Shown piece after piece: positions 1 through 64,000 of a DNA stretch of 64,000 nt. Position 1 is the stretch's first letter. Each line of letters starts with the position of its first letter. A model generated the notes under the pieces. That model was not told where the DNA came from, searched no databases, and worked only from the letters and a program-made list of their open reading frames with translations. The position numbers and the translations under genes were made by a program. This DNA is from Natronosporangium hydrolyticum (GTDB lineage Bacteria; Actinomycetota; Actinomycetes; Mycobacteriales; Micromonosporaceae): positions 1,612,001 to 1,676,000 of the forward strand of contig NZ_CP070499.1 of NCBI RefSeq assembly GCF_016925615.1, read 5' to 3'.

Positions 1-144
1 GGCCTCCGTGTGGTGGCCGGTCTGGCCCCGCCGGTGCCCCCGCGGGCAACCCGGCTGGCGCAAGGCCAGCTCACCGCACAGGGGGAGATCGTCGATCCGC
101 TTGCGGCGGATCGAGCCGGAAGGCCAACCGACCGGGTTGGCTGA
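1..144 (+). CDS. C-terminal fragment of a TIGR03936-type radical-SAM-associated protein (DUF2344), partial
   Basis: Frame 1 is open from the window edge to a TGA at 142-144 and encodes 47 residues. The fragment contains LAPPVPPRATRLAQG followed by a DPLAADR tail. That is the kind of ending I recall for the TIGR03936 (DUF2344) protein normally encoded immediately upstream of rne in actinobacteria. The position directly before RNase E/G supports this. Only the extreme C-terminus is visible, so function cannot be judged from it. Confidence 0.5.
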   Translation, partial: GLRVVAGLAPPVPPRATRLAQGQLTAQGEIVDPLAADRAGRPTDRVG

Positions 145-289
145 GCCCGTCGGGCACGGTTTGACGTCATCGTTCCCGACTTCGGTCGCGACCCGCCTCC
201 CGGCGGGGGGTGACCGGCCACAACTGAGGTAACCCCTGCGTGGCTGCGTGCTTCGCGCCCGGGGGGAACCGGAACTGGAGATTGCCCGG

Positions 290-2956
290 ATGCTCGACCA
301 CGAGCCAGGCGCGACCGACCCGTCCGCCGCTGAACCGACGGAGCCCGGTAGGGCCGACCAACGGGAGGCTGCGGCACCGTCGGAGTCGCCGACCACCGAT
401 GCGCGCGAGGGGCGGACCCGTCGCCGTCGCAGCAGCCAACCCGTGCTGGACTTCGCCGCTGCCGAGCAGCCGGGGGCCGCAGCGCCGGCAGAGCCGGCGG
501 CGTCCCCGGTCCAGCCGGAGCCGGCCCGGCCACCCCAGACTGCGGTGCTCTTCATGCCTCCCGCGGAGTTGCCGACCGATCGGCCGGAGCCCGCCGCTGG
601 CGGCGCCTCGGCGACGGGTGATGAACCGGCCGCCGAGCCACGGAAGCGACGCCGGAGCCGGCGCGCGGGCGCCGAGGAGGAGTCCGCACCGGGGCGCAGC
701 GAGCCCGCGGAGTCCAGCGGGTCGGCGCCGGCCAAGTCGAAAGCGAAGTCGAAGCCGAAGGACGCCGACAAAGACGCCGCCAAGGAGACCGTCAAGGAGC
801 CGGCGGCGGCCGACGAGGCCGATGATTCGGCCGATGACGATTCGGCTGCCGGGCGTTCCCGCCGCCGTGGTCGTCGCGGCCGGGGCCGGGGGAAGGGCAC
901 CGCGGAGTCGGCCGAGGGCGAGGACGCGACCGGCGAACCGGCTGAGGCCGGCGGCGGCGCCGCCGCGGAGACCGGCGATGACGGCGACGAGCCCGACGGC
1001 GACGACAACGGTGACGGTTCGGTGACCCGGCGTCGCCGGCGACGGCGTCGCAAGGGAGCTGGCGGCGGCGACGCGGAGACCACATCTGAGGACGGCGTCA
1101 CCACCGTGGTCAAGGTGCGCGAGCCCCGTGCCACCGAGGACGAGGTCCGCGGGGTCAGCGGATCCACCCGGCTGGAGGCGAAGCGGCAGCGCCGTCGGGG
1201 TGGCCGGGAGCAGCGGCGGACCCGCCCAGCGGTGCTGACCGAGTCGGAGTTTCTCGCCCGTCGGGAGGCCGTCGACCGGGTGATGGTGATCCGCCAGCAG
1301 GGCCCGGAGCGCGCCACCCAGATCGGTGTGCTTGAGGACGGCATCCTGGTCGAGCACTACGTCAGCCGGTCCAACACCAGCTCCATGGTCGGCAGCGTGT
1401 ACCTGGGCAAGGTGCAGAACGTCCTACCCAGCATGGAAGCCGCCTTCGTCGACGTGGGTCGGGGCCGCAACGCCGTGCTCTACGCCGGCGAGGTCAACTG
1501 GGACGCCGCTGGCCTGGCGGGGAAGTCCCGCTCGATCGAGCAGGCGCTCAGCTCCGGCGACTCGGTCCTGGTGCAGGTCACCAAGGATCCGGTCGGGCAC
1601 AAGGGGGCGAGGCTGACCAGCAACCTGGCGCTCTCCGGTCGTCACCTGGTCTACACCCCGCACGGTAACGCTTCCGGGATCAGCCGAAAGTTGCCGGAGA
1701 ACGAGCGCCGCCGGCTGCGGGACGTGCTCAAGAACCTGGTGCCCGACGGCGCCGGGGTGATCGTCCGGACCGCGGCGGAGAGCGCGAGCGCCGACGAGCT
1801 GGAGCGGGACGTCAAGCGGCTGCAGGCGCAGTGGGAAGACATCCAGGAGAAGGCCGGCAAGAGCACCGCGCCGGCGTTGCTCTACTCCGAGCCTGACCTG
1901 GTGGTCCGAGTGGTCCGGGATCTGTTCAACGAGGACTTCCGCGAGCTGGTGATCGAGGGCCAGGAGGCGTACGAGACGGTCGAGGCGTACCTCTCCCACG
2001 TCTCCCCGGACCTGGTGTCGCGGCTGCGTCGGCACACCGGTACCACCGACGCGTTCAACGCGTACCGGATCGAAGAGCAGATCCTGAAAGGGCTGGACCG
2101 CAAGGTCTTCCTGCCGTCCGGCGGCCACCTGGTCTTCGACCGGACCGAGGCGATGACCGTGATCGATGTGAACACCGGTAAGTACACCGGGACCGGCGGC
2201 AACCTGGAGGAGACCGTCACCCGGAACAACCTGGAGGCGGCCGAGGAGATCGTGCGCCAGCTACGGCTGCGCGACATCGGCGGGATCATCGTCATCGACT
2301 TCATCGACATGGTGCTGGAGTCGAACCGGGAGCTGGTGCTGCGTCGACTCACCGAGTGCCTGGGGCGGGATCGGACCAAGCACCAGGTCACCGAGATCAC
2401 TTCGCTCGGGTTGGTGCAGATGACCCGGAAGCGGGTCGGGGCGGGGCTGCTGGAGGTGTTCAGCGAGCCCTGCGACTGCTGCAAGGGTCGGGGCGTGGTG
2501 GTGCGCACCGATCCGGTCGCGGAGAAGGCGCGACCGGAGAGCGCCGGCGCCGGCGAGAAGGTGAAGGCGGTGGCTTCGGCATCGACCGCGCCCGCGGGGT
2601 CGGCCTCGGGCTCTTCCTCGGGGTCGGGGACCGGTAGCGGCCGTCGGCGTGGCCGGCGTGGCGGCAGCACCAAAGCGGCGACGTCGGAGCCGGCGGTCGC
2701 CGACGACGACACCATGGGCTACGACCTGTCCCGGTACGAGCAACCGGCCGGGCCGGTGTCAGAGGTGGCGGCGGCCGGGCCCGAGCCGGCGACCGCGGCC
2801 CCGGTCGAGCCGCGGTACGGCGGCGGCCCGGAAGGGGCGGTGGCGCCGGCCCCGTCGTCGCAGGGCGCTACCGCGATGCCGCTGACCGTCACTGAGGAGG
2901 CGGGCTTGTCGGGGGTGCTGAAGCGGCTCCGGCGGCGAGGTGGTCGCGCCCGCTGA
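290..2956 (+). CDS. rne: Ribonuclease E/G family endoribonuclease
   Basis: Single-strand-specific endoribonuclease for rRNA maturation and mRNA decay. The first ~300 residues are a low-complexity, Arg/Glu/Pro/Ala-rich extension typical of actinobacterial RNase E. An S1 domain follows (around SMVGSVYLGKVQNVLPSMEA). The DNase I-like catalytic region has the two Asp-bearing motifs MTVIDVNTGKYTG and IIVIDFIDM. A zinc-link motif CDCCKGRG follows, then a Gly/Ser/Arg-rich tail. I chose ATG 290, preceded by a GGAG about 10 bases upstream, over an in-frame GTG at 248, because family members usually begin ML-D/E-x-E-P. It lies between a DUF2344-type gene and two lipoprotein genes ahead of rplU, a familiar actinobacterial order. 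The long antisense frame across its 5' half is a GC-skew shadow. Confidence 0.95.
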   Translation: MLDHEPGATDPSAAEPTEPGRADQREAAAPSESPTTDAREGRTRRRRSSQPVLDFAAAEQPGAAAPAEPAASPVQPEPARPPQTAVLFMPPAELPTDRPEPAAGGASATGDEPAAEPRKRRRSRRAGAEEESAPGRSEPAESSGSAPAKSKAKSKPKDADKDAAKETVKEPAAADEADDSADDDSAAGRSRRRGRRGRGRGKGTAESAEGEDATGEPAEAGGGAAAETGDDGDEPDGDDNGDGSVTRRRRRRRRKGAGGGDAETTSEDGVTTVVKVREPRATEDEVRGVSGSTRLEAKRQRRRGGREQRRTRPAVLTESEFLARREAVDRVMVIRQQGPERATQIGVLEDGILVEHYVSRSNTSSMVGSVYLGKVQNVLPSMEAAFVDVGRGRNAVLYAGEVNWDAAGLAGKSRSIEQALSSGDSVLVQVTKDPVGHKGARLTSNLALSGRHLVYTPHGNASGISRKLPENERRRLRDVLKNLVPDGAGVIVRTAAESASADELERDVKRLQAQWEDIQEKAGKSTAPALLYSEPDLVVRVVRDLFNEDFRELVIEGQEAYETVEAYLSHVSPDLVSRLRRHTGTTDAFNAYRIEEQILKGLDRKVFLPSGGHLVFDRTEAMTVIDVNTGKYTGTGGNLEETVTRNNLEAAEEIVRQLRLRDIGGIIVIDFIDMVLESNRELVLRRLTECLGRDRTKHQVTEITSLGLVQMTRKRVGAGLLEVFSEPCDCCKGRGVVVRTDPVAEKARPESAGAGEKVKAVASASTAPAGSASGSSSGSGTGSGRRRGRRGGSTKAATSEPAVADDDTMGYDLSRYEQPAGPVSEVAAAGPEPATAAPVEPRYGGGPEGAVAPAPSSQGATAMPLTVTEEAGLSGVLKRLRRRGGRAR

Positions 2957-3035
2957 CCGGCCGGCGAAGGGGTCGCGCGCGACGCTGGCCACCGGTATGG
3001 TGGGAGCGTTCCCACACCCCTTGTAGGAGGTCGCG

Positions 3036-3479
3036 ATGCGACGCCCGCTCCTCGCCGTCGCCGGTGCCGTGATCCTGTTGGCCAGCGCGTGCGGCTCCGA
3101 CCCCGGTTCGCTCAGCTCGGATGACGAGTCCGCCTGTCAGGAGTATTACCAGGTGATCAACGCCTGGAGCAAAGATTACGGGGCGGAGATGGGTGCGGTG
3201 GGGCAGGCGGTCGCCGCCGGCGACGAGGACCGGCAGGAGACCGCGGTGGCGGTGGTCCGCGAGCTCTTCGCCGATATGGCCGGTGACCTGCGCGAGCAGT
3301 CCGACGGCACCGACGACCAGGAGTTGGCCGAGGCGCTCGGCGAGGCGGCCGATGGGCTGGACGAGATCGCCGGGCAGATCGAGACCTATGACGACGTCAC
3401 CGCCGCCCCGGAGCTGATGTCGAATGGCCAGTTCGCCGAGGCGGGCCAGCGGGTCAGCGACCGCTGCGCCGAGGAGTAG
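3036..3479 (+). CDS. Putative lipoprotein, helical, paralogue of the next gene
   Basis: 147 residues with a type II signal peptide: Arg-Arg N-terminus, hydrophobic core and lipobox LASAC with the lipidated Cys near residue 19. The mature part is acidic and predicted almost entirely helical. It has one Cys shortly after the lipobox region (ESACQEYY) and one near the C-terminus (SDRCAEE), which could form a disulfide. A strong Shine-Dalgarno (TAGGAGG) lies 6-7 bases before ATG 3036. The neighbouring gene at 3551 has the same length and architecture, so the two look like a tandem duplication. I know no function for the family; an envelope role is inferred only from the lipobox. Confidence 0.75.
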   Translation: MRRPLLAVAGAVILLASACGSDPGSLSSDDESACQEYYQVINAWSKDYGAEMGAVGQAVAAGDEDRQETAVAVVRELFADMAGDLREQSDGTDDQELAEALGEAADGLDEIAGQIETYDDVTAAPELMSNGQFAEAGQRVSDRCAEE

Positions 3480-3550
3480 CCCCGCGGTCGAGGTTGTCGG
3501 GGGCGCGTACCCTGCCATGGTCACACTCGACCATGGGAGGAGCACCAGAC

Positions 3551-3973
3551 ATGCGACGAAAGCTCGCCGCGGCGGCGTTGGCCGCTGGCTTGTTCGCGGT
3601 CGCCGGCTGCGGCGATGACGACGACGGGGGTTCGGCCAGCACCGAAGAGGTCTGTGCGCAGATCGACGAGGCCGTGGAGCCGCTCACGGATGACTTCAAC
3701 GAGGCGGTGGGCGCGGCTGGCACCGCCGCGGCGACCGAGGACGAGGCGGCGCTCGCCGAGGCGATGATTCAGCTCGACCAGGTGGTGGACGAGGTGACGA
3801 CGGCGCTGCGGGACGGTGCCGCGGACGCCGAAGATGAAGACTTCAGCGAGGCGCTGGAGGAGTACGCCGCCGAGATCGAGGACCTGGTGGCTACGGTCGT
3901 GGCCGGCGAGGTTCCCGACCTGGCCCGCCAGGAGGAGGCCGCCCAGCGGGTCGGGGAGCACTGCAACACGTAG
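3551..3973 (+). CDS. Putative lipoprotein, helical, paralogue of the previous gene
   Basis: 140 residues from ATG 3551, preceded by GGGAGG at 3535-3540. A longer reading from 3494 would put 19 residues in front of the signal peptide and is unlikely. The signal peptide MRRKLAAAALAAGLFAVAGC has lipobox VAGC, followed by an Asp/Gly linker. The mature domain is acidic and helical, with Cys residues at its beginning (EEVCAQID) and very end (GEHCNT), as in the upstream paralogue. No catalytic motif is seen. The pair sits between rne and rplU and is probably transcribed from its own promoter region at 3480-3540. Confidence 0.75.
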   Translation: MRRKLAAAALAAGLFAVAGCGDDDDGGSASTEEVCAQIDEAVEPLTDDFNEAVGAAGTAAATEDEAALAEAMIQLDQVVDEVTTALRDGAADAEDEDFSEALEEYAAEIEDLVATVVAGEVPDLARQEEAAQRVGEHCNT

Positions 3974-4160
3974 CCAGTTCCGTGCCGGCGGGCGATCCCC
4001 CCGGGGTTGGGTACACCCGCCGGCATGGCGTATTCTGTACGACGGCGTGCGGAAGTGCGCCACACTCTGTGTGTGCTCATGACTTGTGGCTGTTGCGCGG
4101 CGTTCCGCCTGCGGGCAAGGCCCGGCACACCGACCGATGCCAGCACGGACAGGAAAGCCG

Positions 4161-4475
4161 ATGTACGCGATCGTCAAGACCGGCGGCAAGCAGTACAAGG
4201 TCACCGAAGGTGACGTGATCGAGGTGGAGAAGCTCATCGGGGACCCCGGTGACGCGGTGTCGCTCCCCGCGGTGCTGCTCGTCGATGGAGAGCAGGTTGT
4301 GAGCGACCCGGCGCGGCTCGCCGAGGTGGCGGTCGCCGGGGAGCTGGTGGCCCACTCCAAGGGGCCGAAGATCCGGATTCACAAGTTCAAGAACAAGACC
4401 GGCTACCACAAGCGCCAGGGTCACCGCCAGCCGTTGACTCAGGTGAAGGTTACCGGCATCTCCACCGGGAAGTAG
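4161..4475 (+). CDS. rplU: 50S ribosomal protein L21
   Basis: 104 residues, full length for bL21. The N-terminus [14 protein letters not shown] and the C-terminal [17 protein letters not shown] segment are diagnostic. ATG 4161 is chosen because it gives the canonical N-terminus; in-frame upstream codons would add 25 unrelated residues. bL21 binds 23S rRNA in the large subunit. The gene is 12 bases upstream of rpmA, with obgE following, the conserved rplU-rpmA-obgE operon. The ~185 bases upstream (3974-4160) are relatively AT-rich around TATTCTGTAC (4029-4038), a plausible promoter area for the operon. Confidence 0.98.
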
Positions 4476-4487
4476 GAGCGAACCGAC

Positions 4488-4745
4488 ATGGCACACAAGA
4501 AGGGTGCGTCCAGCTCACGGAATGGGCGCGACTCCGAGTCCAAGCGACTGGGTGTGAAGCGCTTCGGTGGCCAGCTCGTCAACGCCGGCGAGATCCTGGT
4601 CCGGCAGCGCGGCACCAAGTTCCACCCTGGCGAATTGGTGGGGCGGGGCAGCGACGACACGCTCTTCGCGTTGGCGCCCGGCCACGTCCGCTTCGGCGTC
4701 CGGCGCGGTCGCAAGGTGGTAAACGTCACTCCGGCTGCGGAGTAG
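4488..4745 (+). CDS. rpmA: 50S ribosomal protein L27
   Basis: 85 residues beginning [16 protein letters not shown], the standard bL27 N-terminus that reaches towards the peptidyl-transferase centre. The LGVKRFGGQ and [16 protein letters not shown] motifs are present. There is no N-terminal extension of the type proteolytically removed in Firmicutes. The gene follows rplU by 12 bases with TAGGAGCGAACC as ribosome binding site, and precedes obgE by about 45 bases. Confidence 0.98.
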
Positions 4746-4790
4746 GCGAATCGCCACCACCTCACCACGACGGTCTCTGGCGCATCGGCG

Positions 4791-6281
4791 ATGACCAGCT
4801 TTGTTGACCGGGTGGCCTTGCGGATCCAGGCTGGCGACGGCGGCCACGGCTGCGTCTCGATCCACCGGGAGAAGTTCAAGCCGCTCGGCGGCCCGGACGG
4901 CGGCAACGGCGGCCACGGCGGGGATGTCCTGCTGGTTGTCGACCCTGGCAGCCACACCCTGCTCGACTTCCATTACCGGCCCCGGATCAAGGCGCCCAAC
5001 GGCACCCAGGGCCAGGGCGCCAAGCGTGACGGCGCCGCCGGTACCGACCTGGTCCTGCCGGTCCCGGACGGGACCGTCGTGCAGACCGTCGCCGGCGAGG
5101 TGCTCGCCGACCTGGTCGGCGCCGGCACCACCTATGTGGTGGCCCGCGGTGGGCGGGGTGGCCGCGGCAACGCCGCCCTCGCCAACAGCCGGCGCAAGGC
5201 GCCCGGCTTCGCCGAGCTCGGGGAGCCAGGGGAGCACCGCGAGGTGGTCCTTGAGCTCAAGAGCGTCGCCGACGTGGGGTTGGTCGGTTTTCCCTCGGCG
5301 GGTAAGTCCTCGCTGATCTCAGCGGTCTCGGCCGCCAGACCCAAGGTCGCCGACTATCCCTTCACCACTCTGGCGCCCAACCTGGGCGTGGTCCGGGTCG
5401 CCGACACCACGTTCACCGTCGCCGACGTGCCGGGGCTGATCCCCGGCGCCGCCACCGGCAAGGGGCTGGGGTTGGAGTTCCTCCGACACGTCGAACGCTG
5501 CGCGGTGCTGGTGCATGTGATCGACACCGCGACGATGGAGTCGGAGCGGGATCCGATCCGGGACATCGACGCGATCGAGGCGGAGCTGACCGCCTACGGT
5601 GGGCTGTCCGACCGGCCCCGGCTGGTCGCGCTCAACAAGGTCGACATCACCGACGGCCGTACCCTGGCGGAGCTGGTGCGGCCCGAGCTGGCCGCGCGGG
5701 GCCTGCGGGTCTTCGAGGTCAGCGCGGCGACCAGGGAAGGGCTACGGGAGCTCACCAACGCCATGGCCGAGTTGGTGTCGGCCTCCCGGGGAGCGCGCGG
5801 ACCGGTCGAACCGACCCGCACCGTGCTGCGCCCGACGCCGATCGACGACAGCGGCTTCGCGGTCACGCAGGCGCCGGATGGTGTGTTCGTGGTCGCCGGT
5901 GCCCGACCGGAGCGTTGGGTGCGACAGACCAACTTCGACAACGACGAGGCGGTCGGCTACCTCGCGGACCGGTTGGCGCGGCTCGGGGTGGAGGATGCGC
6001 TGGCGAAAGCGGGCGCGGAGCCGGGCTGTACGGTCCGCATCGGCGAGCGCGAGTTCGACTGGCAACCAACTGTCCACTCCGACCCGGATCACGTGTCGGC
6101 GGTGCGCGGCGCCGATGAGCGGCTGGTCGACCGGCCGCGACGGCGCACCGCGGCGGAGCGGTTGGCGGCCCGCAACGCGCGGCGGCGGCCGCCCGCCGAC
6201 GAGGCGACTGCCGGCGAGGCGGCTGCGGGCGAGGCGGGCGAGGCGGCCGCAGAGACCGCTGCCGAAGGCAACGAGCAGTAA
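4791..6281 (+). CDS. obgE: GTPase Obg (ribosome assembly / stress GTPase)
   Basis: 496 residues. The Gly-rich Obg fold occupies about 1-157 ([13 protein letters not shown]). The G domain follows: G1 GFPSAGKSS, switch [16 protein letters not shown]3 DVPGLI and G4 NKVD. The C-terminal OCT domain covers roughly 350-430, and the tail is Ala/Glu/Arg-rich and disordered. Obg binds the 50S subunit and couples ribosome assembly to GTP/ppGpp. It is the last gene of rplU-rpmA-obgE. A proB gene often follows in other actinobacteria but is absent here. The Ala-Gly-Glu repeats in the final 25 residues look like recent slippage. Confidence 0.97.
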
Positions 6282-6396
6282 CCGCAACCGCGGCGTCTCA
6301 TAATTCGGTCGGCGATCGGCTGCGTACGCATGGTAAAGATGGTCGCCGATGCTGCTGGGCTGCGGATGACTAGAAGTTGTGGCACGATGACCGCCT

Positions 6397-6801
6397 ATGA
6401 CCGAAACCCCGGTTCTGGACACCCCTGAAGCTATTCGTGAGCATCTGGAGATCGCGCTCGACCCGGCGGATCGGCGTCAACGCGGTGTGCGCTTCGTGCT
6501 CTGTGATGCCGACAACCGGGTGATGGTCCACTGTCCGGTGGACGACGTGCCCGCGGATGTCGATTCGGAGGACTGCACCCATTTCGTCTCGGTCTTCGCC
6601 TCCGCATTAGCGGAGGGCGATGAAGGCGGCGGCATGCTCGTGGCGTTGACCCGTCCCGGTTCTGGGACGATCAACGACCTCGATCGGATCTGGTTCCGGG
6701 TCACGCATGAAGTGTGCGCCCAGAACGGGGTCCGGGTGATCGGCGTACACCTGCTCACTCCGTCCGACCATCGGGAGATCCACCCTGATGACGCGATCTG
6801 A
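6397..6801 (+). CDS. Conserved hypothetical actinobacterial protein
   Basis: 134 residues, soluble, no signal peptide. It begins MTETPVLDTPEAIREHLE. The centre reads as a compact alpha/beta domain: VRFVLCDADNRVMVHCPVDD, then a LVALTRPGSG strand-loop and a C-terminal IGVHLLTPSDHREI strand. I recognise the pattern from uncharacterised actinobacterial proteins but cannot assign activity. It may share a fold with RadC/JAB-like domains, but it lacks the HxHP metal motif, so no peptidase activity is claimed. It stands alone and is convergent with trpS across a strong terminator hairpin. Confidence 0.65.
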   Translation: MTETPVLDTPEAIREHLEIALDPADRRQRGVRFVLCDADNRVMVHCPVDDVPADVDSEDCTHFVSVFASALAEGDEGGGMLVALTRPGSGTINDLDRIWFRVTHEVCAQNGVRVIGVHLLTPSDHREIHPDDAI

Positions 6802-6814
6802 CGCGGTCCCCGGT

Positions 6815-6840
6815 GGCCCGCCCGGCAGTCCGGGCGGGCC
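6815..6840. terminator. Bidirectional terminator hairpin
   Basis: A perfect 11-bp stem, GGCCCGCCCGG against CCGGGCGGGCC, with a CAGT loop, sits between the convergent 6397-6801 gene and trpS, whose stop is at 6849. A U-tract is lacking, as is common in high-GC actinobacteria. The symmetry allows it to serve both strands. Confidence 0.7.
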
Positions 6841-6848
6841 GGGCGGGC

Positions 6849-7916
6849 TTACAGCAGCCCGAGCGCCCGACGGGCCCGGGCGACGGTCGCGCTGGCTCGG
6901 GTGCGGGCACGGTCCCGACCAGCGGTGAGGACCGCCCGCACCTGATGCGGGTCTCTCGCCAGCGTCAGGTAGCGCCGCTGAATCGGGGCGAGGAGATCGA
7001 TTACCACCTCGGCCGCCGTCTCCTTCAGCTGGCGGTAGGAAGAGAGGCCGGCGGCCACCTCGGCCGGTTCGGTGTCGGCGCCGGCCGCGATGATCTCCAA
7101 CAGGTTGGCGACGCCGGGCTGTCCGATCGGGTCGTGCCGAATCTCCCTGCCCTGGTCGGTCACCGCCCGGGCGATCTTCCGCCGCAGTACGTCGGGCGGG
7201 TCCAGCAGGTAGATCACGCCCTGGCCGCTGCGGCGTGACTTGCCCATCTTGGCGCCCGGATCACTGAGGTCCATGATCCGTGCGGCTACCCGGGGGGTCA
7301 CCGCGCGGGGCACCGTAAACGTCTCGCCGTACCGGTTGTTGAATCGGCTGGCGAGGTCGCGGGCGAGCTCCAGGTGCTGGCGTTGGTCCTCGCCGACCGG
7401 CACCTCGTCGGTGTCGTGGAGCAAGATGTCGGCCGCCATCAGCACCGGATAGGTGAGTAGGCTCAACCGGCTGTGGCCGGTCCCCGACGCCTGTGCCCGC
7501 TGCCGAAACTGGATCATCCGATGGACCTCGCCGTGGCTGGCGACACACTCCAGCAGATAGTGCAGTTCGGTGTGTTCCGGCAGCTGCGACTGAACGTAGA
7601 TGGTGGTGCTGGCCGGGTCCACCCCGGCGGCGAGCAGCGTCGTCGCCTGTTCCAGCGTGTACGCCCGTACCTCGTGGGGGCGATGGTCCACGGTGAGCGC
7701 GTGCAGGTCCACGATGGCGACCAGGTTGGCGTCGTCGTCGGCGGTGGACTGCGCGGTGACCATGGGCCGGATCGCGCCGAGATAATTGCCGAGTTGTAGC
7801 CGGCCGGTCGGGGCGAGCCCGGTCAGTCGGCGGACGCGCCGGCCGGTGTCGGGGTGCGGGCGTTGACCGGCTGTGGTCGGGGCTGGCCGGTCGGCGGTGG
7901 GGACTGGTGGAGACAT
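6849..7916 (-). CDS. trpS: Tryptophanyl-tRNA synthetase, divergent (auxiliary/indolmycin-resistant-like)
   Basis: 355 residues. Class I aminoacyl-tRNA synthetase charging tRNA-Trp. The HIGH-type signature is GLAPTGRLQLGNYLGA (residues 33-48) and the KMSKS loop is KMGKS (223-227). MIQFRQRAQ, VLMAADILLHDTDEVPVGEDQ and the C-terminal anticodon-binding helices are also present. KMGKS rather than the usual MSKS, and an acidic DDDAN stretch where bacterial enzymes carry a His before the IVDxHA block, set it apart from the standard housekeeping enzyme. They recall the auxiliary TrpRS1 type of Streptomyces. Expression is very probably controlled by the attenuator just upstream (7972-8079) and perhaps by a hairpin over its ribosome binding site. 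Whether the genome carries a second trpS cannot be seen here. Confidence 0.93.
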   Translation of the reverse strand: MSPPVPTADRPAPTTAGQRPHPDTGRRVRRLTGLAPTGRLQLGNYLGAIRPMVTAQSTADDDANLVAIVDLHALTVDHRPHEVRAYTLEQATTLLAAGVDPASTTIYVQSQLPEHTELHYLLECVASHGEVHRMIQFRQRAQASGTGHSRLSLLTYPVLMAADILLHDTDEVPVGEDQRQHLELARDLASRFNNRYGETFTVPRAVTPRVAARIMDLSDPGAKMGKSRRSGQGVIYLLDPPDVLRRKIARAVTDQGREIRHDPIGQPGVANLLEIIAAGADTEPAEVAAGLSSYRQLKETAAEVVIDLLAPIQRRYLTLARDPHQVRAVLTAGRDRARTRASATVARARRALGLL

Positions 7917-7923
7917 GGCTGTG

Positions 7924-7942
7924 GGCTCCTCTCTGGGGAGCC
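7924..7942 (-). promoter_or_regulatory. Hairpin sequestering the trpS ribosome binding site
   Basis: On the minus strand GGCTCC pairs with GGAGCC (6 bp). The 3' arm contains the AGAGGAG Shine-Dalgarno that lies 8 bases before the trpS ATG. Folding would hide the site from ribosomes. This adds a possible translational layer to the transcription attenuator; it is inference from sequence alone. Confidence 0.45.
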
Positions 7943-7971
7943 GCCTGGCCGGGCGCTGTGGCCGCAGCAGA

Positions 7972-8079
7972 ACGGCCGCCCGGAGGCGGCCGTGGTAGCT
8001 GCTGCGTGGGATCGGTGGCCGCCGGTTACGGCGCCCACCAGCGGAGTTGGCTCAACGTCCCATGCATTCGGTAAGCATA
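7972..8079 (-). promoter_or_regulatory. Trp-responsive ribosome-mediated attenuator of trpS
   Basis: Read on the minus strand. A -10-like TATGCT (8074-8079) lies 6 bases before the ATG of a 13-codon leader with tandem Trp codons. Segment 1 (CGCCG, 8029-8033, overlapping the last sense codons and stop) pairs with segment 2 (CGGCG, 8020-8024). Segment 2 (GGCGGCC, 8017-8023) pairs with segment 3 (GGCCGCC, 7985-7991). Segments 3 and 4 form a perfect 9-bp terminator stem with a TCCG loop (7972-7993). This is the classical 1:2, 2:3, 3:4 layout. A ribosome stalled at the Trp codons would mask segment 1 and favour the 2:3 antiterminator. The auxiliary trpRS1 of Streptomyces coelicolor is known to use ribosome-mediated attenuation, which fits. 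Confidence 0.8.
8026..8067 (-). CDS. trpS leader peptide with tandem Trp codons
   Basis: A 13-codon reading frame encoding MHGTLSQLRWWAP and ending in TAA, about 110 bases upstream of trpS. Two adjacent TGG codons at positions 10-11 lie just before the hairpin segments. I see no Shine-Dalgarno. The -10-like TATGCT ends 6 bases before the ATG, so the transcript may start at the ATG (leaderless). The Trp pair in such a short frame, in front of a tryptophanyl-tRNA synthetase, makes chance unlikely. Confidence 0.8.
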   Translation of the reverse strand: MHGTLSQLRWWAP

Positions 8080-8103
8080 TCAGTGAGGAGCGTGGTGGCG
8101 CAG

Positions 8104-8901
8104 TCATCGCCGCCGGTGCAGCCGGGCCGTCAGCGCACGCTGTGCCACCCGGCCCCGGCGGGCGACGATCGCCTGCCGGGCGGCGACCGTCCGGGGCACC
8201 GGCGCGCCCGGGTCGGCGAGCGGCTGCGTGTGGTCGCGGGGTGAGCCGGTTACCCGCTGCCACCCGGTGTCGGTCACGACCACATGGTCCAGGAACCGGA
8301 TGCCGGCGGAGTCCGCCGCCTGCGTGATCCGCACCGTGGCCGCCACATCGTCCTCACTGGGGGTCGGGTTGCCGCTGGGATGATTGTGCGCCAACCCGAA
8401 GGCGCTGCCGTCCCGGCGCAGGACCGCCACCATCACTTCGCGAACCGGCAGCAGACTGCGATCGGCTGACCCCTCCGAGAGCACATCGCAGCCGAGCACC
8501 CGGTTGGCCCGGTCGCAGACGACGACCACCAGCCGCTCCCTGGTCCGCCCGTGTAACAGCGGCGCCGCCACGCTGGCCAGGTCGGCGGCGCTCGTCACCC
8601 GGGTGGCCGCCTCGCCCTGCTCCGCCCGGCGGGCAAGTTCGAACGCGGCGGCTAGCGCCGCGGCCTTGGCCGGCCCAACCCCGCTGATGGCTGCCAGCTC
8701 GGCCGGGTGGGCCCGCCCGACCGCGCGCAGGGAGCCGAATCTGGCGAGCAGGCGCTCGGCGAGGGCGTGGGCGCCGACGCCGGGTGCCCCGCCGGTGCCG
8801 AGCACCACGGCGAGCAGTTCGCGGTCGGCGAGCGCGGCGGCGCCGAGCGCACGGAGCCGCTCGCGGGGCCGTTCCGAGACTGGGAGATCGACGATTCGCA
8901 T
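8104..8901 (-). CDS. radC: RadC family JAB-domain protein
   Basis: 265 residues from ATG 8901, which gives the family-typical start MRIVDLPVSERPRERL. An upstream in-frame start at 9018 would add 39 low-complexity residues and run into the divergent pepN. The N-terminal helix-hairpin-helix region contains ISGVGPAKAAAL. The C-terminal JAB/MPN domain has the metal motif HNHPSGNPTPSEDD. RadC proteins (DUF2466) resemble JAMM metalloproteases; a direct repair role has been questioned. Its stop is about 25 bases upstream of the trpS promoter, and it is divergent from pepN with a ~110-base spacer. Confidence 0.93.
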   Translation of the reverse strand: MRIVDLPVSERPRERLRALGAAALADRELLAVVLGTGGAPGVGAHALAERLLARFGSLRAVGRAHPAELAAISGVGPAKAAALAAAFELARRAEQGEAATRVTSAADLASVAAPLLHGRTRERLVVVVCDRANRVLGCDVLSEGSADRSLLPVREVMVAVLRRDGSAFGLAHNHPSGNPTPSEDDVAATVRITQAADSAGIRFLDHVVVTDTGWQRVTGSPRDHTQPLADPGAPVPRTVAARQAIVARRGRVAQRALTARLHRRR

Positions 8902-9011
8902 GGTCGTGAGGGTAGTGGCGCGGTATGACACCGGCGTCCAACCGGATTCTCCGACGGGGCGGCAGGGGCCCCTGGGTGCGCGTCCCGGCGGCGTCGGGCA
9001 GGATGGGCGAC

Positions 9012-11546
<2,535 letters not shown>

Positions 11547-11618
11547 CGCGGTGGCGGCCGGTCGCCTGGTCGTAGGATCATGCGGCAGAAGGCCAGCGGG
11601 TACAGGTTGAGGGGAAGC

Positions 11619-12215
11619 GTGACGGTTCAACGTATCGGGGTCATGGGCGGCACGTTCGACCCGATTCATCACGGCCACCTCGTCGCGGCCAATGAGGTGG
11701 CGGAGCGGTACGGACTTGATGAGGTGGTCTTCGTGCCGACCGGCCAGCCGTGGCAGAAAGACACCGCGGTCAGCCCGGCGGAGGACCGTTACCTGATGAC
11801 CGTCCTCGCCACCTTGTCCAATCCTCGGTTCCAGGTCAGCCGGGTCGACATCGACCGTAGCGGCCCCACCTACACCGTCGATACGTTGCGGGACCTGCGG
11901 CGGGGCTACGGGCCGAACACCGAGCTGTTCTTCATCACCGGCGCCGACGCGCTGGACAAGATCCTGTCTTGGAAAGACGCCGACGAGGTCTTCTCGCTGG
12001 CGCATTTCGTGGGCGTGACCAGGCCAGGCTTCGCGCTCAGCGACTCGCACCTGCCGGCGAACTCGGTGAGCCTGGTGCAGGTGCCAGCGATGGCGATCTC
12101 CTCGACCGATTGCCGGATGCGGGTGGCTACCGGCAAGCACATCTGGTATTTGGTCCCGGACGGGGTGGTCCAGTACATCGCGAAACAGGGACTCTACCGG
12201 CATCAGGTCCAATAG
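11619..12215 (+). CDS. nadD: Nicotinate-nucleotide adenylyltransferase
   Basis: 198 residues from GTG 11619, which has GAGGGGAA about 5 bases upstream; an in-frame ATG at 11580 would add 13 residues. Nucleotidyltransferase fold with [15 protein letters not shown] near the N-terminus, the [12 protein letters not shown] block and the C-terminal [11 protein letters not shown] (ISSTxxR-type) motif. It adenylates nicotinate mononucleotide in NAD synthesis. It starts the nadD-rsfS-phosphatase run that is conserved in actinobacteria. Confidence 0.95.
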
Positions 12216-12286
12216 CCGCCGCAAGCGGGCGGCCGGCAGCCGTTCCGGTGTGAGAAGCTGGAACTCCGAGGAGAGGGAGGAAGCGA

Positions 12287-12712
12287 GTGCCCGCATCCGA
12301 GCGCGCCCGCGAACTGGCGCTGACCGCCGCCCAGGCGGCCGCCGACAAGAAGGCGCAAGATATCAAGATCATCGACGTCACTGACCAGTTGGTCATCACC
12401 GACGCGTTCGTGCTCGCCTCGGCCCCCAACGAGCGCCAGGTCGGCGCGATCGTCGATGAGGTCGAAGCGCAGCTGCTGGCGCTTCCCGAGCCGGCCAAAC
12501 CGGTCCGGCGCGAGGGCGAGCGCAGCGGCCGCTGGGTTTTGCTCGACTATGTGGATGTGGTGCTGCATATCCAGCACACCGAGGATCGCGAGTTCTACGC
12601 GATCGACCGGCTCTGGAAAGACTGCCCCTCGATCCCGTTCACCGATCGGGCGCTGGTGGCCAGCGGCGCCGAGTCCGCCGTCGGCGGTGACCGGCCGGAG
12701 ACCACCGGGTGA
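12287..12712 (+). CDS. rsfS: Ribosome silencing factor RsfS
   Basis: 141 residues, GTG start with GGAGAGGGAGG just upstream. RsfS/YbeB/Iojap signature blocks: KKAQDIKIIDV, TDQLVITDAFVLASAPNERQ, GRWVLLDYVDVVLHI and EDREFYAIDRLWKD. It binds L14 on the 50S subunit and blocks subunit joining during starvation. It overlaps the next gene by 4 bases (GTGA), indicating translational coupling. The C-terminal ~20 residues are extra relative to short homologues. Confidence 0.95.
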   Translation: MPASERARELALTAAQAAADKKAQDIKIIDVTDQLVITDAFVLASAPNERQVGAIVDEVEAQLLALPEPAKPVRREGERSGRWVLLDYVDVVLHIQHTEDREFYAIDRLWKDCPSIPFTDRALVASGAESAVGGDRPETTG

Positions 12713-13335
12713 CCACCCTGATCCTCTGGCGGCACGGCAACACCGAGTGGAACGCCGAGCACCGGATCCAGGGCCACACCGATGCCCCGTTGAGTGCGCT
12801 CGGTCACGAGCAGGCGGCCCGGGTCGCCCCGTTGCTGGCCCGCCGTACCCCGGCCGCCATCGTAAGTAGCGACCTCAGCCGGGCCGCCGACACTGCGATG
12901 CCGCTATCCCAGCTCACCGGCGCGGCGGTGCGACCGGACCCGCGGCTGCGGGAACGCTGCTACGGCGACTGGGAAGGGTTGACCATGACCGAGATCGCGA
13001 CCCAGTTCCCGGAGGCGCACGCCCGCAAGCGCGCCGGCGAGCACGACCTGGGGCACGGCATCGAGCCGCCGGCCGATGTAATGAAGCGGGTCGGTGAGGC
13101 GTTGCGGGCCGCCGCGGACGCGGCCGAGGGACAGACCACGGTGGTGGTCACCCACGGCGGTTCTGCCCGCTACGGCATGTTCGACCTGCTCGGCTGGCCG
13201 ATTGAGCAGCTCGGATCGATCGAGATCCTCGGTAACTGCCACTACACCGAGCTACACCGGGACCGGGTGCGTGGCTGGATGCTGCGGGCGCACAACGTCG
13301 GCCTGGTCAAGGGCGGCAGCCCCGGGTACGAATAA
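12709..13335 (+). CDS. Histidine phosphatase family protein (phosphoglycerate-mutase-like)
   Basis: 208 residues. Catalytic RHGNTEWN near the N-terminus supplies the phospho-accepting His. RLRERCYGDWEGL carries the acid residue, and THGGSARYG supplies the second His. This branch-1 histidine phosphatase sits downstream of rsfS in many actinobacteria and is often annotated as a phosphoglycerate mutase or glucosyl-3-phosphoglycerate phosphatase. The exact substrate cannot be told from sequence. GTG start overlaps the rsfS stop by 4 bases. Confidence 0.9.
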   Translation: MTTLILWRHGNTEWNAEHRIQGHTDAPLSALGHEQAARVAPLLARRTPAAIVSSDLSRAADTAMPLSQLTGAAVRPDPRLRERCYGDWEGLTMTEIATQFPEAHARKRAGEHDLGHGIEPPADVMKRVGEALRAAADAAEGQTTVVVTHGGSARYGMFDLLGWPIEQLGSIEILGNCHYTELHRDRVRGWMLRAHNVGLVKGGSPGYE

Positions 13336-13387
13336 CCGACCCGGCCTCGGGCGGAACCGGCCGGCCGCGCTTTACGTCAGATCGGGT

Positions 13388-13801
13388 ATGCGTACTCGAA
13401 GCGTGCTGACACTGGCCGCCGGGTTGACGGCGCTGCTGCTCGCGGCGTGCGCCGACGACCCGGTCGACGAGCCCGAACCACCAACGAGCCCGCCGGCCGA
13501 AACCCCACTCCCGCCGAGGACGCCGCCGGAGTCGCCACCGGCCCCGCCGGTGGACCCGCCGGTCGCTCCGCCGACCCCACCCACGGGCGAGGTCACCGTG
13601 AGCGGCACCCTCGTCGAAGGCGTAGAGCCCAGCTGCATCTTGCTGCAGACCGAAGACGGGCACCTGTTCCTGCTCTTCGGTGACCCGGTGGCGGAGCTGC
13701 GGGCCGAGTCGCCCGTGACCATCCGTGGGGAGGCCCAACCCAGTATGGCCTCCACCTGCCAGCAGGGCGTTCCGTTCGAGGTGGCGGAGATTGTCGACTG
13801 A
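13388..13801 (+). CDS. Putative Pro-rich lipoprotein
   Basis: 137 residues from ATG 13388. The signal peptide MRTRSVLTLAAGLTALLLAA ends in lipobox LAAC. A Pro/Thr/Glu linker of about 45 residues follows, then a small beta-rich domain (VTVSGTLVEGVEPSCILLQT) with two Cys residues that could pair. The pattern resembles small actinobacterial lipoproteins with an OB-like C-terminal domain. Function unknown. Upstream frame extension to 13094 is open but is a shadow of the phosphatase gene. Confidence 0.7.
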   Translation: MRTRSVLTLAAGLTALLLAACADDPVDEPEPPTSPPAETPLPPRTPPESPPAPPVDPPVAPPTPPTGEVTVSGTLVEGVEPSCILLQTEDGHLFLLFGDPVAELRAESPVTIRGEAQPSMASTCQQGVPFEVAEIVD

Positions 13802-13827
13802 CCGGGCCGGTGGGTTACCGTCCAGGC

Positions 13828-14676
13828 ATGCCCGTCGCCGTGGTGACCGACTCGACCGCCTACCTTCCTGAAGTCCTCGCCACCGGAGTGACCGTGGTGC
13901 CGCTCACCGTGGTCATCAACGGTCGCCCCGGTGTCGAGGGTGAGCAGGTCGGCCCGGCCGAGGTGGCGGCGGCGCTCGCGGAGCCGAGGACCTCGGTCAC
14001 CACTTCGCGGCCGGCACCGGCACAGTTCGCCAGCGCCTTCCAGCGGCTGCTCGCGGCCGGCGCCGACGGGGTGGTGGCGGTCCACCTCTCCGCCCACCTG
14101 TCGGGGACCTACGAGGCGGCGGTGCTGGCCGCCGACGAGGTCGCCCCCGACCAGATCACGGTGGTCGACTCCGGAGCCACCGGGATGGGCCTGGGTTTCT
14201 GCGCGCTCGCCGCGGCGGAGGCGGCGGCGAGCGGCGCCGGGCAGGCCGCGGTAGCCGCCGCGGCCCGGCTCGCCGCCGCGGCGACCACCACCTACTTCTA
14301 CGTGGACACCTTGGAGTTCCTGCGGCGCGGCGGCCGGATCAGCGCCGCGTCAGCGCTGCTGGGTACCGCCCTGTCGGTGAAGCCGATCCTGCACGTCACC
14401 GGCGGTGTGATCGCGGCCCGGGACAAGGTACGCACGGCGAGCCGGGCGCTGGAGCGACTGGTCGACCTGTCGGTCGCCGCGGCCGAGGGAGACGGCGTGG
14501 TGGACCTGGCGGTGCACCACCTCGCCGCGCCGGCCCGCGCCGAAGCGGTCAGCGACGCGATCACCGCCCGGCTCGGGCCGCGGCTGCGCCACCACTGGAC
14601 CTCCGAGGTTGGGGCGGTGGTGGCGGCCCACGCCGGCCCAGGCCTGGTCGGAGTCGTGGTACATCGGATCGGTTGA
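13828..14676 (+). CDS. DegV family fatty-acid-binding protein
   Basis: 282 residues from ATG 13828 (MPVAVVTDSTAYLP). A GTG at 13810 would add six residues. DegV proteins bind fatty acids, and in Firmicutes they act as FakB partners of the kinase FakA. Visible hallmarks are the N-terminal VVTDSTAYLP strand, TSRPAPAQFASAFQ, the HLSAHLSGTYEAA loop and VDTLEFLRRGGRIS. The nadD-rsfS-phosphatase-degV neighbourhood is conserved. No fakA is visible in this window. Confidence 0.92.
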   Translation: MPVAVVTDSTAYLPEVLATGVTVVPLTVVINGRPGVEGEQVGPAEVAAALAEPRTSVTTSRPAPAQFASAFQRLLAAGADGVVAVHLSAHLSGTYEAAVLAADEVAPDQITVVDSGATGMGLGFCALAAAEAAASGAGQAAVAAAARLAAAATTTYFYVDTLEFLRRGGRISAASALLGTALSVKPILHVTGGVIAARDKVRTASRALERLVDLSVAAAEGDGVVDLAVHHLAAPARAEAVSDAITARLGPRLRHHWTSEVGAVVAAHAGPGLVGVVVHRIG

Positions 14677-14900
14677 CGGCGTCGCGACACCAACCCGGGC
14701 CGCGCGTGCCGCCGACCGAGGTGCGGGAGTTGTATGACCAGCACACAAAAGATGGTGAACAGGAGTTCACAACCAATCGGGGGCTCGTGTCGAGCGCCCT
14801 GTGGCGTGAAAGTGGGGTGCCGGCCGCCAACTCGGCCGCCAACCCGGCCGCCGGGTCGAGGCCGTTACGGCCGGCGTATCGCCGTCGTACAACCGTAAGG

Positions 14901-14971
14901 TTGTGCGGTTGTTGTCGTAGCTGCGACTGTCATGTCCCGGGACATGTGTCAAGTTAATGTCCCGGGACATG
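14901..14971 (+). repeat. Left inverted repeat of the IS with two copies of a palindrome
   Basis: Within the left end the palindrome ATGTCCCGGGACAT occurs twice, at 14932-14945 and 14957-14970. Each copy is followed by GTGTCA. The right end keeps only degenerate versions. These are probably transposase-binding subsites; the transposase promoter does not lie here, since the gene reads towards this end. Confidence 0.6.
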
Positions 14972-14987
14972 TGTCATGGTTAGCTGA

Positions 14988-16157
14988 TCATTCGGTTCTG
15001 GTGAGTGCGGCGTATCTCTTGGCAGGGTCGATGTGGACATAGCCGATGGGTTGACCGTCGGTGCTGTAGACGGTGGCGTGGTCGCCGTTGCGGACGGCGG
15101 TGACGGTGCCTCCGGCGCGGGCGATGCCGACGCTGGTGGTGTGGCGGCCGATTCGGATGTTGCCGTTGGCGGCGACGGTGCAGCGGTGCAGGGTGGCGTC
15201 GGTCTGGATGGGTGGGCTGTCGGGCCCGCCCAGGCTGGCTGCGCTGGTCCAGGCCTGCTGGGGGGTGGCCCGGCCGGGAAGGGCGCTGTGGCGACGCTGG
15301 TGGTTGTAGTGGGTGCGGTAGCGATCCAGCAGTTGCTGGAGGTCGGTGATGGTGGCCGGTGCGGGCTGGGCGCGTAGCCACTTCTTGAGGCTCTGGTGGT
15401 GGCGCTCGACTTTGCCGCAGGTCTGTGGATGGTAGGGGCTGGAGTTGATCGGCCTGATGCGCCAGTTGAGCAGGGTGCGGACGAAGCCGGACAGGGAGCC
15501 TGGGCGGGTCAGGCGGCTGGTGAAGGCGGCGCCGTTGTCGGAGAGCACCACTGCGGGGGCGCCGTAGGCGTCCACGGCTTTGGTGATCGCGGCGACCGCG
15601 GCTTTGCTGGTCTCGGCTGGCGCGGCGTGGCAGGCCACCAGGGTGCGGGTGCAGTCGTCGAGGACATCGAATATCACCGCTGTGGCGCCGGTGGCCAACT
15701 TCGTCTCGGTGGCATCGATCTGGTAGCAGTCACGGGGCCGGGCGTAGCTGAAGCGCCGGTAGGAGCTACGCGGTCGTTTGGCCGGGTTGCGTACCAGCAG
15801 GTCGTGCCGGGAGAGCACCCGGTTGATGGTTGATCGGGACGGCACCTGCCAGGTGGGGCTGGTTCGGGCGTGGATGCTTATCAGCGCGTCGCGGATGAAG
15901 TCCGCTCCGTTGTCCACCCCAAGATCGGCTCGGAGCTTGACGATCCACGCGTCCAGGTCTTCGGGGGTGGTGGTGGGACTGTGATGCGGCCGCCGTGACC
16001 GCTCCTGCCAGACTCCCTCGGCCTGGATACGCGCGCGATGCCGGTAGACCGTACGGGCCGACACTCCATGCTCTCGTGCGAACTGGGCCGCGCTGACCCT
16101 CACGCCCGCGGCGAGTTGTGCATCCAACAGCTTCATGATGTGCTGCCGAGTAGCCAT
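14988..16157 (-). CDS. IS481 family transposase
   Basis: 389 residues from ATG 16157 (MATRQHIMKLLDAQ); an in-frame start at 16295 would lie beyond the element's end. The N-terminal helix-turn-helix is AAQFAREHGVSARTVYRHRA. The rve integrase core has the DDE residues in CYQIDATETKL, VVLSDNGAAF and CGKVERHHQSLKKWL, followed by HYNHQRRHSAL, typical of IS481/IS3-like enzymes. The frame is intact, so the element may still be active. Base composition is slightly lower in GC than the flanking core genes. Confidence 0.92.
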   Translation of the reverse strand: MATRQHIMKLLDAQLAAGVRVSAAQFAREHGVSARTVYRHRARIQAEGVWQERSRRPHHSPTTTPEDLDAWIVKLRADLGVDNGADFIRDALISIHARTSPTWQVPSRSTINRVLSRHDLLVRNPAKRPRSSYRRFSYARPRDCYQIDATETKLATGATAVIFDVLDDCTRTLVACHAAPAETSKAAVAAITKAVDAYGAPAVVLSDNGAAFTSRLTRPGSLSGFVRTLLNWRIRPINSSPYHPQTCGKVERHHQSLKKWLRAQPAPATITDLQQLLDRYRTHYNHQRRHSALPGRATPQQAWTSAASLGGPDSPPIQTDATLHRCTVAANGNIRIGRHTTSVGIARAGGTVTAVRNGDHATVYSTDGQPIGYVHIDPAKRYAALTRTE

Positions 16158-16272
16158 GCCCAGCAGCACATCCCGGCTGCCCGGCAGGAACAGGGTGACA
16201 CATGTATCGGGACACAAACTGCGACAGATGTCATGGGACTGAAGAGTCGTAGCTGCGACAACAACCGCACAA

Positions 16273-16730
16273 GATTCGGCCGGCGGAGAACTCACCCCAC
16301 GTACCTAGCCAGATGCCGCCTGACCATACGTCGTGGCCGGGCATTTTCGAGTCAATACGGTTGCCCGCATTGTGGAGTTGACCTGGGGCCAGCCCTGGTT
16401 GGGTCAATGCGTTGGCGCACGAAGTGGTCGATGGGTTCGGGGTTCCAGCGCGCCAACCCGATCTATCGGGAAGTCATTGTCCGGGTCATGGGCAACGGCG
16501 TCGAGGCGAATGTGGTGGCGGACCCTCGCTCGTTCGTACCGCCAGACGGGCGGGTTTTCGCAGGTGGAAAGCCCAGGAGGGCGGGCGATCACCGTTCTGC
16601 GGGGGTGATCGACTCGGTTTCTACCACACGGCAGCAAGCAGGCGGGACGTTGTCCACAGCGGGCTGAGTTGTCCACAGCTGGCCGCCCGCTCCCGGCGGA
16701 CCACGTGCCGGCGGCCCTACTGTCCTCACC
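16273..16730. other. 458-bp gene-free stretch between the IS and comEA
   Basis: I find no convincing gene. Short open frames here (for example 16404-16667) lack a family signature and a good ribosome binding site. The segment is lower in GC at its IS-proximal side. An imperfect inverted repeat TTGACC...GGTCAA spans about 16377-16406, and two DnaA-box 9-mers lie at the comEA-proximal side. It may include debris left by IS insertion. Confidence 0.5.
16650..16677 (+). promoter_or_regulatory. Two direct DnaA boxes upstream of comEA-comEC-holA
   Basis: TTGTCCACA occurs at 16650-16658 and again at 16669-16677, same strand, 19 bases apart, roughly two helical turns. This 9-mer is the strongly preferred DnaA box of actinomycetes. 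The pair lies 54-81 bases before the comEA start, where a bound DnaA could affect transcription of the operon that ends in holA (DNA polymerase III delta). Confidence 0.6.
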
Positions 16731-17606
16731 GTGCGCGACGAGGGTGATGCCGGATGGAGCTCCGGCGAGCGGCTTGCCCGGGTGTTGACCGCCCCGGCGG
16801 CGGCCGACGGTGCGGTCAGCGGGGCTCCCGCCGGGCTGCCCGTGATCACGTTGCGGCAGCCGGATGGCGGTTGGCGACCCTACCGACCGGGCGTGGCGGA
16901 GCCGGCCGGTCCGGCGCCCCGCGACGAGCCGGCCGGGACGGCTCCACCAGCTCGCCGGCCGGAGGGGTCCGACGACCCGGAGGGCGGCCCCGGGCGGCTG
17001 GCCCGGCTCGCCGGGCACGCCTTCGACCCGGGCCGACCGGGTCTGCGGGCGTTGGCGGCGGTGGCGATCGCGGTGGTGGTCGGCGCCGCAGTGCTGGCGT
17101 GGTGGTCGCGGCCGCAACCGGAGCCGGTGACTCCACAGCTGTCAGCCACCGGAGCCGCGGTGGTGGCCACACCGACCGGGCCGGCGGTGCTGGTCGTCGC
17201 GGTTACCGGGCTGGTGCGCGAGCCCGGTCTGGTGGAGCTGCCACCGGGGGCCCGAGTGGCGGACGCGATCGAGGCGGCCGGGGGTCTGCTGCCGGAGGCT
17301 GAGATCGACCAGCTCAATCTTGCCCGCAAGGTCAGCGACGGCGAACTCATCGCGGTCGGGGTGGATCCGCCGCCGGACGAGCTGGCGGGGGCGGCTTCGG
17401 GGGCGGCCACCGGCGGGCCGGTGAATCTCAACACCGCGACGCTGGAGCAGTTGCAGGGCCTGCCCGGGATCGGCCCCGCACTCGCCCAGCGGATCATCGA
17501 CTACCGGGACACCCACGGCCCATTCACCTCGGTCGGCCAACTGCGGCAGGTGTCGGGGATCGGTGAGGTGCGCTTCGCCGAGTTGCAGGAGCTGGTGACG
17601 GTATGA
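16731..17606 (+). CDS. comEA: ComEA-like helix-hairpin-helix DNA-binding protein
   Basis: 291 residues. An Ala/Pro-rich N-terminus of ~105 residues is followed by one membrane span ([21 protein letters not shown]). A SLBB domain ([25 protein letters not shown] begins it) comes next, then a double helix-hairpin-helix: [19 protein letters not shown] and the [17 protein letters not shown] block. It is the membrane-anchored receptor for incoming DNA in competence systems; the role is unproven in most actinobacteria. It overlaps comEC by 4 bases (ATGA). The start is GTG 16731; the upstream region carries the DnaA boxes. Confidence 0.92.
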
Positions 17607-20032
17607 CCAGCCACCGGTTCGGCGGGGCCGGTCCGGTCGACCTGCGGCTGGTCGCGGTCGCGACGGCGACCTGGCTGTCGGCGTACGCCTCACTCCATAC
17701 CCGAGCCCCGGTGGCGTTCGGTGTGGCGGGCGGCGCGGTGGCAGCCGCTCTGCTGCTGTGGTGGATGGCGGGCCGGGCCGCGGGCTGGGCCGGGGTGGCG
17801 CTGGCGGTGCTGCTGGGCGTCGTCTGTGGCACGGCGTCGACCGCGGCCCGACTAGTCAGCCGGGACGCACCGGAGGTGGCGTCGACCGCGGCCGCCCAGG
17901 CGCACGTGACCGCGGAGCTGACCCTCCGCCGTGACCCCCGCCAGCTGAACCGGGAGGTCGGCCGGCCACCGAGCTGGCTGATCCCGGCGTGGCTGCATCA
18001 ACTCACCCCGGTGACGGAACCGGCCCCGGTGCGGGTGCGGGTGCGGATCTTGGTCTTGACCGGCGACCCGGGGTGGGGCGAGTTGGCGCCGGGGCAGCGG
18101 GTGCGCGCCCAGGGCCGGTTGAGCCCGGCCCGGGGCGGAGACCTGACCGCCGCGGTCCTGTCGAGCGCGGGGGCGCCGGAGCTCCTGACGCCGCCGCCGT
18201 GGCACTTGGCCACCACCAGCCATCTTCGACACGGGCTGCAGGCGGCGACCGATCCGCTGCCACCCGCGCCGGGTGGGCTGGTCCCCGGCCTCGCCGTCGG
18301 GGATGTCAGCGCGCTGGATCCAGGCCTGTCCGACGACTTCTTCGTGACCGGCATGACGCATCTCGTCGCGGTCAGTGGCACCCACGTGGCGATCGTCGTC
18401 GGGTTCGTGTTTCTGCTCGCCCGGGCTGCCCGGGCGCCCCCGTGGCTGACGGCGCTGGGGTGCGGGGCGTCGATCGTCGGCTATATGGTGCTGTGCCAGG
18501 CAAGCCCGTCGGTGCTGCGCGCCGGGGTGATGGGGCTGATCGCGTTGGTGGCCCTGGCCAACGGCCGGCTTCGGGCGGCGATGCCGGCTTTGGCCGCCAC
18601 GGTGACCGTGCTGGTCGTCGCCGACCCGCAGTTGGCGGCGGCGCCGGGGTTCACCATGTCGGTGACGGCGACCGCCGGGCTGTTGCTGCTGGCGCCCCGC
18701 TGGCGGGATGCGCTGCGCCGGCGGCGGGTGCCGAGGGGGCTGGCGGAGGCGCTGGCGGTCCCGGCGGCGGCGCAGGTCGCGGTCTCGCCGGTGATCGCCG
18801 GGATGTCGGGCACGGTCAGCCTGGTGGCGGTGGCGGCCAATCTGATCGCTACCCCGGTGATGGTGCCAGCGACGTTGCTGGGGGTGATGGCCGCGGTGGC
18901 GGCGCCGTTCTCGCCGGCGACAGCGGGGTTCCTGGCGTGGCTGGCGAGCTGGCCGGCCTGGTGGCTGGTGCTGGTCGCGCGGTACGCCGCGCAGGTGCCG
19001 GGGGCGGTGGCGCCGTGGCCGGAGGGGGCCGCGGGGGCGCTGCTGTTGGCGGCGGCGACGGTCGCGACGCTGGTGGCGGTGCGGCTGCGCCGAGTGCGGG
19101 TGCTACTGGCGGTGGCGACCGCGGCGGCGGTGGTCGGGGCGTTGCCGGTGAAGACCACCGCCAGCGGCTGGCCGCCGGCCGGGGCGGTGGCCGTGGTGTG
19201 TGCGGTGGGGCAGGGAGACCTGGTGGTGCTGCCGCTGGGGCGCGGTTCGGCGATCGTGGTGGACGCCGGGCCGGAGCCGGCGGCCGCCGATCGCTGCCTG
19301 CGGGACCTCCGAATCCGGCACATACCCATGTGGATCGTGAGTCACTTCCACGTGGACCACGTGGGCGGGGTGGACGGCGTGTTCCGGGGTCGCCAGGTGA
19401 CGGCGGTGCTCACCTCCGGGGTGCCGGAGCCGGAGTTCGGCCACGACCTGGTGGTGGGGGCCGCCGCGGCCGCTGCGGTGCCGGTGCACGTGCCCGAACC
19501 GGGCAGTGTCTACCGGATCGGGGAGGTGTCTTTGACGGTGCTGGGGCCGGCCTACCCGCATGTCGGCACCCGCTCGGACCCTAACAACAACTCGTTGGTG
19601 ATCCGGGCCGAGGTGCGGGGAGTCTCTGTCCTGTTGACCGGCGACGCCGAAGTGGAGCTGCAACACACTCTGATCGAGCTGGTGCCGCCCGATCTGCTGC
19701 GGGCCGATGTGCTGAAAGTCGCTCACCACGGCAGTGTCTTTCAGGAGCCCGAATTCTTCGAGTTGGTGTCGCCGACCGTGGCGCTGGTGCCGGTCGGTGC
19801 GGACAACACCTACGGGCATCCGCACCCGGCGATCCTGGCGGCGCTGACCCGGGGCGGCGCCCGGGTCCTGCGGACCGACACCGATGGGGACATAGCGGCG
19901 GTGGTACGCCCGAACGGCGAGCTGGCCGTGGTCGCCCGCCCGCTGCCGCCCGGGTCTGGCGGTGCGTTGCCGAAACGCGTCGTCGTGAAAAGCTGTCGGC
20001 CCGTAGCGGCACGTGCGAGGATTGCCAGGTGA
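17603..20032 (+). CDS. comEC: ComEC/Rec2 family DNA-uptake channel protein
   Basis: 809 residues. The N-terminal part holds two membrane spans and the DUF4131 region. The Competence domain follows, with the signature [14 protein letters not shown] and about eight more hydrophobic segments. The C-terminal metallo-beta-lactamase domain has [10 protein letters not shown] (HxHxDH), a LLTGDAE strand and KVAHHGS. The MBL domain is thought to act as the nuclease that degrades the non-transforming strand. Full length for the family. Middle gene of comEA-comEC-holA with 4-base overlaps on both sides. Confidence 0.93.
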
Positions 20033-21024
20033 CCCCCGCGGATCGTGTCGTGCTTGTGCTGGGTGAAGAGGAACTGTTGGCCAGCCGAGCGGTCGCCGAC
20101 GCTGTGGCGGCAGCCCGGGCCGCCGACCCCTCGGTCGAGGTGCGAGAGCTGGCCGCCAATGCCCTCGGCGCCGGGGAGCTCTCCGAACTTCTCAGCCCAT
20201 CGCTCTTCGGCGGTGCCCGGGTGGTGGTGGTGCGCGGCGGCCAGGACGCGCGTAAGGACCTGACCACCGCGATGCTGGCGTACGCCGGCAATCCCGATCC
20301 AGAAGTCACCCTGGTGGTTACCCACGCGGGCGGGGCCAAGGGCAAGGCTTTCGCGGACGGGCTCAAGAAGGCCGGGGCCGCCGTGGTCGCGGCGGCGAAG
20401 ATCTCCCGGCACCGTGACAAGATCGAATTCGTCAAGGGTGAGATCCGCCGGTTCGGTGGCCGCTGTGCGGACGACGCAGCCGAGTCGCTGCTGGCGGCGG
20501 TCGGCAATGACCTGCGAGAACTCTCCGGAGCGTGTTCGCAGCTGGTCGCCGACACGGACGGCCGGATCGACGCCGACACGGTCGCCCGCTACTACCGGGG
20601 GCGTGCCGAGGTGAGCGGTTTCACCGTCGCGGACGCGGTGATGGTGGGTGACACCGCCGGTGCGCTGGCCGCGCTGCGGTGGGCACTGCAGTTGGGCGTG
20701 CCGGTGGTGCCGATCGCGGATGCGCTGGCCGACGGGGTCCGCACCGTCTCCCGGGTGGCCTCGGCGGGCCGGGGCAACGCGTACCAATTGGCGAGCAAGC
20801 TGGGCATGCCGCCGTGGAAGGTGGAGCGTGGGCAGCGGCAGGCCCGTGGTTGGCCGCCGGAAGGGCTGGTGGCGGCGATGCGGGCGGCGGCGGAGTGCAA
20901 CGCGGCGGTCAAGGGCGGCAGCGAGGATAGTGGCTACGCGCTGGAACGGGCGGTGACGGCGATGACCGCGGCCCGGGCCGGGGCGGTCGATGGAGCGCAA
21001 CGGGTTGCCGGAGGGCGCCGATGA
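20029..21024 (+). CDS. holA: DNA polymerase III subunit delta
   Basis: 331 residues, GTG start overlapping the comEC stop. Clamp-loader delta fold: N-terminal LVLGEEELLASRAV, LSPSLFGGARVVVVRGGQD, the VVTHAGGAKGKAF strand and the C-terminal collar-domain helices (AYQLASKLGMPPWKVERGQ). It opens the beta sliding clamp. The comEA-comEC-holA-rpsT order is common in actinobacteria. It overlaps the next gene by 4 bases. Confidence 0.92.
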   Translation: MTPADRVVLVLGEEELLASRAVADAVAAARAADPSVEVRELAANALGAGELSELLSPSLFGGARVVVVRGGQDARKDLTTAMLAYAGNPDPEVTLVVTHAGGAKGKAFADGLKKAGAAVVAAAKISRHRDKIEFVKGEIRRFGGRCADDAAESLLAAVGNDLRELSGACSQLVADTDGRIDADTVARYYRGRAEVSGFTVADAVMVGDTAGALAALRWALQLGVPVVPIADALADGVRTVSRVASAGRGNAYQLASKLGMPPWKVERGQRQARGWPPEGLVAAMRAAAECNAAVKGGSEDSGYALERAVTAMTAARAGAVDGAQRVAGGRR

Positions 21025-21530
21025 CGGGGGCGCCGACGGCGGTGGCAGGGCGGCCGCTCTACGCCCGCCTGCTGCGGCTGCGGCATATGCGGATCTCCGG
21101 CCTGGCCAGTATCGCCTTGTTTGAGGGTGTGATCGCGGCGGCGGTGCTGCTGGCGCTGGCGGAGGTGACGAGCTGGTGGGCGGTGCCGGTGCTGCCGCTG
21201 GTGGTGGCGGCGATGGTGAAGCTCAATGACGTGCTAAGTGGGCTGCTGCCCGAGGCCGGCAGGGCTGAGCCCGGCGGCGCGGAGGCCGACCGGGTCACCG
21301 CCGACGGCGCGAAGAGCAGCGGAGCAAAGCATCGCCGACCCGCCACCGAGCCGCCTACCAGCCCGGCGCATCTGCCGTTGCGGCCGGCGGCGCGGGCGGT
21401 GCGTCAGGTGAACCGTGGGGTGATCGGCTCGATGGCGCCGGTGGAGTCGATGGCGCCGGTGGCGCCGGTGGCGCCGGTGGATTCGCCGGAGCAGCGGTTC
21501 CGGCAGTCGGCCCGCCGCCGCTATCGGTAG
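21021..21530 (+). CDS. Hypothetical two-span membrane protein
   Basis: 169 residues. Two hydrophobic segments ([20 protein letters not shown] and [18 protein letters not shown]) are followed by a ~100-residue polar, Pro/Ala/Arg-rich tail. The tail contains the repetitive [18 protein letters not shown], encoded by tandem copies of GGCGCCGGTG-like units, a slippage-prone tract. ATGA overlap with holA suggests co-transcription. The C-terminal RQSARRRYR is basic. I do not recognise the family and assign no function. Confidence 0.65.
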
Positions 21531-21540
21531 CCGACCAGGT

Positions 21541-21810
21541 TCAGCTGTCGCTGGCCCCGTCCAACCGGTGGGCGATCGAGGACTTCCGGTTCGCCGCCTG
21601 GTTACGGTGGATGACGCCCTTGCTGGCGGCCTTGTCCAGCTTGCGGGCCGCGTCCCGCTGCAGCGAGGCGGCGGCCTCCAGGTCACCGGTCTCCAGGGCC
21701 GCGTGGAACTTGCGGACCGCGGTCTTGAGCGACGACTTGACGGACTTGTTCCGCAGTCGGCGCTGCTCGTTCTGCCGGTTCCGCTTGATCTGCGACTTGA
21801 TGTTCGCCAC
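21541..21810 (-). CDS. rpsT: 30S ribosomal protein S20
   Basis: 89 residues from GTG 21810 ([17 protein letters not shown] follows the initiator), with AGGACGAGG upstream. bS20 is an all-helical primary 16S rRNA-binding protein. [20 protein letters not shown] and [17 protein letters not shown] are conserved. It is convergent with the holA operon and divergent from lepA, as in other actinobacteria. Confidence 0.97.
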
Positions 21811-22027
21811 TGACAGCCTCGTCCTACTCGCTAGGGTGGGTGGTATCGCGCGCTCGCGGGCACGCAATCCCCGACAATACCAGTTTCTGAGGAAACCGTC
21901 GCTCCGGTGGTCAGCGTGCCCGCACGGAAGCGGGTGCCGCAGTGGCGACCGGCGCACCGCCGGCATGGGACCATGGAGACTCCTACCCACAACCCGTCGC
22001 CGACGACCCGTCGCCCCGACCGAACGG

Positions 22028-23890
22028 ATGACCGTGCCACCGACGCCCGAACCTGTCAACCGCACCCCCGGTGCCACCGACCCATCCCGGATTCGCAACT
22101 TCTGCATCATCGCGCACATCGACCATGGCAAGTCGACGCTGGCGGATCGGATGCTGCAGCTGACCGGGGTGGTCGACCAGCGACGGATGCGGGATCAGTA
22201 CCTGGACCGCATGGATATCGAGCGGGAACGCGGCATCACGATCAAGAGTCAGGCGGTCCGGATGCCGTGGCGGGACGAGTTCGTCCTGAACATGATCGAC
22301 ACCCCCGGCCACGTCGATTTCAGCTACGAGGTCTCGCGTTCGTTGGAGGCCTGTGAAGGAGCGTTGCTGCTGGTCGACGCTGCGCAGGGGGTGGAGGCGC
22401 AGACGCTGGCCAACCTGTATATGGCGATGGAGCACGACCTCGCCATTATTCCGGTGCTCAACAAGATCGACCTGCCCGCGGCCCAACCCGAGAAGTACGC
22501 CGAGGAGCTGGCCCATCTGATCGGCGGCGACCCGGCCGACTGCCTGCGGGTCTCGGGTAAGACCGGCGATGGTGTAACGGAGTTGCTCGATCGGATCGTC
22601 GAGCAGGTCCCGGCGCCGGTCGGTGACCCGGACGCACCCGCCCGCGCAATGATCTTCGATTCGGTCTACGACGTCTACCGGGGAGTTGTCACTTTCGTTC
22701 GGATGGTGGACGGCCGGATCGAGCCGCGGGAGCGGATTCGGATGATGTCCACCGCGGCCACCCATGAGCTGTTGGAGATGGGCGTGATCTCCCCGGAGCC
22801 GACCCCCTCGGGCGGCCTCGGGGTGGGCGAGGTCGGTTATCTGATGACCGGGGTGAAGGATGTCCGGCAGTCCCGGGTCGGCGACACCGTCACCATCAGC
22901 TCCAGGCCCGCCAGCGAGCCGCTCGGCGGTTATCAGGATCCCCAACCGATGGTCTACTCCGGCCTCTATCCGCTCGACGGATCCGACTATCCGGTGCTGC
23001 GTGACGCATTGGACCGGCTGAAGCTGAACGACGCCGCGCTCGCCTTCGAACCGGAGACCAGCACCGCGCTCGGGTTTGGATTCCGCTGTGGCTTCCTGGG
23101 CCTGCTCCACCTGGAGATCGTCCGGGAACGGCTGGAACGGGAGTTCAATCTCGACCTGATCTCGACCGCCCCGAACGTCGTCTACCGGGTCACGATGGAA
23201 GACGGCACCGAGCTGGCGGTAACGAATCCGAGTGAGTTCCCGGCCGGGAAGATCGCCACCGTCTATGAGCCGATGGTCAAGGCGACGGTGTTGACCCCGA
23301 ACGATTACGTCGGTGCGGTGATGGAGCTGTGCCAGGGCCGGCGGGGTCAGCTGCAGGGCATGGACTATCTGTCGCCGGAGCGGGTGGAGCTGCGCTACTC
23401 GCTGCCGCTCGCCGAGATCATCTACGACTTCTTCGATCAGCTCAAGAGTCGGACCAAGGGGTATGCGAGCCTGGATTACGAGGCTACCGACGAGCTACCG
23501 TCCGACCTGGTGAAGGTGGACATCCTGTTGCAGGGTGAGACGGTGGACGCCTTTAGCGCGATCGTCCACAAAGATAAGGCGTACCGGTACGGTCTGTCGA
23601 TCGCCGAGAAGCTGCGTTCGCTGATTCCGCGGCAGCAGTTCGAGGTGCCGATCCAGGCGGCGATCGGGAACCGGGTGATCGCGCGGGAGACGATTCGGGC
23701 GATCCGCAAAGACGTGCTCGCCAAGTGTTACGGCGGTGACGTGACCCGCAAGCGCAAGCTGCTGGAACGGCAGAAAGAGGGCAAGAAGCGGATGAAGATG
23801 GTGGGCCGGGTGGAGGTGCCGCAGGAGGCGTTCATCGCCGCGCTCTCCACCGACAGCAGCGCCCCGACGGCGAAGTCCACCGGCCGCTGA
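22028..23890 (+). CDS. lepA: Elongation factor 4 (LepA), ribosomal back-translocase
   Basis: 620 residues from ATG 22028. Translational GTPase with G1 AHIDHGKST, switch [13 protein letters not shown]3 [12 protein letters not shown] and G4 NKIDLP. Domain II, the EF-G-like domains and the LepA-specific C-terminal domain ([17 protein letters not shown], then [16 protein letters not shown]) are all present. It acts on stalled or mis-translocated ribosomes. The start gives the usual short actinobacterial leader before [14 protein letters not shown]. It is divergent from rpsT with a ~215-base intergenic that must hold both promoters. Confidence 0.97.
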
Positions 23891-23943
23891 GCCCGGGTCC
23901 GAGCGCTGCGGTGCGCCGGGCCACCACCGTCGTGGTCGGCGGG

Positions 23944-23963
23944 CCGGCCGGCCGACCGGCCGG
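23944..23963. terminator. Likely bidirectional terminator after lepA
   Basis: CCGGCCGG-CCGA-CCGGCCGG, an 8-bp perfect stem, lies between the convergent lepA and the 23964-24812 gene and abuts the latter's stop codon. There is no U-tract. Upstream, 23891-23925 can also form a GCCCGG/CCGGGC stem. Confidence 0.5.
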
Positions 23964-24812
23964 TCAGCTCTCCGGCGCGACCTCGGCCCGCACGTGGTCG
24001 ATCGCCGTCTCGGTGGTCGACCAGCCGCGGACATCGGCGGACCACCGCTGATCGGCGAAGTGGACCTCGGTGACGCCATGGCCGGCGGCGTGGGCGACCA
24101 GCCAGTGCGCGTAGCGCCAGCCGGTGGCCGGGTCGTCGGCGCTGATGGACAGTCGGGTGGTCTCTGCCCAAGCCGTCGTGGTCTGGTTACCCCAGTCTTC
24201 GGCGAGCGCGTCGCCGAGCGCGGACGCGGCGGCCTCGCCCCGTTGTCGCGGATCATTCGGGACCGCACAGCTCACCGCCCCGGTGACGTGGCCGAGTAGG
24301 GCGGCGGCGAGCACCTCGGAGTCCTCGGCCCATTGCTGGTACGCCTCCGGGAAGGCAGAGCGCTGCACCCGTTGGGCGGCGTCGGTGACCCGCATGTCCT
24401 GCCAGCCGTCCACCTCCCGCAGCGCGAGGTAGAAACGCTCGGCGGCGTACCGGGGGTCGCTGATCTCGGCCTCGCTGCCCCAGCCCTGGCTTGGTCGCTG
24501 TTGGAACAGGCCGATCGAGTCATGGTCATTGCGCGACCCGAGGTGTGGCAGGTTGCGCAGTTTGGACTCCTGCAGGGCGGTGGCGAGCGCCACCACCACC
24601 GCCCGGTCGGGCATGTCGAGCGTTACCCCTACCGCGGTGATGGTGGCGGCGTTGGCCATCTGGTCGTGGTCGAGCCGGACCTCCTCGTCGGTCGACACCC
24701 GGCAACCGGTCTGCAGATCCGGTAGCTGGATCCGGTCCCGCTGGTGGAAGAGCCACAACCCGGCTACCGCCACCAGCACCAGCACCAGCACCACGACCAC
24801 CACGCGCCGCAT
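23964..24812 (-). CDS. Membrane-anchored conserved hypothetical protein (lysozyme-like fold suspected)
   Basis: 282 residues from ATG 24812 (MRRVVVVVLVLVL...). A single N-terminal span of about 20 residues anchors an extracellular domain. The blocks ALATALQESKLRNLP and DSIGLFQQRPSQGWG are seen in many uncharacterised actinobacterial proteins and resemble the catalytic-Glu and substrate regions of goose-lysozyme/transglycosylase folds. The Glu of ALQES could be catalytic. A GTG at 24848 would place 12 residues before the signal anchor. It is co-directional with and just downstream of the enoyl-CoA hydratase gene (11-base gap). Confidence 0.7.
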   Translation of the reverse strand: MRRVVVVVLVLVLVAVAGLWLFHQRDRIQLPDLQTGCRVSTDEEVRLDHDQMANAATITAVGVTLDMPDRAVVVALATALQESKLRNLPHLGSRNDHDSIGLFQQRPSQGWGSEAEISDPRYAAERFYLALREVDGWQDMRVTDAAQRVQRSAFPEAYQQWAEDSEVLAAALLGHVTGAVSCAVPNDPRQRGEAAASALGDALAEDWGNQTTTAWAETTRLSISADDPATGWRYAHWLVAHAAGHGVTEVHFADQRWSADVRGWSTTETAIDHVRAEVAPES

Positions 24813-24823
24813 AGCTCCATAGC

Positions 24824-25612
24824 TTACTGGCGGGCGGCCACCACCCACTGCGGGTCGCGCTTCTCCCGGAACGCGGCGACTCCCTCCCGGGCATCGGCGG
24901 ACTGAAAGTAGCTGACCGAGGCCGCCGAGAGGTGCGCCAGGTCGGCGCGGATGTCGATACCGGCCCGCTCGCGCAACAGCTGTTTGGTGCCGGCCACCGC
25001 CGCCGGGGCGCCCCGGACCAGGGCGTCGCAGACGTTGGCGACGGTCGAGGCCAGTTCGGTGGTGGGCACCGCCTCAGTGACCAGCCCGACTTGGGCGGCG
25101 TAACGGGCGTCGACCACCTCGCCGGTGAGGTAGAGCCGGGCCGCCGCCCCCGGGGTCAGCCGCGGCAGCACGGTGGCCGAGATCACGGCGGGGATGACAC
25201 CGAGCCGGACCTCGGAGAAGGCGAAGGTGGCAGCGTCGCTACTGATCGCGATGTCGGCCGCGGCGAGTACGCCGATCCCACCGGCCCGGGCCGGTCCGCC
25301 CACCTGGGCGACCAGCGGCTTGGGGCACTCCCACAGTTCGGCGAGCAGGTCGGCCAACATCGCCACCGGCAGTTGCCCGGCGGCGCGGGCGCGTTCGGTC
25401 TCGGCCAGGTCGGCGCCGGAGCAGAAGACCGGCCCGGTGTGGTCGAGCCGGATCACGCGTACCGATGGGTCGGCGACCGCGTCGGCGAGCCCGGCCCGTA
25501 GCTGGGTCATCAGCGGGGTGGAGAGCGCGTTGCGGTTGGCGGGGCTGTCCAGGGTGAGGGTGGCCACGCCACGATCGGTGGCGGTCTGCACCAGCGGGGG
25601 GTTCTCGGTCAT
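24824..25612 (-). CDS. Enoyl-CoA hydratase/isomerase family protein
   Basis: 262 residues from ATG 25612 (MTENPPLVQTATDRGVA); an upstream start at 25660 would cross into the divergent hemW. Crotonase fold: LDSPANRNALSTPLM, oxyanion-hole segment FCSGADLAETER, and AQVGGPARAGGIGVLAAADIAI. The first catalytic Glu position reads Ala/Gly here (GGPARAGG instead of the usual GxxxGGG with Glu following), so dehydratase activity is uncertain. It resembles methylglutaconyl-CoA hydratase-type entries. Divergent from hemW with a 35-base gap. Confidence 0.85.
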   Translation of the reverse strand: MTENPPLVQTATDRGVATLTLDSPANRNALSTPLMTQLRAGLADAVADPSVRVIRLDHTGPVFCSGADLAETERARAAGQLPVAMLADLLAELWECPKPLVAQVGGPARAGGIGVLAAADIAISSDAATFAFSEVRLGVIPAVISATVLPRLTPGAAARLYLTGEVVDARYAAQVGLVTEAVPTTELASTVANVCDALVRGAPAAVAGTKQLLRERAGIDIRADLAHLSAASVSYFQSADAREGVAAFREKRDPQWVVAARQ

Positions 25613-25647
25613 GCCAGCAGCGTAGTCAGCCAGGCAGACTAGATGCT

Positions 25648-26871
25648 GTGCCCGGACCACTACCCGACGGCGAGCCCGTCCCTGCCGATGGCGCCCTGCC
25701 GGACCACGCCCGTGCCGGGGTGGGCCACCTCGGCTTCGGTGTCTACCTGCACGTGCCGTTCTGTGCCAGCCGCTGCGGCTACTGCGACTTCAACACGTAC
25801 ACCCCGGGTGAACTCGGCGCCGCTGGTGGCCGGTCGGAGTACGTCTCGGCGGTGCTGTCGGAGCTGGGGCTGGCAGCTAAGGTGCTGGCGGAGTCGCCGC
25901 CGCCGCGGGTCGACACGGTCTTCGTCGGCGGGGGTACCCCCACGCTGCTGCCGCCGGACGAGCTGGCGCGGATCGTGGCGGCGATCGACGACACGTGGGG
26001 GTTGGCGACCGACGCGGAGGTGACGACCGAGGCGAACCCGGAGTCGGTCGACCCGGCGTCGCTGCGCCGGCTGCGGCGGGCCGGGTTCAACCGGATCTCA
26101 TTGGGGATGCAGTCCACCGCCGCGCATGTCTTGGCGGTTCTAGACCGCCGGCACCGGCCGGGTCGGGCCACCGCCGCGGTGGCTGAGGCGCACGAGGCGG
26201 GGTTCGGCCACGTCAACCTGGACCTGATCTACGGGACACCGGGGGAGCGGCCGGAGGACTTCGCCGACTCGCTGGCGGCGGCGGTCGCGGCTGGGGTCGA
26301 TCATCTTAGCGCGTACTCGCTGATCGTCGAGGCGGGGACTGCGCTGGCGACGCGGGTGCGCCGGGGGGAGCTGCCGGCGCCGGACGATGACGTCGCGGCC
26401 GACCGGTACCTGGCCGCCGAGGCGGCGCTGACTGGGGCGGGGTTCGGGTGGTATGAGGTGTCGAACTGGGCCCGGACACCGGCGGGGCGGTGTCGCCACA
26501 ACCAGCTGTACTGGTCGGGCGGTGACTGGTGGGGGTTGGGGCCGGGCGCCCACAGCCACGTCGGCGGGGTGCGCTGGTGGAACGTCAAGCATCCGGCCCG
26601 CTACTCGGGCCGGTTGGCCGCGGGGGAGTCCCCGGGGCACGGGCGGGAGGTCCTGAGCCTCGCCGAGCGGCAGACCGAGCGGGTGATGCTGGGGTTGCGG
26701 CTCGCCGACGGGGTGCCGTTGGCGGAACTCCCCGCCGCTGGCCGGGCCGAGGCGACTGCGGCGGTGGCGGAGGGTCTGTTGGAGCCGGCCCCTCACCGGG
26801 CTGGTCGGGCGGTGCTGACCCTGCCCGGGCGACTGCTGGCGGACGGGGTTACCCGGCGGCTGCTCGGCTGA
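25648..26871 (+). CDS. hemW: Radical SAM heme chaperone HemW (oxygen-independent coproporphyrinogen oxidase-like)
   Basis: 407 residues, GTG start. The radical SAM [4Fe-4S] motif is CASRCGYCDFNTY (CX3CX2C). GGGTPTLLPPDEL, EANPESVDPASL, RISLGMQS and DLIYGTPGE follow in the usual order, and the C-terminal HemN domain is present. The CX3CX2C motif lacks the fourth Cys of true HemN (CxxxCxxCxC), consistent with the heme-trafficking chaperone HemW rather than an oxidase. Upstream of hrcA-dnaJ, the usual actinobacterial position. Confidence 0.93.
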   Translation: MPGPLPDGEPVPADGALPDHARAGVGHLGFGVYLHVPFCASRCGYCDFNTYTPGELGAAGGRSEYVSAVLSELGLAAKVLAESPPPRVDTVFVGGGTPTLLPPDELARIVAAIDDTWGLATDAEVTTEANPESVDPASLRRLRRAGFNRISLGMQSTAAHVLAVLDRRHRPGRATAAVAEAHEAGFGHVNLDLIYGTPGERPEDFADSLAAAVAAGVDHLSAYSLIVEAGTALATRVRRGELPAPDDDVAADRYLAAEAALTGAGFGWYEVSNWARTPAGRCRHNQLYWSGGDWWGLGPGAHSHVGGVRWWNVKHPARYSGRLAAGESPGHGREVLSLAERQTERVMLGLRLADGVPLAELPAAGRAEATAAVAEGLLEPAPHRAGRAVLTLPGRLLADGVTRRLLG

Positions 26872-26892
26872 CCTCCGGCCAGCCGAGCAGCC
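26858..26892. terminator. Terminator hairpin shared by hemW and the DUF4870 gene
   Basis: A perfect 13-bp stem, GGCTGCTCGGCTG against CAGCCGAGCAGCC, with a 9-base loop. The 5' arm includes the last codons and stop of hemW. It lies between two convergent genes and can act on both strands. Confidence 0.75.
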
Positions 26893-26908
26893 GCCCGGGG
26901 CGGCAGGG

Positions 26909-27328
26909 TTACTTCACCATCTTGATGGCGAGCTGGTAGTTGTACAGGTGGCCGTCGTTCGCCTTGATCCCGGCGATGATCGAGAAGACCACGCTGACCA
27001 CGATCGCGGCGGGCAGCAACAGGGCGCCGATCACCAGGCACAACGTGAGCCAACCGAGCAAGCCGACGATCGACCAGGTGAGCTGGAAGTTCAGCGCCTG
27101 CACCGCGTGCGCGCGGACGGTCGGCGACTCCTTGCCCTTCGCCACCAGGGCGATTAGCGGCGCGACCCAGCCGAACATGCCGCCGAGGATGAGCATCCCG
27201 GCACCGCCGCCGAAGTGGGCGACGAGTGCCCAGGTCTTTTCCTCGCCGTTCGCGTACCCCGGCGGGGGTGCGGCTCCGCCCGGTGGTGGGGGCGGTGGTG
27301 CTGGTGGTGGTTGAGGTGGTGATGTCAT
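26909..27328 (-). CDS. DUF4870 (Tic20-like) membrane protein
   Basis: 139 residues. A Pro-rich N-terminus (PPPPPPGGAAPPPGY) precedes the DUF4870 domain with three to four membrane spans. The recognisable core is WALVAHFGGGAGMLILGGM, then APLIALVAKGKESPTVRAHAVQALNFQLTW. DUF4870 proteins are distant relatives of Tic20; the bacterial function is unknown. It stands alone, convergent with hemW and divergent from hrcA. Confidence 0.88.
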   Translation of the reverse strand: MTSPPQPPPAPPPPPPGGAAPPPGYANGEEKTWALVAHFGGGAGMLILGGMFGWVAPLIALVAKGKESPTVRAHAVQALNFQLTWSIVGLLGWLTLCLVIGALLLPAAIVVSVVFSIIAGIKANDGHLYNYQLAIKMVK

Positions 27329-27428
27329 GCGGCTTACCCTAGATGGTTTGTGCTGCTGGCGGGGCTATGGGGGATCAACCGGACAGCCATGATTTCTCAG
27401 CTCGCCAGCTGGTCCTGCCCCGCGTAAA

Positions 27429-27455
27429 CTGGCACTCGCTACGGTAGAGTGCCAG
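27429..27455 (+). promoter_or_regulatory. CIRCE operator upstream of hrcA
   Basis: CTGGCACTC and GAGTGCCAG form a perfect inverted repeat separated by exactly 9 bases, the spacing and core (GCACTC-N9-GAGTGC) of the CIRCE element bound by HrcA. A -10-like TAAACT (27425-27430) abuts the left arm. The site is 51 bases before the hrcA start, implying autoregulation of hrcA-dnaJ. Confidence 0.9.
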
Positions 27456-27506
27456 TACCGGATACCCCGTGACGGCACCGCCGGGTCGACCGGTCGGAGG
27501 TGGTGC

Positions 27507-28541
27507 ATGGAGCTCGATGAGCGAAAGCAGGATGTGCTGCGCGCCATCGTCGAGGATTTCGTGGCTACCCAGGAGCCGGTCGGCAGCCGGGCGTTGGTGG
27601 AACGGCACCAGCTCAATGTGTCGCCAGCGACGGTCCGCAACGACATGGCGGTCCTGGAAGAGGAGGGCTACATCCGGCAGCCGCACACCAGCGCCGGCCG
27701 GGTCCCCACCGACCGGGGCTATCGCCTCTTCGTGGACCGGCTCGCCCGGGTCAAGCCGCTCTCCGCGGCCGAGCGTCGGGCGATCGAGCGGTTCATGGCC
27801 GGCGCGGTCGATCTCGACGACGTGGTGCACCGGACGGTGCGGCTGTTGGCGCAGCTCACTCGCCAGGTCGCGGTGGTCCAGTACCCGTCGCTGACCCGTT
27901 CGGCAGTGCGGCACCTGGAGCTGGTCCCGATCTCTACCACCCGGCTGCTGCTGGTGGTGATTACCGACACTGGTCGGGTGGAGCAGCGGTTGGTTGAGTT
28001 GCCGGGCCCGACCCCGGGTGACGACGTCACCGAGCTGCGGCAGCTGATCAACGCCAAGCTCGGCGGCGAGCAGCTGACCGAGGCTCCCGCGCTGGTGGCC
28101 GCGCTGGTCGAAGAGGCGGCGCCCGGGCTGCGGCCAGCGATGGCCACCCTCGGCTCGGTGTTGCTGGAGACGTTGGTGGAGCGGCATGACGAGCGGATCG
28201 CCCTGGCCGGCACCGCCAACCTGACCCGGACCGGGCTGTTCGACTTCCAGGGTTCGCTCCGGCCAGTGCTGGAGGCGCTGGAAGAGGAGGTGGTGCTGCT
28301 GAAGCTGATCGGCGAGATCGAGGCTGATGGCGAGTTGGCGCTGCCGCGGGTCCGGATCGGCGACGAGAACGAGTTCGTCGATCTGCGGACCACCTCGGTG
28401 GTGAGCACCGGGTACGGCCCGGGTGACACCATTGTCGGGGGGCTGGGCATCGTCGGCCCCACCCGCATGGACTACCCCGGCACCATCGCCACGGTCCGGG
28501 CCGTGGCACGCTACGTCGGCGAACTGCTGGCGCAGAATTGA
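27507..28541 (+). CDS. hrcA: Heat-inducible transcription repressor HrcA
   Basis: 344 residues, ATG with GGAGG 6 bases upstream. The N-terminal winged helix covers [20 protein letters not shown] and [40 protein letters not shown] follows, and the GAF-like and dimerisation regions occupy the remainder. The C-terminus has [16 protein letters not shown]. It represses heat-shock genes through CIRCE, one copy of which lies directly upstream. It leads the hrcA-dnaJ-rsmE run. Confidence 0.97.
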
Positions 28542-28639
28542 CCTCGCGGCACAATTGACCACGCAGCAGCACCTGACCAGCCCGCAACGACTATGCAGAC
28601 CGACGACCAGACGCACCGATCATGAGGACACACGACGCA

Positions 28640-29794
28640 GTGGCCAAGGACTACTACGAGATTCTCGGCGTCTCGCGGGACGCGTCAACGGATGAGATCA
28701 AGCGCGCCTACCGCCGGCTCGCCCGGAAGTTTCATCCTGACGTCAACCCGGAGCCGTCTGCGCACGAACGGTTCAAGGAGATCAACACCGCCTACGAGGT
28801 GCTCTCCGATGACCAGAAGCGGCAGATAGTCGATCTCGGCGGTGACCCGTACGCGCCGGGCGGTGGCCTGGGCGGTGCCGGGGCCGGCGGCGCGGACGGG
28901 CCAGGCGGGCCGTTCGTCGGTTTCCAGGACATCATGGACGCGTTCTTCGGGGCGTCCGCTGGTGGCGCCGGCGGACGCGGCCCCCGACCGCGTACCCGGC
29001 CCGGCGCCGACGCGGTGTTGCGGGTCGAGCTGGAGCTGGCGGAGACCGCCTTCGGGGTCGAGGCGCCGGTGACCGTGGACACGGCCGTGTTGTGCACCAC
29101 CTGTTCCGGTGCGGGCACCGCCGCTGGGACGCAGCCGGCCACGTGTGAGTCGTGCGGTGGGCACGGTCAGGTCCAGTCGGTGCAGCGCACCTTCCTCGGC
29201 CAGGTCGTCTCGTCCCGACCCTGCGTGGCCTGCCAGGGCACCGGGACGGTGATCCCGAGCCCGTGCGCGAGCTGCGCCGGTGACGGCCGGGTGCGGTCCC
29301 GCCGGTCGTTGACGGTGAAGATCCCGGCCGGGGTTGAGGACGGCATGCGGATCCGCCTCGCGCAGCAGGGCGAGGTCGGCCCGGGCGGTGGGCCACCCGG
29401 GGATCTCTACGTCGAGATCCACGAGAAGCCGCACGACATCTTCTCCCGCAAGGGCGACGATCTGCACTGTCGAGTCACGGTGCCGATGACCGCGGCGGCG
29501 CTGGGCACCCGGCTCACCATCAAGACGCTCGACGGCGAAGAGGAGCTGGAGGTTCGGGCGGGCACCCAGCCGGGGGCCACCCAGCGGTTGCGTGGCCGGG
29601 GTGTGCCCCACCTGCGGGGCACCGGTCGCGGGGACCTCTTCGTCCATCTCGATGTCCGGACACCGAGCAAGCTCGACCCGGAGCAGGAGCGACTGCTGCG
29701 GGAGTTCGCGCGGGCCCGTGGTGAAGAGGTCGCCCAGCTCAGCAAGCAGGGCGGGTTCTTCGCGCGGATGCGTGACGCGTTCAACGGCCACTAG
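28640..29794 (+). CDS. dnaJ: Chaperone protein DnaJ (second DnaJ type, DnaJ2)
   Basis: 384 residues from GTG 28640 ([15 protein letters not shown] after the initiator), the start that matches homologues; an ATG at 28622 would add six residues. J domain with KFHPDVNPE (HPD motif). A Gly/Pro-rich G/F linker follows. The zinc-binding region has four CxxCxGxG-type repeats: [24 protein letters not shown] and CASCAGDG. C-terminal substrate domains complete it. It stimulates DnaK ATPase. Linkage to hrcA identifies it as the HrcA-controlled DnaJ2 common in actinobacteria. Confidence 0.96.
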
Positions 29795-29811
29795 GTCGGG
29801 GCGCGAGCGGG

Positions 29812-30540
29812 GTGAGCGCGCCGCGGTTTCTGGTCGACGAGCTGCCGTCCGGCGAGACCTCGAGGCTGGCCGGCCCGGAGGGTCGTCACGCCGCCGACGT
29901 CCAGCGGCTGCGGCCGGGTGAGCAGCTCTCGCTCGCCGACGGCCGCGGCGGGGTGGCTACCGCCACGGTGATCACGGCCGAGCGCGGTGCGCTGGAGCTG
30001 CGGGTCGATGGGCGGTGGCAGGAGCCACCGGCCGACCCCCGTCTTGTGGTGGTGCAGGGGATCGGCAAGGGGGACCGATCCGAGCTGGCGGTGCAGGCGA
30101 TGACCGAGGTGGGGGTCGACGAGATCGTTCCCTGGGCGGCCGCCCGGTCGGTGACGCGTTGGCAGGGTGACCGGGGCGAGAAGGCGTGGCGGCGCTGGGG
30201 GAGTACCGCCAGGGAGGCGGCCAAGCAGTCCCGGCGGGCCTGGCTGCCGGTGCTGTCCGACCCGGCGAACACCGCCGCGGTCGCCGCCCGCCTGGCGACC
30301 GCCGCGGTCGCGCTGGTCCTGCATGAGGAGGCGACCGACCGGCTGAGTGGGGTGCCGCTGCCCGCCACCGGCGAGGTGGTCGTGGTGGTCGGCCCGGAGG
30401 GCGGGGTGGCGCCAGCGGAGCTGTCCGTCTTCGCCGAGGCCGGGGCGCACCAGGTCCGGTTAGGTGGCTCGGTGCTGCGGACCTCGACCGCTGGGGTGGC
30501 GGCGCTCTCGGTGCTGCAGGCCCGCCTGCACCGCTGGTAG
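29812..30540 (+). CDS. rsmE: 16S rRNA (uracil1498-N3)-methyltransferase
   Basis: 242 residues, GTG start 18 bases after dnaJ. SPOUT-class methyltransferase: N-terminal PUA-like domain (GPEGRHAADVQRLRPGEQL), then QGIGKGDRSELAVQAMTEVG, EAAKQSRRAWLP and the knot/SAM-binding stretch VVVGPEGGVAPAELSVF and RLGGSVLRTSTAG. It methylates U1498 of 16S rRNA. The dnaJ-rsmE link is conserved from Firmicutes to actinobacteria. Confidence 0.96.
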   Translation: MSAPRFLVDELPSGETSRLAGPEGRHAADVQRLRPGEQLSLADGRGGVATATVITAERGALELRVDGRWQEPPADPRLVVVQGIGKGDRSELAVQAMTEVGVDEIVPWAAARSVTRWQGDRGEKAWRRWGSTAREAAKQSRRAWLPVLSDPANTAAVAARLATAAVALVLHEEATDRLSGVPLPATGEVVVVVGPEGGVAPAELSVFAEAGAHQVRLGGSVLRTSTAGVAALSVLQARLHRW

Positions 30541-30621
30541 GTCGCGCCGCTCTGCGGTGATTTGCGGGGTTAGTTGAGCATTTGCCGCCGCGTCGAGTAC
30601 GGAAAAGTCCCGGCGCGGGTC

Positions 30622-30676
30622 TTGACTTCCGGTCTTTTAGTAAGAACTATTTCCTAAACAGTAAGTAAGGCTTACT
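30622..30676 (+). promoter_or_regulatory. Promoter and putative operator of the NgcEFG-like operon
   Basis: In an AT-rich island, TTGACT (30622-30627) is followed after 17 bases by AACTAT (30645-30650), a candidate promoter. AGTAAG occurs at 30639-30644, 30660-30665 and 30664-30669, with its complement CTTACT at 30671-30676. The last pair forms the odd palindrome AGTAAG-G-CTTACT. The repeats straddle the -10 and start region, as expected for a repressor site. It is unlike the Streptomyces DasR dre sequence. Confidence 0.5.
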
Positions 30677-30737
30677 AACAACTAACCGGAACCGAGTGAT
30701 CAGTGGGCCAGCCGCGACTGACGCCAAGGAGGACCCC

Positions 30738-32186
30738 ATGTCCACCAGACCGACCCCCTTCGACCCCGCTCGGTCGCCCGGCCGCCAGCTGACCCGTCGC
30801 GGCCTCCTCGGCCGCGCCGCCGCGGCCGGGCTGCTCGCCGGGCCAGCGGCCGGCCTGCTGGCCGCCTGCGCGAGCAGCGGTGAGGCCAGCTCGGAAGCGG
30901 CCGAGGGGAGCGACGACAATCCGTTCGGGTTCGACCCCGCCTCCCAGATCGACGCGGTCTTCTTCACCGGTGGCTTCGGCGAGGAGTACCCGGACGCGAT
31001 CAGCGACGCCTTCGCGGCCCACTATCCAGAGGCCGAACTGGGGGCGCTGAAGACCGAGACGATCGGCACCGTGGTGCAGCCGCGATTCGCCGGTGGCACG
31101 CCACCGGACATGGTGAACAACTCCGGCGGCGACGAGCTGGACCTGGCCGGCCTGGTCAACGACGGCGCGGTGCTGGATCTCACGCCGCTGCTGGACGCGC
31201 CGAGCCTGGACGATCCACAGGTGCCGGTACGGGACACGTTGCAGCCGGGCACCGCCGAGGCCGGGATGTTCGGCGACCGGATGTTCGCGCTCAACTACTC
31301 GTACTCCACCTACGGCATCTGGTACGACGCCGCACTGTTCCGGACCCACGGCTGGGCCCCGCCGACCACCTGGGACGAGTTCCTGGAGCTGGCGGCGGAG
31401 ATGAGCGACGCCGGCATCGCACCCTTTATCCACACCGGCGAACACCCGTGGTACATCCACAACGTCTTCATGGAGTGGATCTACCGGGAGGGCGGGCTGC
31501 CGGTTATCGCGGCGATCGACAATCTGGAGCCCGACGCCTGGCGGGCCGACGCGGTGGTGCTGGCGGCACAGCGGCTGCAGGAGCTGGTCGACCGGAGACT
31601 GGTCTACCCGGGAGCTGAAGGGCTGGACCACACCCAGTCGCAGCAGGTCTGGTTGGACCACGGCGCCGGCCTGATCTGGAACGGGTCGTGGCTGGAGAAC
31701 GAGATGCGCGACACCACGCCGCCGGAGTTCGAGATGACCTTCGCGCCGCCGTGGGCGCCGTCGAACAGCCCTGCAACCCCGTACGGCACCATGCGGGTCG
31801 GCGCCGGGGAGCCGTTCGTGGTCCCGGCCGACGGCGCGAATACCGCCGGCGGCCTGGAGCTGTTGCGAGTGATGCTCTCCCGCGCTGCCGCGAGCGCGTT
31901 CACCGAGCTCACCAGCTCGATGACGGTGGTGGCGGGGGCGACCGGCGGGGTGGACTCCACCGCTCTGACCTCGGCCACCGAGGCGGCCTCGGCCGCCCCC
32001 GAGGTCATGGACTGGAAGGCCCTGGGTTGGTACGGCGCCCACCTGATGGACGACGCGCTGCTACCGGAGATCGCCGACCTGATGGCCGGTCGCAGCGACG
32101 CCGAGCGGCTGATCGACCGGATCCAGCAGGCCGCGGATCAGGTCGCCGAGGACGACTCGATCGAGAAGTTCACCCGCGACGCCTGA
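30738..32186 (+). CDS. ngcE: N-acetylglucosamine/diacetylchitobiose ABC transporter substrate-binding lipoprotein (NgcE-like)
   Basis: 482 residues from ATG 30738, with AAGGAGG upstream. The signal peptide has twin Arg (QLTRRGLLGRAAAAG) and lipobox LAAC, so Tat-exported lipoprotein is likely. The mature domain begins DDNPFGFDPASQIDAVFFTGG. QPRFAGGTPPDMVNNSGGDELD and APFIHTGEHPWYIHNVFMEW match the pattern I associate with NgcE proteins of Streptomyces. It should deliver GlcNAc or chito-oligomers to the permease encoded next. No ATPase gene is in the operon; a shared MsiK-type ATPase elsewhere is expected. Confidence 0.82.
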   Translation: MSTRPTPFDPARSPGRQLTRRGLLGRAAAAGLLAGPAAGLLAACASSGEASSEAAEGSDDNPFGFDPASQIDAVFFTGGFGEEYPDAISDAFAAHYPEAELGALKTETIGTVVQPRFAGGTPPDMVNNSGGDELDLAGLVNDGAVLDLTPLLDAPSLDDPQVPVRDTLQPGTAEAGMFGDRMFALNYSYSTYGIWYDAALFRTHGWAPPTTWDEFLELAAEMSDAGIAPFIHTGEHPWYIHNVFMEWIYREGGLPVIAAIDNLEPDAWRADAVVLAAQRLQELVDRRLVYPGAEGLDHTQSQQVWLDHGAGLIWNGSWLENEMRDTTPPEFEMTFAPPWAPSNSPATPYGTMRVGAGEPFVVPADGANTAGGLELLRVMLSRAAASAFTELTSSMTVVAGATGGVDSTALTSATEAASAAPEVMDWKALGWYGAHLMDDALLPEIADLMAGRSDAERLIDRIQQAADQVAEDDSIEKFTRDA

Positions 32187-32239
32187 GAGCCGGGTCGCCG
32201 GCTGCGTGGGTCGCAGCCCCGACCTACCCGAGGAGAGCC

Positions 32240-33175
32240 ATGCGACGGGGCAGATACCCCTTCATCTTCAGCTTCCTGGCGCTGCCGCTGCTGGTGTACG
32301 GCGGGTTCGTGCTCTGGCCGTACCTGCAGACGGTCGGGTATTCGTTCACCGATTGGGGTGCCCGTAGCCCGGAGTTCGAGTTCATCGGTGTGGCGAACTA
32401 CCGGCAACTCGTCGCCGACGAGGCGTTTCGCGGCGCCTTCGCCAACAGCCTGTTCTTCTTTCTGACGCTGCCGATCGCCACGATCGCACTGGCGCTGTTC
32501 TTCGCGTTCATGCTCAATGTCGGTGGCCGCGGGAACCGGCCCGGGGTACGAGGTGTGGTCGGTTCCTCGTTCTACCGGGTGGTCTTCTTCTTCCCGTTCG
32601 TGCTGTCGATCGCGATCGTTGCCGTGGTCTGGCGCAACGTCCTCCGGACCGACTCCGGTGGGCTCGCCAACTCGTTCCTGATGGCGCTCGGGGTGGTCGA
32701 CCCCGGCCGGCCGTTGCTGTTTCTCAGCGATCCCCGACTGGTGCGGTGGTTGCTGCTGGCGGTGGCGGTATGGACGGCCACCGGGTTCTTCATGGTGCTC
32801 TTCTCGGCGGCCATGGCGTCGATCCCCAAGGATCTGTTCGAGGCCGCCATGTTGGACGGCGCCGCCCGCGGCCAGCAGTTCTTCCGGATCACCCTGCCGC
32901 TGCTGCGGGATACGGTGTCGGTCGCCTGGGTCTACCTCGGGATCATGGCGTTGGACATGTTCGCGCTGGTCTACGCGCTCACCCCCCGGCAGGGGGCGGC
33001 GCACGAGGCGAGTCGGGTGATGGCCACCCAGGTGGTGGAGACCGGGTTCGGGACCTTCCGGCCGGGTCAGTTCGGCTACGCCTGCGCGATGGGGGTCTCC
33101 CTCGCCACGTTCACCCTGATCCTCGCGATCATCCAGCTGCGGGTGCTCCGCCGGGAACGAATCGAGTACGCCTGA
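32240..33175 (+). CDS. ngcF: Sugar ABC transporter permease (NgcF-like)
   Basis: 311 residues from ATG 32240 with AGGAGA upstream. Six membrane spans of the MalF/UgpA type. The cytoplasmic EAA loop is EAAMLDGAARGQQFFRITLP, which docks on the ATPase. It overlaps the next gene by one base (TGATG). Paired with NgcE upstream, it forms one half of the membrane channel for amino-sugar import. Confidence 0.88.
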   Translation: MRRGRYPFIFSFLALPLLVYGGFVLWPYLQTVGYSFTDWGARSPEFEFIGVANYRQLVADEAFRGAFANSLFFFLTLPIATIALALFFAFMLNVGGRGNRPGVRGVVGSSFYRVVFFFPFVLSIAIVAVVWRNVLRTDSGGLANSFLMALGVVDPGRPLLFLSDPRLVRWLLLAVAVWTATGFFMVLFSAAMASIPKDLFEAAMLDGAARGQQFFRITLPLLRDTVSVAWVYLGIMALDMFALVYALTPRQGAAHEASRVMATQVVETGFGTFRPGQFGYACAMGVSLATFTLILAIIQLRVLRRERIEYA

Positions 33176-34092
33176 TGGCCGCTATCGCACCTCCCCGCCC
33201 GCCTGCTGACCGGCCGACGGCGGGCGCCCGCCCTGCCGGCCGGGGCGCCTCTGGCGGCGGGGTGCTGAACGTCTTCTCGCACGCCTTCCTGATCGTCTGG
33301 GCGGTGCTGGTGGTGCTGCCGCTGCTGTGGGCGGTGCTGCAGTCGGTCCGCACCGATCGGGAGATCCTTACCGATCCGTGGGGCCTGCCGACGAGCCTGC
33401 AGTGGGACAATTTCGTCCGGGCGTGGTCGACGAGCAATATCGGCGACTATTTCCTCAGCACGCTGATCGTGGTGTGCGGCGGAGTCTTCTTCACGATGTT
33501 GCTGGGCTCGATGGCCGCCTATGTGCTGGCGCGATATCCGTTCCCCGGAAACCGGTTCATCTACTACCTCTTCGTCGCCGGGCTGACGGTGCCGATCTTT
33601 CTGGCGTTGATTCCGCTCTTCTTCGTGGTCCGCAACAGCGTCGGCCTCAACACGTACCACGGGTTGATCCTGGTCTACGTCGGCTACTCGCTGCCGTTTA
33701 CGGTCTTCTTCCTGCATTCGTTCTTCCGGACCCTGCCGACCGCGGTCGCCGAGTCGGCGGCGGTGGACGGCGCCGGACACACCCGAATCTTCTTCCAGGT
33801 GATGCTGCCGATGGCGAAGCCGGGGCTGATCAGCGTCGGCATCTTCAACCTGGTCGGGCAGTGGAACCAGTTCGTGTTGCCGCAGGTGTTGATGCAGAAG
33901 CAGAGCGGTTTCGACGCCGACCGCAGTGTGCTGGCGCAGGGGTTGGTGGCGCTGGCGATCCAGCAGGGGTACCGGTCGGACTGGTCGGCGTTGTTCGCCG
34001 GGATGACGATCGCGATGCTGCCGATCCTGGTGGTCTACGTGATCTTCCAGCGGCAGGTGCAGACCGGCCTGACCGGCGCCACCCTCAAATGA
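33175..34092 (+). CDS. ngcG: Sugar ABC transporter permease (NgcG-like)
   Basis: 305 residues from ATG 33175, overlapping the stop of the previous gene. Six spans of the MalG/UgpE type after a ~30-residue Pro/Ala-rich cytoplasmic leader. The EAA loop is ESAAVDGAGHTRIFFQVMLP. Second half of the permease pair. The frame is open far upstream, but that part is a shadow of ngcF. Confidence 0.88.
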   Translation: MAAIAPPRPPADRPTAGARPAGRGASGGGVLNVFSHAFLIVWAVLVVLPLLWAVLQSVRTDREILTDPWGLPTSLQWDNFVRAWSTSNIGDYFLSTLIVVCGGVFFTMLLGSMAAYVLARYPFPGNRFIYYLFVAGLTVPIFLALIPLFFVVRNSVGLNTYHGLILVYVGYSLPFTVFFLHSFFRTLPTAVAESAAVDGAGHTRIFFQVMLPMAKPGLISVGIFNLVGQWNQFVLPQVLMQKQSGFDADRSVLAQGLVALAIQQGYRSDWSALFAGMTIAMLPILVVYVIFQRQVQTGLTGATLK

Positions 34093-34098
34093 TCTATC

Positions 34099-34138
34099 GC
34101 ATCAAGATGTGCGGTGGCGCGCATCAATATGCTATGAT
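34099..34138 (+). promoter_or_regulatory. vapB promoter with direct-repeat operator; leaderless transcript likely
   Basis: TATGAT at 34133-34138 is a near-consensus -10 that ends 6 bases before the vapB ATG, placing the transcript start at or next to the start codon. GCATCAAGATG (34099-34109) and GCATCAATATG (34121-34131) are direct repeats 22 bases apart, two helical turns. ATCA/TGAT also forms a small inverted repeat over the -10. This is the expected position for an autoregulatory VapB/VapBC operator. Confidence 0.55.
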
Positions 34139-34144
34139 TGCCGC

Positions 34145-34375
34145 ATGCGGACTACGATCACCTTCGACGATGACACTGCGGCCGCGGTCGACCAACTGCG
34201 GCGCAGCGGCGCGCGAGGTGTCAGCCAGATCGTCAACGACCTGATCCGGGCTGGGCTCCGTCACCGGGAAGAGCGCCCACCGTTCGTCCAGTCGACCTCG
34301 GATCTGGGGATCCAGGTGGACGTCGCCAACGTCGCGGAGGCGCTCGACCTGCTCGACGGCCCGGACCACCGCTGA
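34145..34375 (+). CDS. vapB: Ribbon-helix-helix antitoxin (VapB-type)
   Basis: 76 residues from ATG 34145. The N-terminal RHH DNA-binding domain MRTTITFDDDTAAAVDQLRR has the alternating strand pattern TTITF followed by two helices. The acidic C-terminal tail (VDVANVAEALDLLDGPDHR) should neutralise the toxin. It overlaps vapC by one base (TGATG). A reading from 34109 would add 12 residues across the -10 and is unlikely. Confidence 0.85.
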   Translation: MRTTITFDDDTAAAVDQLRRSGARGVSQIVNDLIRAGLRHREERPPFVQSTSDLGIQVDVANVAEALDLLDGPDHR

Positions 34376-34806
34376 TGCTGGTTGACGCGAACCTGCTGTT
34401 GTATGCGGTTGACACCCGCAGCCCGTTCCATGACCGGGCGCGGGAGTGGTTGACCGGAGCGCTGAATGGTCGGGAGCGAGTGGGGCTCCCGTGGCAGTGT
34501 CTGACCGCGTTCGTGCGCATCGCCACCCACCCCCGCGCTGCCCAACGGCCGCTCACCCCGGCTCAGGCGTGGGAGCACGTCAGTAGCTGGCTCGCCTGCG
34601 AGGTGGCCTGGACCCCCTTGCCGACCAACCACCACGCCGAGGTGTTAGGTGCCCTGGTGGTGGAGCATGACCTACGCGGCAACCTGGTCAGCGACGCCCA
34701 CCTGGCCGCGTTGGCCATCGAGCACGGCCTCAAGCTCTACTCCGCCGACAGTGACTTTGCGAGGTTCCCGAAGCTGACCTGGGTGAACCCGTTGGTCAGC
34801 GGCTGA
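34375..34806 (+). CDS. vapC: PIN-domain ribonuclease toxin (VapC-type)
   Basis: 143 residues. PIN-domain acidic residues: Asp in MLVDANLLLYAVD at the N-terminus, Glu/Asp in the central SWLACEVAW to GALVVEHDLRG region, and the pair LVSDAHLAALAIEHG and LYSADSDFARFP. The typical VapC cuts tRNA or rRNA when freed from VapB. Its 3' end overlaps the convergent HIT gene by 11 bases. Confidence 0.88.
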   Translation: MLVDANLLLYAVDTRSPFHDRAREWLTGALNGRERVGLPWQCLTAFVRIATHPRAAQRPLTPAQAWEHVSSWLACEVAWTPLPTNHHAEVLGALVVEHDLRGNLVSDAHLAALAIEHGLKLYSADSDFARFPKLTWVNPLVSG

Positions 34807-35143
34807 GCATCGGGCCCAACGCGCGGCCACCCAGCACGTGGGCGTGCAGATGAAAGACCTCTTGCCCGCCGTGCGGCCCGGAGTTGACGATCACCCGGTA
34901 GCCGTCGTCGGTGAGCCCTTCCTGTCGGGCGACGGCGGCAGCGGTGGCGAAGACCTCGCCGGCCAGCGCCGGGTCGGCGTCGGTGAGCGTGGCCAGGTCG
35001 GCGTGGTGATCGCGGGGGATCACCAGCACGTGGACCGGGGCCTGGGGTGAAATGTCGCGAAACGCGATGGTCCGCGGGGTTTCGTGGACCACCGTCGCCG
35101 GGATCTCGCCCGCCACGATCTTGCAGAAGAGGCAGTCACTCAT
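34796..35143 (-). CDS. HIT family protein (HinT-like nucleotide hydrolase)
   Basis: 115 residues from ATG 35143, with GGGAG 5 bases upstream, better placed than an in-frame GTG at 35149. Zinc/structural Cys pair in SDCLFCKIVAGEIPA, then VHVLVIPRDHHADL. The histidine triad is HLHAHVLGG near the C-terminus. HIT proteins hydrolyse purine nucleoside phosphoramidates. The HIT-phoH-ybeY order is usual in actinobacteria, although here the HIT gene is divergent from phoH. Confidence 0.93.
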   Translation of the reverse strand: MSDCLFCKIVAGEIPATVVHETPRTIAFRDISPQAPVHVLVIPRDHHADLATLTDADPALAGEVFATAAAVARQEGLTDDGYRVIVNSGPHGGQEVFHLHAHVLGGRALGPMLSR

Positions 35144-35204
35144 GCTCACTCCCGCATGCTAGACGAGCGTTCGGCCCGCTCCGGTCACCCGGGTGCGATT
35201 AGAG

Positions 35205-35234
35205 CTGACCGGATCGGCCCGGAGCCGATACCAT
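35205..35234 (+). promoter_or_regulatory. Candidate promoter of the phoH operon
   Basis: CTGACC (35205-35210) is followed after 18 bases by TACCAT (35229-35234), a reasonable housekeeping-sigma arrangement about 70 bases before the phoH start. Assigned by eye only. Confidence 0.35.
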
Positions 35235-35305
35235 GGAGGCAGTGATCCACCACCCGTGGATCAATTGGACTGGAGAGCAGGTGGCAGGGGCCGTACGGCC
35301 GGACT

Positions 35306-36364
35306 ATGACCGACCTAGATAACGCACCCACGATTGCGACGACGCCGTCTCCGTCACGCGCGCAGGCCAAGATCACCATCGAGGACCCGCAGGCCATGGT
35401 GAGCCTGCTCGGGGCGGCGGACGAGATCCTCAAGCTCGTCGAGCGTTCGCTCGCCAGCGACATCATGGTTCGCGGCAACGAGATCACCATCACCGGCGCG
35501 CCGGCCGACAACGCGCGGGCCGAGCGGCTCTTCGCGGAGCTGCTGGAGCTGATCGAGCGCGGCGAGACCTTGACCGCCGACAGCGTCCGGCGGACCCTAG
35601 GGATGCTGGACGCCGGGACCAGCGAGCGGCCGGCCGAGGTGCTGACGCTCAACATCCTCTCGCGGCGCGGCCGCAACATCCGCCCCAAGACGCTCGGCCA
35701 GAAGCGCTACGTGGACGCGATCGACCAGCACACGGTGGTCTTCGCGATCGGGCCCGCCGGCACCGGCAAGACCTACCTGGCGATGGCCAAGGCGGTGCAG
35801 GCGCTGCAGGCTAAGCAGGTCACCCGGATCATCCTGACCCGGCCGGCGGTGGAGGCGGGGGAGCGGCTGGGGTACCTACCCGGCACGCTCTACGAGAAGA
35901 TCGACCCCTACCTGCGACCGCTCTACGACGCGCTGCACGACATGATCGATCCGGATTCGATCCCGCGGTTGATCCAGAGCGGCACGATCGAGGTAGCCCC
36001 GTTGGCGTACATGCGGGGTCGCACCCTCAACGACGCCTTCATCATCCTGGACGAGGCCCAGAACACCACCCCCGAGCAGATGAAGATGTTCCTGACCCGG
36101 TTGGGCTTCGGCTCGCGGATCGTGGTGACCGGCGACGTGACCCAGGTGGACCTGCCCGGCGGTGCTCAGAGCGGGCTCCGGGTGGTGCGGGAGATCCTCG
36201 ACGGCCTAGGCGATGTGCACTTCAATCAGCTCGGCAGCGGCGATGTCGTCCGGCACCAGCTGGTGAGCGACATCGTTGACGCGTACGCCAAGTGGGACGC
36301 CAACCAGGAGCTGCGTGCGGTGCCCGGCCAGGGTTCGCAGGGCGGCCGGCAACGCCGGCGCTGA
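35306..36364 (+). CDS. phoH: PhoH family ATPase
   Basis: 352 residues. A KH-like N-terminal region is followed by the PhoH domain. Walker A is [13 protein letters not shown] and Walker [35 protein letters not shown] is also present. PhoH-like proteins are helicase-related ATPases often coupled to ybeY, implying RNA processing. It is followed by ybeY, the CBS protein, the Cdd-like gene and era in one operon. The C-terminal ~25 residues are Gln/Gly/Arg-rich. Confidence 0.95.
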
Positions 36365-36420
36365 CCACCGCATCCATGAGCCAGATCGACGAGCCAGAGA
36401 CCAGAGGTACGAGACGACCG

Positions 36421-36885
36421 GTGTCCATCGAGATCGCGAACGAGTCCGGCATGGAGCTCGACACCGATGCCATTCTTGACGTTGCCCGGCACGCGTTGAC
36501 CGAGACCGGGGTGAGCCCGCTCGCGGAGCTCTCTATCCTGCTGGTCGACGCGGAGTACATGGCCGACCTGAACCACCGGTGGATGGGCGGCGACGGGCCG
36601 ACCGACGTGCTCGCCTTCCCGCTAGACGAAGCCGGCGGTGACCCCGGGCCGGTGGAGAACGGCGGCGAACCGACTCTGCTCGGCGACATCGTCCTCTGCC
36701 CAGAGGTGGCCGGGCGACAGGCGACCGCCGCCGGGCACAGCACCGCCGACGAGGTCGCCCTGTTGACCGTGCACGGCGCGCTGCACCTGCTCGGCTATGA
36801 CCACGCCGAGCCAGAGGAAGAGCGGGAGATGTTCGGACTGCAATCCCAGCTGCTCGACAGCTGGCGACGATCGCGGACCAGCTGA
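36421..36885 (+). CDS. ybeY: Endoribonuclease YbeY
   Basis: 154 residues from GTG 36421 ([15 protein letters not shown] after the initiator), the start usual for actinobacteria; an in-frame ATG at 36376 would add 15 residues. UPF0054 metal motif [11 protein letters not shown] (H3xH5xH). [19 protein letters not shown] and [15 protein letters not shown] are also present. It has a role in 16S rRNA 3'-end maturation and ribosome quality control. It lies between phoH and the CBS protein. Confidence 0.95.
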
Positions 36886-36900
36886 CGGACGGGCTGCACG

Positions 36901-38271
36901 ATGGGTGCTGACGGGGCGGGCTTACCTGATCTGGCCCTGCTGGGCTGGGCGACCGGGCTAGTGGTGCTGGCCGGGCTGGTCGCGATGAGCGACGCGGCGC
37001 TGGGCGCGGTCTCCGCGGCGCGGGCGCGAGCGCTGGCTCGGGACGGAGTCTGGGGTGCGCAGGCGTTGACGGCGGTCGCCGCCGACCGTCCCCGCTACCT
37101 CAACCTGCTGCTGTTGCTGCGGTTGGCGTGCGAGCTGAGCGCCACCACGTTGGTGGCGCTGGTGACGGTGGATACGTTCGGCCTGGGCTGGACCGCGGGG
37201 TTGGTCACGGCCGGCACCATGACCGTGGTCAGCTTCGTAGTGGTCGGGGTGGGTCCCCGCACGCTCGGCCGGCAGCACGCCTACCCGATCGGGCGCGCCT
37301 CGGCGCCGTCGGTGCGCTGGCTGGGCCGGGCGCTCGGTCCGCTCGCGTCGCTGCTGATCTGGATCGGCAACGTGGTCACTCCCGGCCGTGGCTTCCGGGA
37401 AGGTCCGTTCGTGGTGAGCAGCCAGAACGGTGTCGAGTCAGACTTGTCGGTGGAGCTGCGGGAGCTGGTCGACCTGGCCGGCGAGAGCGGTGCGGTCGAG
37501 CAGGGCGAGCGGCGGATGCTCCACTCGGTGGTGCAGCTGGGCGATACGGTCGCCCGCGAGGTGATGGTGCCGCGTACCGAGATGGTGTGGGTGGAGGCGC
37601 ACAAGAGCCTCCGGCAGGCCTTGGCGTTGGCGCTACGTTCCGGTTTCTCGCGGATTCCGGTGATCGGTAGCAGCGTGGACGATGTCCTCGGGGTGGCGTA
37701 TCTGAAGGATCTGACCCGCTGGGTGATGCGGGAGCCGGAGCAGGCAGCCGACCCGGAGCGGGTCGATCAGGTGATGCGCCCGGCGGTCTTCGTGCCCGAG
37801 TCGAAGCCGGTGGATGATCTCCTCTCGGAGATGCAGGCGGCCCGGGTGCATCTGGCGATCGTGGTCGACGAGTACGGCGGCACCGCCGGCCTGGTCACGA
37901 TCGAGGACATCCTGGAGGAGATCGTCGGCGAGATCACCGACGAGTACGACGTAGAGCTGCCGCCGGTCCAGGAGCTGCCCGACGGGGCGGTCCGGGTCTC
38001 TGCGCGGCTGCCCATCGACGAGCTGGCTGAGCGGTTCGACGCGGTGTTGCCGGCCGAAGGCGTCGACACCGTCGCCGGGCTGCTCGCTGAGCAGTTGGGC
38101 CGGGTGCCGATCCCGGGGGCGACGGCTACCGTAGGGGGGCTGCGGCTGGTGGCCGAGGGGACCGCCGGCCGCCGGAACCGGATCGGCACGGTGCTGGTAC
38201 GCCGTGCTGAGCAGCCTGAAGACGGGCCTGGCCCGACACGACCCGATGAGAGGCAGGCGGCGGATGCCTGA
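36901..38271 (+). CDS. CNNM/CorC-type hemolysin family membrane protein with CBS domains
   Basis: 456 residues. DUF21/CNNM transmembrane domain (about 1-190, four hydrophobic segments). The CBS pair runs from [14 protein letters not shown] to [19 protein letters not shown], and a C-terminal CorC_HlyC domain follows ([21 protein letters not shown]). Members are implicated in Mg2+ or Co2+ transport or homeostasis. Full length. Overlaps the next gene by 8 bases in another frame. Located between ybeY and era as in most actinobacteria. Confidence 0.93.
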
Positions 38272-38623
38272 GGCGGACCTGGAGCAGCCGGCGGTGGACG
38301 CGGAGGACGGCAAGCTGGTCACATTGGCGCGGGCGGCGCGGGCGCGGGTCGGCGCGGTCGAGGGGGCGGCGGTGCGGGACCAGGACGGCCGCACCTACAC
38401 CGGGGTGACGGTGCGGCTGCCCTCGTTGACCATCGCGGCGCTGCAGCTGGCGGTGGCCTCGGCGGTGGCGGCGGGCGGCACCCGACTGGAGGCCGCGGCG
38501 GTGGTCACCGAAGCCTCCACGCTGGACGACCTCGGTCGGGCGGCGGTGCGGGACCTGGGCATGGGGGCGCCGATCCACGTCGCCAGCCCGGCCGGCCAGG
38601 TGCTGGCGACGGTCCGTGACTGA
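38264..38623 (+). CDS. Cytidine-deaminase-like protein lacking the zinc site
   Basis: 119 residues from ATG 38264. The blocks [40 protein letters not shown] and [15 protein letters not shown] follow the cytidine deaminase fold seen at this locus in Streptomyces. The protein contains no cysteine at all, and the HAE and PCxxC zinc motifs are missing, so it cannot be a conventional deaminase. It overlaps both neighbours (8 bases each) and is therefore translationally coupled between the CBS protein and Era. Role unknown. Confidence 0.75.
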
Positions 38624-39536
38624 CCCGGCGCAGCCGGCCGCCCCGGACGCTCCGGAGCCGGCCTACCGGGCGGGTTTCGCCTGCTTCGTCGGCCGCCCCA
38701 ACGCCGGCAAGTCCACGCTCACCAACGCGATCGTCGGGCAGAAGATCGCGATCACCTCGAACAAGCCACAGACCACCCGGCACGTCATTCGGGGCGTGCT
38801 GCACCAGCCGCAGGCGCAGCTGGTGCTGGTCGACACCCCCGGGCTCCACCGCCCCCGCACCCTGCTGGGCGAGCGCCTCAACGACCTGGTCCGCGCCACC
38901 TGGAGCGAGGTGGATGTGATCGGGCTGTGCCTGCCGGCCGACGAGCAGATCGGCCCCGGGGACCGGTTCATCACCGGCGAGATCGAGCAGCTGCGCGCCA
39001 CCGTGATCGCGGTGGTGACCAAGATCGACCTGATCGACCGGTCCCGCCTCGCCAAACAGCTCAGCGCGGTCGCCGACCTCGCCGACTTCGCCGAGGTGGT
39101 GCCGGTCAGCGCGGTCTCCGGCGAACAGGTGGGCACGCTGGTCGACGTGGTCACCACGTACCTCCCCGAGTCCCCCCAGCTCTACCCCGACGAAATGTTC
39201 ACCGAGGAGCCCACCCAGGTGCTCGTCGCGGAGCTGGTGCGGGAGTCGGCGCTGGAGGGGGTCCGCGACGAACTTCCCCACTCGATCGCGGTCGTGGTGG
39301 AGGAGATGACCACCGAAGGTGACCTGACCCGGATCTTCGCCGACCTGTATGTCGAACGACCCAGCCAGAAGGCGATCGTGATCGGTCGTCGCGGTGCCCG
39401 ACTGAAGGAGGTCGGCACCCGCGCCCGGGCCGAGATCGAGCAGCTGCTCGGTGGCCGGGTCTATCTCGACCTGCACGTGCGGGTCGCCAAAGACTGGCAG
39501 CGCGACCCGCGGCAGCTGCGCAAGCTGGGGTTCTGA
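38616..39536 (+). CDS. era: GTPase Era
   Basis: 306 residues, GTG start. G1 GRPNAGKSTLTNAIVG, switch TSNKPQTTRHVIRGV, G3 DTPGLHRP and G4 TKID, then a KH type II domain with VIGRRGARLKEVGTRAR. It binds 16S rRNA near the 3' end and aids 30S assembly. Last of the phoH-ybeY-CBS-cdd-like-era run. The kinase gene that follows after 5 bases is unrelated in function. Confidence 0.97.
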   Translation: MTDPAQPAAPDAPEPAYRAGFACFVGRPNAGKSTLTNAIVGQKIAITSNKPQTTRHVIRGVLHQPQAQLVLVDTPGLHRPRTLLGERLNDLVRATWSEVDVIGLCLPADEQIGPGDRFITGEIEQLRATVIAVVTKIDLIDRSRLAKQLSAVADLADFAEVVPVSAVSGEQVGTLVDVVTTYLPESPQLYPDEMFTEEPTQVLVAELVRESALEGVRDELPHSIAVVVEEMTTEGDLTRIFADLYVERPSQKAIVIGRRGARLKEVGTRARAEIEQLLGGRVYLDLHVRVAKDWQRDPRQLRKLGF

Positions 39537-39541
39537 GCCCG

Positions 39542-40492
39542 ATGTCGGAGGCGGACGGGGCGGCGATGAGCTGGGACGTGCTCTGTGTGGGTGAGTCGAT
39601 GGGTCTGGTCACCCCGGACCCGCCCGCGCCGTTGCGGCACGGTCCGCCGTTGCGGCTGGAGGTCGCGGGCGCGGAGTCGAACGTCGCCAGCTGGCTGGCG
39701 CAACTGGGGGCCAAGGTCGGTTGGCGCAGCCGGCTCGGCGCCGACCCGTTCGGTGAACTGATCCGGGCGCGGCTGGCCGCGGCCGGCGTCGACACCAGCG
39801 AGGTGGTCGTTGACCAGCAGGCGCCGACCGGGATCTACTTCAAGGATCCCGCCGCCGACGGCGCCACCACGGTGTATTACTACCGGCGCGGCTCGGCCGC
39901 GGCGGCGATGGACCGCCGGCTCCTCGCCGACGCCCCGGCGGCGCGGGTCGTGCACCTCTCGGGGATCACCGCGGCGCTCTCCGGCAGCTGCGCCGATCTG
40001 CTGCACCACGCCCTAGCGGAGCGGCCGGCGCCGGGGGCGCTGATGAGCTTCGACATCAACTATCGGCCGGCGTTGTGGCCGGTGGCGCAGGCCGGGCCGG
40101 CCCTGGCCAAGCTCGCCGCCGCCGCCGATCTCGTCTTCGTCGGCCGGGATGAGGCGCAGGTGCTCTGGGGCACCGCCACCGTCGATGAGGTCCGGGCGCG
40201 GCTGCCCGAGCCGACGACACTGGTCGTCAAGGATGGTCCGGTCGGCGCGACCGCCTACCACGGTGATGACCGGTTCACGGTGCCGGCACCGCCGGTGACG
40301 GTGGTCGAGCCGGTGGGCGCCGGGGACGCGTTCGCGGCGGGCTACCTATGGGGTGTGCTCAACGACGCGGCGCCCGCCGCGCGGTTGCGGCTGGGACACC
40401 TGCTGGCCGGCTGCGCGCTACGCACCGCTGGCGACATCGGGGAGCTACCGACCGCGGCGGAGCTTGCCGCGGCGATGCAGGAGGGGCGATGA
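39542..40492 (+). CDS. kdgK: PfkB-family sugar kinase, probable 2-dehydro-3-deoxygluconokinase
   Basis: 316 residues. Ribokinase fold: GESMGLVTP near the N-terminus, EVAGAESNVASWLAQLGA, DINYRPALWP, and the C-terminal anion-hole motif VEPVGAGDAFAAGYLWG containing the catalytic Asp. Sequence alone fits several sugars, but the directly coupled KDPG/KHG aldolase gene (ATGA overlap) argues for KDG phosphorylation and cleavage, the lower Entner-Doudoroff or hexuronate pathway. An internal ATG at 39566 (MSWDVLCVG) is an alternative start. Confidence 0.85.
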   Translation: MSEADGAAMSWDVLCVGESMGLVTPDPPAPLRHGPPLRLEVAGAESNVASWLAQLGAKVGWRSRLGADPFGELIRARLAAAGVDTSEVVVDQQAPTGIYFKDPAADGATTVYYYRRGSAAAAMDRRLLADAPAARVVHLSGITAALSGSCADLLHHALAERPAPGALMSFDINYRPALWPVAQAGPALAKLAAAADLVFVGRDEAQVLWGTATVDEVRARLPEPTTLVVKDGPVGATAYHGDDRFTVPAPPVTVVEPVGAGDAFAAGYLWGVLNDAAPAARLRLGHLLAGCALRTAGDIGELPTAAELAAAMQEGR

Positions 40493-41094
40493 CCAACCTT
40501 ACGGAGCTGTTCGGTGACCACCGGGTGATGACCATCCTGCGGGGGTTGCCACCGGCGGAGACGGTGGCGCTGGCGCAGCTGGCCTGGGACGCTGGCGTGG
40601 AGCTGCTGGAGGTGCCGATCGGCACGGCCGACCAGGTCCCGGCGCTGGCAGCGGCGGTCGCGGCCGGGGCCGAGCGCGGCAAACTGGTCGGTGCCGGCAC
40701 CGTGATCACTCAGGAGCAGGTGGCCTTGGCCGCCGGTGCGGGTGCCCGTTACACCGTCGCCCCCGGGCTGGACCTCTCGGTGCTCGCCGCGAGCCTCGCC
40801 GCCGGCCTGCCGCACCTGCCGGGTGTCGCCACCCCCAGCGAGGTGCAGCGGGCGCAGGCCGCGGGTTGCCGGTGGCTCAAGGCCTTCCCCGCCGCCGCCC
40901 TCGGCCCCGGCTGGTTCCGGGCGATCCGCGGCCCGTTCCCGGCGATTCGGTTCGTCGCCACCGGCGGGGTCAGCGTGGACTCCGCCCCGGAGTTCCTCGC
41001 CGCCGGTGCCCAGGTGGTCGCCGTGGGGTCGGCGCTGGCCGACCCGTCGACCCGGGAACGCCTCGGCGAACTCGTGAAAAATTCTGCGAACTGA
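40489..41094 (+). CDS. eda: KDPG/KHG aldolase
   Basis: 201 residues from ATG 40489. Class I aldolase TIM barrel: VMTILRGLPPAETVALAQ, GVELLEVPIGT, GAGTVITQEQV, and the Schiff-base Lys in CRWLKAFPAAALGP. It splits 2-keto-3-deoxy-6-phosphogluconate to pyruvate and glyceraldehyde-3-phosphate, and also acts on 4-hydroxy-2-oxoglutarate. It overlaps kdgK by 4 bases. The Glu of the usual LEVxxxT motif is present. Confidence 0.9.
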   Translation: MTNLTELFGDHRVMTILRGLPPAETVALAQLAWDAGVELLEVPIGTADQVPALAAAVAAGAERGKLVGAGTVITQEQVALAAGAGARYTVAPGLDLSVLAASLAAGLPHLPGVATPSEVQRAQAAGCRWLKAFPAAALGPGWFRAIRGPFPAIRFVATGGVSVDSAPEFLAAGAQVVAVGSALADPSTRERLGELVKNSAN

Positions 41095-41459
41095 CCGGGC
41101 GAGCCCGTACCCCCGGGCGGGCCGGTGACGATTACTCCCACGTCACCTCGGTGACAGGAGGGGTCACTGGCTGCCGGCGTCGGTTACGCTGCCGTGCTGC
41201 CGCTTGGCCGGACCGCCGCTCACCCGCGTGTGTGGGTTCGTGAGTGGGCGGCGGGCGCTGGCGCGGGTAGTCGGGACAACCGGGTAGTCCGCGGCCCGGC
41301 GCTCGGGGGCCGGGCCGCGGGCAACCCGTCCGCCCGTGGCCCGGCCACTGACTTCCTGGTCGAGGCCGCGCACCGTACGCTCAGACAGCCGGCGCTCCAG
41401 CCGCCGGCGCCGGCCTGTCGAGGAGGTACCCGCTGCCGCTAGGGGACGCGTTTCCGGAG
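41095..41459. other. 365-bp gene-poor stretch between eda and the sigma factor
   Basis: No convincing gene is seen. It carries the eda downstream hairpin (41289-41320), a TCACCTCGGTGA palindrome (41144-41155), and at the far side an AGGAGG at 41420-41426 that probably belongs to the sigma-factor gene. Confidence 0.5.
41289..41320 (+). terminator. GC-rich hairpin, probable terminator of kdgK-eda
   Basis: CCGCGGCCCGGC pairs perfectly with GCCGGGCCGCGG (12 bp) around an 8-base loop. It is about 195 bases past the eda stop. No U-tract. The distance leaves room for other roles. Confidence 0.45.
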
Positions 41460-41981
41460 GTGTTGGCCGCGGCGCAGGGTGGGGCGCCGCGTGCTTTTGA
41501 GCGCCTCTACGCGGATCTCGCGCCGGTGGTGGCGGGCTATCTGCGGGTGCAGCGGGCCGTCGAGCCCGAGGATCTGACCAGTGAGGTCTTCTTCGGGGTG
41601 TTCCGCGGATTGGCGAGCTTCCAGGGCCACGAGGCACAGTTCCGGTCGTGGGTGTTCACCATCGCCCACCGGCGACTGCTGGACGAGCGGCGACGGCTGG
41701 CCCGGACGCCGCCACAGGCGGGCTCGGTCGAGGCCGACCCACCTGCGGGCGATGTTGAACGGGAGGCGCTGGAGTCGTTGGGCGAACAATGGGTGGTGGG
41801 CCTGTGTAGCCGGCTCTCGGCCGACCAGCGAACGGTGCTCCTGCTACGGGTGATCGGCGACCTGACCATCGAGGAGGTAGCCCGGATCACCGGCAAGAGC
41901 CCGGGCGCAGTAAAGGCGCTGCAGCGCCGGGCCCTCGATGCGCTGCGCCGGAAGCTCGCGAAGGAGGGCGTACCGCTGTGA
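41460..41981 (+). CDS. RNA polymerase sigma factor, ECF-type
   Basis: 173 residues from GTG 41460. Sigma-2 region LYADLAPVVAGYLRVQ to DLTSEVFFGVFRGLASF with FRSWVFTIAHRRLLDERRR. Sigma-4 region LSADQRTVLLLRVIGDLTIEEVARITGKSPGAVKAL split by a short linker. The frame stays open upstream as PLPLGDAFPEV, which looks like authentic family N-terminus. The only good ribosome binding site (AGGAGG, 41420-41426) is 6 bases before a CTG at 41433, so a CTG start is possible. The coupled membrane gene downstream is a plausible anti-sigma partner. Confidence 0.88.
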   Translation: MLAAAQGGAPRAFERLYADLAPVVAGYLRVQRAVEPEDLTSEVFFGVFRGLASFQGHEAQFRSWVFTIAHRRLLDERRRLARTPPQAGSVEADPPAGDVEREALESLGEQWVVGLCSRLSADQRTVLLLRVIGDLTIEEVARITGKSPGAVKALQRRALDALRRKLAKEGVPL

Positions 41982-42808
41982 GCGCGACCGACGATTACTC
42001 CGGCGAGATGCCCATACCATCCCGAATCGACGATCCGACCGCGGAGGCGCTCTTCGCGGGCCGGCCGGTGCACCCTGAGCTGGACCCGCTGGCCACGGTG
42101 GTCCGGGCGCTGCGGGACGTCTCCCAACAGCCGGTCCCGCCCAGCGACGAGTTGGCGGCGAGCATGGCGGCCGGCGCCTTCCCGGATGCGGCCGCGGGCG
42201 CCGAGGTCCCGGGCCGGATGCGGCGGGCAGCGTCCCGGCTGCGACGGGCGATGCTGGGGCGGGCCACCGGGCTGCGGCTCGCCGCGCGGCTCGCCGCCGG
42301 GGGTCTCGCCGTGGGCATCGTGGGGGTGGGCAGCGCCGGCTTCGCCGGCACGCTGCCGGCGCCGGCGCAGGCCCGGTTCGAGTCGGTGGTGGAATCGGTC
42401 TCGCCGTACCGGTTTGCCGAGCGGGTCGACGAGGACTCGCCGGCGGGCACACCGGCGGGGACCCCGGACGGCACCGGCGAGCCGGCGCCCGCCGACGAGC
42501 CTGGGCTGGTGCCGGGGAGCCCGCCGACCGGAGCACCGGTGGCGCCGACCGATCCACAGCAGACCCCGGGGCTGGCGCCGCCCGGGGATATTGGACCAGG
42601 CCGGGCCGGCGACCCGCCCGGCCACTCCGACGACGACCCGGGGCCGCCCGCCGCCCCGCCAGGGCTGCCCGCCGATCCGCCGCCGGCCCCGCCCGGCCCA
42701 CCCGGCGAGGCTGGCGAACCGCCGGGACGGTCCGGCGACGCCCCGGGCCGGTCGGGCGACAATCCCGGCGCCCAGCCCACCGATCACCCTGGGCCGGGCC
42801 GGCCCTAG
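41978..42808 (+). CDS. Single-span membrane protein, putative anti-sigma factor
   Basis: 276 residues, GTG start overlapping the sigma-factor stop by 4 bases. The N-terminal ~100 residues are cytoplasmic and polar. One membrane span is near 105-128 (LAARLAAGGLAVGIVGVGSAG). The extracytoplasmic part is almost entirely Pro/Gly/Asp-rich, with PPG repeats and RSGDxPG units, and looks unstructured. There is no zinc-binding HxxxCxxC motif, so it is not a ZAS-type anti-sigma factor. The pairing with an ECF sigma gene is the only functional clue. Confidence 0.6.
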   Translation: MSATDDYSGEMPIPSRIDDPTAEALFAGRPVHPELDPLATVVRALRDVSQQPVPPSDELAASMAAGAFPDAAAGAEVPGRMRRAASRLRRAMLGRATGLRLAARLAAGGLAVGIVGVGSAGFAGTLPAPAQARFESVVESVSPYRFAERVDEDSPAGTPAGTPDGTGEPAPADEPGLVPGSPPTGAPVAPTDPQQTPGLAPPGDIGPGRAGDPPGHSDDDPGPPAAPPGLPADPPPAPPGPPGEAGEPPGRSGDAPGRSGDNPGAQPTDHPGPGRP

Positions 42809-42849
42809 CCGCTACTGTCCCTAGCCGCTGCCGTCCCTAGCCGTTAGCG
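42803..42849. repeat. Three tandem 16-bp units covering two stop codons
   Basis: CCCTAGCCGCTACTGT (42803-42818), CCCTAGCCGCTGCCGT (42819-42834) and the partial CCCTAGCCGTTAGCG (42835-42849). The first unit contains the TAG stop of the plus-strand gene. The third contains, in complement, the stop of the minus-strand vapC. The repeat joins two convergent genes and may have arisen by slippage. Confidence 0.7.
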
Positions 42850-43253
42850 AACGGGTTCTCGATGGTGACCCCGCCGTAACTCGCCCCGGTGGCTAGATCC
42901 TCGGAGAACAACCGGGTGCAGCCGGCTTGCCGGGCAGCCTCCACCACAAGCGCGTCCCAATGCGACAAATGCCAGCGCTGCCCGCTGCGGATGGCGCGGA
43001 CGACCAGCTCGGCATCGGTGGGCACGCAGAGGTAGCGGGCCATGGTCTCCACCGCGGTTGCCGCCAACGGGGGCGGCATGGCCGGCTTGAGCCTGCGGGT
43101 CACCGCGCTGTAGAACTCATTGAGCACCTGCGTGGAGATCGTGATCCCCGCCGTCGACAGCAAGATCTCCTGGGCCCGCTTCTGCTTATCGGGGACGGAT
43201 TGGTCGACCGCGTAGATGAAGACACTCGTGTCGAGGAACGTTCTACCGGCCAT
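42837..43253 (-). CDS. vapC: PIN-domain ribonuclease toxin (VapC-type), second pair
   Basis: 138 residues from ATG 43253 (MAGRTFLDTSVFIYAVD). PIN acidic residues: Asp in FLDTSVFIYAVD, Glu in STQVLNEFYSAV, and Asp in LSHWDALVVEAARQAGC and LFSEDLATG. The C-terminus is VTIENPFANG. An upstream extension to 43478 is a shadow of vapB. It overlaps vapB by 11 bases and is the distal gene of the pair. Confidence 0.88.
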   Translation of the reverse strand: MAGRTFLDTSVFIYAVDQSVPDKQKRAQEILLSTAGITISTQVLNEFYSAVTRRLKPAMPPPLAATAVETMARYLCVPTDAELVVRAIRSGQRWHLSHWDALVVEAARQAGCTRLFSEDLATGASYGGVTIENPFANG

Positions 43254-43497
43254 GCTCACCCAGCCGCTCCTCGTAGAGCTCTTCGCGGCTCCACCGCCAC
43301 GGGGCGGGGCCGCTGTTGGCTGCGGCCTGGTTGAAGGTCTCCACCAGCGACTCGCCGATCTGGCGGTCGGCATCCTCGTCGAGGTAGTGCTCAAGCCACT
43401 GCCGGACCAGTTGATTGACGCTAGTGCCCTGCTGAAGGGCGCGGATCCGGGCCCGTCGGAGAAGCCCTTCGTCGACATTGAGAGTCAGACTCGCCAT
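43243..43497 (-). CDS. vapB: Ribbon-helix-helix antitoxin (VapB-type), second pair
   Basis: 84 residues, ATG start with GGAGGG about 5 bases upstream. N-terminal MASLTLNVDEGLLRRARIRA forms the RHH strand and first helix. The C-terminal half is acidic (YLDEDADRQIGESLVETF), ending with ELYEERLGEHGR. CTACAC occurs twice upstream on the minus strand (43511-43530) flanking a -10-like TACACT, a possible autoregulatory site. Divergent from recO. Confidence 0.85.
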   Translation of the reverse strand: MASLTLNVDEGLLRRARIRALQQGTSVNQLVRQWLEHYLDEDADRQIGESLVETFNQAAANSGPAPWRWSREELYEERLGEHGR

Positions 43498-43580
43498 AAC
43501 ACCCTCCGTGTAGAACGGGTTCAGTGTAGCACGGTCGGCTGGTTGATTGACCGTTCCGCGGAGAGGTGGACAATGACCGG

Positions 43581-44354
43581 GTGACGGGGTATCGGCGGCA
43601 GCTCTACCGGGACGACGCGGTGGTGTTGCGCACCCAGAAGCTCGGCGAATCCGACCGGATCATCACGCTGCTGACCCGCCGGCACGGCCGGGTCCGGGCG
43701 GTGGCCCGCGGAGTCCGGCGCACCAGCTCCAAGTTCGGGGCGAGGCTGGAGCCGTTCGGCCACGTCGAGCTCCAGCTCGCCGCCCCGGCCGGCGAGCAGT
43801 CGACCCGCTCCCTGCACACCGTCTCGCAGGCGGTGGGGGTGTCGCTCTTCGGCGGCGCGTTCGCGCACGACTACCCCCGCTACACCGCCGCGAGCGCGAT
43901 CGCCGAGACCGCCGAGCGGCTCACCCCGGAGGAGGGGGAGCCGTCGCTGGAGCTGTTCCGGCTGACCCTGGGGGCCCTGCGGGCGTTGGCGACCGAAGCA
44001 CACCCGTCGCCGCTGGTCCTCGACGCGTACCTGTTGCGGGCGATGGGGATCGCCGGCTGGGCGCCGGCGCTGGCCGAGTGTGCGGTCTGCGGAACCCAGG
44101 GCCCGCACGGTGCCTTCTCGGTGCCGGCCGGCGGTTCGGTCTGCCCCGACTGCCGACCGCCGGGGGCCGCGCACCCGCCGCCCACGGTGTTGGCGCTGCT
44201 CATCGCATTGGCCAACGGCGACTGGGAGTACGCCGACGCGAGCGACCCGGGCCTGCGGAAGCAGGCCGCCGGGCTGGTCGCCGCGCACCTGCAGTGGCAT
44301 CTGGAGCGGGGGTTACGATCACTGCCGCTGGTCGACCGAGGGGAGAGCCGGTGA
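43581..44354 (+). CDS. recO: DNA repair protein RecO
   Basis: 257 residues from GTG 43581 ([20 protein letters not shown] after the initiator), the typical N-terminus; a GTG at 43566 would add five residues. OB fold, then a helical domain and a zinc finger with CAVCGTQGP and [11 protein letters not shown] (CxxC...CxxC). It loads RecA with RecR in gap repair. It overlaps uppS by 4 bases, and the era...recO-uppS order is conserved, here with insertions between era and recO. Confidence 0.94.
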
Positions 44355-45121
44355 AGACGCGGACGCCGCTCCGGGCGCCGACACCACATCCATCTGGTGC
44401 CCGGCCGCCGAAGCTGCCGGCCGACCTGGTCCCGCGCCACGTGGCGGTGGTGATGGACGGCAACGGCCGGTGGGCCAAGCAGCGGGGGCTGGCCCGGACC
44501 AAGGGCCACGAGCGGGGCGAGCAGGCGCTCTTCGACACCATCGAGGGCGCGATCGAGCTGGGCGTGCCGTACCTGTCCGCCTATGCGTTCTCGACCGAGA
44601 ACTGGCGGCGGTCGCCGGAGGAGGTCCGGTGGCTGATGGCGTTCAACCGGGATGTCATCCGCCGTCGCCGGGACCAGCTGGTGGAGCTGGGGGTCCGGGT
44701 GCTGTGGGCGGGCCGGCCGGGTCGGCTCTGGAAGAGCGTCATCTCGGAGCTGCAGACCGCCGAGCAGATGTCGCGCCACAACTCGGTGTTGACGCTGCAG
44801 TTCTGCGTCAACTATGGCGGGCAGGCCGAGATCGCCGACGCGGCGGCCGCGATCGCCCGGGAGGTGGCGGCGGGGCGGCTGCGGCCGGAGAAGATCACCG
44901 AGAAGACGGTGGCGAAGTATCTCTACCAGCCGAAGGTGCCCGATGTGGACGTGTTCCTGCGCCCCTCCGGCGAGCAACGGACCTCCAACTTCATGATGTG
45001 GCAGTCGGCGTACGCCGAGCACATCTATCTGGACACGCTGTGGCCGGACTTCGACCGCCGCCACCTGTGGGAGGCCTGCGAGATGTACGCCAAACGGGAT
45101 CGACGTTTCGGCTCGGCCTGA
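44351..45121 (+). CDS. uppS: Isoprenyl (polyprenyl) diphosphate synthase, cis-type
   Basis: 256 residues, GTG start overlapping the recO stop. Cis-prenyltransferase signatures: [17 protein letters not shown] (catalytic Asp), [26 protein letters not shown] and [19 protein letters not shown]. It makes the C50/C55 polyprenyl diphosphate carrier for peptidoglycan and other envelope polymers. Length is normal. It is the last gene before a decayed intergenic stretch. Confidence 0.96.
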
Positions 45122-45162
45122 ACCCGCGCCAGCCAAAACCCGCGCCGGCCGGAACCCGCGCC
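45121..45162 (+). repeat. Three copies of a 10-base word at 16-base period
   Basis: AACCCGCGCC at 45121-45130, 45137-45146 and 45153-45162, starting on the last base of the uppS stop codon. A 12-bp palindrome, GGACCTAGGTCC, and a GATCATGG...CCATGATC pair follow shortly after. This marks the beginning of a repeat-rich gap that extends to 45411. Confidence 0.65.
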
Positions 45163-45261
45163 GATCATGGACCTAGGTCCCTGTTGAACCACGTCTCGGG
45201 TGCCCAACCCCATGATCACAAGGCGGGCGTGGGCGCGGCGAACCGGCCGACCGTGATCCAA

Positions 45262-45308
45262 TGCCCTGGAGCTGTACGACACGCAGCGGGTCGTACAGCT
45301 CCAGGGCA
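45262..45308. terminator. Long perfect hairpin downstream of uppS
   Basis: TGCCCTGGAGCTGTACGAC pairs without mismatch to GTCGTACAGCTCCAGGGCA: 19 bp around a 9-base loop. The arms are flanked by GATCCAA and CTTGATC, which nearly extend the pairing. A stem this long is unusual even for a terminator. It could also be the remnant of a mobile element or an RNA-processing site. No U-tract follows. Confidence 0.6.
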
Positions 45309-45411
45309 CTTGATCTTCCTGCCGCCCGGCCGGAGAGTGGCTAGGGTGGATACTTCGGCGTGGTAGGTTGCCCGCTTCGAGAGCGGGCTAACGCGGAGCG
45401 GAGGACTCAGC

Positions 45412-45497
45412 ATGCCGGCGCGTTATCCGTCGGTTGCCGCGCTGCTGTTTGGCGGCAGTGCTTGTCCTTACCGGTTGTACCCAGCGGGTGCCTAACC
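45412..45497 (+). pseudogene. Truncated, frameshifted lipoprotein gene remnant
   Basis: ATG 45412 with a good GGAGGACT upstream opens MPARYPSVAALL, but the frame then stops after 27 codons. From about 45446 the neighbouring frame continues as CLAAVLVLTGCTQRVPN, a clear signal peptide with lipobox LTGC. One base lost or gained in the CTGCTGTTTGGC tract explains the break. After about 85 bases the gene ends at the junction with the ATPase remnant on the other strand. Confidence 0.6.
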
Positions 45498-46735
45498 TCA
45501 TGGTCGACGCGGGGGCAGGTGGGCATCGACGACGTCGGCCGGTCCCCAGACCACATCGACCTGACCGCGCCGTAGATCGCAGCCAGCGCGGGAGACGACC
45601 AGCAGACCGCCGGTGGCGGGCTCGAAGCCCGGCACCTGAGCGGCATCGGCCCGCAGCCGCCGGAGGTCATGGTCGTCGAAGGCGGTGCGGAGCCACTTCA
45701 CCGAACCAGCAAAGAAGACGTGGTCGGCGACGGGGCCCGGTCGGCGCCGACCAGGTCGACCTCGGGGGCGAATCGGCGGTTCCACCAGCCACCGACGATC
45801 GCGGCCGTTGGCGACGGCAGCGCACCATCGGCGAGGGCCAGCTCCAGCGCATCCCGGATCAAGGGTTCGACGGCCCGGCCGCGCCACGCGCTCCAACGCC
45901 GCTCAATCAACTGGTACGCCGGTCCAGGGCGGCCCCGCCGGGCGAGGTTCTGGGCGTCGCGCAGCATGGCGAGTTGGCGAAGTAGTGGTGAGAGCGACCC
46001 GGACGAGACTGGCTCGGAGCGGTTGCCCGCGGCAGCGGCGATGTTCGCCTGGGTGCGTTCGCCGCTACCGATCGCCGCCAGCACCCGGCGGGACAGGTCA
46101 GGCATCGGGAACTCGGCGAGCATCGACGACTCTGGCACGCTGAAGACAGGTGCCGACGGGTCTTCGCACTCTGCAGCGAGGAAGGGCAGTGCCGGTACGC
46201 CGGCCGGCCAGGACGCTAGGATGCCCGGCAGTCCGCCGCTGACCAGTTGCGCGTCGATGGCGTCTGGCGGATCGAGCGCGAGTGATTTGGCGGTGTCGGC
46301 GACGGTGAGCGGGCCGAGCACCAGATTGTCTGCCCGACCGAAGAATGGTCGGTCGTAGGCGGTGAGCCGGGCCATCATGTGCAGGTCGCTGCCGAGCATG
46401 AGCAGCAGCAGTGGTCGTTGCCGGAGCAGCCGGTCCCACGTGGTCTGCAGCACGCCGTCGAAGTGTTCGTCCTGCTCGGCGAGCCAAGGGAGTTCGTCGA
46501 GGACAATGATCGCAGGACCAGCCGGTAGCGCGGCGGCGAGCAGGCGCAGGGCGTCGGGCCAGCTGCCGTTGTCGAGGATGGGCACGAGGTCCGGGTCTGA
46601 GGGCAGGGAGGAGTCCCGTAGTTCCTGGCAGAACTCGCCGACGGCCTCGACCGGGGAAGCGCCCTTGGTTGCGGTGTAGTAGAGGTACGGGACTCTCGCC
46701 CGATCGCAGAATTCCTGGACCAGTCGGGATCCGCC
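45498..46735 (-). pseudogene. Decayed AAA-type ATP-binding protein gene
   Basis: Remnant of an actinobacterial AAA ATPase (DUF234-like family). The 5' end is missing: the frame opens right after a stop at 46736 as GGSRLVQEFCDRARVPYLYY, so the Walker A Gly-Lys lies outside. Walker B IIVLDELPWLAEQ and the sensor LMLGSDLHMM remain. The segment between SLSPLLRQLAM and LRDAQNLARR seems shortened. A one-base deletion near 45730-45740 then shifts the frame: GADRAP continues in the other frame as VADHVFFAGSVKW. The tail VDVVWGP ends at 45498. These independent lesions make it non-functional. Confidence 0.75.
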
Positions 46736-46736
46736 T

Positions 46737-46787
46737 TAGGTAGCTGGCAGCTACCTAGATGCTATCTACCTAGATGCTATCTACCTA
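46737..46787. repeat. 21-bp palindrome followed by 15-bp tandem repeats
   Basis: TAGGTAGCT-GGC-AGCTACCTA (46737-46757) is a palindrome with perfect 9-bp arms. From 46751, CTACCTAGATGCTAT is repeated at a 15-base period (46751, 46766, partial at 46781). The heptamer CTACCTA therefore occurs three times in line. It abuts the truncated 5' end of the ATPase remnant and lies ~140 bases before narK. Possibly an operator array; too short-period for CRISPR. Confidence 0.65.
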
Positions 46788-46928
46788 GCCGAGCGGGTCG
46801 GCGGTGCCGGAGTTCACGGCGGGGGTCGGCGGAGCGTGCGGGAGACGTTACCCGCGCTGAATGGCGGATCGCCGGGATCGGTAACACGGCGGCCCTAACG
46901 TCTGCGGCATCCGATCGAGGAGGACGCC

Positions 46929-48329
46929 GTGGATGTGATGGTCAGACCGCACCAGGAGGATCTGCTCGGCCGCCGGCCCGGCCGGTGGATCACCAACTGG
47001 GATCCCGAGGATGAAGGCTTCTGGGCCAGGACCGGTCGGCGGATCGCCAACCGGAACCTGATCTTCTCTATCTTCGCCGAGCACCTCGGCTTCTCGGTCT
47101 GGCTGCTCTGGAGCGTGATCGTGGTCAGCCTGCCGGCGGCGGGCTTCACCTTCTCGGTCAGCCAGCTGTTCTGGCTGGTGGCGCTGCCGAACCTGATCGG
47201 TGGGCTGATGCGCTTCCCGTACACCTTCGCGGTGCCGAAGTTCGGCGGCCGGAACTGGACCGTGGTGAGCGCGCTGTTGCTGGTGATCCCGCTCGGGTTG
47301 TTGATCTACTGCGTCACCGACCCGACCACGCCGTACTGGATGTTCCTGGTCGCGGCGGCCACCGCCGGGCTGGGCGGCGGCAACTTCGCCTCCAGCATGG
47401 CGAACATCTCCTTCTTCTATCCGGAGCGGCGCAAGGGCCTCGCGCTGGGGCTTAACGCCGCCGGCGGCAACATCGGCGTCAGCGTGGTGCAGTTCGTCGT
47501 GCCGATCGTGATCGTGATCGGGGTCGCCGGTGGTGCGGTCCGGCTGGAGTACGCCGCCTACGTGTGGCTCCCGCTGGTCCTGATCTCCGCGGTGTGCGCG
47601 TGGCGGTGGATGGACAATCTGTCGACCGCCCGCTCGAACTTCCGGGACCAGGTGGTGGTCGCCAAGCGCGAGCACACCTGGGTGATGTCGGTGCTCTACA
47701 TCGGGACCTTCGGTTCGTTCATCGGCTACTCGGCGGCGTTCCCGCTGCTGATCAACACCCAGTTCCCGGAGCTGTCGGCGATCGGGCTGGCCTTCCTCGG
47801 CCCGCTGGTCGGCTCGGTGTCGCGGCCGCTGGGCGGCTGGCTCTCCGATCACCTCGGCGGGGCCCGGGTAACGCTGTGGACCTTCCTGACCATGTGTGTC
47901 GGCGTCATCGGGGTGTGGCAGGCGCTGCAGGTGCACAGCTTCCCACTGTTCCTAGGTGCGTTCCTGCTGCTCTTCGTCACCACCGGGGTGGGCAACGGGT
48001 CGACGTACCGGATGATCCCGTCGATCTTCCGGGCGCAGGCGCTGCTGCGCGTGGACTACACCGACCCGGAGGCGCGGGCAGGTGCGCTGGCCAAGGCCCG
48101 CCGGGAGGGGGCGGCGGTGCTCGGTTTCACGTCGGCGATCGGCGCGCTCGGCGGCTTCCTGATCCCGCAGGGCTTCGGGACATCGATCTCGGCCACCGGC
48201 GGCGTCGGGACCGCGCTCACCTGCTTCCTCGCGTTCTACCTGGTCTGTTCGGTGCTGACCTGGGGGTACTACCTCCGGCGAAGCGGGTTGTCCGCACAGC
48301 TGCCGGCGTTGTCGATGCGGGCCATTTAG
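46929..48329 (+). CDS. narK: NarK/NasA-type nitrate/nitrite transporter (MFS)
   Basis: 466 residues, GTG start with GAGGAGGA upstream. Twelve-span major facilitator. The nitrate-porter signature GLGGGNFASSM is in span 5, with a second Gly-rich segment TGVGNGSTYRMIP in the C-terminal half. It imports nitrate (or exchanges nitrite) for the assimilatory reductases encoded immediately downstream. The cytoplasmic N-terminal ~45 residues (WITNWDPEDEGFWARTGRR) are typical of actinobacterial NarK. I did not find a convincing GlnR box upstream. Confidence 0.93.
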   Translation: MDVMVRPHQEDLLGRRPGRWITNWDPEDEGFWARTGRRIANRNLIFSIFAEHLGFSVWLLWSVIVVSLPAAGFTFSVSQLFWLVALPNLIGGLMRFPYTFAVPKFGGRNWTVVSALLLVIPLGLLIYCVTDPTTPYWMFLVAAATAGLGGGNFASSMANISFFYPERRKGLALGLNAAGGNIGVSVVQFVVPIVIVIGVAGGAVRLEYAAYVWLPLVLISAVCAWRWMDNLSTARSNFRDQVVVAKREHTWVMSVLYIGTFGSFIGYSAAFPLLINTQFPELSAIGLAFLGPLVGSVSRPLGGWLSDHLGGARVTLWTFLTMCVGVIGVWQALQVHSFPLFLGAFLLLFVTTGVGNGSTYRMIPSIFRAQALLRVDYTDPEARAGALAKARREGAAVLGFTSAIGALGGFLIPQGFGTSISATGGVGTALTCFLAFYLVCSVLTWGYYLRRSGLSAQLPALSMRAI

Positions 48330-48386
48330 CCGGCCCGAAACATTGGGGACCCCGCCATGCAAACCGTGCGCTACAAGGTAGAGACC

Positions 48387-50453
48387 ATGCGTACCACCGC
48401 CACCCACTGCCCGTACTGCGCGTTGCAGTGCGGCATGGGGATCCGCGGCGGCGACGCCGCCGAGGTTGAGGTGGTCGGTCGCGACTTCCCCACCAATCAG
48501 GGTGGCCTATGTCAGAAGGGCTGGACATCGGCGCAGGTGCTCACCGCCCCCGACCGGCTCACCACCCCGCTGCTGCGGGAGCATCGAGGCGCGCCGCTGC
48601 GTCCGGTGAGTTGGCGGCGTGCGCTCGACCGGGTGGTCGGCGAGATCCAGCGGGTGCAGGCCGACCACGGCCCCGACGGGGTGGCGGTCTTCGGCGGCGG
48701 TGGCCTGACTAACGAGAAGGCGTACCAGCTGGGCAAGTTCGCCCGGGTGGCGCTGCGCACCTCGCAGATCGACTACAACGGCCGGTTCTGCATGTCGTCG
48801 GCGGCCGCGGCCGGCATCCGCGCCTTCGGGATCGACCGGGGGCTGCCGTTTCCGCTGCCGGACCTGCGGGAAGCGCAGACGGTGCTGCTGGTGGGGAGCA
48901 ACCTCGCCGAGACTATGCCGCCGGTGATGCGGCACCTCAACGAGCGGCAGGGCGATCTGATCGTGGTCGACCCGCGGGCAACTCCGACCGCGCGGGCGGC
49001 CACGTTGCACCTGCCGGTCACCCCGGGCACCGATCTGGCGCTCGCCAACGGGTTGCTGCACCTGGCGATCGTCGAGGGCTACCTTGACCAGGCGTACGTG
49101 GCCGCGCGAACCAGCGGGTTCGACGAGGTACGCGCGGTGGTGGCGAGCTACTGGCCGGAGCGGGTGGAGCGGCTCACCGGGGTGCCCGTGGCCGACCTAC
49201 GCCGGGCGGTTCGGCTGTTGGCCGAGGCGGAGAGCGCGATGGTGCTCACCGCCCGCGGCGCCGAGCAGCACAGCAAGGGTGTGGACACGGTCTCGGCGTG
49301 GATCAACCTGGCGTTGGCGTTGGGCCTGCCCGGCCGGCCCGGCTCCGGGTACGGCTGCCTGACCGGGCAGGGCAACGGTCAGGGTGGCCGGGAGCATGGC
49401 CAGAAGGCCGACCAGCTGCCCGGCTACCGGAAGATCGACGACCCGGCGGCCCGGGCGCATGTGGCGTCGGTCTGGGGGGTCGATCCGGCGGAGCTGCCCG
49501 GCCCCGGCCGGTCAGCGTACGAGCTGCTGGACGCGCTCGGCACCCCCGGCGGACCGCGGGCGATGCTGGTCTTCGGCAGCAACCTGGCGGTGTCCGCGCC
49601 GCGGGCCGGCCACATCACCGAGCGGCTCGAAGCGCTCGACTTTCTGATGGTGGCTGACTTCGTCCCGTCGGAGACCGCCCAGCTCGCCGACGTGGTCCTG
49701 CCGATCACCCAGTGGGCCGAGGAAGACGGCACCATGACCAACCTGGAGGGCAGGGTGCTGCGGCGCCGCCGGGCGGTCACCCCGCCGCCCGGGGTGCGCA
49801 GCGAGTTGGCGGTCCTGGCAGGGCTCGCCGACCGGCTGGGCTGCCGGGCCCCGTTCCAGGTGTACCCGGAGGCGGTCTTCGACGAGCTGCGCCGGGCCAG
49901 CGCCGGTGGGCCGGCCGACTACGCCGGGATCAGCTGGGCCCGGATCGAGGCTGAGGAGGGCGTCTTCTGGCCGTGCCCCAGCGCCGACCATCCTGGCACG
50001 CCCCGGCTGTTCACCGAACGGTTCGCCACCGCCGACGGCCGGGCCCGGCTGGTGCCGGTGGAGCACCGGCCGGTGGCGGAGGAGCGGGACGGCGAGTTCC
50101 CGCTCTACCTGACCACCGGCCGGGTGATGCCGCACTACCAGAGCGGTGCGCAGACCCGACGGGTGCCGGATCTGGCCGCCGCCAGCCCGGCGGTCTTCGT
50201 GCAGCTCAGCACCGAGTTGGCCGAGCAGCTCGGGATCGTCGAGGGCGCCCCGGTGCGGGTGGTGAGCCGGCGCGGGGCCGCGCAGGGCGCCGCCCGGCTC
50301 TGCGACGAGATCCGCCCGGACACGGTGTTCATGCCGTTCCACTGGCCCGGTGCCGGGCGCGCCAACCTGGTCACCAACCCGGCGCTGGATCCGACGTCGC
50401 GGATGCCGGAGTTCAAGGTCTGTGCGGTCCGGGTGGAGAAGGTGGTGAACTGA
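48387..50453 (+). CDS. nasA: Assimilatory nitrate reductase catalytic subunit (molybdopterin)
   Basis: 688 residues from ATG 48387 with AAGGTAGAG upstream; an ATG at 48357 adds ten residues. The N-terminal [4Fe-4S] site is Cys8, Cys11, Cys15 (HCPYCALQCGM) and Cys42 (GLCQKGW). The probable molybdenum ligand is the Cys in GRFCMSSAAAA. Molybdopterin-binding blocks include VLLVGSNLAETMPP, QGNGQGGREHGQKADQLPGY and the C-terminal dinucleotide-binding domain (LYLTTGRVMPHYQSG). Reduces nitrate to nitrite in the cytoplasm. One-base TGATG overlap with the next gene. Confidence 0.94.
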   Translation: MRTTATHCPYCALQCGMGIRGGDAAEVEVVGRDFPTNQGGLCQKGWTSAQVLTAPDRLTTPLLREHRGAPLRPVSWRRALDRVVGEIQRVQADHGPDGVAVFGGGGLTNEKAYQLGKFARVALRTSQIDYNGRFCMSSAAAAGIRAFGIDRGLPFPLPDLREAQTVLLVGSNLAETMPPVMRHLNERQGDLIVVDPRATPTARAATLHLPVTPGTDLALANGLLHLAIVEGYLDQAYVAARTSGFDEVRAVVASYWPERVERLTGVPVADLRRAVRLLAEAESAMVLTARGAEQHSKGVDTVSAWINLALALGLPGRPGSGYGCLTGQGNGQGGREHGQKADQLPGYRKIDDPAARAHVASVWGVDPAELPGPGRSAYELLDALGTPGGPRAMLVFGSNLAVSAPRAGHITERLEALDFLMVADFVPSETAQLADVVLPITQWAEEDGTMTNLEGRVLRRRRAVTPPPGVRSELAVLAGLADRLGCRAPFQVYPEAVFDELRRASAGGPADYAGISWARIEAEEGVFWPCPSADHPGTPRLFTERFATADGRARLVPVEHRPVAEERDGEFPLYLTTGRVMPHYQSGAQTRRVPDLAAASPAVFVQLSTELAEQLGIVEGAPVRVVSRRGAAQGAARLCDEIRPDTVFMPFHWPGAGRANLVTNPALDPTSRMPEFKVCAVRVEKVVN

Positions 50454-51898
50454 TGACGATCGTGGTGGTCGGGTATGGCATGGCCGGCTCCAGAGTGGTC
50501 GAACAGCTGCGGGCCCGCAACGAGCACGAACCGGTCATCGCCTTCGGCGCCGAGCCGTACGCCGCGTACAACCGGGTGCTGCTGTCCCGGGTGCTGGCCG
50601 GCGAGGCCAGCGCCGAGGATATCCGGCTCGCGGCGACCACGTCAGGGGCCACGACGGTGCGCACCGGCGTCACCGTTACCGAGATCGACCGGGACGCCCG
50701 CGAGGTGGTCGCCGACGACGGTAGCCGCACCGGGTACGACACGCTGGTGCTCGCTACCGGGTCGCAGCCGGTGGTGCCGCCGCTGGCCGGGCTGGTCACC
50801 GACGGGTCCGGCGAGCTGCTGCCGGGCGCGGCGGTGTTTCGTACCGTAGCGGACTGCCAGAACATCATCGAGGCCGCGCAGGACGCGAAACGGGCGGTGG
50901 TGCTCGGAGGCGGGCTACTCGGGCTGGAAGCGGCCCGCGGGTTGGCCGGTCGTGGCCTGTCGGTGGAGGTGCTGCACGCCGCCGATCACCTGATGGACCG
51001 GCAGCTCGACGCGGCGGCCGGCCGGGTGTTGGCCCGCACCCTGGCAGGGCTCGGGGTCCGGGTCCGGCTCGGTGCCCGGGCGCAGGCGGTCCGCGGCGCG
51101 GACCGGGTCCGCGGCGTCGCGCTCGCCGACGGCACGGTCCTCGACGCCGATCTGCTGGTGCTCGCCTGTGGGGTGCGTCCCGAGGTTTCGCTGGCCCGGC
51201 GGGCCGGGCTGACCGTGGAGACCGGAGTGGTGGTCGACGACGCGCTGCGGTCGGTCGACGACCCGGCGGTCTATGCGGTCGGGGAGTGCGCGCAGCACGA
51301 CGGGCAGGTCTACGGCCTGGTCGCCCCGGCCTGGGAGCAGGCCACGGTCGTGGCCGACCAGCTCAGCGGCGCCGACCCGCAGGCCCGTTACCGCGGTTCC
51401 CGGATCGTCACCCGGCTGAAGGCGGCCGGGGTCGAGTTGGCGGCGATGGGCCAGACCCAGCCGGGGGAGGAGGATCCGGACGGCGCCGAGGTGCTGCACT
51501 TCTGCGATCCGGCCCGCGGCACCTACAAGAAGCTGGTGTTGCGGGACGACCGGGTGGTGGGCGCGATCCTGCTCGGGGAGATCTCCACCGTCGCCACCGT
51601 CACCCAGCTCTACGACCGGGGCACGCCGGCGCCGGCGGACCGGCTCCGATTGCTCTTCCACAGCCATCGCAACGGCGGCGGCCCTCCGGAGTCGCCCACC
51701 GGCGACGTCACCGTCTGCCACTGCAACGGCGTCGCCGCGGAGACGATCGAGGCGTGCTGGCGGGCGGGCGCCCACACGGTGACCGAGATCGCGCAGCAGA
51801 CCCGGGCTACCACCGGCTGCGGCGGCTGCCGAGGCCAGGTAGCGGGCATCGTCGCCCGGTTGAGCAGCAACACCACGAGCGGAGGTGTCTACCAATGA
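50453..51898 (+). CDS. nasB: FAD/NAD(P)-dependent oxidoreductase with BFD-type [2Fe-2S] domain (nitrate reductase electron-transfer subunit)
   Basis: 481 residues from ATG 50453. Rossmann FAD motif VVVGYGMAGSRVVEQL, NAD motif VVLGGGLLGLEAARGL and a rubredoxin-reductase-like C-terminal fold. A bacterioferritin-associated-ferredoxin domain follows, with CHCNGVAAETIEAC and GCGGC supplying four Cys. It corresponds to NasB-type partners that pass electrons from NAD(P)H to NasA. It overlaps nasA by one base and nirB by four, placing it firmly in the operon. Confidence 0.87.
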   Translation: MTIVVVGYGMAGSRVVEQLRARNEHEPVIAFGAEPYAAYNRVLLSRVLAGEASAEDIRLAATTSGATTVRTGVTVTEIDRDAREVVADDGSRTGYDTLVLATGSQPVVPPLAGLVTDGSGELLPGAAVFRTVADCQNIIEAAQDAKRAVVLGGGLLGLEAARGLAGRGLSVEVLHAADHLMDRQLDAAAGRVLARTLAGLGVRVRLGARAQAVRGADRVRGVALADGTVLDADLLVLACGVRPEVSLARRAGLTVETGVVVDDALRSVDDPAVYAVGECAQHDGQVYGLVAPAWEQATVVADQLSGADPQARYRGSRIVTRLKAAGVELAAMGQTQPGEEDPDGAEVLHFCDPARGTYKKLVLRDDRVVGAILLGEISTVATVTQLYDRGTPAPADRLRLLFHSHRNGGGPPESPTGDVTVCHCNGVAAETIEACWRAGAHTVTEIAQQTRATTGCGGCRGQVAGIVARLSSNTTSGGVYQ

Positions 51899-54471
51899 GC
51901 GAGGACCGCAGCTTGCGAGGACCGCAGCGAAGTGCGGATCATTCGGTGAGGAGCTTGGTGGTTGTCGGCAACGGCATGGTGGGGCAGCGGTTTCTGGAGG
52001 CGTTCCGGGCAACGCCCGACGCGACCGACTGGCGGGTGACCGTCCTGTGTGAGGAGCCGCAGGCCGCGTACGACCGGGTGGCCCTATCGTCGTACTTCGA
52101 AGGTCGTTCCGCCGAGGAGCTGTCACTGGTGCCGGCGGGGTTCTTCGACGAGCCGGGCTGCACGCTGCACCTGGCGGAGTCTGCGACCGAGATCGACCGG
52201 GCAGCCCGCACCGTTACTACTAGCAACGGTAGGGTGCTCGACTACGACGCGTTGGTGTTGGCCACCGGCTCTCGTCCGTTCGTGCCGCCGGTGCCCGGGC
52301 ACGAACTGACCGGATGTTTCGTCTACCGGACGCTGGACGACCTGTCGGCGATCGAGGCGTACGCCAACGGGGCCACCTCGGGGGCGGTGGTCGGCGGTGG
52401 CCTGCTGGGCCTGGAGGCCGCGAACGCGCTGCGCCAGCTGGGTCTGACCACGCACGTGGTGGAGATGGCCCCGCGGCTGATGCCGTTGCAGGTCGACGAG
52501 GGCGGCGGGCAGGCGTTGTCCCGGCACATCGAAGCTCTTGGGGTGCGGCTGCATCTGGGTGCCGCCACCGAACAGATCGAACCGGACCCGGCGGGCCGGG
52601 TGGCCCGGGTGCGGTTGACGGAGCGGGAACCGATCGATGTGGACCTGGTGGTCTTCTCGGCCGGGGTGCGTCCCCGCGACGAGTTGGCGCGTGCCGCTGG
52701 GTTGGTGGTCGGCCAGCGGGGCGGGGTGGTCGTCGACACCGGTTGCCAGACCAGCGATCCGGCGATCTGGGCGGTGGGTGAGTGCGCCAACCTCGACGGC
52801 GCGGTGTATGGGTTGGTGGCGCCGGGGTATGCGATGGCCGAGGTGGCGGCGGACCGGATCGCCGGTGGTAGTGCTAGTTTCCCAGGCGCCGACACCGCCA
52901 CCAAGCTGAAGCTGCTCGGGGTGGACGTTGCGAGCTTCGGCGACGCGTTCGGCACCGCCGACGGCGCCTTGGAGCTGGTCTTCGCCGACCAGGTCGCCGG
53001 GGTTTACAAGAAGCTGGTGGTCAGCGACGACGCCCGCCAACTGTTGGGTGGGGTGCTGGTCGGTGACGCGGCCGCGTACGCCTCGTTGCGGCCGCTGGTG
53101 GGGGAGGAGTTGCCCGGCCCGCCGGAGGAGTTGCTGCTGGGGGTACGCGGGGCGGCCCCCGGTGAGCTGCCGCCGCACGCCCAGGTCTGCACCTGCAACG
53201 CGGTGACGAAGGAACAGATCTGCACCGCGATCACCGAGCATGGTTTGACCGATGTCGCGGGTGTGAAGGAGTGCACCCGCGCCGGGACGGGCTGCGGCAG
53301 CTGTGTGCCGATGGTGAAGACGCTGCTCGCTGAGAGCGGGGTGGCGGTGAGCCGGGCGCTGTGTGAGCACTTCGACCAGACCCGGGCGGAGCTGTTCGAC
53401 ATCATCCGGGTGGCCGGGGTGCGTACCTTCTCGGAGTTGGTCGACCGGTTCGGCCGGGGCCGGGGTTGTGACATCTGCAAGCCGGCGGTCGCGTCGATCC
53501 TGGCGAGCCTCGGCTCCGGGCACATCCTCGACGGCGAGCAGGCGGCGTTGCAGGACACCAACGACCACTTCCTGGCCAACCTGCAGCGCGACGGGAGCTA
53601 CTCGGTGGTGCCCCGGGTCCCTGGTGGTGAGATCACGCCGGAGAAGCTGATCGTGATCGGGGAGGTGGCCCGCGACTTCGGGCTCTACACGAAGATCACC
53701 GGTGGTCAGCGCATCGACCTGTTCGGCGCGCGGGTGGAGCAACTGCCGCAGATCTGGCAGCGGCTGGTGGCGGCCGGGATGGAGTCCGGCCACGCCTACG
53801 GTAAGGCGCTGCGGACCGTGAAGTCGTGTGTCGGGTCGACCTGGTGCCGTTACGGGGTGCAGGATTCGACCACCCTCGCGATCGACCTGGAGCTGCGCTA
53901 TCGGGGCCTGCGGGCACCCCACAAGATCAAGATGGCGGTCTCAGGTTGTGCCCGGGAGTGCGCCGAAGCGCGCAGCAAGGATGTCGGGGTCATCGCCACC
54001 GAGCACGGGTGGAACCTTTACGTGGGTGGCAACGGTGGATTCAAACCACGCCATGCCGATCTGTTCCTGACCGATGTCGACACCGAGACGCTGGTGCGGA
54101 CCATCGACCGGTTTCTGATGTTCTACATCCGCACCGCCGACCGGCTGCAGCGTACGGCGGCGTGGGTGGAGGGGTTGGACGGCGGGCTGGACTACCTGCG
54201 CGCGGTCATCATGGACGATTCGCTGGGGATCGCTGGGGAGCTGGACGAGGCGATGACCCGGCACGTCGGCGGGTACGCCGACGAGTGGCAGGCTACTTTG
54301 GAGGACCCGCAGCGGCTGCGCCGGTTCGTATCGTTCGTCAACGAGCCGGAGGTGTCCGACCCCAGCATCGTCTTTGTGCCGGAGCGGGGGCAACCCCGGC
54401 CGCCGGAGGGCGGCGCGCCGCCCCCGCCGACCCTGATCGCTGGCCCGACCTTGGAGGTGGTGAACCGATGA
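51895..54471 (+). CDS. nirB: Nitrite reductase (NAD(P)H), large subunit
   Basis: 858 residues from ATG 51895, overlapping the previous stop; GTG 51946 (RSLVVVGNGMVGQRFLEA) is an alternative that drops a repeat-encoded N-terminus. Domains in order: FAD/NAD reductase; BFD [2Fe-2S] (VCTCNAVTKEQIC to GCGSC); a second BFD-like stretch (GCDICKPA); the nitrite/sulfite reductase ferredoxin-like half; and the siroheme-[4Fe-4S] domain. The last has Cys645-X5-Cys651 (CVGSTWC) and Cys685-X3-Cys689 (CAREC). Reduces nitrite to ammonium with six electrons. Confidence 0.96.
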   Translation: MSEDRSLRGPQRSADHSVRSLVVVGNGMVGQRFLEAFRATPDATDWRVTVLCEEPQAAYDRVALSSYFEGRSAEELSLVPAGFFDEPGCTLHLAESATEIDRAARTVTTSNGRVLDYDALVLATGSRPFVPPVPGHELTGCFVYRTLDDLSAIEAYANGATSGAVVGGGLLGLEAANALRQLGLTTHVVEMAPRLMPLQVDEGGGQALSRHIEALGVRLHLGAATEQIEPDPAGRVARVRLTEREPIDVDLVVFSAGVRPRDELARAAGLVVGQRGGVVVDTGCQTSDPAIWAVGECANLDGAVYGLVAPGYAMAEVAADRIAGGSASFPGADTATKLKLLGVDVASFGDAFGTADGALELVFADQVAGVYKKLVVSDDARQLLGGVLVGDAAAYASLRPLVGEELPGPPEELLLGVRGAAPGELPPHAQVCTCNAVTKEQICTAITEHGLTDVAGVKECTRAGTGCGSCVPMVKTLLAESGVAVSRALCEHFDQTRAELFDIIRVAGVRTFSELVDRFGRGRGCDICKPAVASILASLGSGHILDGEQAALQDTNDHFLANLQRDGSYSVVPRVPGGEITPEKLIVIGEVARDFGLYTKITGGQRIDLFGARVEQLPQIWQRLVAAGMESGHAYGKALRTVKSCVGSTWCRYGVQDSTTLAIDLELRYRGLRAPHKIKMAVSGCARECAEARSKDVGVIATEHGWNLYVGGNGGFKPRHADLFLTDVDTETLVRTIDRFLMFYIRTADRLQRTAAWVEGLDGGLDYLRAVIMDDSLGIAGELDEAMTRHVGGYADEWQATLEDPQRLRRFVSFVNEPEVSDPSIVFVPERGQPRPPEGGAPPPPTLIAGPTLEVVNR
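51899..51929 (+). repeat. Duplicated 14-base word at the nirB start
   Basis: GCGAGGACCGCAGC at 51899-51912 and again at 51916-51929, in frame within the first codons of nirB. It resembles GC-rich dispersed repeats seen at gene junctions of Micromonosporaceae and encodes the peptide SEDRSLRGPQRSADHS. Recognition as a dispersed repeat is from memory. Confidence 0.5.
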
Positions 54472-54863
54472 CCGAGCTACAGACCGCGTCCGCCGCGGTC
54501 CTGACCCGTCCCCGGGCGGAGGTGTGGCGTGATGTCTGTGCCTTCTCGGATCTGATGCCGGAACGGGGAGTCTGTGTGCTGCTAGGCGGTGAACAGATTG
54601 CGGTCTTCCGGACGTGGTCCGGTGAGCTGCACGCGGTCAGCAACTACGACCCGGTCGGGCGGGCCTACGTCCTGTCGCGCGGCATCGTGGGTAGCCGCGG
54701 CGAGGTGCCGACCGTCGCCTCACCGCTCTACAAGCAGGCCTTCGATCTGCGTACCGGGCGCTGTCTGGACCAGCCGGAGGTGATGCTGCCGGTCTTCCCG
54801 GTCCGCCGGCGCGGCGACCGGGTCGAGATACGCGAGGTTCCCGCACCGGAGCGGGCTCCGTGA
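54468..54863 (+). CDS. nirD: Nitrite reductase (NAD(P)H), small subunit
   Basis: 131 residues, ATGA overlap with nirB. Rieske-like fold without the 2Fe-2S ligands: the loop positions that hold Cys-His pairs in Rieske proteins read NYDPVGRAYVLSRGIVG and SPLYKQAFDLRTGRC, as in other NirD proteins. It assists NirB. It is followed, again by a 4-base overlap, by the HemD-type gene. Confidence 0.93.
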   Translation: MTELQTASAAVLTRPRAEVWRDVCAFSDLMPERGVCVLLGGEQIAVFRTWSGELHAVSNYDPVGRAYVLSRGIVGSRGEVPTVASPLYKQAFDLRTGRCLDQPEVMLPVFPVRRRGDRVEIREVPAPERAP

Positions 54864-56035
54864 GCACTGGCCGCGACGGCGCGGCCGGTCGGGAGGAGCC
54901 GCTCGCCGGCTACACCGTCGGGGTGACTGCGGCTCGCCGCCGCGACGAGCTCGGGGCGTTGCTGCAGCGGCGCGGGGCTCGGGTGGTGGACGCGCCGGCG
55001 ATCCAGATCGTCCCGCTCGCCGACGACCGGGAGCTGCGGGCGGCGACCGAGCAGTGCCTGGCGGCGCCGATCGACGTGGCGGTGGCGACCACCGGCATCG
55101 GCTTCCGGGGTTGGTTGGAGGCGGCCGAGGGGTGGGGGCAGGCGGCTGCCCTCGTCGCTCACCTCGGACGGGCTACCTTGCTGGCCCGCGGCCCCAAGGC
55201 CCGCGGCGCGATTCGCGCCGCGGGCCTGCTTGACGCCTGGTCGCCGGCGTCGGAGTCGTCTAGCGAGGTGCTCGAGTATCTGCTGGCGCAGGGGGTGTCC
55301 GGGCAGCGGATCGCGGTGCAGCTGCACGGCGAACCGTTGCCCGATTTCGTGGAGGCGCTTGAGGACGCGGGCGCCACTGTGGTCCCGGTGCCGGTCTATC
55401 GGTGGGTGCTGCCGGAGGATGTGGCGCCGCTGCGACGGTTGGTGGAGCTCACCGTCACCGGGCAGGTGGACGCGGTCACGTTCACCAGTGCTCCGGCAGT
55501 GGCGAGCCTGCTGCAGGTGGCAGACGAGATCGGGCATCGGGCGGCGTTGCTGTCGGCGCTGCGGCATGAGGTGGTGCCGGCGTGTGTAGGGCCGGTGACC
55601 GCCGGGCCGCTGGCCCGGTTGGAGGTCACCACCGTGCAGCCTGACCGGTACCGGCTCGGTGCGTTGGTCCGGGAGTTGGCGCAGGTGTTGCCGGCGCGGG
55701 CGCGGCGGCTGCCGGTCGGCGGCCATCTGCTGGAGGTACGCGGCCACGGGGTGTTGCTCGACGGTGAGTTGGTGGCGTTGCCGCCGAGTCTGATCGCGGT
55801 GTTGCGGGAGCTGGCCCGGCAGCCGGGTCGGGTGCGGTCCCGCACCGAGTTGCTCGCGGCGCTCCCCGGCGGCCAGGACAACGCCGGCCACGCGGTGGAG
55901 ATGGCGGTTACCCGGTTGCGGGGAGCGTTGGGGGCGCGGCTGATCCAGACGGTGACGAAGCGGGGGTACCGGCTCGCCTTCGAGCCAGAACGGGAGAGCC
56001 AGGGCTGCCTAGCCCAACCAGAGGGCCGATCATGA
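54860..56035 (+). CDS. hemD: Uroporphyrinogen-III synthase fused to a winged-helix DNA-binding domain
   Basis: 391 residues, GTG start. Residues ~15-265 form a HemD domain (YTVGVTAARRRDELGALLQR; the linker TLLARGPKARGAIR; VDAVTFTSAPAVASLLQ). Residues ~275-375 form an OmpR/PhoB-like winged helix (LLEVRGHGVLLDGELVALPP, then VTRLRGALGARLIQTVTKRG), with a short C-terminal tail. Such fusions are known in actinobacteria beside nirBD and may be regulators of nitrogen assimilation rather than only siroheme enzymes. Catalysis is plausible but HemD has few invariant residues. Its stop overlaps the next start. Confidence 0.88.
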   Translation: MSTGRDGAAGREEPLAGYTVGVTAARRRDELGALLQRRGARVVDAPAIQIVPLADDRELRAATEQCLAAPIDVAVATTGIGFRGWLEAAEGWGQAAALVAHLGRATLLARGPKARGAIRAAGLLDAWSPASESSSEVLEYLLAQGVSGQRIAVQLHGEPLPDFVEALEDAGATVVPVPVYRWVLPEDVAPLRRLVELTVTGQVDAVTFTSAPAVASLLQVADEIGHRAALLSALRHEVVPACVGPVTAGPLARLEVTTVQPDRYRLGALVRELAQVLPARARRLPVGGHLLEVRGHGVLLDGELVALPPSLIAVLRELARQPGRVRSRTELLAALPGGQDNAGHAVEMAVTRLRGALGARLIQTVTKRGYRLAFEPERESQGCLAQPEGRS

Positions 56036-56085
56036 GTTTGTTGCGCGACACGCCGGGCGGCTCTGCTAACCAGCTCATGATCGGC
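56025..56085 (+). repeat. 12-bp inverted repeat across the chelatase start codon
   Basis: GCCGATCATGAG (56025-56036, containing the ATG at 56032) and CTCATGATCGGC (56074-56085) are perfect complements separated by 37 bases. Pairing in the mRNA would bury the start codon of the sirohydrochlorin-chelatase-like gene unless ribosomes arriving from hemD unfold it, which suggests strict translational coupling. Confidence 0.6.
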
Positions 56086-56784
56086 GGGCCGATCGGCAGG
56101 CCGGTCGGCGGGCCCGCGGCCGGGCCGGCGTTGGTCGGGGTGGCTCACGGCACCCGGGATCCGCGCGGCGCCGAGGCGACCCGGGCGTTGCTGGCCCGGG
56201 TCCACGCGCTCGCCCCCGAACTCTCGGTCCATGAATCCTATGTAGAGATTACCGAGCCGTCGTTGCGGACGGTGCTGGCGGCGGTCCCGGCACCCGCGGT
56301 GGTGGTGCCGCTACTGTTGGGCGCCGGCTACCACGTCCAGGTCGACCTCCCCGCGGCGATCACGGCGAGCGGCGGCGGGGCCCGGCTCGCACCGGCGTTG
56401 GGGCCGCATCCGTTGCTCGCGCTCGCGCTGCACGAGCGGCTGCTGGAGGCGGGCTGGAACGGAGAACCGGTGGTGCTCGCGGCGGCCGGCTCCAGCCATC
56501 GCCGCCCGCGCCGAGATGCACAGCGCACCGCCGCGCTGCTGGAGCGCCGGCTCGGGGTGAGCGTGCGGGCGGCGTACGCGTCGGCGGCCCGCCCGACTGT
56601 GGCGGAGGCGGTCGCCGCCTGGCAGGGGCGGGCGGCGGTGGCGTCGTACCTGTTGGCGCCTGGGTTCTTCCACGACCGGGTGGTGGCCGCCGGAGCCCGG
56701 GTGACCTCCGCCCCGTTGGGCGACCACGACGCCCTGGCGCAGTTGATCCTGTTGCGCTACACCACTACCTCGCCCGCTCGCTAG
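56032..56784 (+). CDS. Sirohydrochlorin chelatase-like protein (CbiX family)
   Basis: 250 residues, ATGA overlap with hemD. Two CbiX repeats. The N-terminal one has the metal-binding His of LVGVAHGTRDPRGAEA and LLLGAGYHVQVDLPAA. The C-terminal one has AAAGSSHRRPRRDAQ and ASYLLAPGFFHDRV. It should insert Fe2+ into sirohydrochlorin to make siroheme, the NirB cofactor, so the operon supplies its own prosthetic group. The first ~30 residues are a Gly/Pro-rich extension. Confidence 0.88.
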   Translation: MSLLRDTPGGSANQLMIGGPIGRPVGGPAAGPALVGVAHGTRDPRGAEATRALLARVHALAPELSVHESYVEITEPSLRTVLAAVPAPAVVVPLLLGAGYHVQVDLPAAITASGGGARLAPALGPHPLLALALHERLLEAGWNGEPVVLAAAGSSHRRPRRDAQRTAALLERRLGVSVRAAYASAARPTVAEAVAAWQGRAAVASYLLAPGFFHDRVVAAGARVTSAPLGDHDALAQLILLRYTTTSPAR

Positions 56785-56835
56785 CCAGCCGGCCCCGGTA
56801 TCTCAGCTGTCGGGGGCGGCTGTGAGGGTGTCGGC

Positions 56836-57213
56836 ATGGAACCGCATCACGTGATCAGAGAATTGTGGGATCGGATCGAGGCGCGGGCGTGGTCCGGCGT
56901 TGCCGAGCTGTTCGCCGCCGACGCAGTGATCGACTGGCCGGCGAGCCGGGAGCGGATCGTTGGTCCGGCCAACTTCGTGGCGGTGAACCGCGAGTACCCG
57001 ACCGGCTGGTCGATTCGGGTGCTGCGGATCGTCGCCGATGGCGATCAGGTCGTCTCCGAGGTTGAGGTGCCGCATGAGGAGTTGGGCCTGTTCCGGGTCG
57101 CCTCGTTCTGGACGGTACGGGAAGGGCTGATCGTCCGCGGCTGCGAATACTGGATCGGGGTCGGCGCCGATCCGGTGCCGGCGTGGCGGGAGAAGTACAC
57201 CGAGCCGAGCTGA
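56836..57213 (+). CDS. SnoaL-like / NTF2-fold protein
   Basis: 125 residues, ATG start. Short cone-shaped alpha+beta barrel pattern: HVIRELWDRIEARAWSGVAE, LFAADAVIDWPASRERI, VGPANFVAVNREYP, then strands VRVL-like and VASFWTVREGLIVRGCEYW. NTF2-like folds bind small hydrophobic ligands or act as isomerases; no specific substrate is indicated. It lies between the siroheme gene and the hydrogenase operon and may belong to neither. Confidence 0.75.
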   Translation: MEPHHVIRELWDRIEARAWSGVAELFAADAVIDWPASRERIVGPANFVAVNREYPTGWSIRVLRIVADGDQVVSEVEVPHEELGLFRVASFWTVREGLIVRGCEYWIGVGADPVPAWREKYTEPS

Positions 57214-57288
57214 CGGTCCGCGGTCGCCCCAGCGCGGCGCGCCGAAAACCCCGAACTGGTTGCGGCGACTCCTGGTCGCCTCTACGGT

Positions 57289-57300
57289 TATGTTTAGAAT
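57289..57300 (+). promoter_or_regulatory. AT-rich -10-like sequences ahead of the hydrogenase operon
   Basis: TATGTT (57289-57294) and TAGAAT (57295-57300) lie in the only AT-rich patch between the SnoaL-like gene and the first hydrogenase-cluster gene. No matching -35 for the vegetative sigma factor is evident, so an alternative sigma factor is possible. Confidence 0.3.
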
Positions 57301-57322
57301 GTCCAAGTTTGGGGGGATTGCC

Positions 57323-57952
57323 GTGTTGACGCGTGAGCGAGACGACCAACAGGTCGAGACGCTGTTCGCGCGTCGGCACGGCCCGGTCGACGACCTCGCC
57401 GCCGACGCCGAGACCATCACCCGGGCCTGCGCCGCCATGGCGGACCGGTTTCGAGGCGGCGGCACCCTCTTCGTGTTCGGTAACGGCACCGCCGCCACGG
57501 ACGCCCAACACGTCGCGGTCGAGTTCGTCCATCCGGTGATCGTCGGCAAGCCTGCCCTGCCCGCTATCAGCCTCACCGCGGACATCGCCACCCTGACCGA
57601 GGTCGCCAACCGGGATGGGTTCGCGGAGATCTTCACCCATCAGCTTCGTCGTCTCGCCGGTCCGGCCGACATCGCGCTGGGCATCTCGGTAGACGGTGAG
57701 TGCGAGAACGTCCGCCGCGGTCTGAACGCCGCTCGGAGGTTGGGCCTGGTGACCGTCGCGCTGGTCGGCGGCACCGGTGGCCCGATCGCGTTGGACCCGG
57801 CGATCGACCACGTGCTGCTGGCGCGCAGCACCGATCCGCGGGTGGTGAAGGAAGTCCAGGTCACGACCTACCATCTGGTGTGGGAGCTGGTGCAGTTGTT
57901 CCTTGCCCGGACGGTCGCGACCTCGGAGGTGGTCGATGAGCGAGCCGCCTGA
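57323..57952 (+). CDS. SIS-domain protein, degenerate phosphoheptose-isomerase-like (copy 1)
   Basis: 209 residues from GTG 57323, with GGGGGGA 6 bases upstream; ATGs at 57290 or 57299 are alternatives. GmhA-like SIS fold: FGNGTAATDAQHVAVEFV keeps the catalytic-Glu position, and VTTYHLVWELV keeps the catalytic His. The phosphate-binding STSGNS loop is replaced by SVDGEC, and the Gln before the C-terminal helix by Lys. Such SIS genes accompany group 1h hydrogenases in actinobacteria; the reaction is unknown. It overlaps the HypC-like gene by 17 bases. Confidence 0.85.
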   Translation: MLTRERDDQQVETLFARRHGPVDDLAADAETITRACAAMADRFRGGGTLFVFGNGTAATDAQHVAVEFVHPVIVGKPALPAISLTADIATLTEVANRDGFAEIFTHQLRRLAGPADIALGISVDGECENVRRGLNAARRLGLVTVALVGGTGGPIALDPAIDHVLLARSTDPRVVKEVQVTTYHLVWELVQLFLARTVATSEVVDERAA

Positions 57953-58169
57953 GTGCCGGGACGAGGTCTGCCTCACCTGCTCGGACCGGGCTGTGCCGGC
58001 CCGGGTGGTGCGGCTGCTCGAGCACGGGATGGCGGTGGTGGCCGGCGCGGACGGCCTGGCCGAGGCGAGCGTGGCCCTGGTCACGGCGGTCCCCGGTGAC
58101 ACGGTACTGCTGCACGCCGGCGAGGCGATCGCCGTCCTGCCCGACGCTGAGGAGCCTGCGGGGCGATGA
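57936..58169 (+). CDS. hypC: HypC/HupF-like hydrogenase assembly chaperone
   Basis: 77 residues from ATG 57936, with CGGAGGTGG upstream. OB-like small domain CLTCSDRAVPARVVRLLEHG, then EASVALVTAVPGDTVLLHAG and EAIAVLP. Classical HypC starts MC with the N-terminal Cys that carries Fe(CN)2CO. Here the Cys pair is at positions 12 and 15 of a longer N-terminus, so the mode of action may differ. It is placed between two SIS genes in the hydrogenase operon and overlaps the second by 4 bases. Confidence 0.78.
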   Translation: MSEPPECRDEVCLTCSDRAVPARVVRLLEHGMAVVAGADGLAEASVALVTAVPGDTVLLHAGEAIAVLPDAEEPAGR

Positions 58170-58846
58170 ATACCACGGATCCAATGGCGGCGCTGTACCC
58201 GTTCTTGGCCGACAGCGGTGCCGATACCGCCCCCGCGTCGGGGGAGCGTATCGAGGAGTTGACCGCCGAGGTCACCGCCTCGACCGCGGCGAAGCTGCGC
58301 GAGATCACCGCGCTGCGCCGGGCGGTGGTCGCCGCCGACGCGGCCCGGATCGTCGAGTGCGCTAGCGCGATGGCCGCCGCGTTCGCGGCGGGAGGTCGGC
58401 TGTTTGCGATGGGCAACGGGGGCAGCGCCACCGACGCGGCAGAGCTGGCGAGCCTCTTCGTGGCGCCCGACGCGGCAGGTCGGCAGCTGCCGGCGTATGT
58501 GTTGACCGGCGATGTCGCCGCGGTGACGGCGTTGAGTAACGACGTGGGGTTCGAGCAGGTCTTCGCCCGGCAGTTGGCGGCTTTTGCCCGGTCCGGCGAC
58601 ATCGTGGTCGGGCTGTCGACCAGCGGCAACTCGGAGAACCTGCTCGCCGCCTTCCCGTTGGCCCGGGAGCGTGGGCTGCTGACCATCGGCCTCTCCGGCG
58701 CGTCCGGGGGGCGGATGGCCGAGTTGGACAGTCTTGATCATCTCTTCGTGGTCCCGTCGGCGTCGGTGCACCGGATCCAGGAGGCGCAGACCACCATCTA
58801 CCACGTGCTGTGGGAACTCACCGTCGCCGCGCTGCGCGAGGACTGA
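58166..58846 (+). CDS. SIS-domain protein, phosphoheptose-isomerase-like (copy 2)
   Basis: 226 residues, ATGA overlap. A longer N-terminus of ~60 residues precedes the SIS domain. MGNGGSATDAAELASLFV has lost the catalytic-Glu position (Leu instead), whereas the phosphate loop STSGNSENL, the Gln in HRIQEAQ and the His in IYHVLWEL are intact. This is the reverse pattern to copy 1. GmhA enzymes form tetramers with shared active sites, so a mixed oligomer is conceivable. It directly precedes hhyS. Confidence 0.87.
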   Translation: MNTTDPMAALYPFLADSGADTAPASGERIEELTAEVTASTAAKLREITALRRAVVAADAARIVECASAMAAAFAAGGRLFAMGNGGSATDAAELASLFVAPDAAGRQLPAYVLTGDVAAVTALSNDVGFEQVFARQLAAFARSGDIVVGLSTSGNSENLLAAFPLARERGLLTIGLSGASGGRMAELDSLDHLFVVPSASVHRIQEAQTTIYHVLWELTVAALRED

Positions 58847-58879
58847 GTAGGTCAGAGGCTCGGAGAGGGGAGCGACGGC

Positions 58880-59950
58880 ATGACCAGTTCGACTACAGAG
58901 AGTGCATTGGCAAACTCTGGCAGTGGTGAGCCGCTCCACGTCCTCTGGATCAACGCTGGCCTCAGCTGCGACGGCGACTCGGTCGCCCTGACCGCCGCGA
59001 CCCAGCCGAGCATTGAGGAGATCGTCCTCGGCGCGCTGCCGGGCCTGCCGAAGGTGCAGGTCCACTGGCCGTTGATCGACTTCGAGTGCGGGCCGGAGCA
59101 GGGAGCGGACACCTTCATCGAGTGGTTCTGGAAGGCGGACCGAGGCGAGTTGGAGCAGTTTGTCCTGGTGGTGGAGGGGTCGATCCCGAACGAGAAGATC
59201 AAGCCCGAGGGTTACTGGGCCGCGTTCGGCAACAACCCCGAGACCGGCCAGCCGATGCCGACCGCCGATTGGTTGAGCCGGCTCGCCCCCAAGGCGGTCG
59301 CGGTGATCGCCGCCGGCACCTGCGCAACGTACGGCGGGATCCACGCCATGGCCGGCAACCCGACCGGGGCGATGGGGGTGCCGGACTTTCTTGGTTGGGA
59401 CTGGCGCTCGACCGCCGACATCCCAATCGTCTGCGTCCCCGGCTGCCCGGTGCACCCGGACAACCTCTCCGAAACCATCACCTACCTGCTCTACCAGGTC
59501 GCCGGCCAGGCACCGATGATCCCGTTGGACGACAAGCTCCGGCCGACCTGGCTGTTCGGTGGCACCGTCCATGAGGGGTGTGTTCGCGCCGGCTACTACG
59601 AGCAGGGTGAGTTCGCCCACGAGTACGGGTCGCAGAAGTGCCTGGTGAAGATCGGCTGCTGGGGGCCGGTCGTCAAGTGCAATGTCCCCAAGCGAGGGTG
59701 GATCAACGGGATCGGCGGCTGCCCCAACGTCGGCGGCATCTGTATCGCCTGCACGATGCCCGGCTTCCCCGACAAGTTCATGCCGTTCATGGACGAGCCG
59801 CCCGGCGCGACCGTGTCGTCCCTGGCGAGCCAGAGCTACGGCGCGTTGATCCGGCGGCTGCGCCGGATCACCCTCGACACCGTGGATAAGGAACCCAGGT
59901 GGCGCAAGCCAGGAGACGAGCTACTCACCGGCTACCGGGCACCCTGGTGA
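58880..59950 (+). CDS. hhyS: [NiFe]-hydrogenase small subunit, group 1h (high-affinity)
   Basis: 356 residues, ATG start. Iron-sulfur subunit. The proximal-cluster motif reads LSCDGDSVALT (Cys30, Asp33), with Asp in place of the second Cys, as in the oxygen-tolerant actinobacterial-type enzymes. GTCATYGGI, PGCPVHPDNLSE, RAGYYEQGEF and the Cys-rich segment with CWGPVVKCN, GGCPNVGGICIACTMPGFPD bind the remaining clusters. There is no Tat signal and no C-terminal membrane anchor, typical for this group. It passes electrons from atmospheric-level H2 oxidation towards the respiratory chain. Confidence 0.95.
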   Translation: MTSSTTESALANSGSGEPLHVLWINAGLSCDGDSVALTAATQPSIEEIVLGALPGLPKVQVHWPLIDFECGPEQGADTFIEWFWKADRGELEQFVLVVEGSIPNEKIKPEGYWAAFGNNPETGQPMPTADWLSRLAPKAVAVIAAGTCATYGGIHAMAGNPTGAMGVPDFLGWDWRSTADIPIVCVPGCPVHPDNLSETITYLLYQVAGQAPMIPLDDKLRPTWLFGGTVHEGCVRAGYYEQGEFAHEYGSQKCLVKIGCWGPVVKCNVPKRGWINGIGGCPNVGGICIACTMPGFPDKFMPFMDEPPGATVSSLASQSYGALIRRLRRITLDTVDKEPRWRKPGDELLTGYRAPW

Positions 59951-59978
59951 GCCGGCGCAGGGCAGGAGGCAGGAGACG

Positions 59979-61790
59979 ATGACCATCACGGAACCCACCG
60001 CCGGCGCAGCCGAGCAGGCCGGGTCCGAACTCGTAGAGATGGCGTGGGACCCGATCACTCGGATCGTGGGCAGCCTCGGCATCTACGCCAAAGTGGACTT
60101 CAAGAACCGGCGGGTCGCGGAGTGCTACAGCACGTCGTCGGTCTTCCGTGGCTACAGCATCTTCATGAAGGGCAAAGACCCGCGCGACGCCCACTTCATC
60201 ACGAGTCGCATCTGCGGCATCTGCGGTGACAACCACGCCACCTGCTCGGTCTACGCGCAGAACATGGCGTACGGCGTGGCGCCGCCGCCGCTCGGCGAAT
60301 GGATGATCAACCTTGGCGAGGCCGCCGAGTACATGTTCGACCACACGATCTTCCAGGAGAATCTGGTCGGGGTCGACTACTGCGAGAAGATGGTGCGGGA
60401 GACCAACCCCGGGGTGCTGGAGCTAGCCAACCGCACCGAGGCCCCGCACGCCGCCGAGCACGGGTTCCGCACCATCGGCGACATCATGCGCTCGCTGAAC
60501 CCGCTGGAGGGGGAGTTCTACCGGGAGGCGTTGCAGGTCTCGCGGGTGACCCGGGAGATGTTCTGCCTGATGGAGGGGCGGCACGTCCACCCCTCCACGC
60601 TCTACCCGGGCGGGATCGGGGCGGTGGCGACGATCCAAGTCTTCACCGACTACCTTACCCGGCTGATGCGCTACATCGAGTTCGTCAAGAAGTGCGTACC
60701 GATGCACGACGACCTGTTCGACTTCTTCTACGAGGCGCTGCCCGGCTACGAGCAGGTCGGGCAGCGGCGGGTGCTGCTGGGCTGCTGGGGGGCGCTGAAC
60801 GATCCGGCGTACTGCGACTTCAAGTACGAGACCATGTCGGACTGGGGCCGGCGGATGTATGTGACCCCCGGCATCATCGTGGATGGTCAACTGATCACGA
60901 ACGATCTGGTCGACATCAATCTGGGGATGCGGATCCTGCTCGGCCGTTCCTACTATGAGGACTGGGCCGGGCAGGAGACCTTCGTCGACCGGGATCCGCT
61001 CGGCAACCCGGTCGACCCGCGGCACCCGTGGAACCAACACACCATCCCGAAGCCGGCCAAGCGTGACTTCGAACGCGAATACTCCTGGGTGATGTCCCCG
61101 CGGTGGTGGGATGGCCAGCAGCACCTGCCGCTGGACACCGGCGGCGGTCCGCTGGCGCGGCTGTGGTCGACCGCGCTGAACGGCCTGGTCGACATCGGTT
61201 ACCTGCGATCGACCGGCGACAGTGTGGTCATCAACCTGCCCAAGACACTGACCAAACCTGAGTCGACCGTGGAGTGGAAGATCCCGCGGCGCAACGGGGA
61301 GCTGCTCTCCAACGCGATCGAGCGGAACCGGGCCCGGACCTACTTTCAGGCGTACAGCGCCGCCGCCGCGCTCTACTTCGTCGAGCAGGCGCTCGCGGAG
61401 GTCCGGGCGGGGCACACCAAGACCTGGGAGCCGTTCACAGTCCCGAAGGAGGCGATAAGCGTCGGCTTCACCGAAGCGGTCCGTGGCGTGCTGTCGCACC
61501 ACATGGTGATCCGGAACGGGAAGATCGCGAATTACCATCCCTATCCGCCGACGCCGTGGAACGCCAGCGTCCGCGACCCCTACGGCACGCCCGGACCCTA
61601 CGAGGACGCGGTGCAGAACACCCCGATCTTCGAGGAGAATCCGCCGGAGACCTTTAAGGGTATCGACATCATGCGGGCGGTCCGCAGCTTCGACCCGTGC
61701 CTGCCATGCGGCGTACACATGTACCTCGGCGAGGGTAAGACGCTGCAGAAACTGCACAGCCCGCACGCGTACACCGCGGACGGGGGGTGA
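59979..61790 (+). CDS. hhyL: [NiFe]-hydrogenase large subunit, group 1h (high-affinity)
   Basis: 603 residues, ATG with a GGAGGCAGGAG region upstream. Nickel ligands: L1 motif RICGICGDNHATCS (Cys79, Cys82) and L2 motif DPCLPCGVH (Cys574, Cys577). Maturation should cut after His580, removing a 23-residue tail. The C-terminal extension and the strict RICGICGDNH block are typical of the group. It holds the Ni-Fe(CN)2CO centre. It overlaps the NifU-like gene by 4 bases (GTGA). Confidence 0.96.
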   Translation: MTITEPTAGAAEQAGSELVEMAWDPITRIVGSLGIYAKVDFKNRRVAECYSTSSVFRGYSIFMKGKDPRDAHFITSRICGICGDNHATCSVYAQNMAYGVAPPPLGEWMINLGEAAEYMFDHTIFQENLVGVDYCEKMVRETNPGVLELANRTEAPHAAEHGFRTIGDIMRSLNPLEGEFYREALQVSRVTREMFCLMEGRHVHPSTLYPGGIGAVATIQVFTDYLTRLMRYIEFVKKCVPMHDDLFDFFYEALPGYEQVGQRRVLLGCWGALNDPAYCDFKYETMSDWGRRMYVTPGIIVDGQLITNDLVDINLGMRILLGRSYYEDWAGQETFVDRDPLGNPVDPRHPWNQHTIPKPAKRDFEREYSWVMSPRWWDGQQHLPLDTGGGPLARLWSTALNGLVDIGYLRSTGDSVVINLPKTLTKPESTVEWKIPRRNGELLSNAIERNRARTYFQAYSAAAALYFVEQALAEVRAGHTKTWEPFTVPKEAISVGFTEAVRGVLSHHMVIRNGKIANYHPYPPTPWNASVRDPYGTPGPYEDAVQNTPIFEENPPETFKGIDIMRAVRSFDPCLPCGVHMYLGEGKTLQKLHSPHAYTADGG

Positions 61791-62374
61791 GCCGCCCGAT
61801 GCCCGCGGTCGAGGTCACCGGAGAACGGGTCGAGCAGCTGCTCACGGAGCTGACCGAGGCCGCCGGGCCGGTCGCGGCCGGGCTCGCCGAGGAGCTGGTC
61901 CGGGCACTGGTCGAGCTGTACGGCACCGGCCTGGCCCGGGTGGTCGAGGTGGTCGCCGAGCAGCCGGGGCTGTTGACCCGGATCACCGGCGATCCGCTGC
62001 TCGCCGCCCTGCTGGTGCTGCACGACCTGCACCCGGCCAGTACCGAGCTGCGGGTTCGGCAGGCGGTCGAGCGGATCCGGCCGTTCCTGGGTCGGCACGC
62101 CGGCGATGTGGAGCTGGTGGAGGTTACCGATACGGCGGTGCGGTTGCGGCTGACCGGCAGCTGCGAGGGGTGCCCGTCGTCGCAGGAGACGGTCCGTAAC
62201 GCGATCGAGTCGGCGGTGACCTCGGCCGCGCCGGAGATCGAGACGATCACCGTGGCGGGGGTGGCGGCGCAGCCACCGCTGCTGCAGATCGAGACCGCCC
62301 CGCGGCATCCGTACGCGGGTGCGGCGTGCCCCGCGGAGCCGGCGGCCGCGCAGGCGGAGGGGGTGCCGCGGTGA
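61787..62374 (+). CDS. NifU C-terminal-domain protein
   Basis: 195 residues, GTG start. A helical N-terminal half (AAGPVAAGLAEELVRALVEL) is joined to a NifU domain with GSCEGCPSSQETVRNAIESA (CxxC), the scaffold or carrier motif for Fe-S clusters. The His/Cys/Ala-rich tail adds a fifth Cys. Probably delivers clusters to HhyS. Overlap of 4 bases with both neighbours indicates a tightly coupled operon. Confidence 0.87.
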   Translation: MSRPMPAVEVTGERVEQLLTELTEAAGPVAAGLAEELVRALVELYGTGLARVVEVVAEQPGLLTRITGDPLLAALLVLHDLHPASTELRVRQAVERIRPFLGRHAGDVELVEVTDTAVRLRLTGSCEGCPSSQETVRNAIESAVTSAAPEIETITVAGVAAQPPLLQIETAPRHPYAGAACPAEPAAAQAEGVPR

Positions 62375-63075
62375 CCACCGGGCTTCGCCGTTTCGCGGTG
62401 CCGCCGCCGTTTCCCACGATGGCCGGCGAGCCGGCGGAGCCGGCCGGCGAGCGGTGTGAGCTGTGCGCGGTGCCGGTGCCCGAGGGCGACCATGGGCACC
62501 TGGTGGACCGTACCGCCCGGCGCCTCGCCTGCGCCTGCCGCGCGTGCTACCTGCTCTTCACCGGGGCGGGCGGCGCCGGCCGCTACCAGGCGATCCCTGC
62601 CGAGTACTGGTACGCGCCGACGCTGCCGCTACGGCGCTCGGTCTGGGACCGGTTGGGTATCCCGGTCGGCCTGGCGTTCTTCTTTGAGAATTCAGGGTTG
62701 GGGCAGCTGGTGGCGCTCTACCCGAGCCCGGCCGGGGCCACCGAGTCGCTGCTGTCGCTGGACGCCTGGTCGGAGGTGGTTACGGCGGCCCCACAGCTGT
62801 CGCAGCTCACCCCGGACGTGACCGCGTTCCTGGTGAACCGGCTCGGCAGCGGCGACCGGGCCGGTCGGCGAGCCGGTCCCGAGCCGATCGGGGACACCCG
62901 GTTCGAAGGGTTCGTGGTGCCGATCGATGCCTGCTACCGGTTGGTCGGGTTGGTCCGTACCCATTGGCGCGGCTTCGACGGTGGCGAGGAGGCCTGGCGG
63001 GAGATCGACGCCTTTCTCGCCGATCTCCGGGCGCGCAGTACCCTGATCCGGACGGGGGACCATGCTGGACTGTGA
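62371..63075 (+). CDS. DUF5947 family protein of the hydrogenase cluster
   Basis: 234 residues from GTG 62371. It has an N-terminal Cys cluster, RCELCAVPVPEGDHGH and ACACRACYLLF, in a Cys/His pattern that suggests a metal or Fe-S site of the CxxC...CxC/CxxC kind. A large soluble domain with AYPS-like strands and GFVVPIDACYRLVGLVRTHW follows. The family is restricted, to my knowledge, to these hydrogenase loci; its job is unknown. It overlaps the next gene by 14 bases. Confidence 0.82.
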   Translation: MTTGLRRFAVPPPFPTMAGEPAEPAGERCELCAVPVPEGDHGHLVDRTARRLACACRACYLLFTGAGGAGRYQAIPAEYWYAPTLPLRRSVWDRLGIPVGLAFFFENSGLGQLVALYPSPAGATESLLSLDAWSEVVTAAPQLSQLTPDVTAFLVNRLGSGDRAGRRAGPEPIGDTRFEGFVVPIDACYRLVGLVRTHWRGFDGGEEAWREIDAFLADLRARSTLIRTGDHAGL

Positions 63076-63703
63076 GTTCGAGTGCCGGTCAGCGGCGGTC
63101 GACCGGTACGCGGCGGCGCCGGCGATCCGGCTCCGGATGGCGGTCTCGGAGACCACCGGTGTGACCGTCCACACCGCGGCGCTGCGCTGCCAGGTGCGGA
63201 TCGAGCCACACCGGCGTGACTACACCGCAGGCGAGTCGGAGCTGCTGGCGTACCTGTTCGGCGATCCGTCCCGGTGGGGCGAGACGCTGCAGCCGATGCA
63301 GCTGGCAACGGTGGCCACGGTGCTGCCGGGGTTCACCGGTGGCGCCGAGTTCGAGGTGGTGTTGCCGTGCAGCTACGACCTGGAGGTGGCCGCCGGGAAG
63401 TACCTCCACACGTTGGCGACCGGTGAGATCCCGTTGCTGTTGCTGTTCAGCGGCACCGTCTTCACCAGGGGCGGCGGTGGGCTGCAGATCCAGCCGGTGC
63501 CGTGGCACTGCGAGACCACCTTCCGGCTGCCGGTACGGATCTGGCGCGAGGTGATGGACCACTTCTTTCCCGGCTCGGGCTGGCTTCGGCTGCGCCGCGA
63601 AACTCTCGACGCGCTGCTGCGTTACAAGGCGGTACAGGCGATTCCCACCTGGGACGAGGCGCTGAACCGGTTGGTGGCCGAGGCGGAAGGAGCATCGCGG
63701 TGA
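63062..63703 (+). CDS. DUF6084 family protein of the hydrogenase cluster
   Basis: 213 residues, ATG start inside the 3' end of the previous gene. Predominantly beta: LDCEFECRSAAVDRYAAAP, LRCQVRIEPHRRDY, FEVVLPCSYDLEVAAGKYL and the QPVPWHCETTFRLPVRIW segment. It contains five Cys residues without an obvious metal motif. Always found, as far as I recall, with DUF5947 in group 1h hydrogenase operons; biochemical role unknown. Confidence 0.8.
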   Translation: MLDCEFECRSAAVDRYAAAPAIRLRMAVSETTGVTVHTAALRCQVRIEPHRRDYTAGESELLAYLFGDPSRWGETLQPMQLATVATVLPGFTGGAEFEVVLPCSYDLEVAAGKYLHTLATGEIPLLLLFSGTVFTRGGGGLQIQPVPWHCETTFRLPVRIWREVMDHFFPGSGWLRLRRETLDALLRYKAVQAIPTWDEALNRLVAEAEGASR

Positions 63704-64000
63704 CGACAGACGAAGCGGCGGTGGAGACGGTGACGGATCCGATGGCCGCCGCCAAGGCGATCGCGGACGCCGTCCTCTATGAGGGGTACCTGCTCTACCC
63801 CTATCGGGCGAGCGCGGCAAAGAACCAGCTGCGCTGGCAGTTCGGGGTGCTGGTGCCGCCGGCCTACGCGGCCGCCGGGACCGGCGAACAGGCCAGTTTG
63901 GGCACCGAGTGTCTGTTCGACCGCGCGGAGGGGGCGCTGCTGCATGCCAGGCTGCGGTTCTTGCAGCTGGTGACCCAGCCGGTGGCCGGCCCGGTCGCCG
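63700..64000 (+). CDS. Hydrogenase-cluster hypothetical protein, 5' part only
   Basis: Runs off the window end after 100 codons. GTG start overlaps the previous stop by 4 bases. Visible part: acidic N-terminus, then AIADAVLYEGYLLYPYRAS, LRWQFGVLVPPAYA and EQASLGTECLFDRAEGALLHARLRF. The same kind of gene follows DUF6084 in Streptomyces-type hydrogenase clusters, but no function is known to me. Hyp maturation genes, not seen in this window, are expected further on. Confidence 0.8.
   Translation, partial: MTTDEAAVETVTDPMAAAKAIADAVLYEGYLLYPYRASAAKNQLRWQFGVLVPPAYAAAGTGEQASLGTECLFDRAEGALLHARLRFLQLVTQPVAGPVA

Follow-up and report, generated by a model that had tools for sequence, protein, structure and literature searches.

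A predicted ribosome-mediated transcription attenuator upstream of an apparently auxiliary trpS gene of Natronosporangium hydrolyticum, with a covarying helix near a probably leaderless start

The 64,000-nt stretch of N. hydrolyticum DNA analysed here, called the window, carries a gene for a tryptophan--tRNA ligase (trpS), upstream of which the initial annotation had placed an attenuator of the trp type with two adjacent Trp codons in its leader peptide. This raises the question whether a ribosome stalling on this leader controls the gene and, as asked by the initial annotation, whether the lineage shares a leader of the trpRS1 type. The leader ORF could be located in front of trpS as claimed, on the minus strand at 8067-8026 (ATG CAT GGG ACG TTG AGC CAA CTC CGC TGG TGG GCG CCG TAA). 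A strict leader rule, i.e., an ORF beginning with ATG or GTG, 8-24 codons long, that has a Trp among its last eight codons and TAnnnT 5-8 nt before the start, is matched once on both strands of the window, by this ORF. Besides the leader and its four pairing segments, a putative promoter element and a further helix, named P0, were assigned:

8074..8082, minus strand: predicted extended -10 element TGA-TATGCT (hexamer 8079-8074), from the sequence and the TAnnnT spacing in related leaders
8026..8067, minus strand: leader ORF MHGTLSQLRWWAP plus stop, of the leaderless type; Trp codons 8040-8035, stop TAA 8028-8026; the only ORF of the window that matches the leader rule
8058..8066, minus strand: P0 5' strand, leader nt 2-10 with nt 5 unpaired, overlapping the start codon; from the minimum free energy (MFE) fold of the 98-nt leader and family covariation
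8029..8040, minus strand: segment 1 (UGGUGG-G-CGCCG) with both Trp codons inside; from sequence and MFE fold
8013..8024, minus strand: segment 2 region (CGGCG-G-CCACCG), antiterminator strand GGCGGCC at 8023-8017; from sequence, MFE fold and masked-ribosome fold
8003..8011, minus strand: P0 3' strand, within the spacer of segments 2 and 3; from covariation and MFE fold, displaced in the MFE fold of a longer RNA
7985..7993, minus strand: segment 3 (ACGGCCGCC), partner of segment 2 (antiterminator) or segment 4 (terminator); from sequence, alignment and masked-ribosome fold
7972..7980, minus strand: segment 4 (GGCGGCCGU), terminator 3' arm behind the loop UCCG (7984-7981), followed by UCUG (weak U-run); from sequence, MFE fold and alignment A1
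7926..7934, minus strand: predicted Shine-Dalgarno sequence (SD) of trpS, AGAGAGGAG
6849..7916, minus strand: trpS, tryptophan--tRNA ligase of 355 aa (TIGR00233, E 1.5e-86; PF00579)

The genome contains a second trpS gene, whose product is 47% identical to the window TrpRS and for which no Trp ORF candidate was found within the 480 nt scanned upstream. The window trpS is apparently the auxiliary one of the two genes, and the second copy is presumed to be the housekeeping one. As in the trpRS1 attenuators of actinomycetes, the Trp leader precedes the auxiliary and not the presumed housekeeping trpS. The window TrpRS gives a higher score than the second copy with 64 of 65 TrpRS loci, the margins being modest for the Streptomyces-like ones. 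Since a RadC-like gene of the same direction upstream of the leader ends at 8104 and an Obg-type GTPase gene beyond trpS is convergent, the leader is assigned its own promoter and the unit is probably monocistronic.

The three pairings described before are all present in the window, namely 1:2 (CGCCG/CGGCG) around the stop codon, 2:3 (GGCGGCC/GGCCGCC, 8023-8017 with 7991-7985) and the 9-bp stem 3:4 (ACGGCCGCC-UCCG-GGCGGCCGU, 7993-7972). The 1:2 pairing is extended by UGGUGG/CCACCG, so that the Trp codons themselves are paired. That no U-tract follows is nearly right, the terminator being followed by UUCUGCUG with 4 U in 8 nt; the mean over 63 related loci is 4.2 U. The 98-nt leader, from the leader start to the terminator end, folds with -55 kcal/mol (z -4.07), a value that none of 200 dinucleotide shuffles equalled; its MFE and centroid structures concur in P0, 1:2 and 3:4. 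The strands GCAGCAG and CUGCUGC (8005-7999 and 7970-7964) flank the terminator and could lengthen its stem; in the MFE fold of a longer window RNA their pairing displaces P0. An Rfam covariance-model scan of positions 6000-10000 with E up to 5 gave no match in the leader, neither a T-box nor any other, and its sole match (8237-8302) lies outside. Between terminator and trpS, a third GGCGG strand resembling those of segments 2 and 4 is located at 7945-7937, which continues into GGCUCC, able to pair with GGAGCC (7929-7924) at the SD.

The absence of the leader from close relatives had been named as grounds for rejecting the attenuator. In 101 genomes of relatives, 37 trpS1-type loci were found at E <= 5.7e-90, of which one runs into a contig end; the other 36, whose upstream DNA is readable, all carry a Trp leader at the same position. 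Of these leaders, 32 begin with M-R and 25 end with WW[A/R/L/S]P before the stop; tandem Trp codons occur in 28, the other 8 having a single one. Named Dactylosporangium contigs carry the same leader type. Class-wide, a search with the protein gave matches in 35 of 340 genomes (E <= 1e-90), among them the own genome. From these, 29 new loci were fetched, one of which is masked (L147), and the 28 readable ones all have a Trp leader, 20 of them from a single Streptomyces-like genus. The closest leader peptide to trpL2 of S. lividans is MMTRTCTQLWWAA (L127), with 12 of 13 residues matching; others (MTTRTCTQLWWAA) match in 11 of 13. Whether the lineage shares the trpRS1-type leader can thus be answered with yes. 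The strict leader rule is matched by 52 of 64 trpS1-type leaders vs. 0 of 20 upstream regions of presumed housekeeping trpS genes. One further locus (L039, 49% identical) has no leader by the rule and was treated as a housekeeping copy.

Single loci deviate from this layout. In L010, the usual stop is lost, resulting in a 21-codon ORF running through segment 2, and L088 has behind its leader, near where trpS would lie, a match to residues 241-355 of TrpRS only, which is probably a trpS remnant. In several Streptomyces-like assemblies (G477, G487, G549, G558, G576, G649, G664 and others), the trpS1 leader is often located within about 1 kb of a contig end, which suggests a repeat, perhaps rRNA, just upstream of it.

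The extended -10 element (TG-A-TATGCT, 8082-8074), absent from the initial annotation, sits where a leaderless start would need it. The end of TAnnnT is 6-7 nt ahead of the start codon in 57 of 63 leaders, namely in 29 of 35 relatives and in all 28 class loci; this count is not fully independent, as the motif helped to choose the leader starts. For S. lividans, a mean distance of 6.3 nt between -10 region and transcription start site (TSS) and a leaderless trpL2 are reported (PMC8079986). Judged by the -10 spacing, the trpS leader is probably leaderless, with a predicted TSS at the AUG or no more than two bases from it.

For the covariation analysis, an alignment (A1) was built from sequence only, comprising 33 of the 36 related loci; L010, L033 and L038 were excluded due to a lost stop or a divergent layout. 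In A1, 3:4 is paired in 99.6% and 2:3 in 92% of the cells. The initial annotation had proposed to look for a conserved leader and for compensatory changes in the segments. The leader is conserved; as for compensatory changes, 1:2 and 3:4 vary too little for covariation to stand out clearly from shuffles, and none is seen for 2:3 in the alignment.

The effect of a ribosome was modeled for 63 loci (L033 skipped) by masking an assumed footprint of 30 nt, pseudoknots being forbidden. When the A site holds the first Trp codon, the 2:3 pairing exceeds 0.5 in 61 of the 63 loci; when it holds the second, this is so in 52, and it is so in 1 with the ribosome at the stop and in 3 without a ribosome. In the window, 2:3 forms with the ribosome masked at the first Trp codon. 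The evidence that 1:2 and 3:4 on one side and 2:3 on the other exclude each other and are switched by the ribosome position comes from the alignment and from this folding. Together with the Trp leader, these results support in silico the earlier reading as a trp-type attenuator based on ribosome stalling. Once the RNA is complete, the pairing of segment 3 with segment 4 averages 94-97% whatever the state of the model, and therefore the control must be kinetic.

It is likely, as judged from the sequence, that the element is a ribosome-mediated transcription attenuator of the auxiliary TrpRS gene, acting on a leaderless leader mRNA. Leader, segments, conservation and P0 covariation are read from the DNA; from here on, we infer the TSS, the stalling, the termination efficiency and the clasp role of P0. 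Transcription would begin on the leader AUG or one to two bases from it, and a 70S ribosome would load on the bare 5' end and translate the leader. If Trp-tRNA is short, the ribosome would stall at the tandem UGG and cover segment 1, so that 2:3 could pair and the polymerase would read into trpS. If Trp-tRNA is plentiful, a ribosome at the stop would block segment 2, and 3:4 would terminate transcription. If no ribosome loads, the 5' end would fold back around 1:2 by means of P0, covering the landing zone and holding segment 2, which again would leave 3:4 to form.

Very improbably, the leader acts mainly on trpS translation or via Rho instead of intrinsic termination. The weak U-run (4 of 8) would fit this, as would the motif GGCGG after the terminator, present in 38 of 54 5'UTRs vs. 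a mean of 12.1 in shuffled ones, and the SD of the class set, which is more paired than in shuffled sequences (0.90 vs. 0.54, n = 20). On the other hand, the GC-rich hairpin, about 10 bp long, hardly varies and shares sequence with the antiterminator, and the SD of the relatives is barely more paired than in shuffled sequences (0.64 vs. 0.58, n = 32), which leaves SD sequestration as a second layer unsupported there.

Returning to the attenuator, its four-segment picture proved incomplete and not wrong: segments and leader were right, and the leaderless start and the helix P0 had been missed. In P0, leader nt 1-9 pair with the spacer of segments 2 and 3; in Streptomyces-like genomes, it is about nt 9-17 that pair. 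The spacer CAUCCGCGU of many relatives is complementary to the leader start AUGCGGAUG, and both strands are changed together in L023 (AUGCGCGU/ACGCGCGU), L025 (GUGCGC/GCGCAC) and L037 (AUGCGAAGCG/CGUUUCGCGU), with one mismatch remaining in L036 (UGACUUGUUC/GGACCAGUCA) and in the window itself (UGCAUGGGA/UCCCACGCA). In Cellulomonas pakistanensis (L096), a locus found by protein and of somewhat different layout, P0 reads AUGAGGU/ACCUCAU.

In A1, 82.8% of the P0 cells are paired, compared to at most 57.6% for slid versions. Double changes occur at 7 of 9 pairs; on four measures 0 of 500 shuffles and on a fifth 1 of 500 did as well, and RNAalifold recovers 7 of the 9 pairs unaided. P0 covaries better than 1:2, 2:3 and 3:4. 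For 63 loci found by protein, the P0 duplex with the own partner has a mean of -12.3 kcal/mol vs. -9.4 (sd 0.29) for permuted partners, 0 of 20,000 permutations being as low, and the outcome was the same after thinning to n = 39 and n = 25. Compared to shuffled spacers, P0 reaches p <= 0.05 in 28 of 36 relatives using 12 leader nt. With 20 leader nt, a scan from which L010 was excluded and in which L033 with its empty spacer was scored as a miss, this holds for 13 of 35 relatives, for 24 of 28 class loci and for 4 of 9 trpE loci (41 of 72 overall), while the promoter-side control of the same scan gave one relative, three class loci and no trpE locus (4 of 72). P0 of the window on its own scores modestly (p 0.015 using 12 leader nt and 0.156 using 20), and among the five trpS leaders of family f31 with a single Trp codon ('LWRAA') it is weak, with p <= 0.05 in one of five. 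The recurring CGCGTA after the terminator was considered as a second partner of the leader start and was rejected (mean z 0.01 and -0.03).

That P0 is a functionless by-product of conserved leader codons and a conserved spacer, the element being a plain four-segment attenuator, is quite unlikely. Both strands are indeed near consensus (AUGCGGAUG and CAUCCGCGU) in many loci, trpE leaders vary little, the own spacer is the single best partner in 5 of 63 loci only, and some leaders have a weak P0. Against this stand deviant leaders with matching deviant spacers (L023, L025, L036, L037, L096, L121, L152), the partner permutations, none of which reaches the mean energy of the own pairs, and the persistence of the pairing where its register shifts to about nt 9-17. 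With this shift, the helix and not the start codon is what is kept, and P0 of the Streptomyces-like leaders still overlaps the landing zone.

Being nested with 1:2 and 3:4, P0 should favour termination, and its putative function is that of a clasp of the default-off fold and of a cover of the landing zone. When leader nt 1-16 were barred from pairing, the number of loci with 2:3 above 0.5 in the absence of a ribosome rose from 0 to 2 among the 35 relatives and from 3 to 12 among the 28 class loci, in a model in which P0 and 2:3 are mutually exclusive by construction, as it forbids pseudoknots. For most relatives, P0 has little effect in the model, as 1:2 alone keeps 2:3 off. Somewhat short of an even chance, and so put forward tentatively, is the idea that the landing zone is itself a switch strand. 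P0 would then set a time window for ribosome loading before the spacer is made, after which the start-covered terminating fold would result, and it may also close again behind a ribosome that has moved beyond the Trp codons, reading out in this way where the ribosome is.

A different role, which we regard as unlikely, would make P0 (also) part of the on state, in which P0 and 2:3, while the ribosome sits on the Trp codons, would together form an H-type pseudoknot strengthening the antiterminator. The strand order and the short linkers fit (a few nt from segment 2 to the P0 3' strand and, by eye, about 8-18 nt from there to segment 3), and a 30-nt footprint leaves the P0 5' strand free if the first Trp codon is at nt 28 and mostly free at nt 25. 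Furthermore, the LEU element of actinobacterial leuA has been proposed as a pseudoknot (PMC1262725). The MFE structure and the alignment consensus, however, place P0 with 1:2 and 3:4, though both methods are blind to pseudoknots, and P0 of Streptomyces-like leaders (about nt 9-17) would be covered in part by a ribosome standing on the first Trp codon (nt 28).

By its sequence, the same attenuator architecture stands before trpE-type genes. A covariance model of the element, built with P0 so that the loci found were selected with P0 in the model, matches one site in the own genome and sites in 184 of 300 genomes of the family and in 78 of 345 of the class. The 29 class loci that were fetched all precede trpS (20) or trpE-type genes (9), and the 31 family loci fetched, own included, all precede trpS. 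Of 20 further family loci picked by hand among the matches listed, 18 precede trpS (9) or trpE-type genes (9); the remaining two are L085, which is truncated at a contig end, and L074, for which there is no match. A protein search for TrpE in 197 genomes resulted in 17 loci, of which 15 have a WW leader and a TAnnnT box 6-7 nt before the start; the own genome's TrpE is without a WW leader. Among these 15 trpE leaders, P0 varies too little for a permutation of partners, which was not significant (4,291 of 20,000 as good); compared to shuffles, p <= 0.05 is reached in 4 of the 15.

In L075-L080 and L083, the same attenuator is located before an anthranilate-synthase-like fusion protein; that of L075 (600 aa) has matches only below the NCBIfam cut-offs, and the others are 62-85% identical to it. 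Leaders of the leaderless type were also observed before leuS (L155-L161; M....LLLSEP(R/C) and stop) in 7 of 8 genomes searched, comprising 5 of 5 Streptomyces-like genomes and 2 of 3 of the window's family, with none by rule in the own genome. Their LLLSEP end is strikingly conserved, and no consistent P0 helix could be seen in them by eye.

The trp leader of E. coli has tandem Trp codons near the stop and the 1:2, 2:3 and 3:4 logic in common with the window leader; unlike the latter, it has an SD, a 5'UTR and a strong U-tract. To our knowledge, it has no P0-like helix. S. coelicolor trpRS1 is reportedly, by the titles of the works of Kitabatake in 2002 and of Vecchione and Sello in 2010, the latter said to concern S. 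coelicolor, an auxiliary antibiotic-resistant TrpRS under ribosome-mediated transcriptional attenuation.

Closer to the window is trpL2-trpS of S. lividans TK24, for which RNA-seq data describe a leaderless leader (MMTRTCTQLWRAA), two hairpins and no uridine-rich run (PMC8079986). Both share a Trp leader before trpS, the two hairpins and the lack of a uridine-rich run, and the leaderless start of trpL2 is predicted for the window leader as well; trpL2 has one Trp codon and the window leader two (PMC8079986). The accessible part of that study mentions no helix in the start region, and in Streptomyces-like leaders P0 lies at about nt 9-17, off the start codon (PMC8079986). For trpS2 of S. avermitilis, an actinobacterial trpS attenuator like that of the window, the prediction dates from 2005, and neither a leaderless start nor a start-region helix is described in the part available (PMC1262725). 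In the three-hairpin attenuator of C. glutamicum ilvBNC, the TSS is one nucleotide from the leader start, and hairpin H1 is proposed as an antiantiterminator shielding the ribosome landing region, its role also being called unclear by the authors (PMC11857589). This double role of H1, blocking initiation and acting as antiantiterminator, resembles the one proposed for P0, although the ilvBNC leader has codons for branched-chain amino acids instead of Trp (PMC11857589). No description of a P0-like helix in Trp attenuators was found in the open-access literature as far as accessible, which does not establish its absence from print. The kind of attenuator is thus already known (S. lividans trpL2, S. 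coelicolor trpRS1), and the structural variant with P0 is probably new.

A predicted stalling attenuator on an auxiliary synthetase gene is common to the window's family, the Micromonosporaceae, and to Streptomyces-like and other Actinomycetes, and what is added to the known attenuator is a covarying helix over or beside the putative leaderless initiation region. The natural, sequence-swapped versions of P0 make the question of a start-covering hairpin, unclear for ilvBNC (PMC11857589), testable. If the proposed role is true, leaderless translation, which is common in Actinobacteria, would gain a regulatory use within attenuation.
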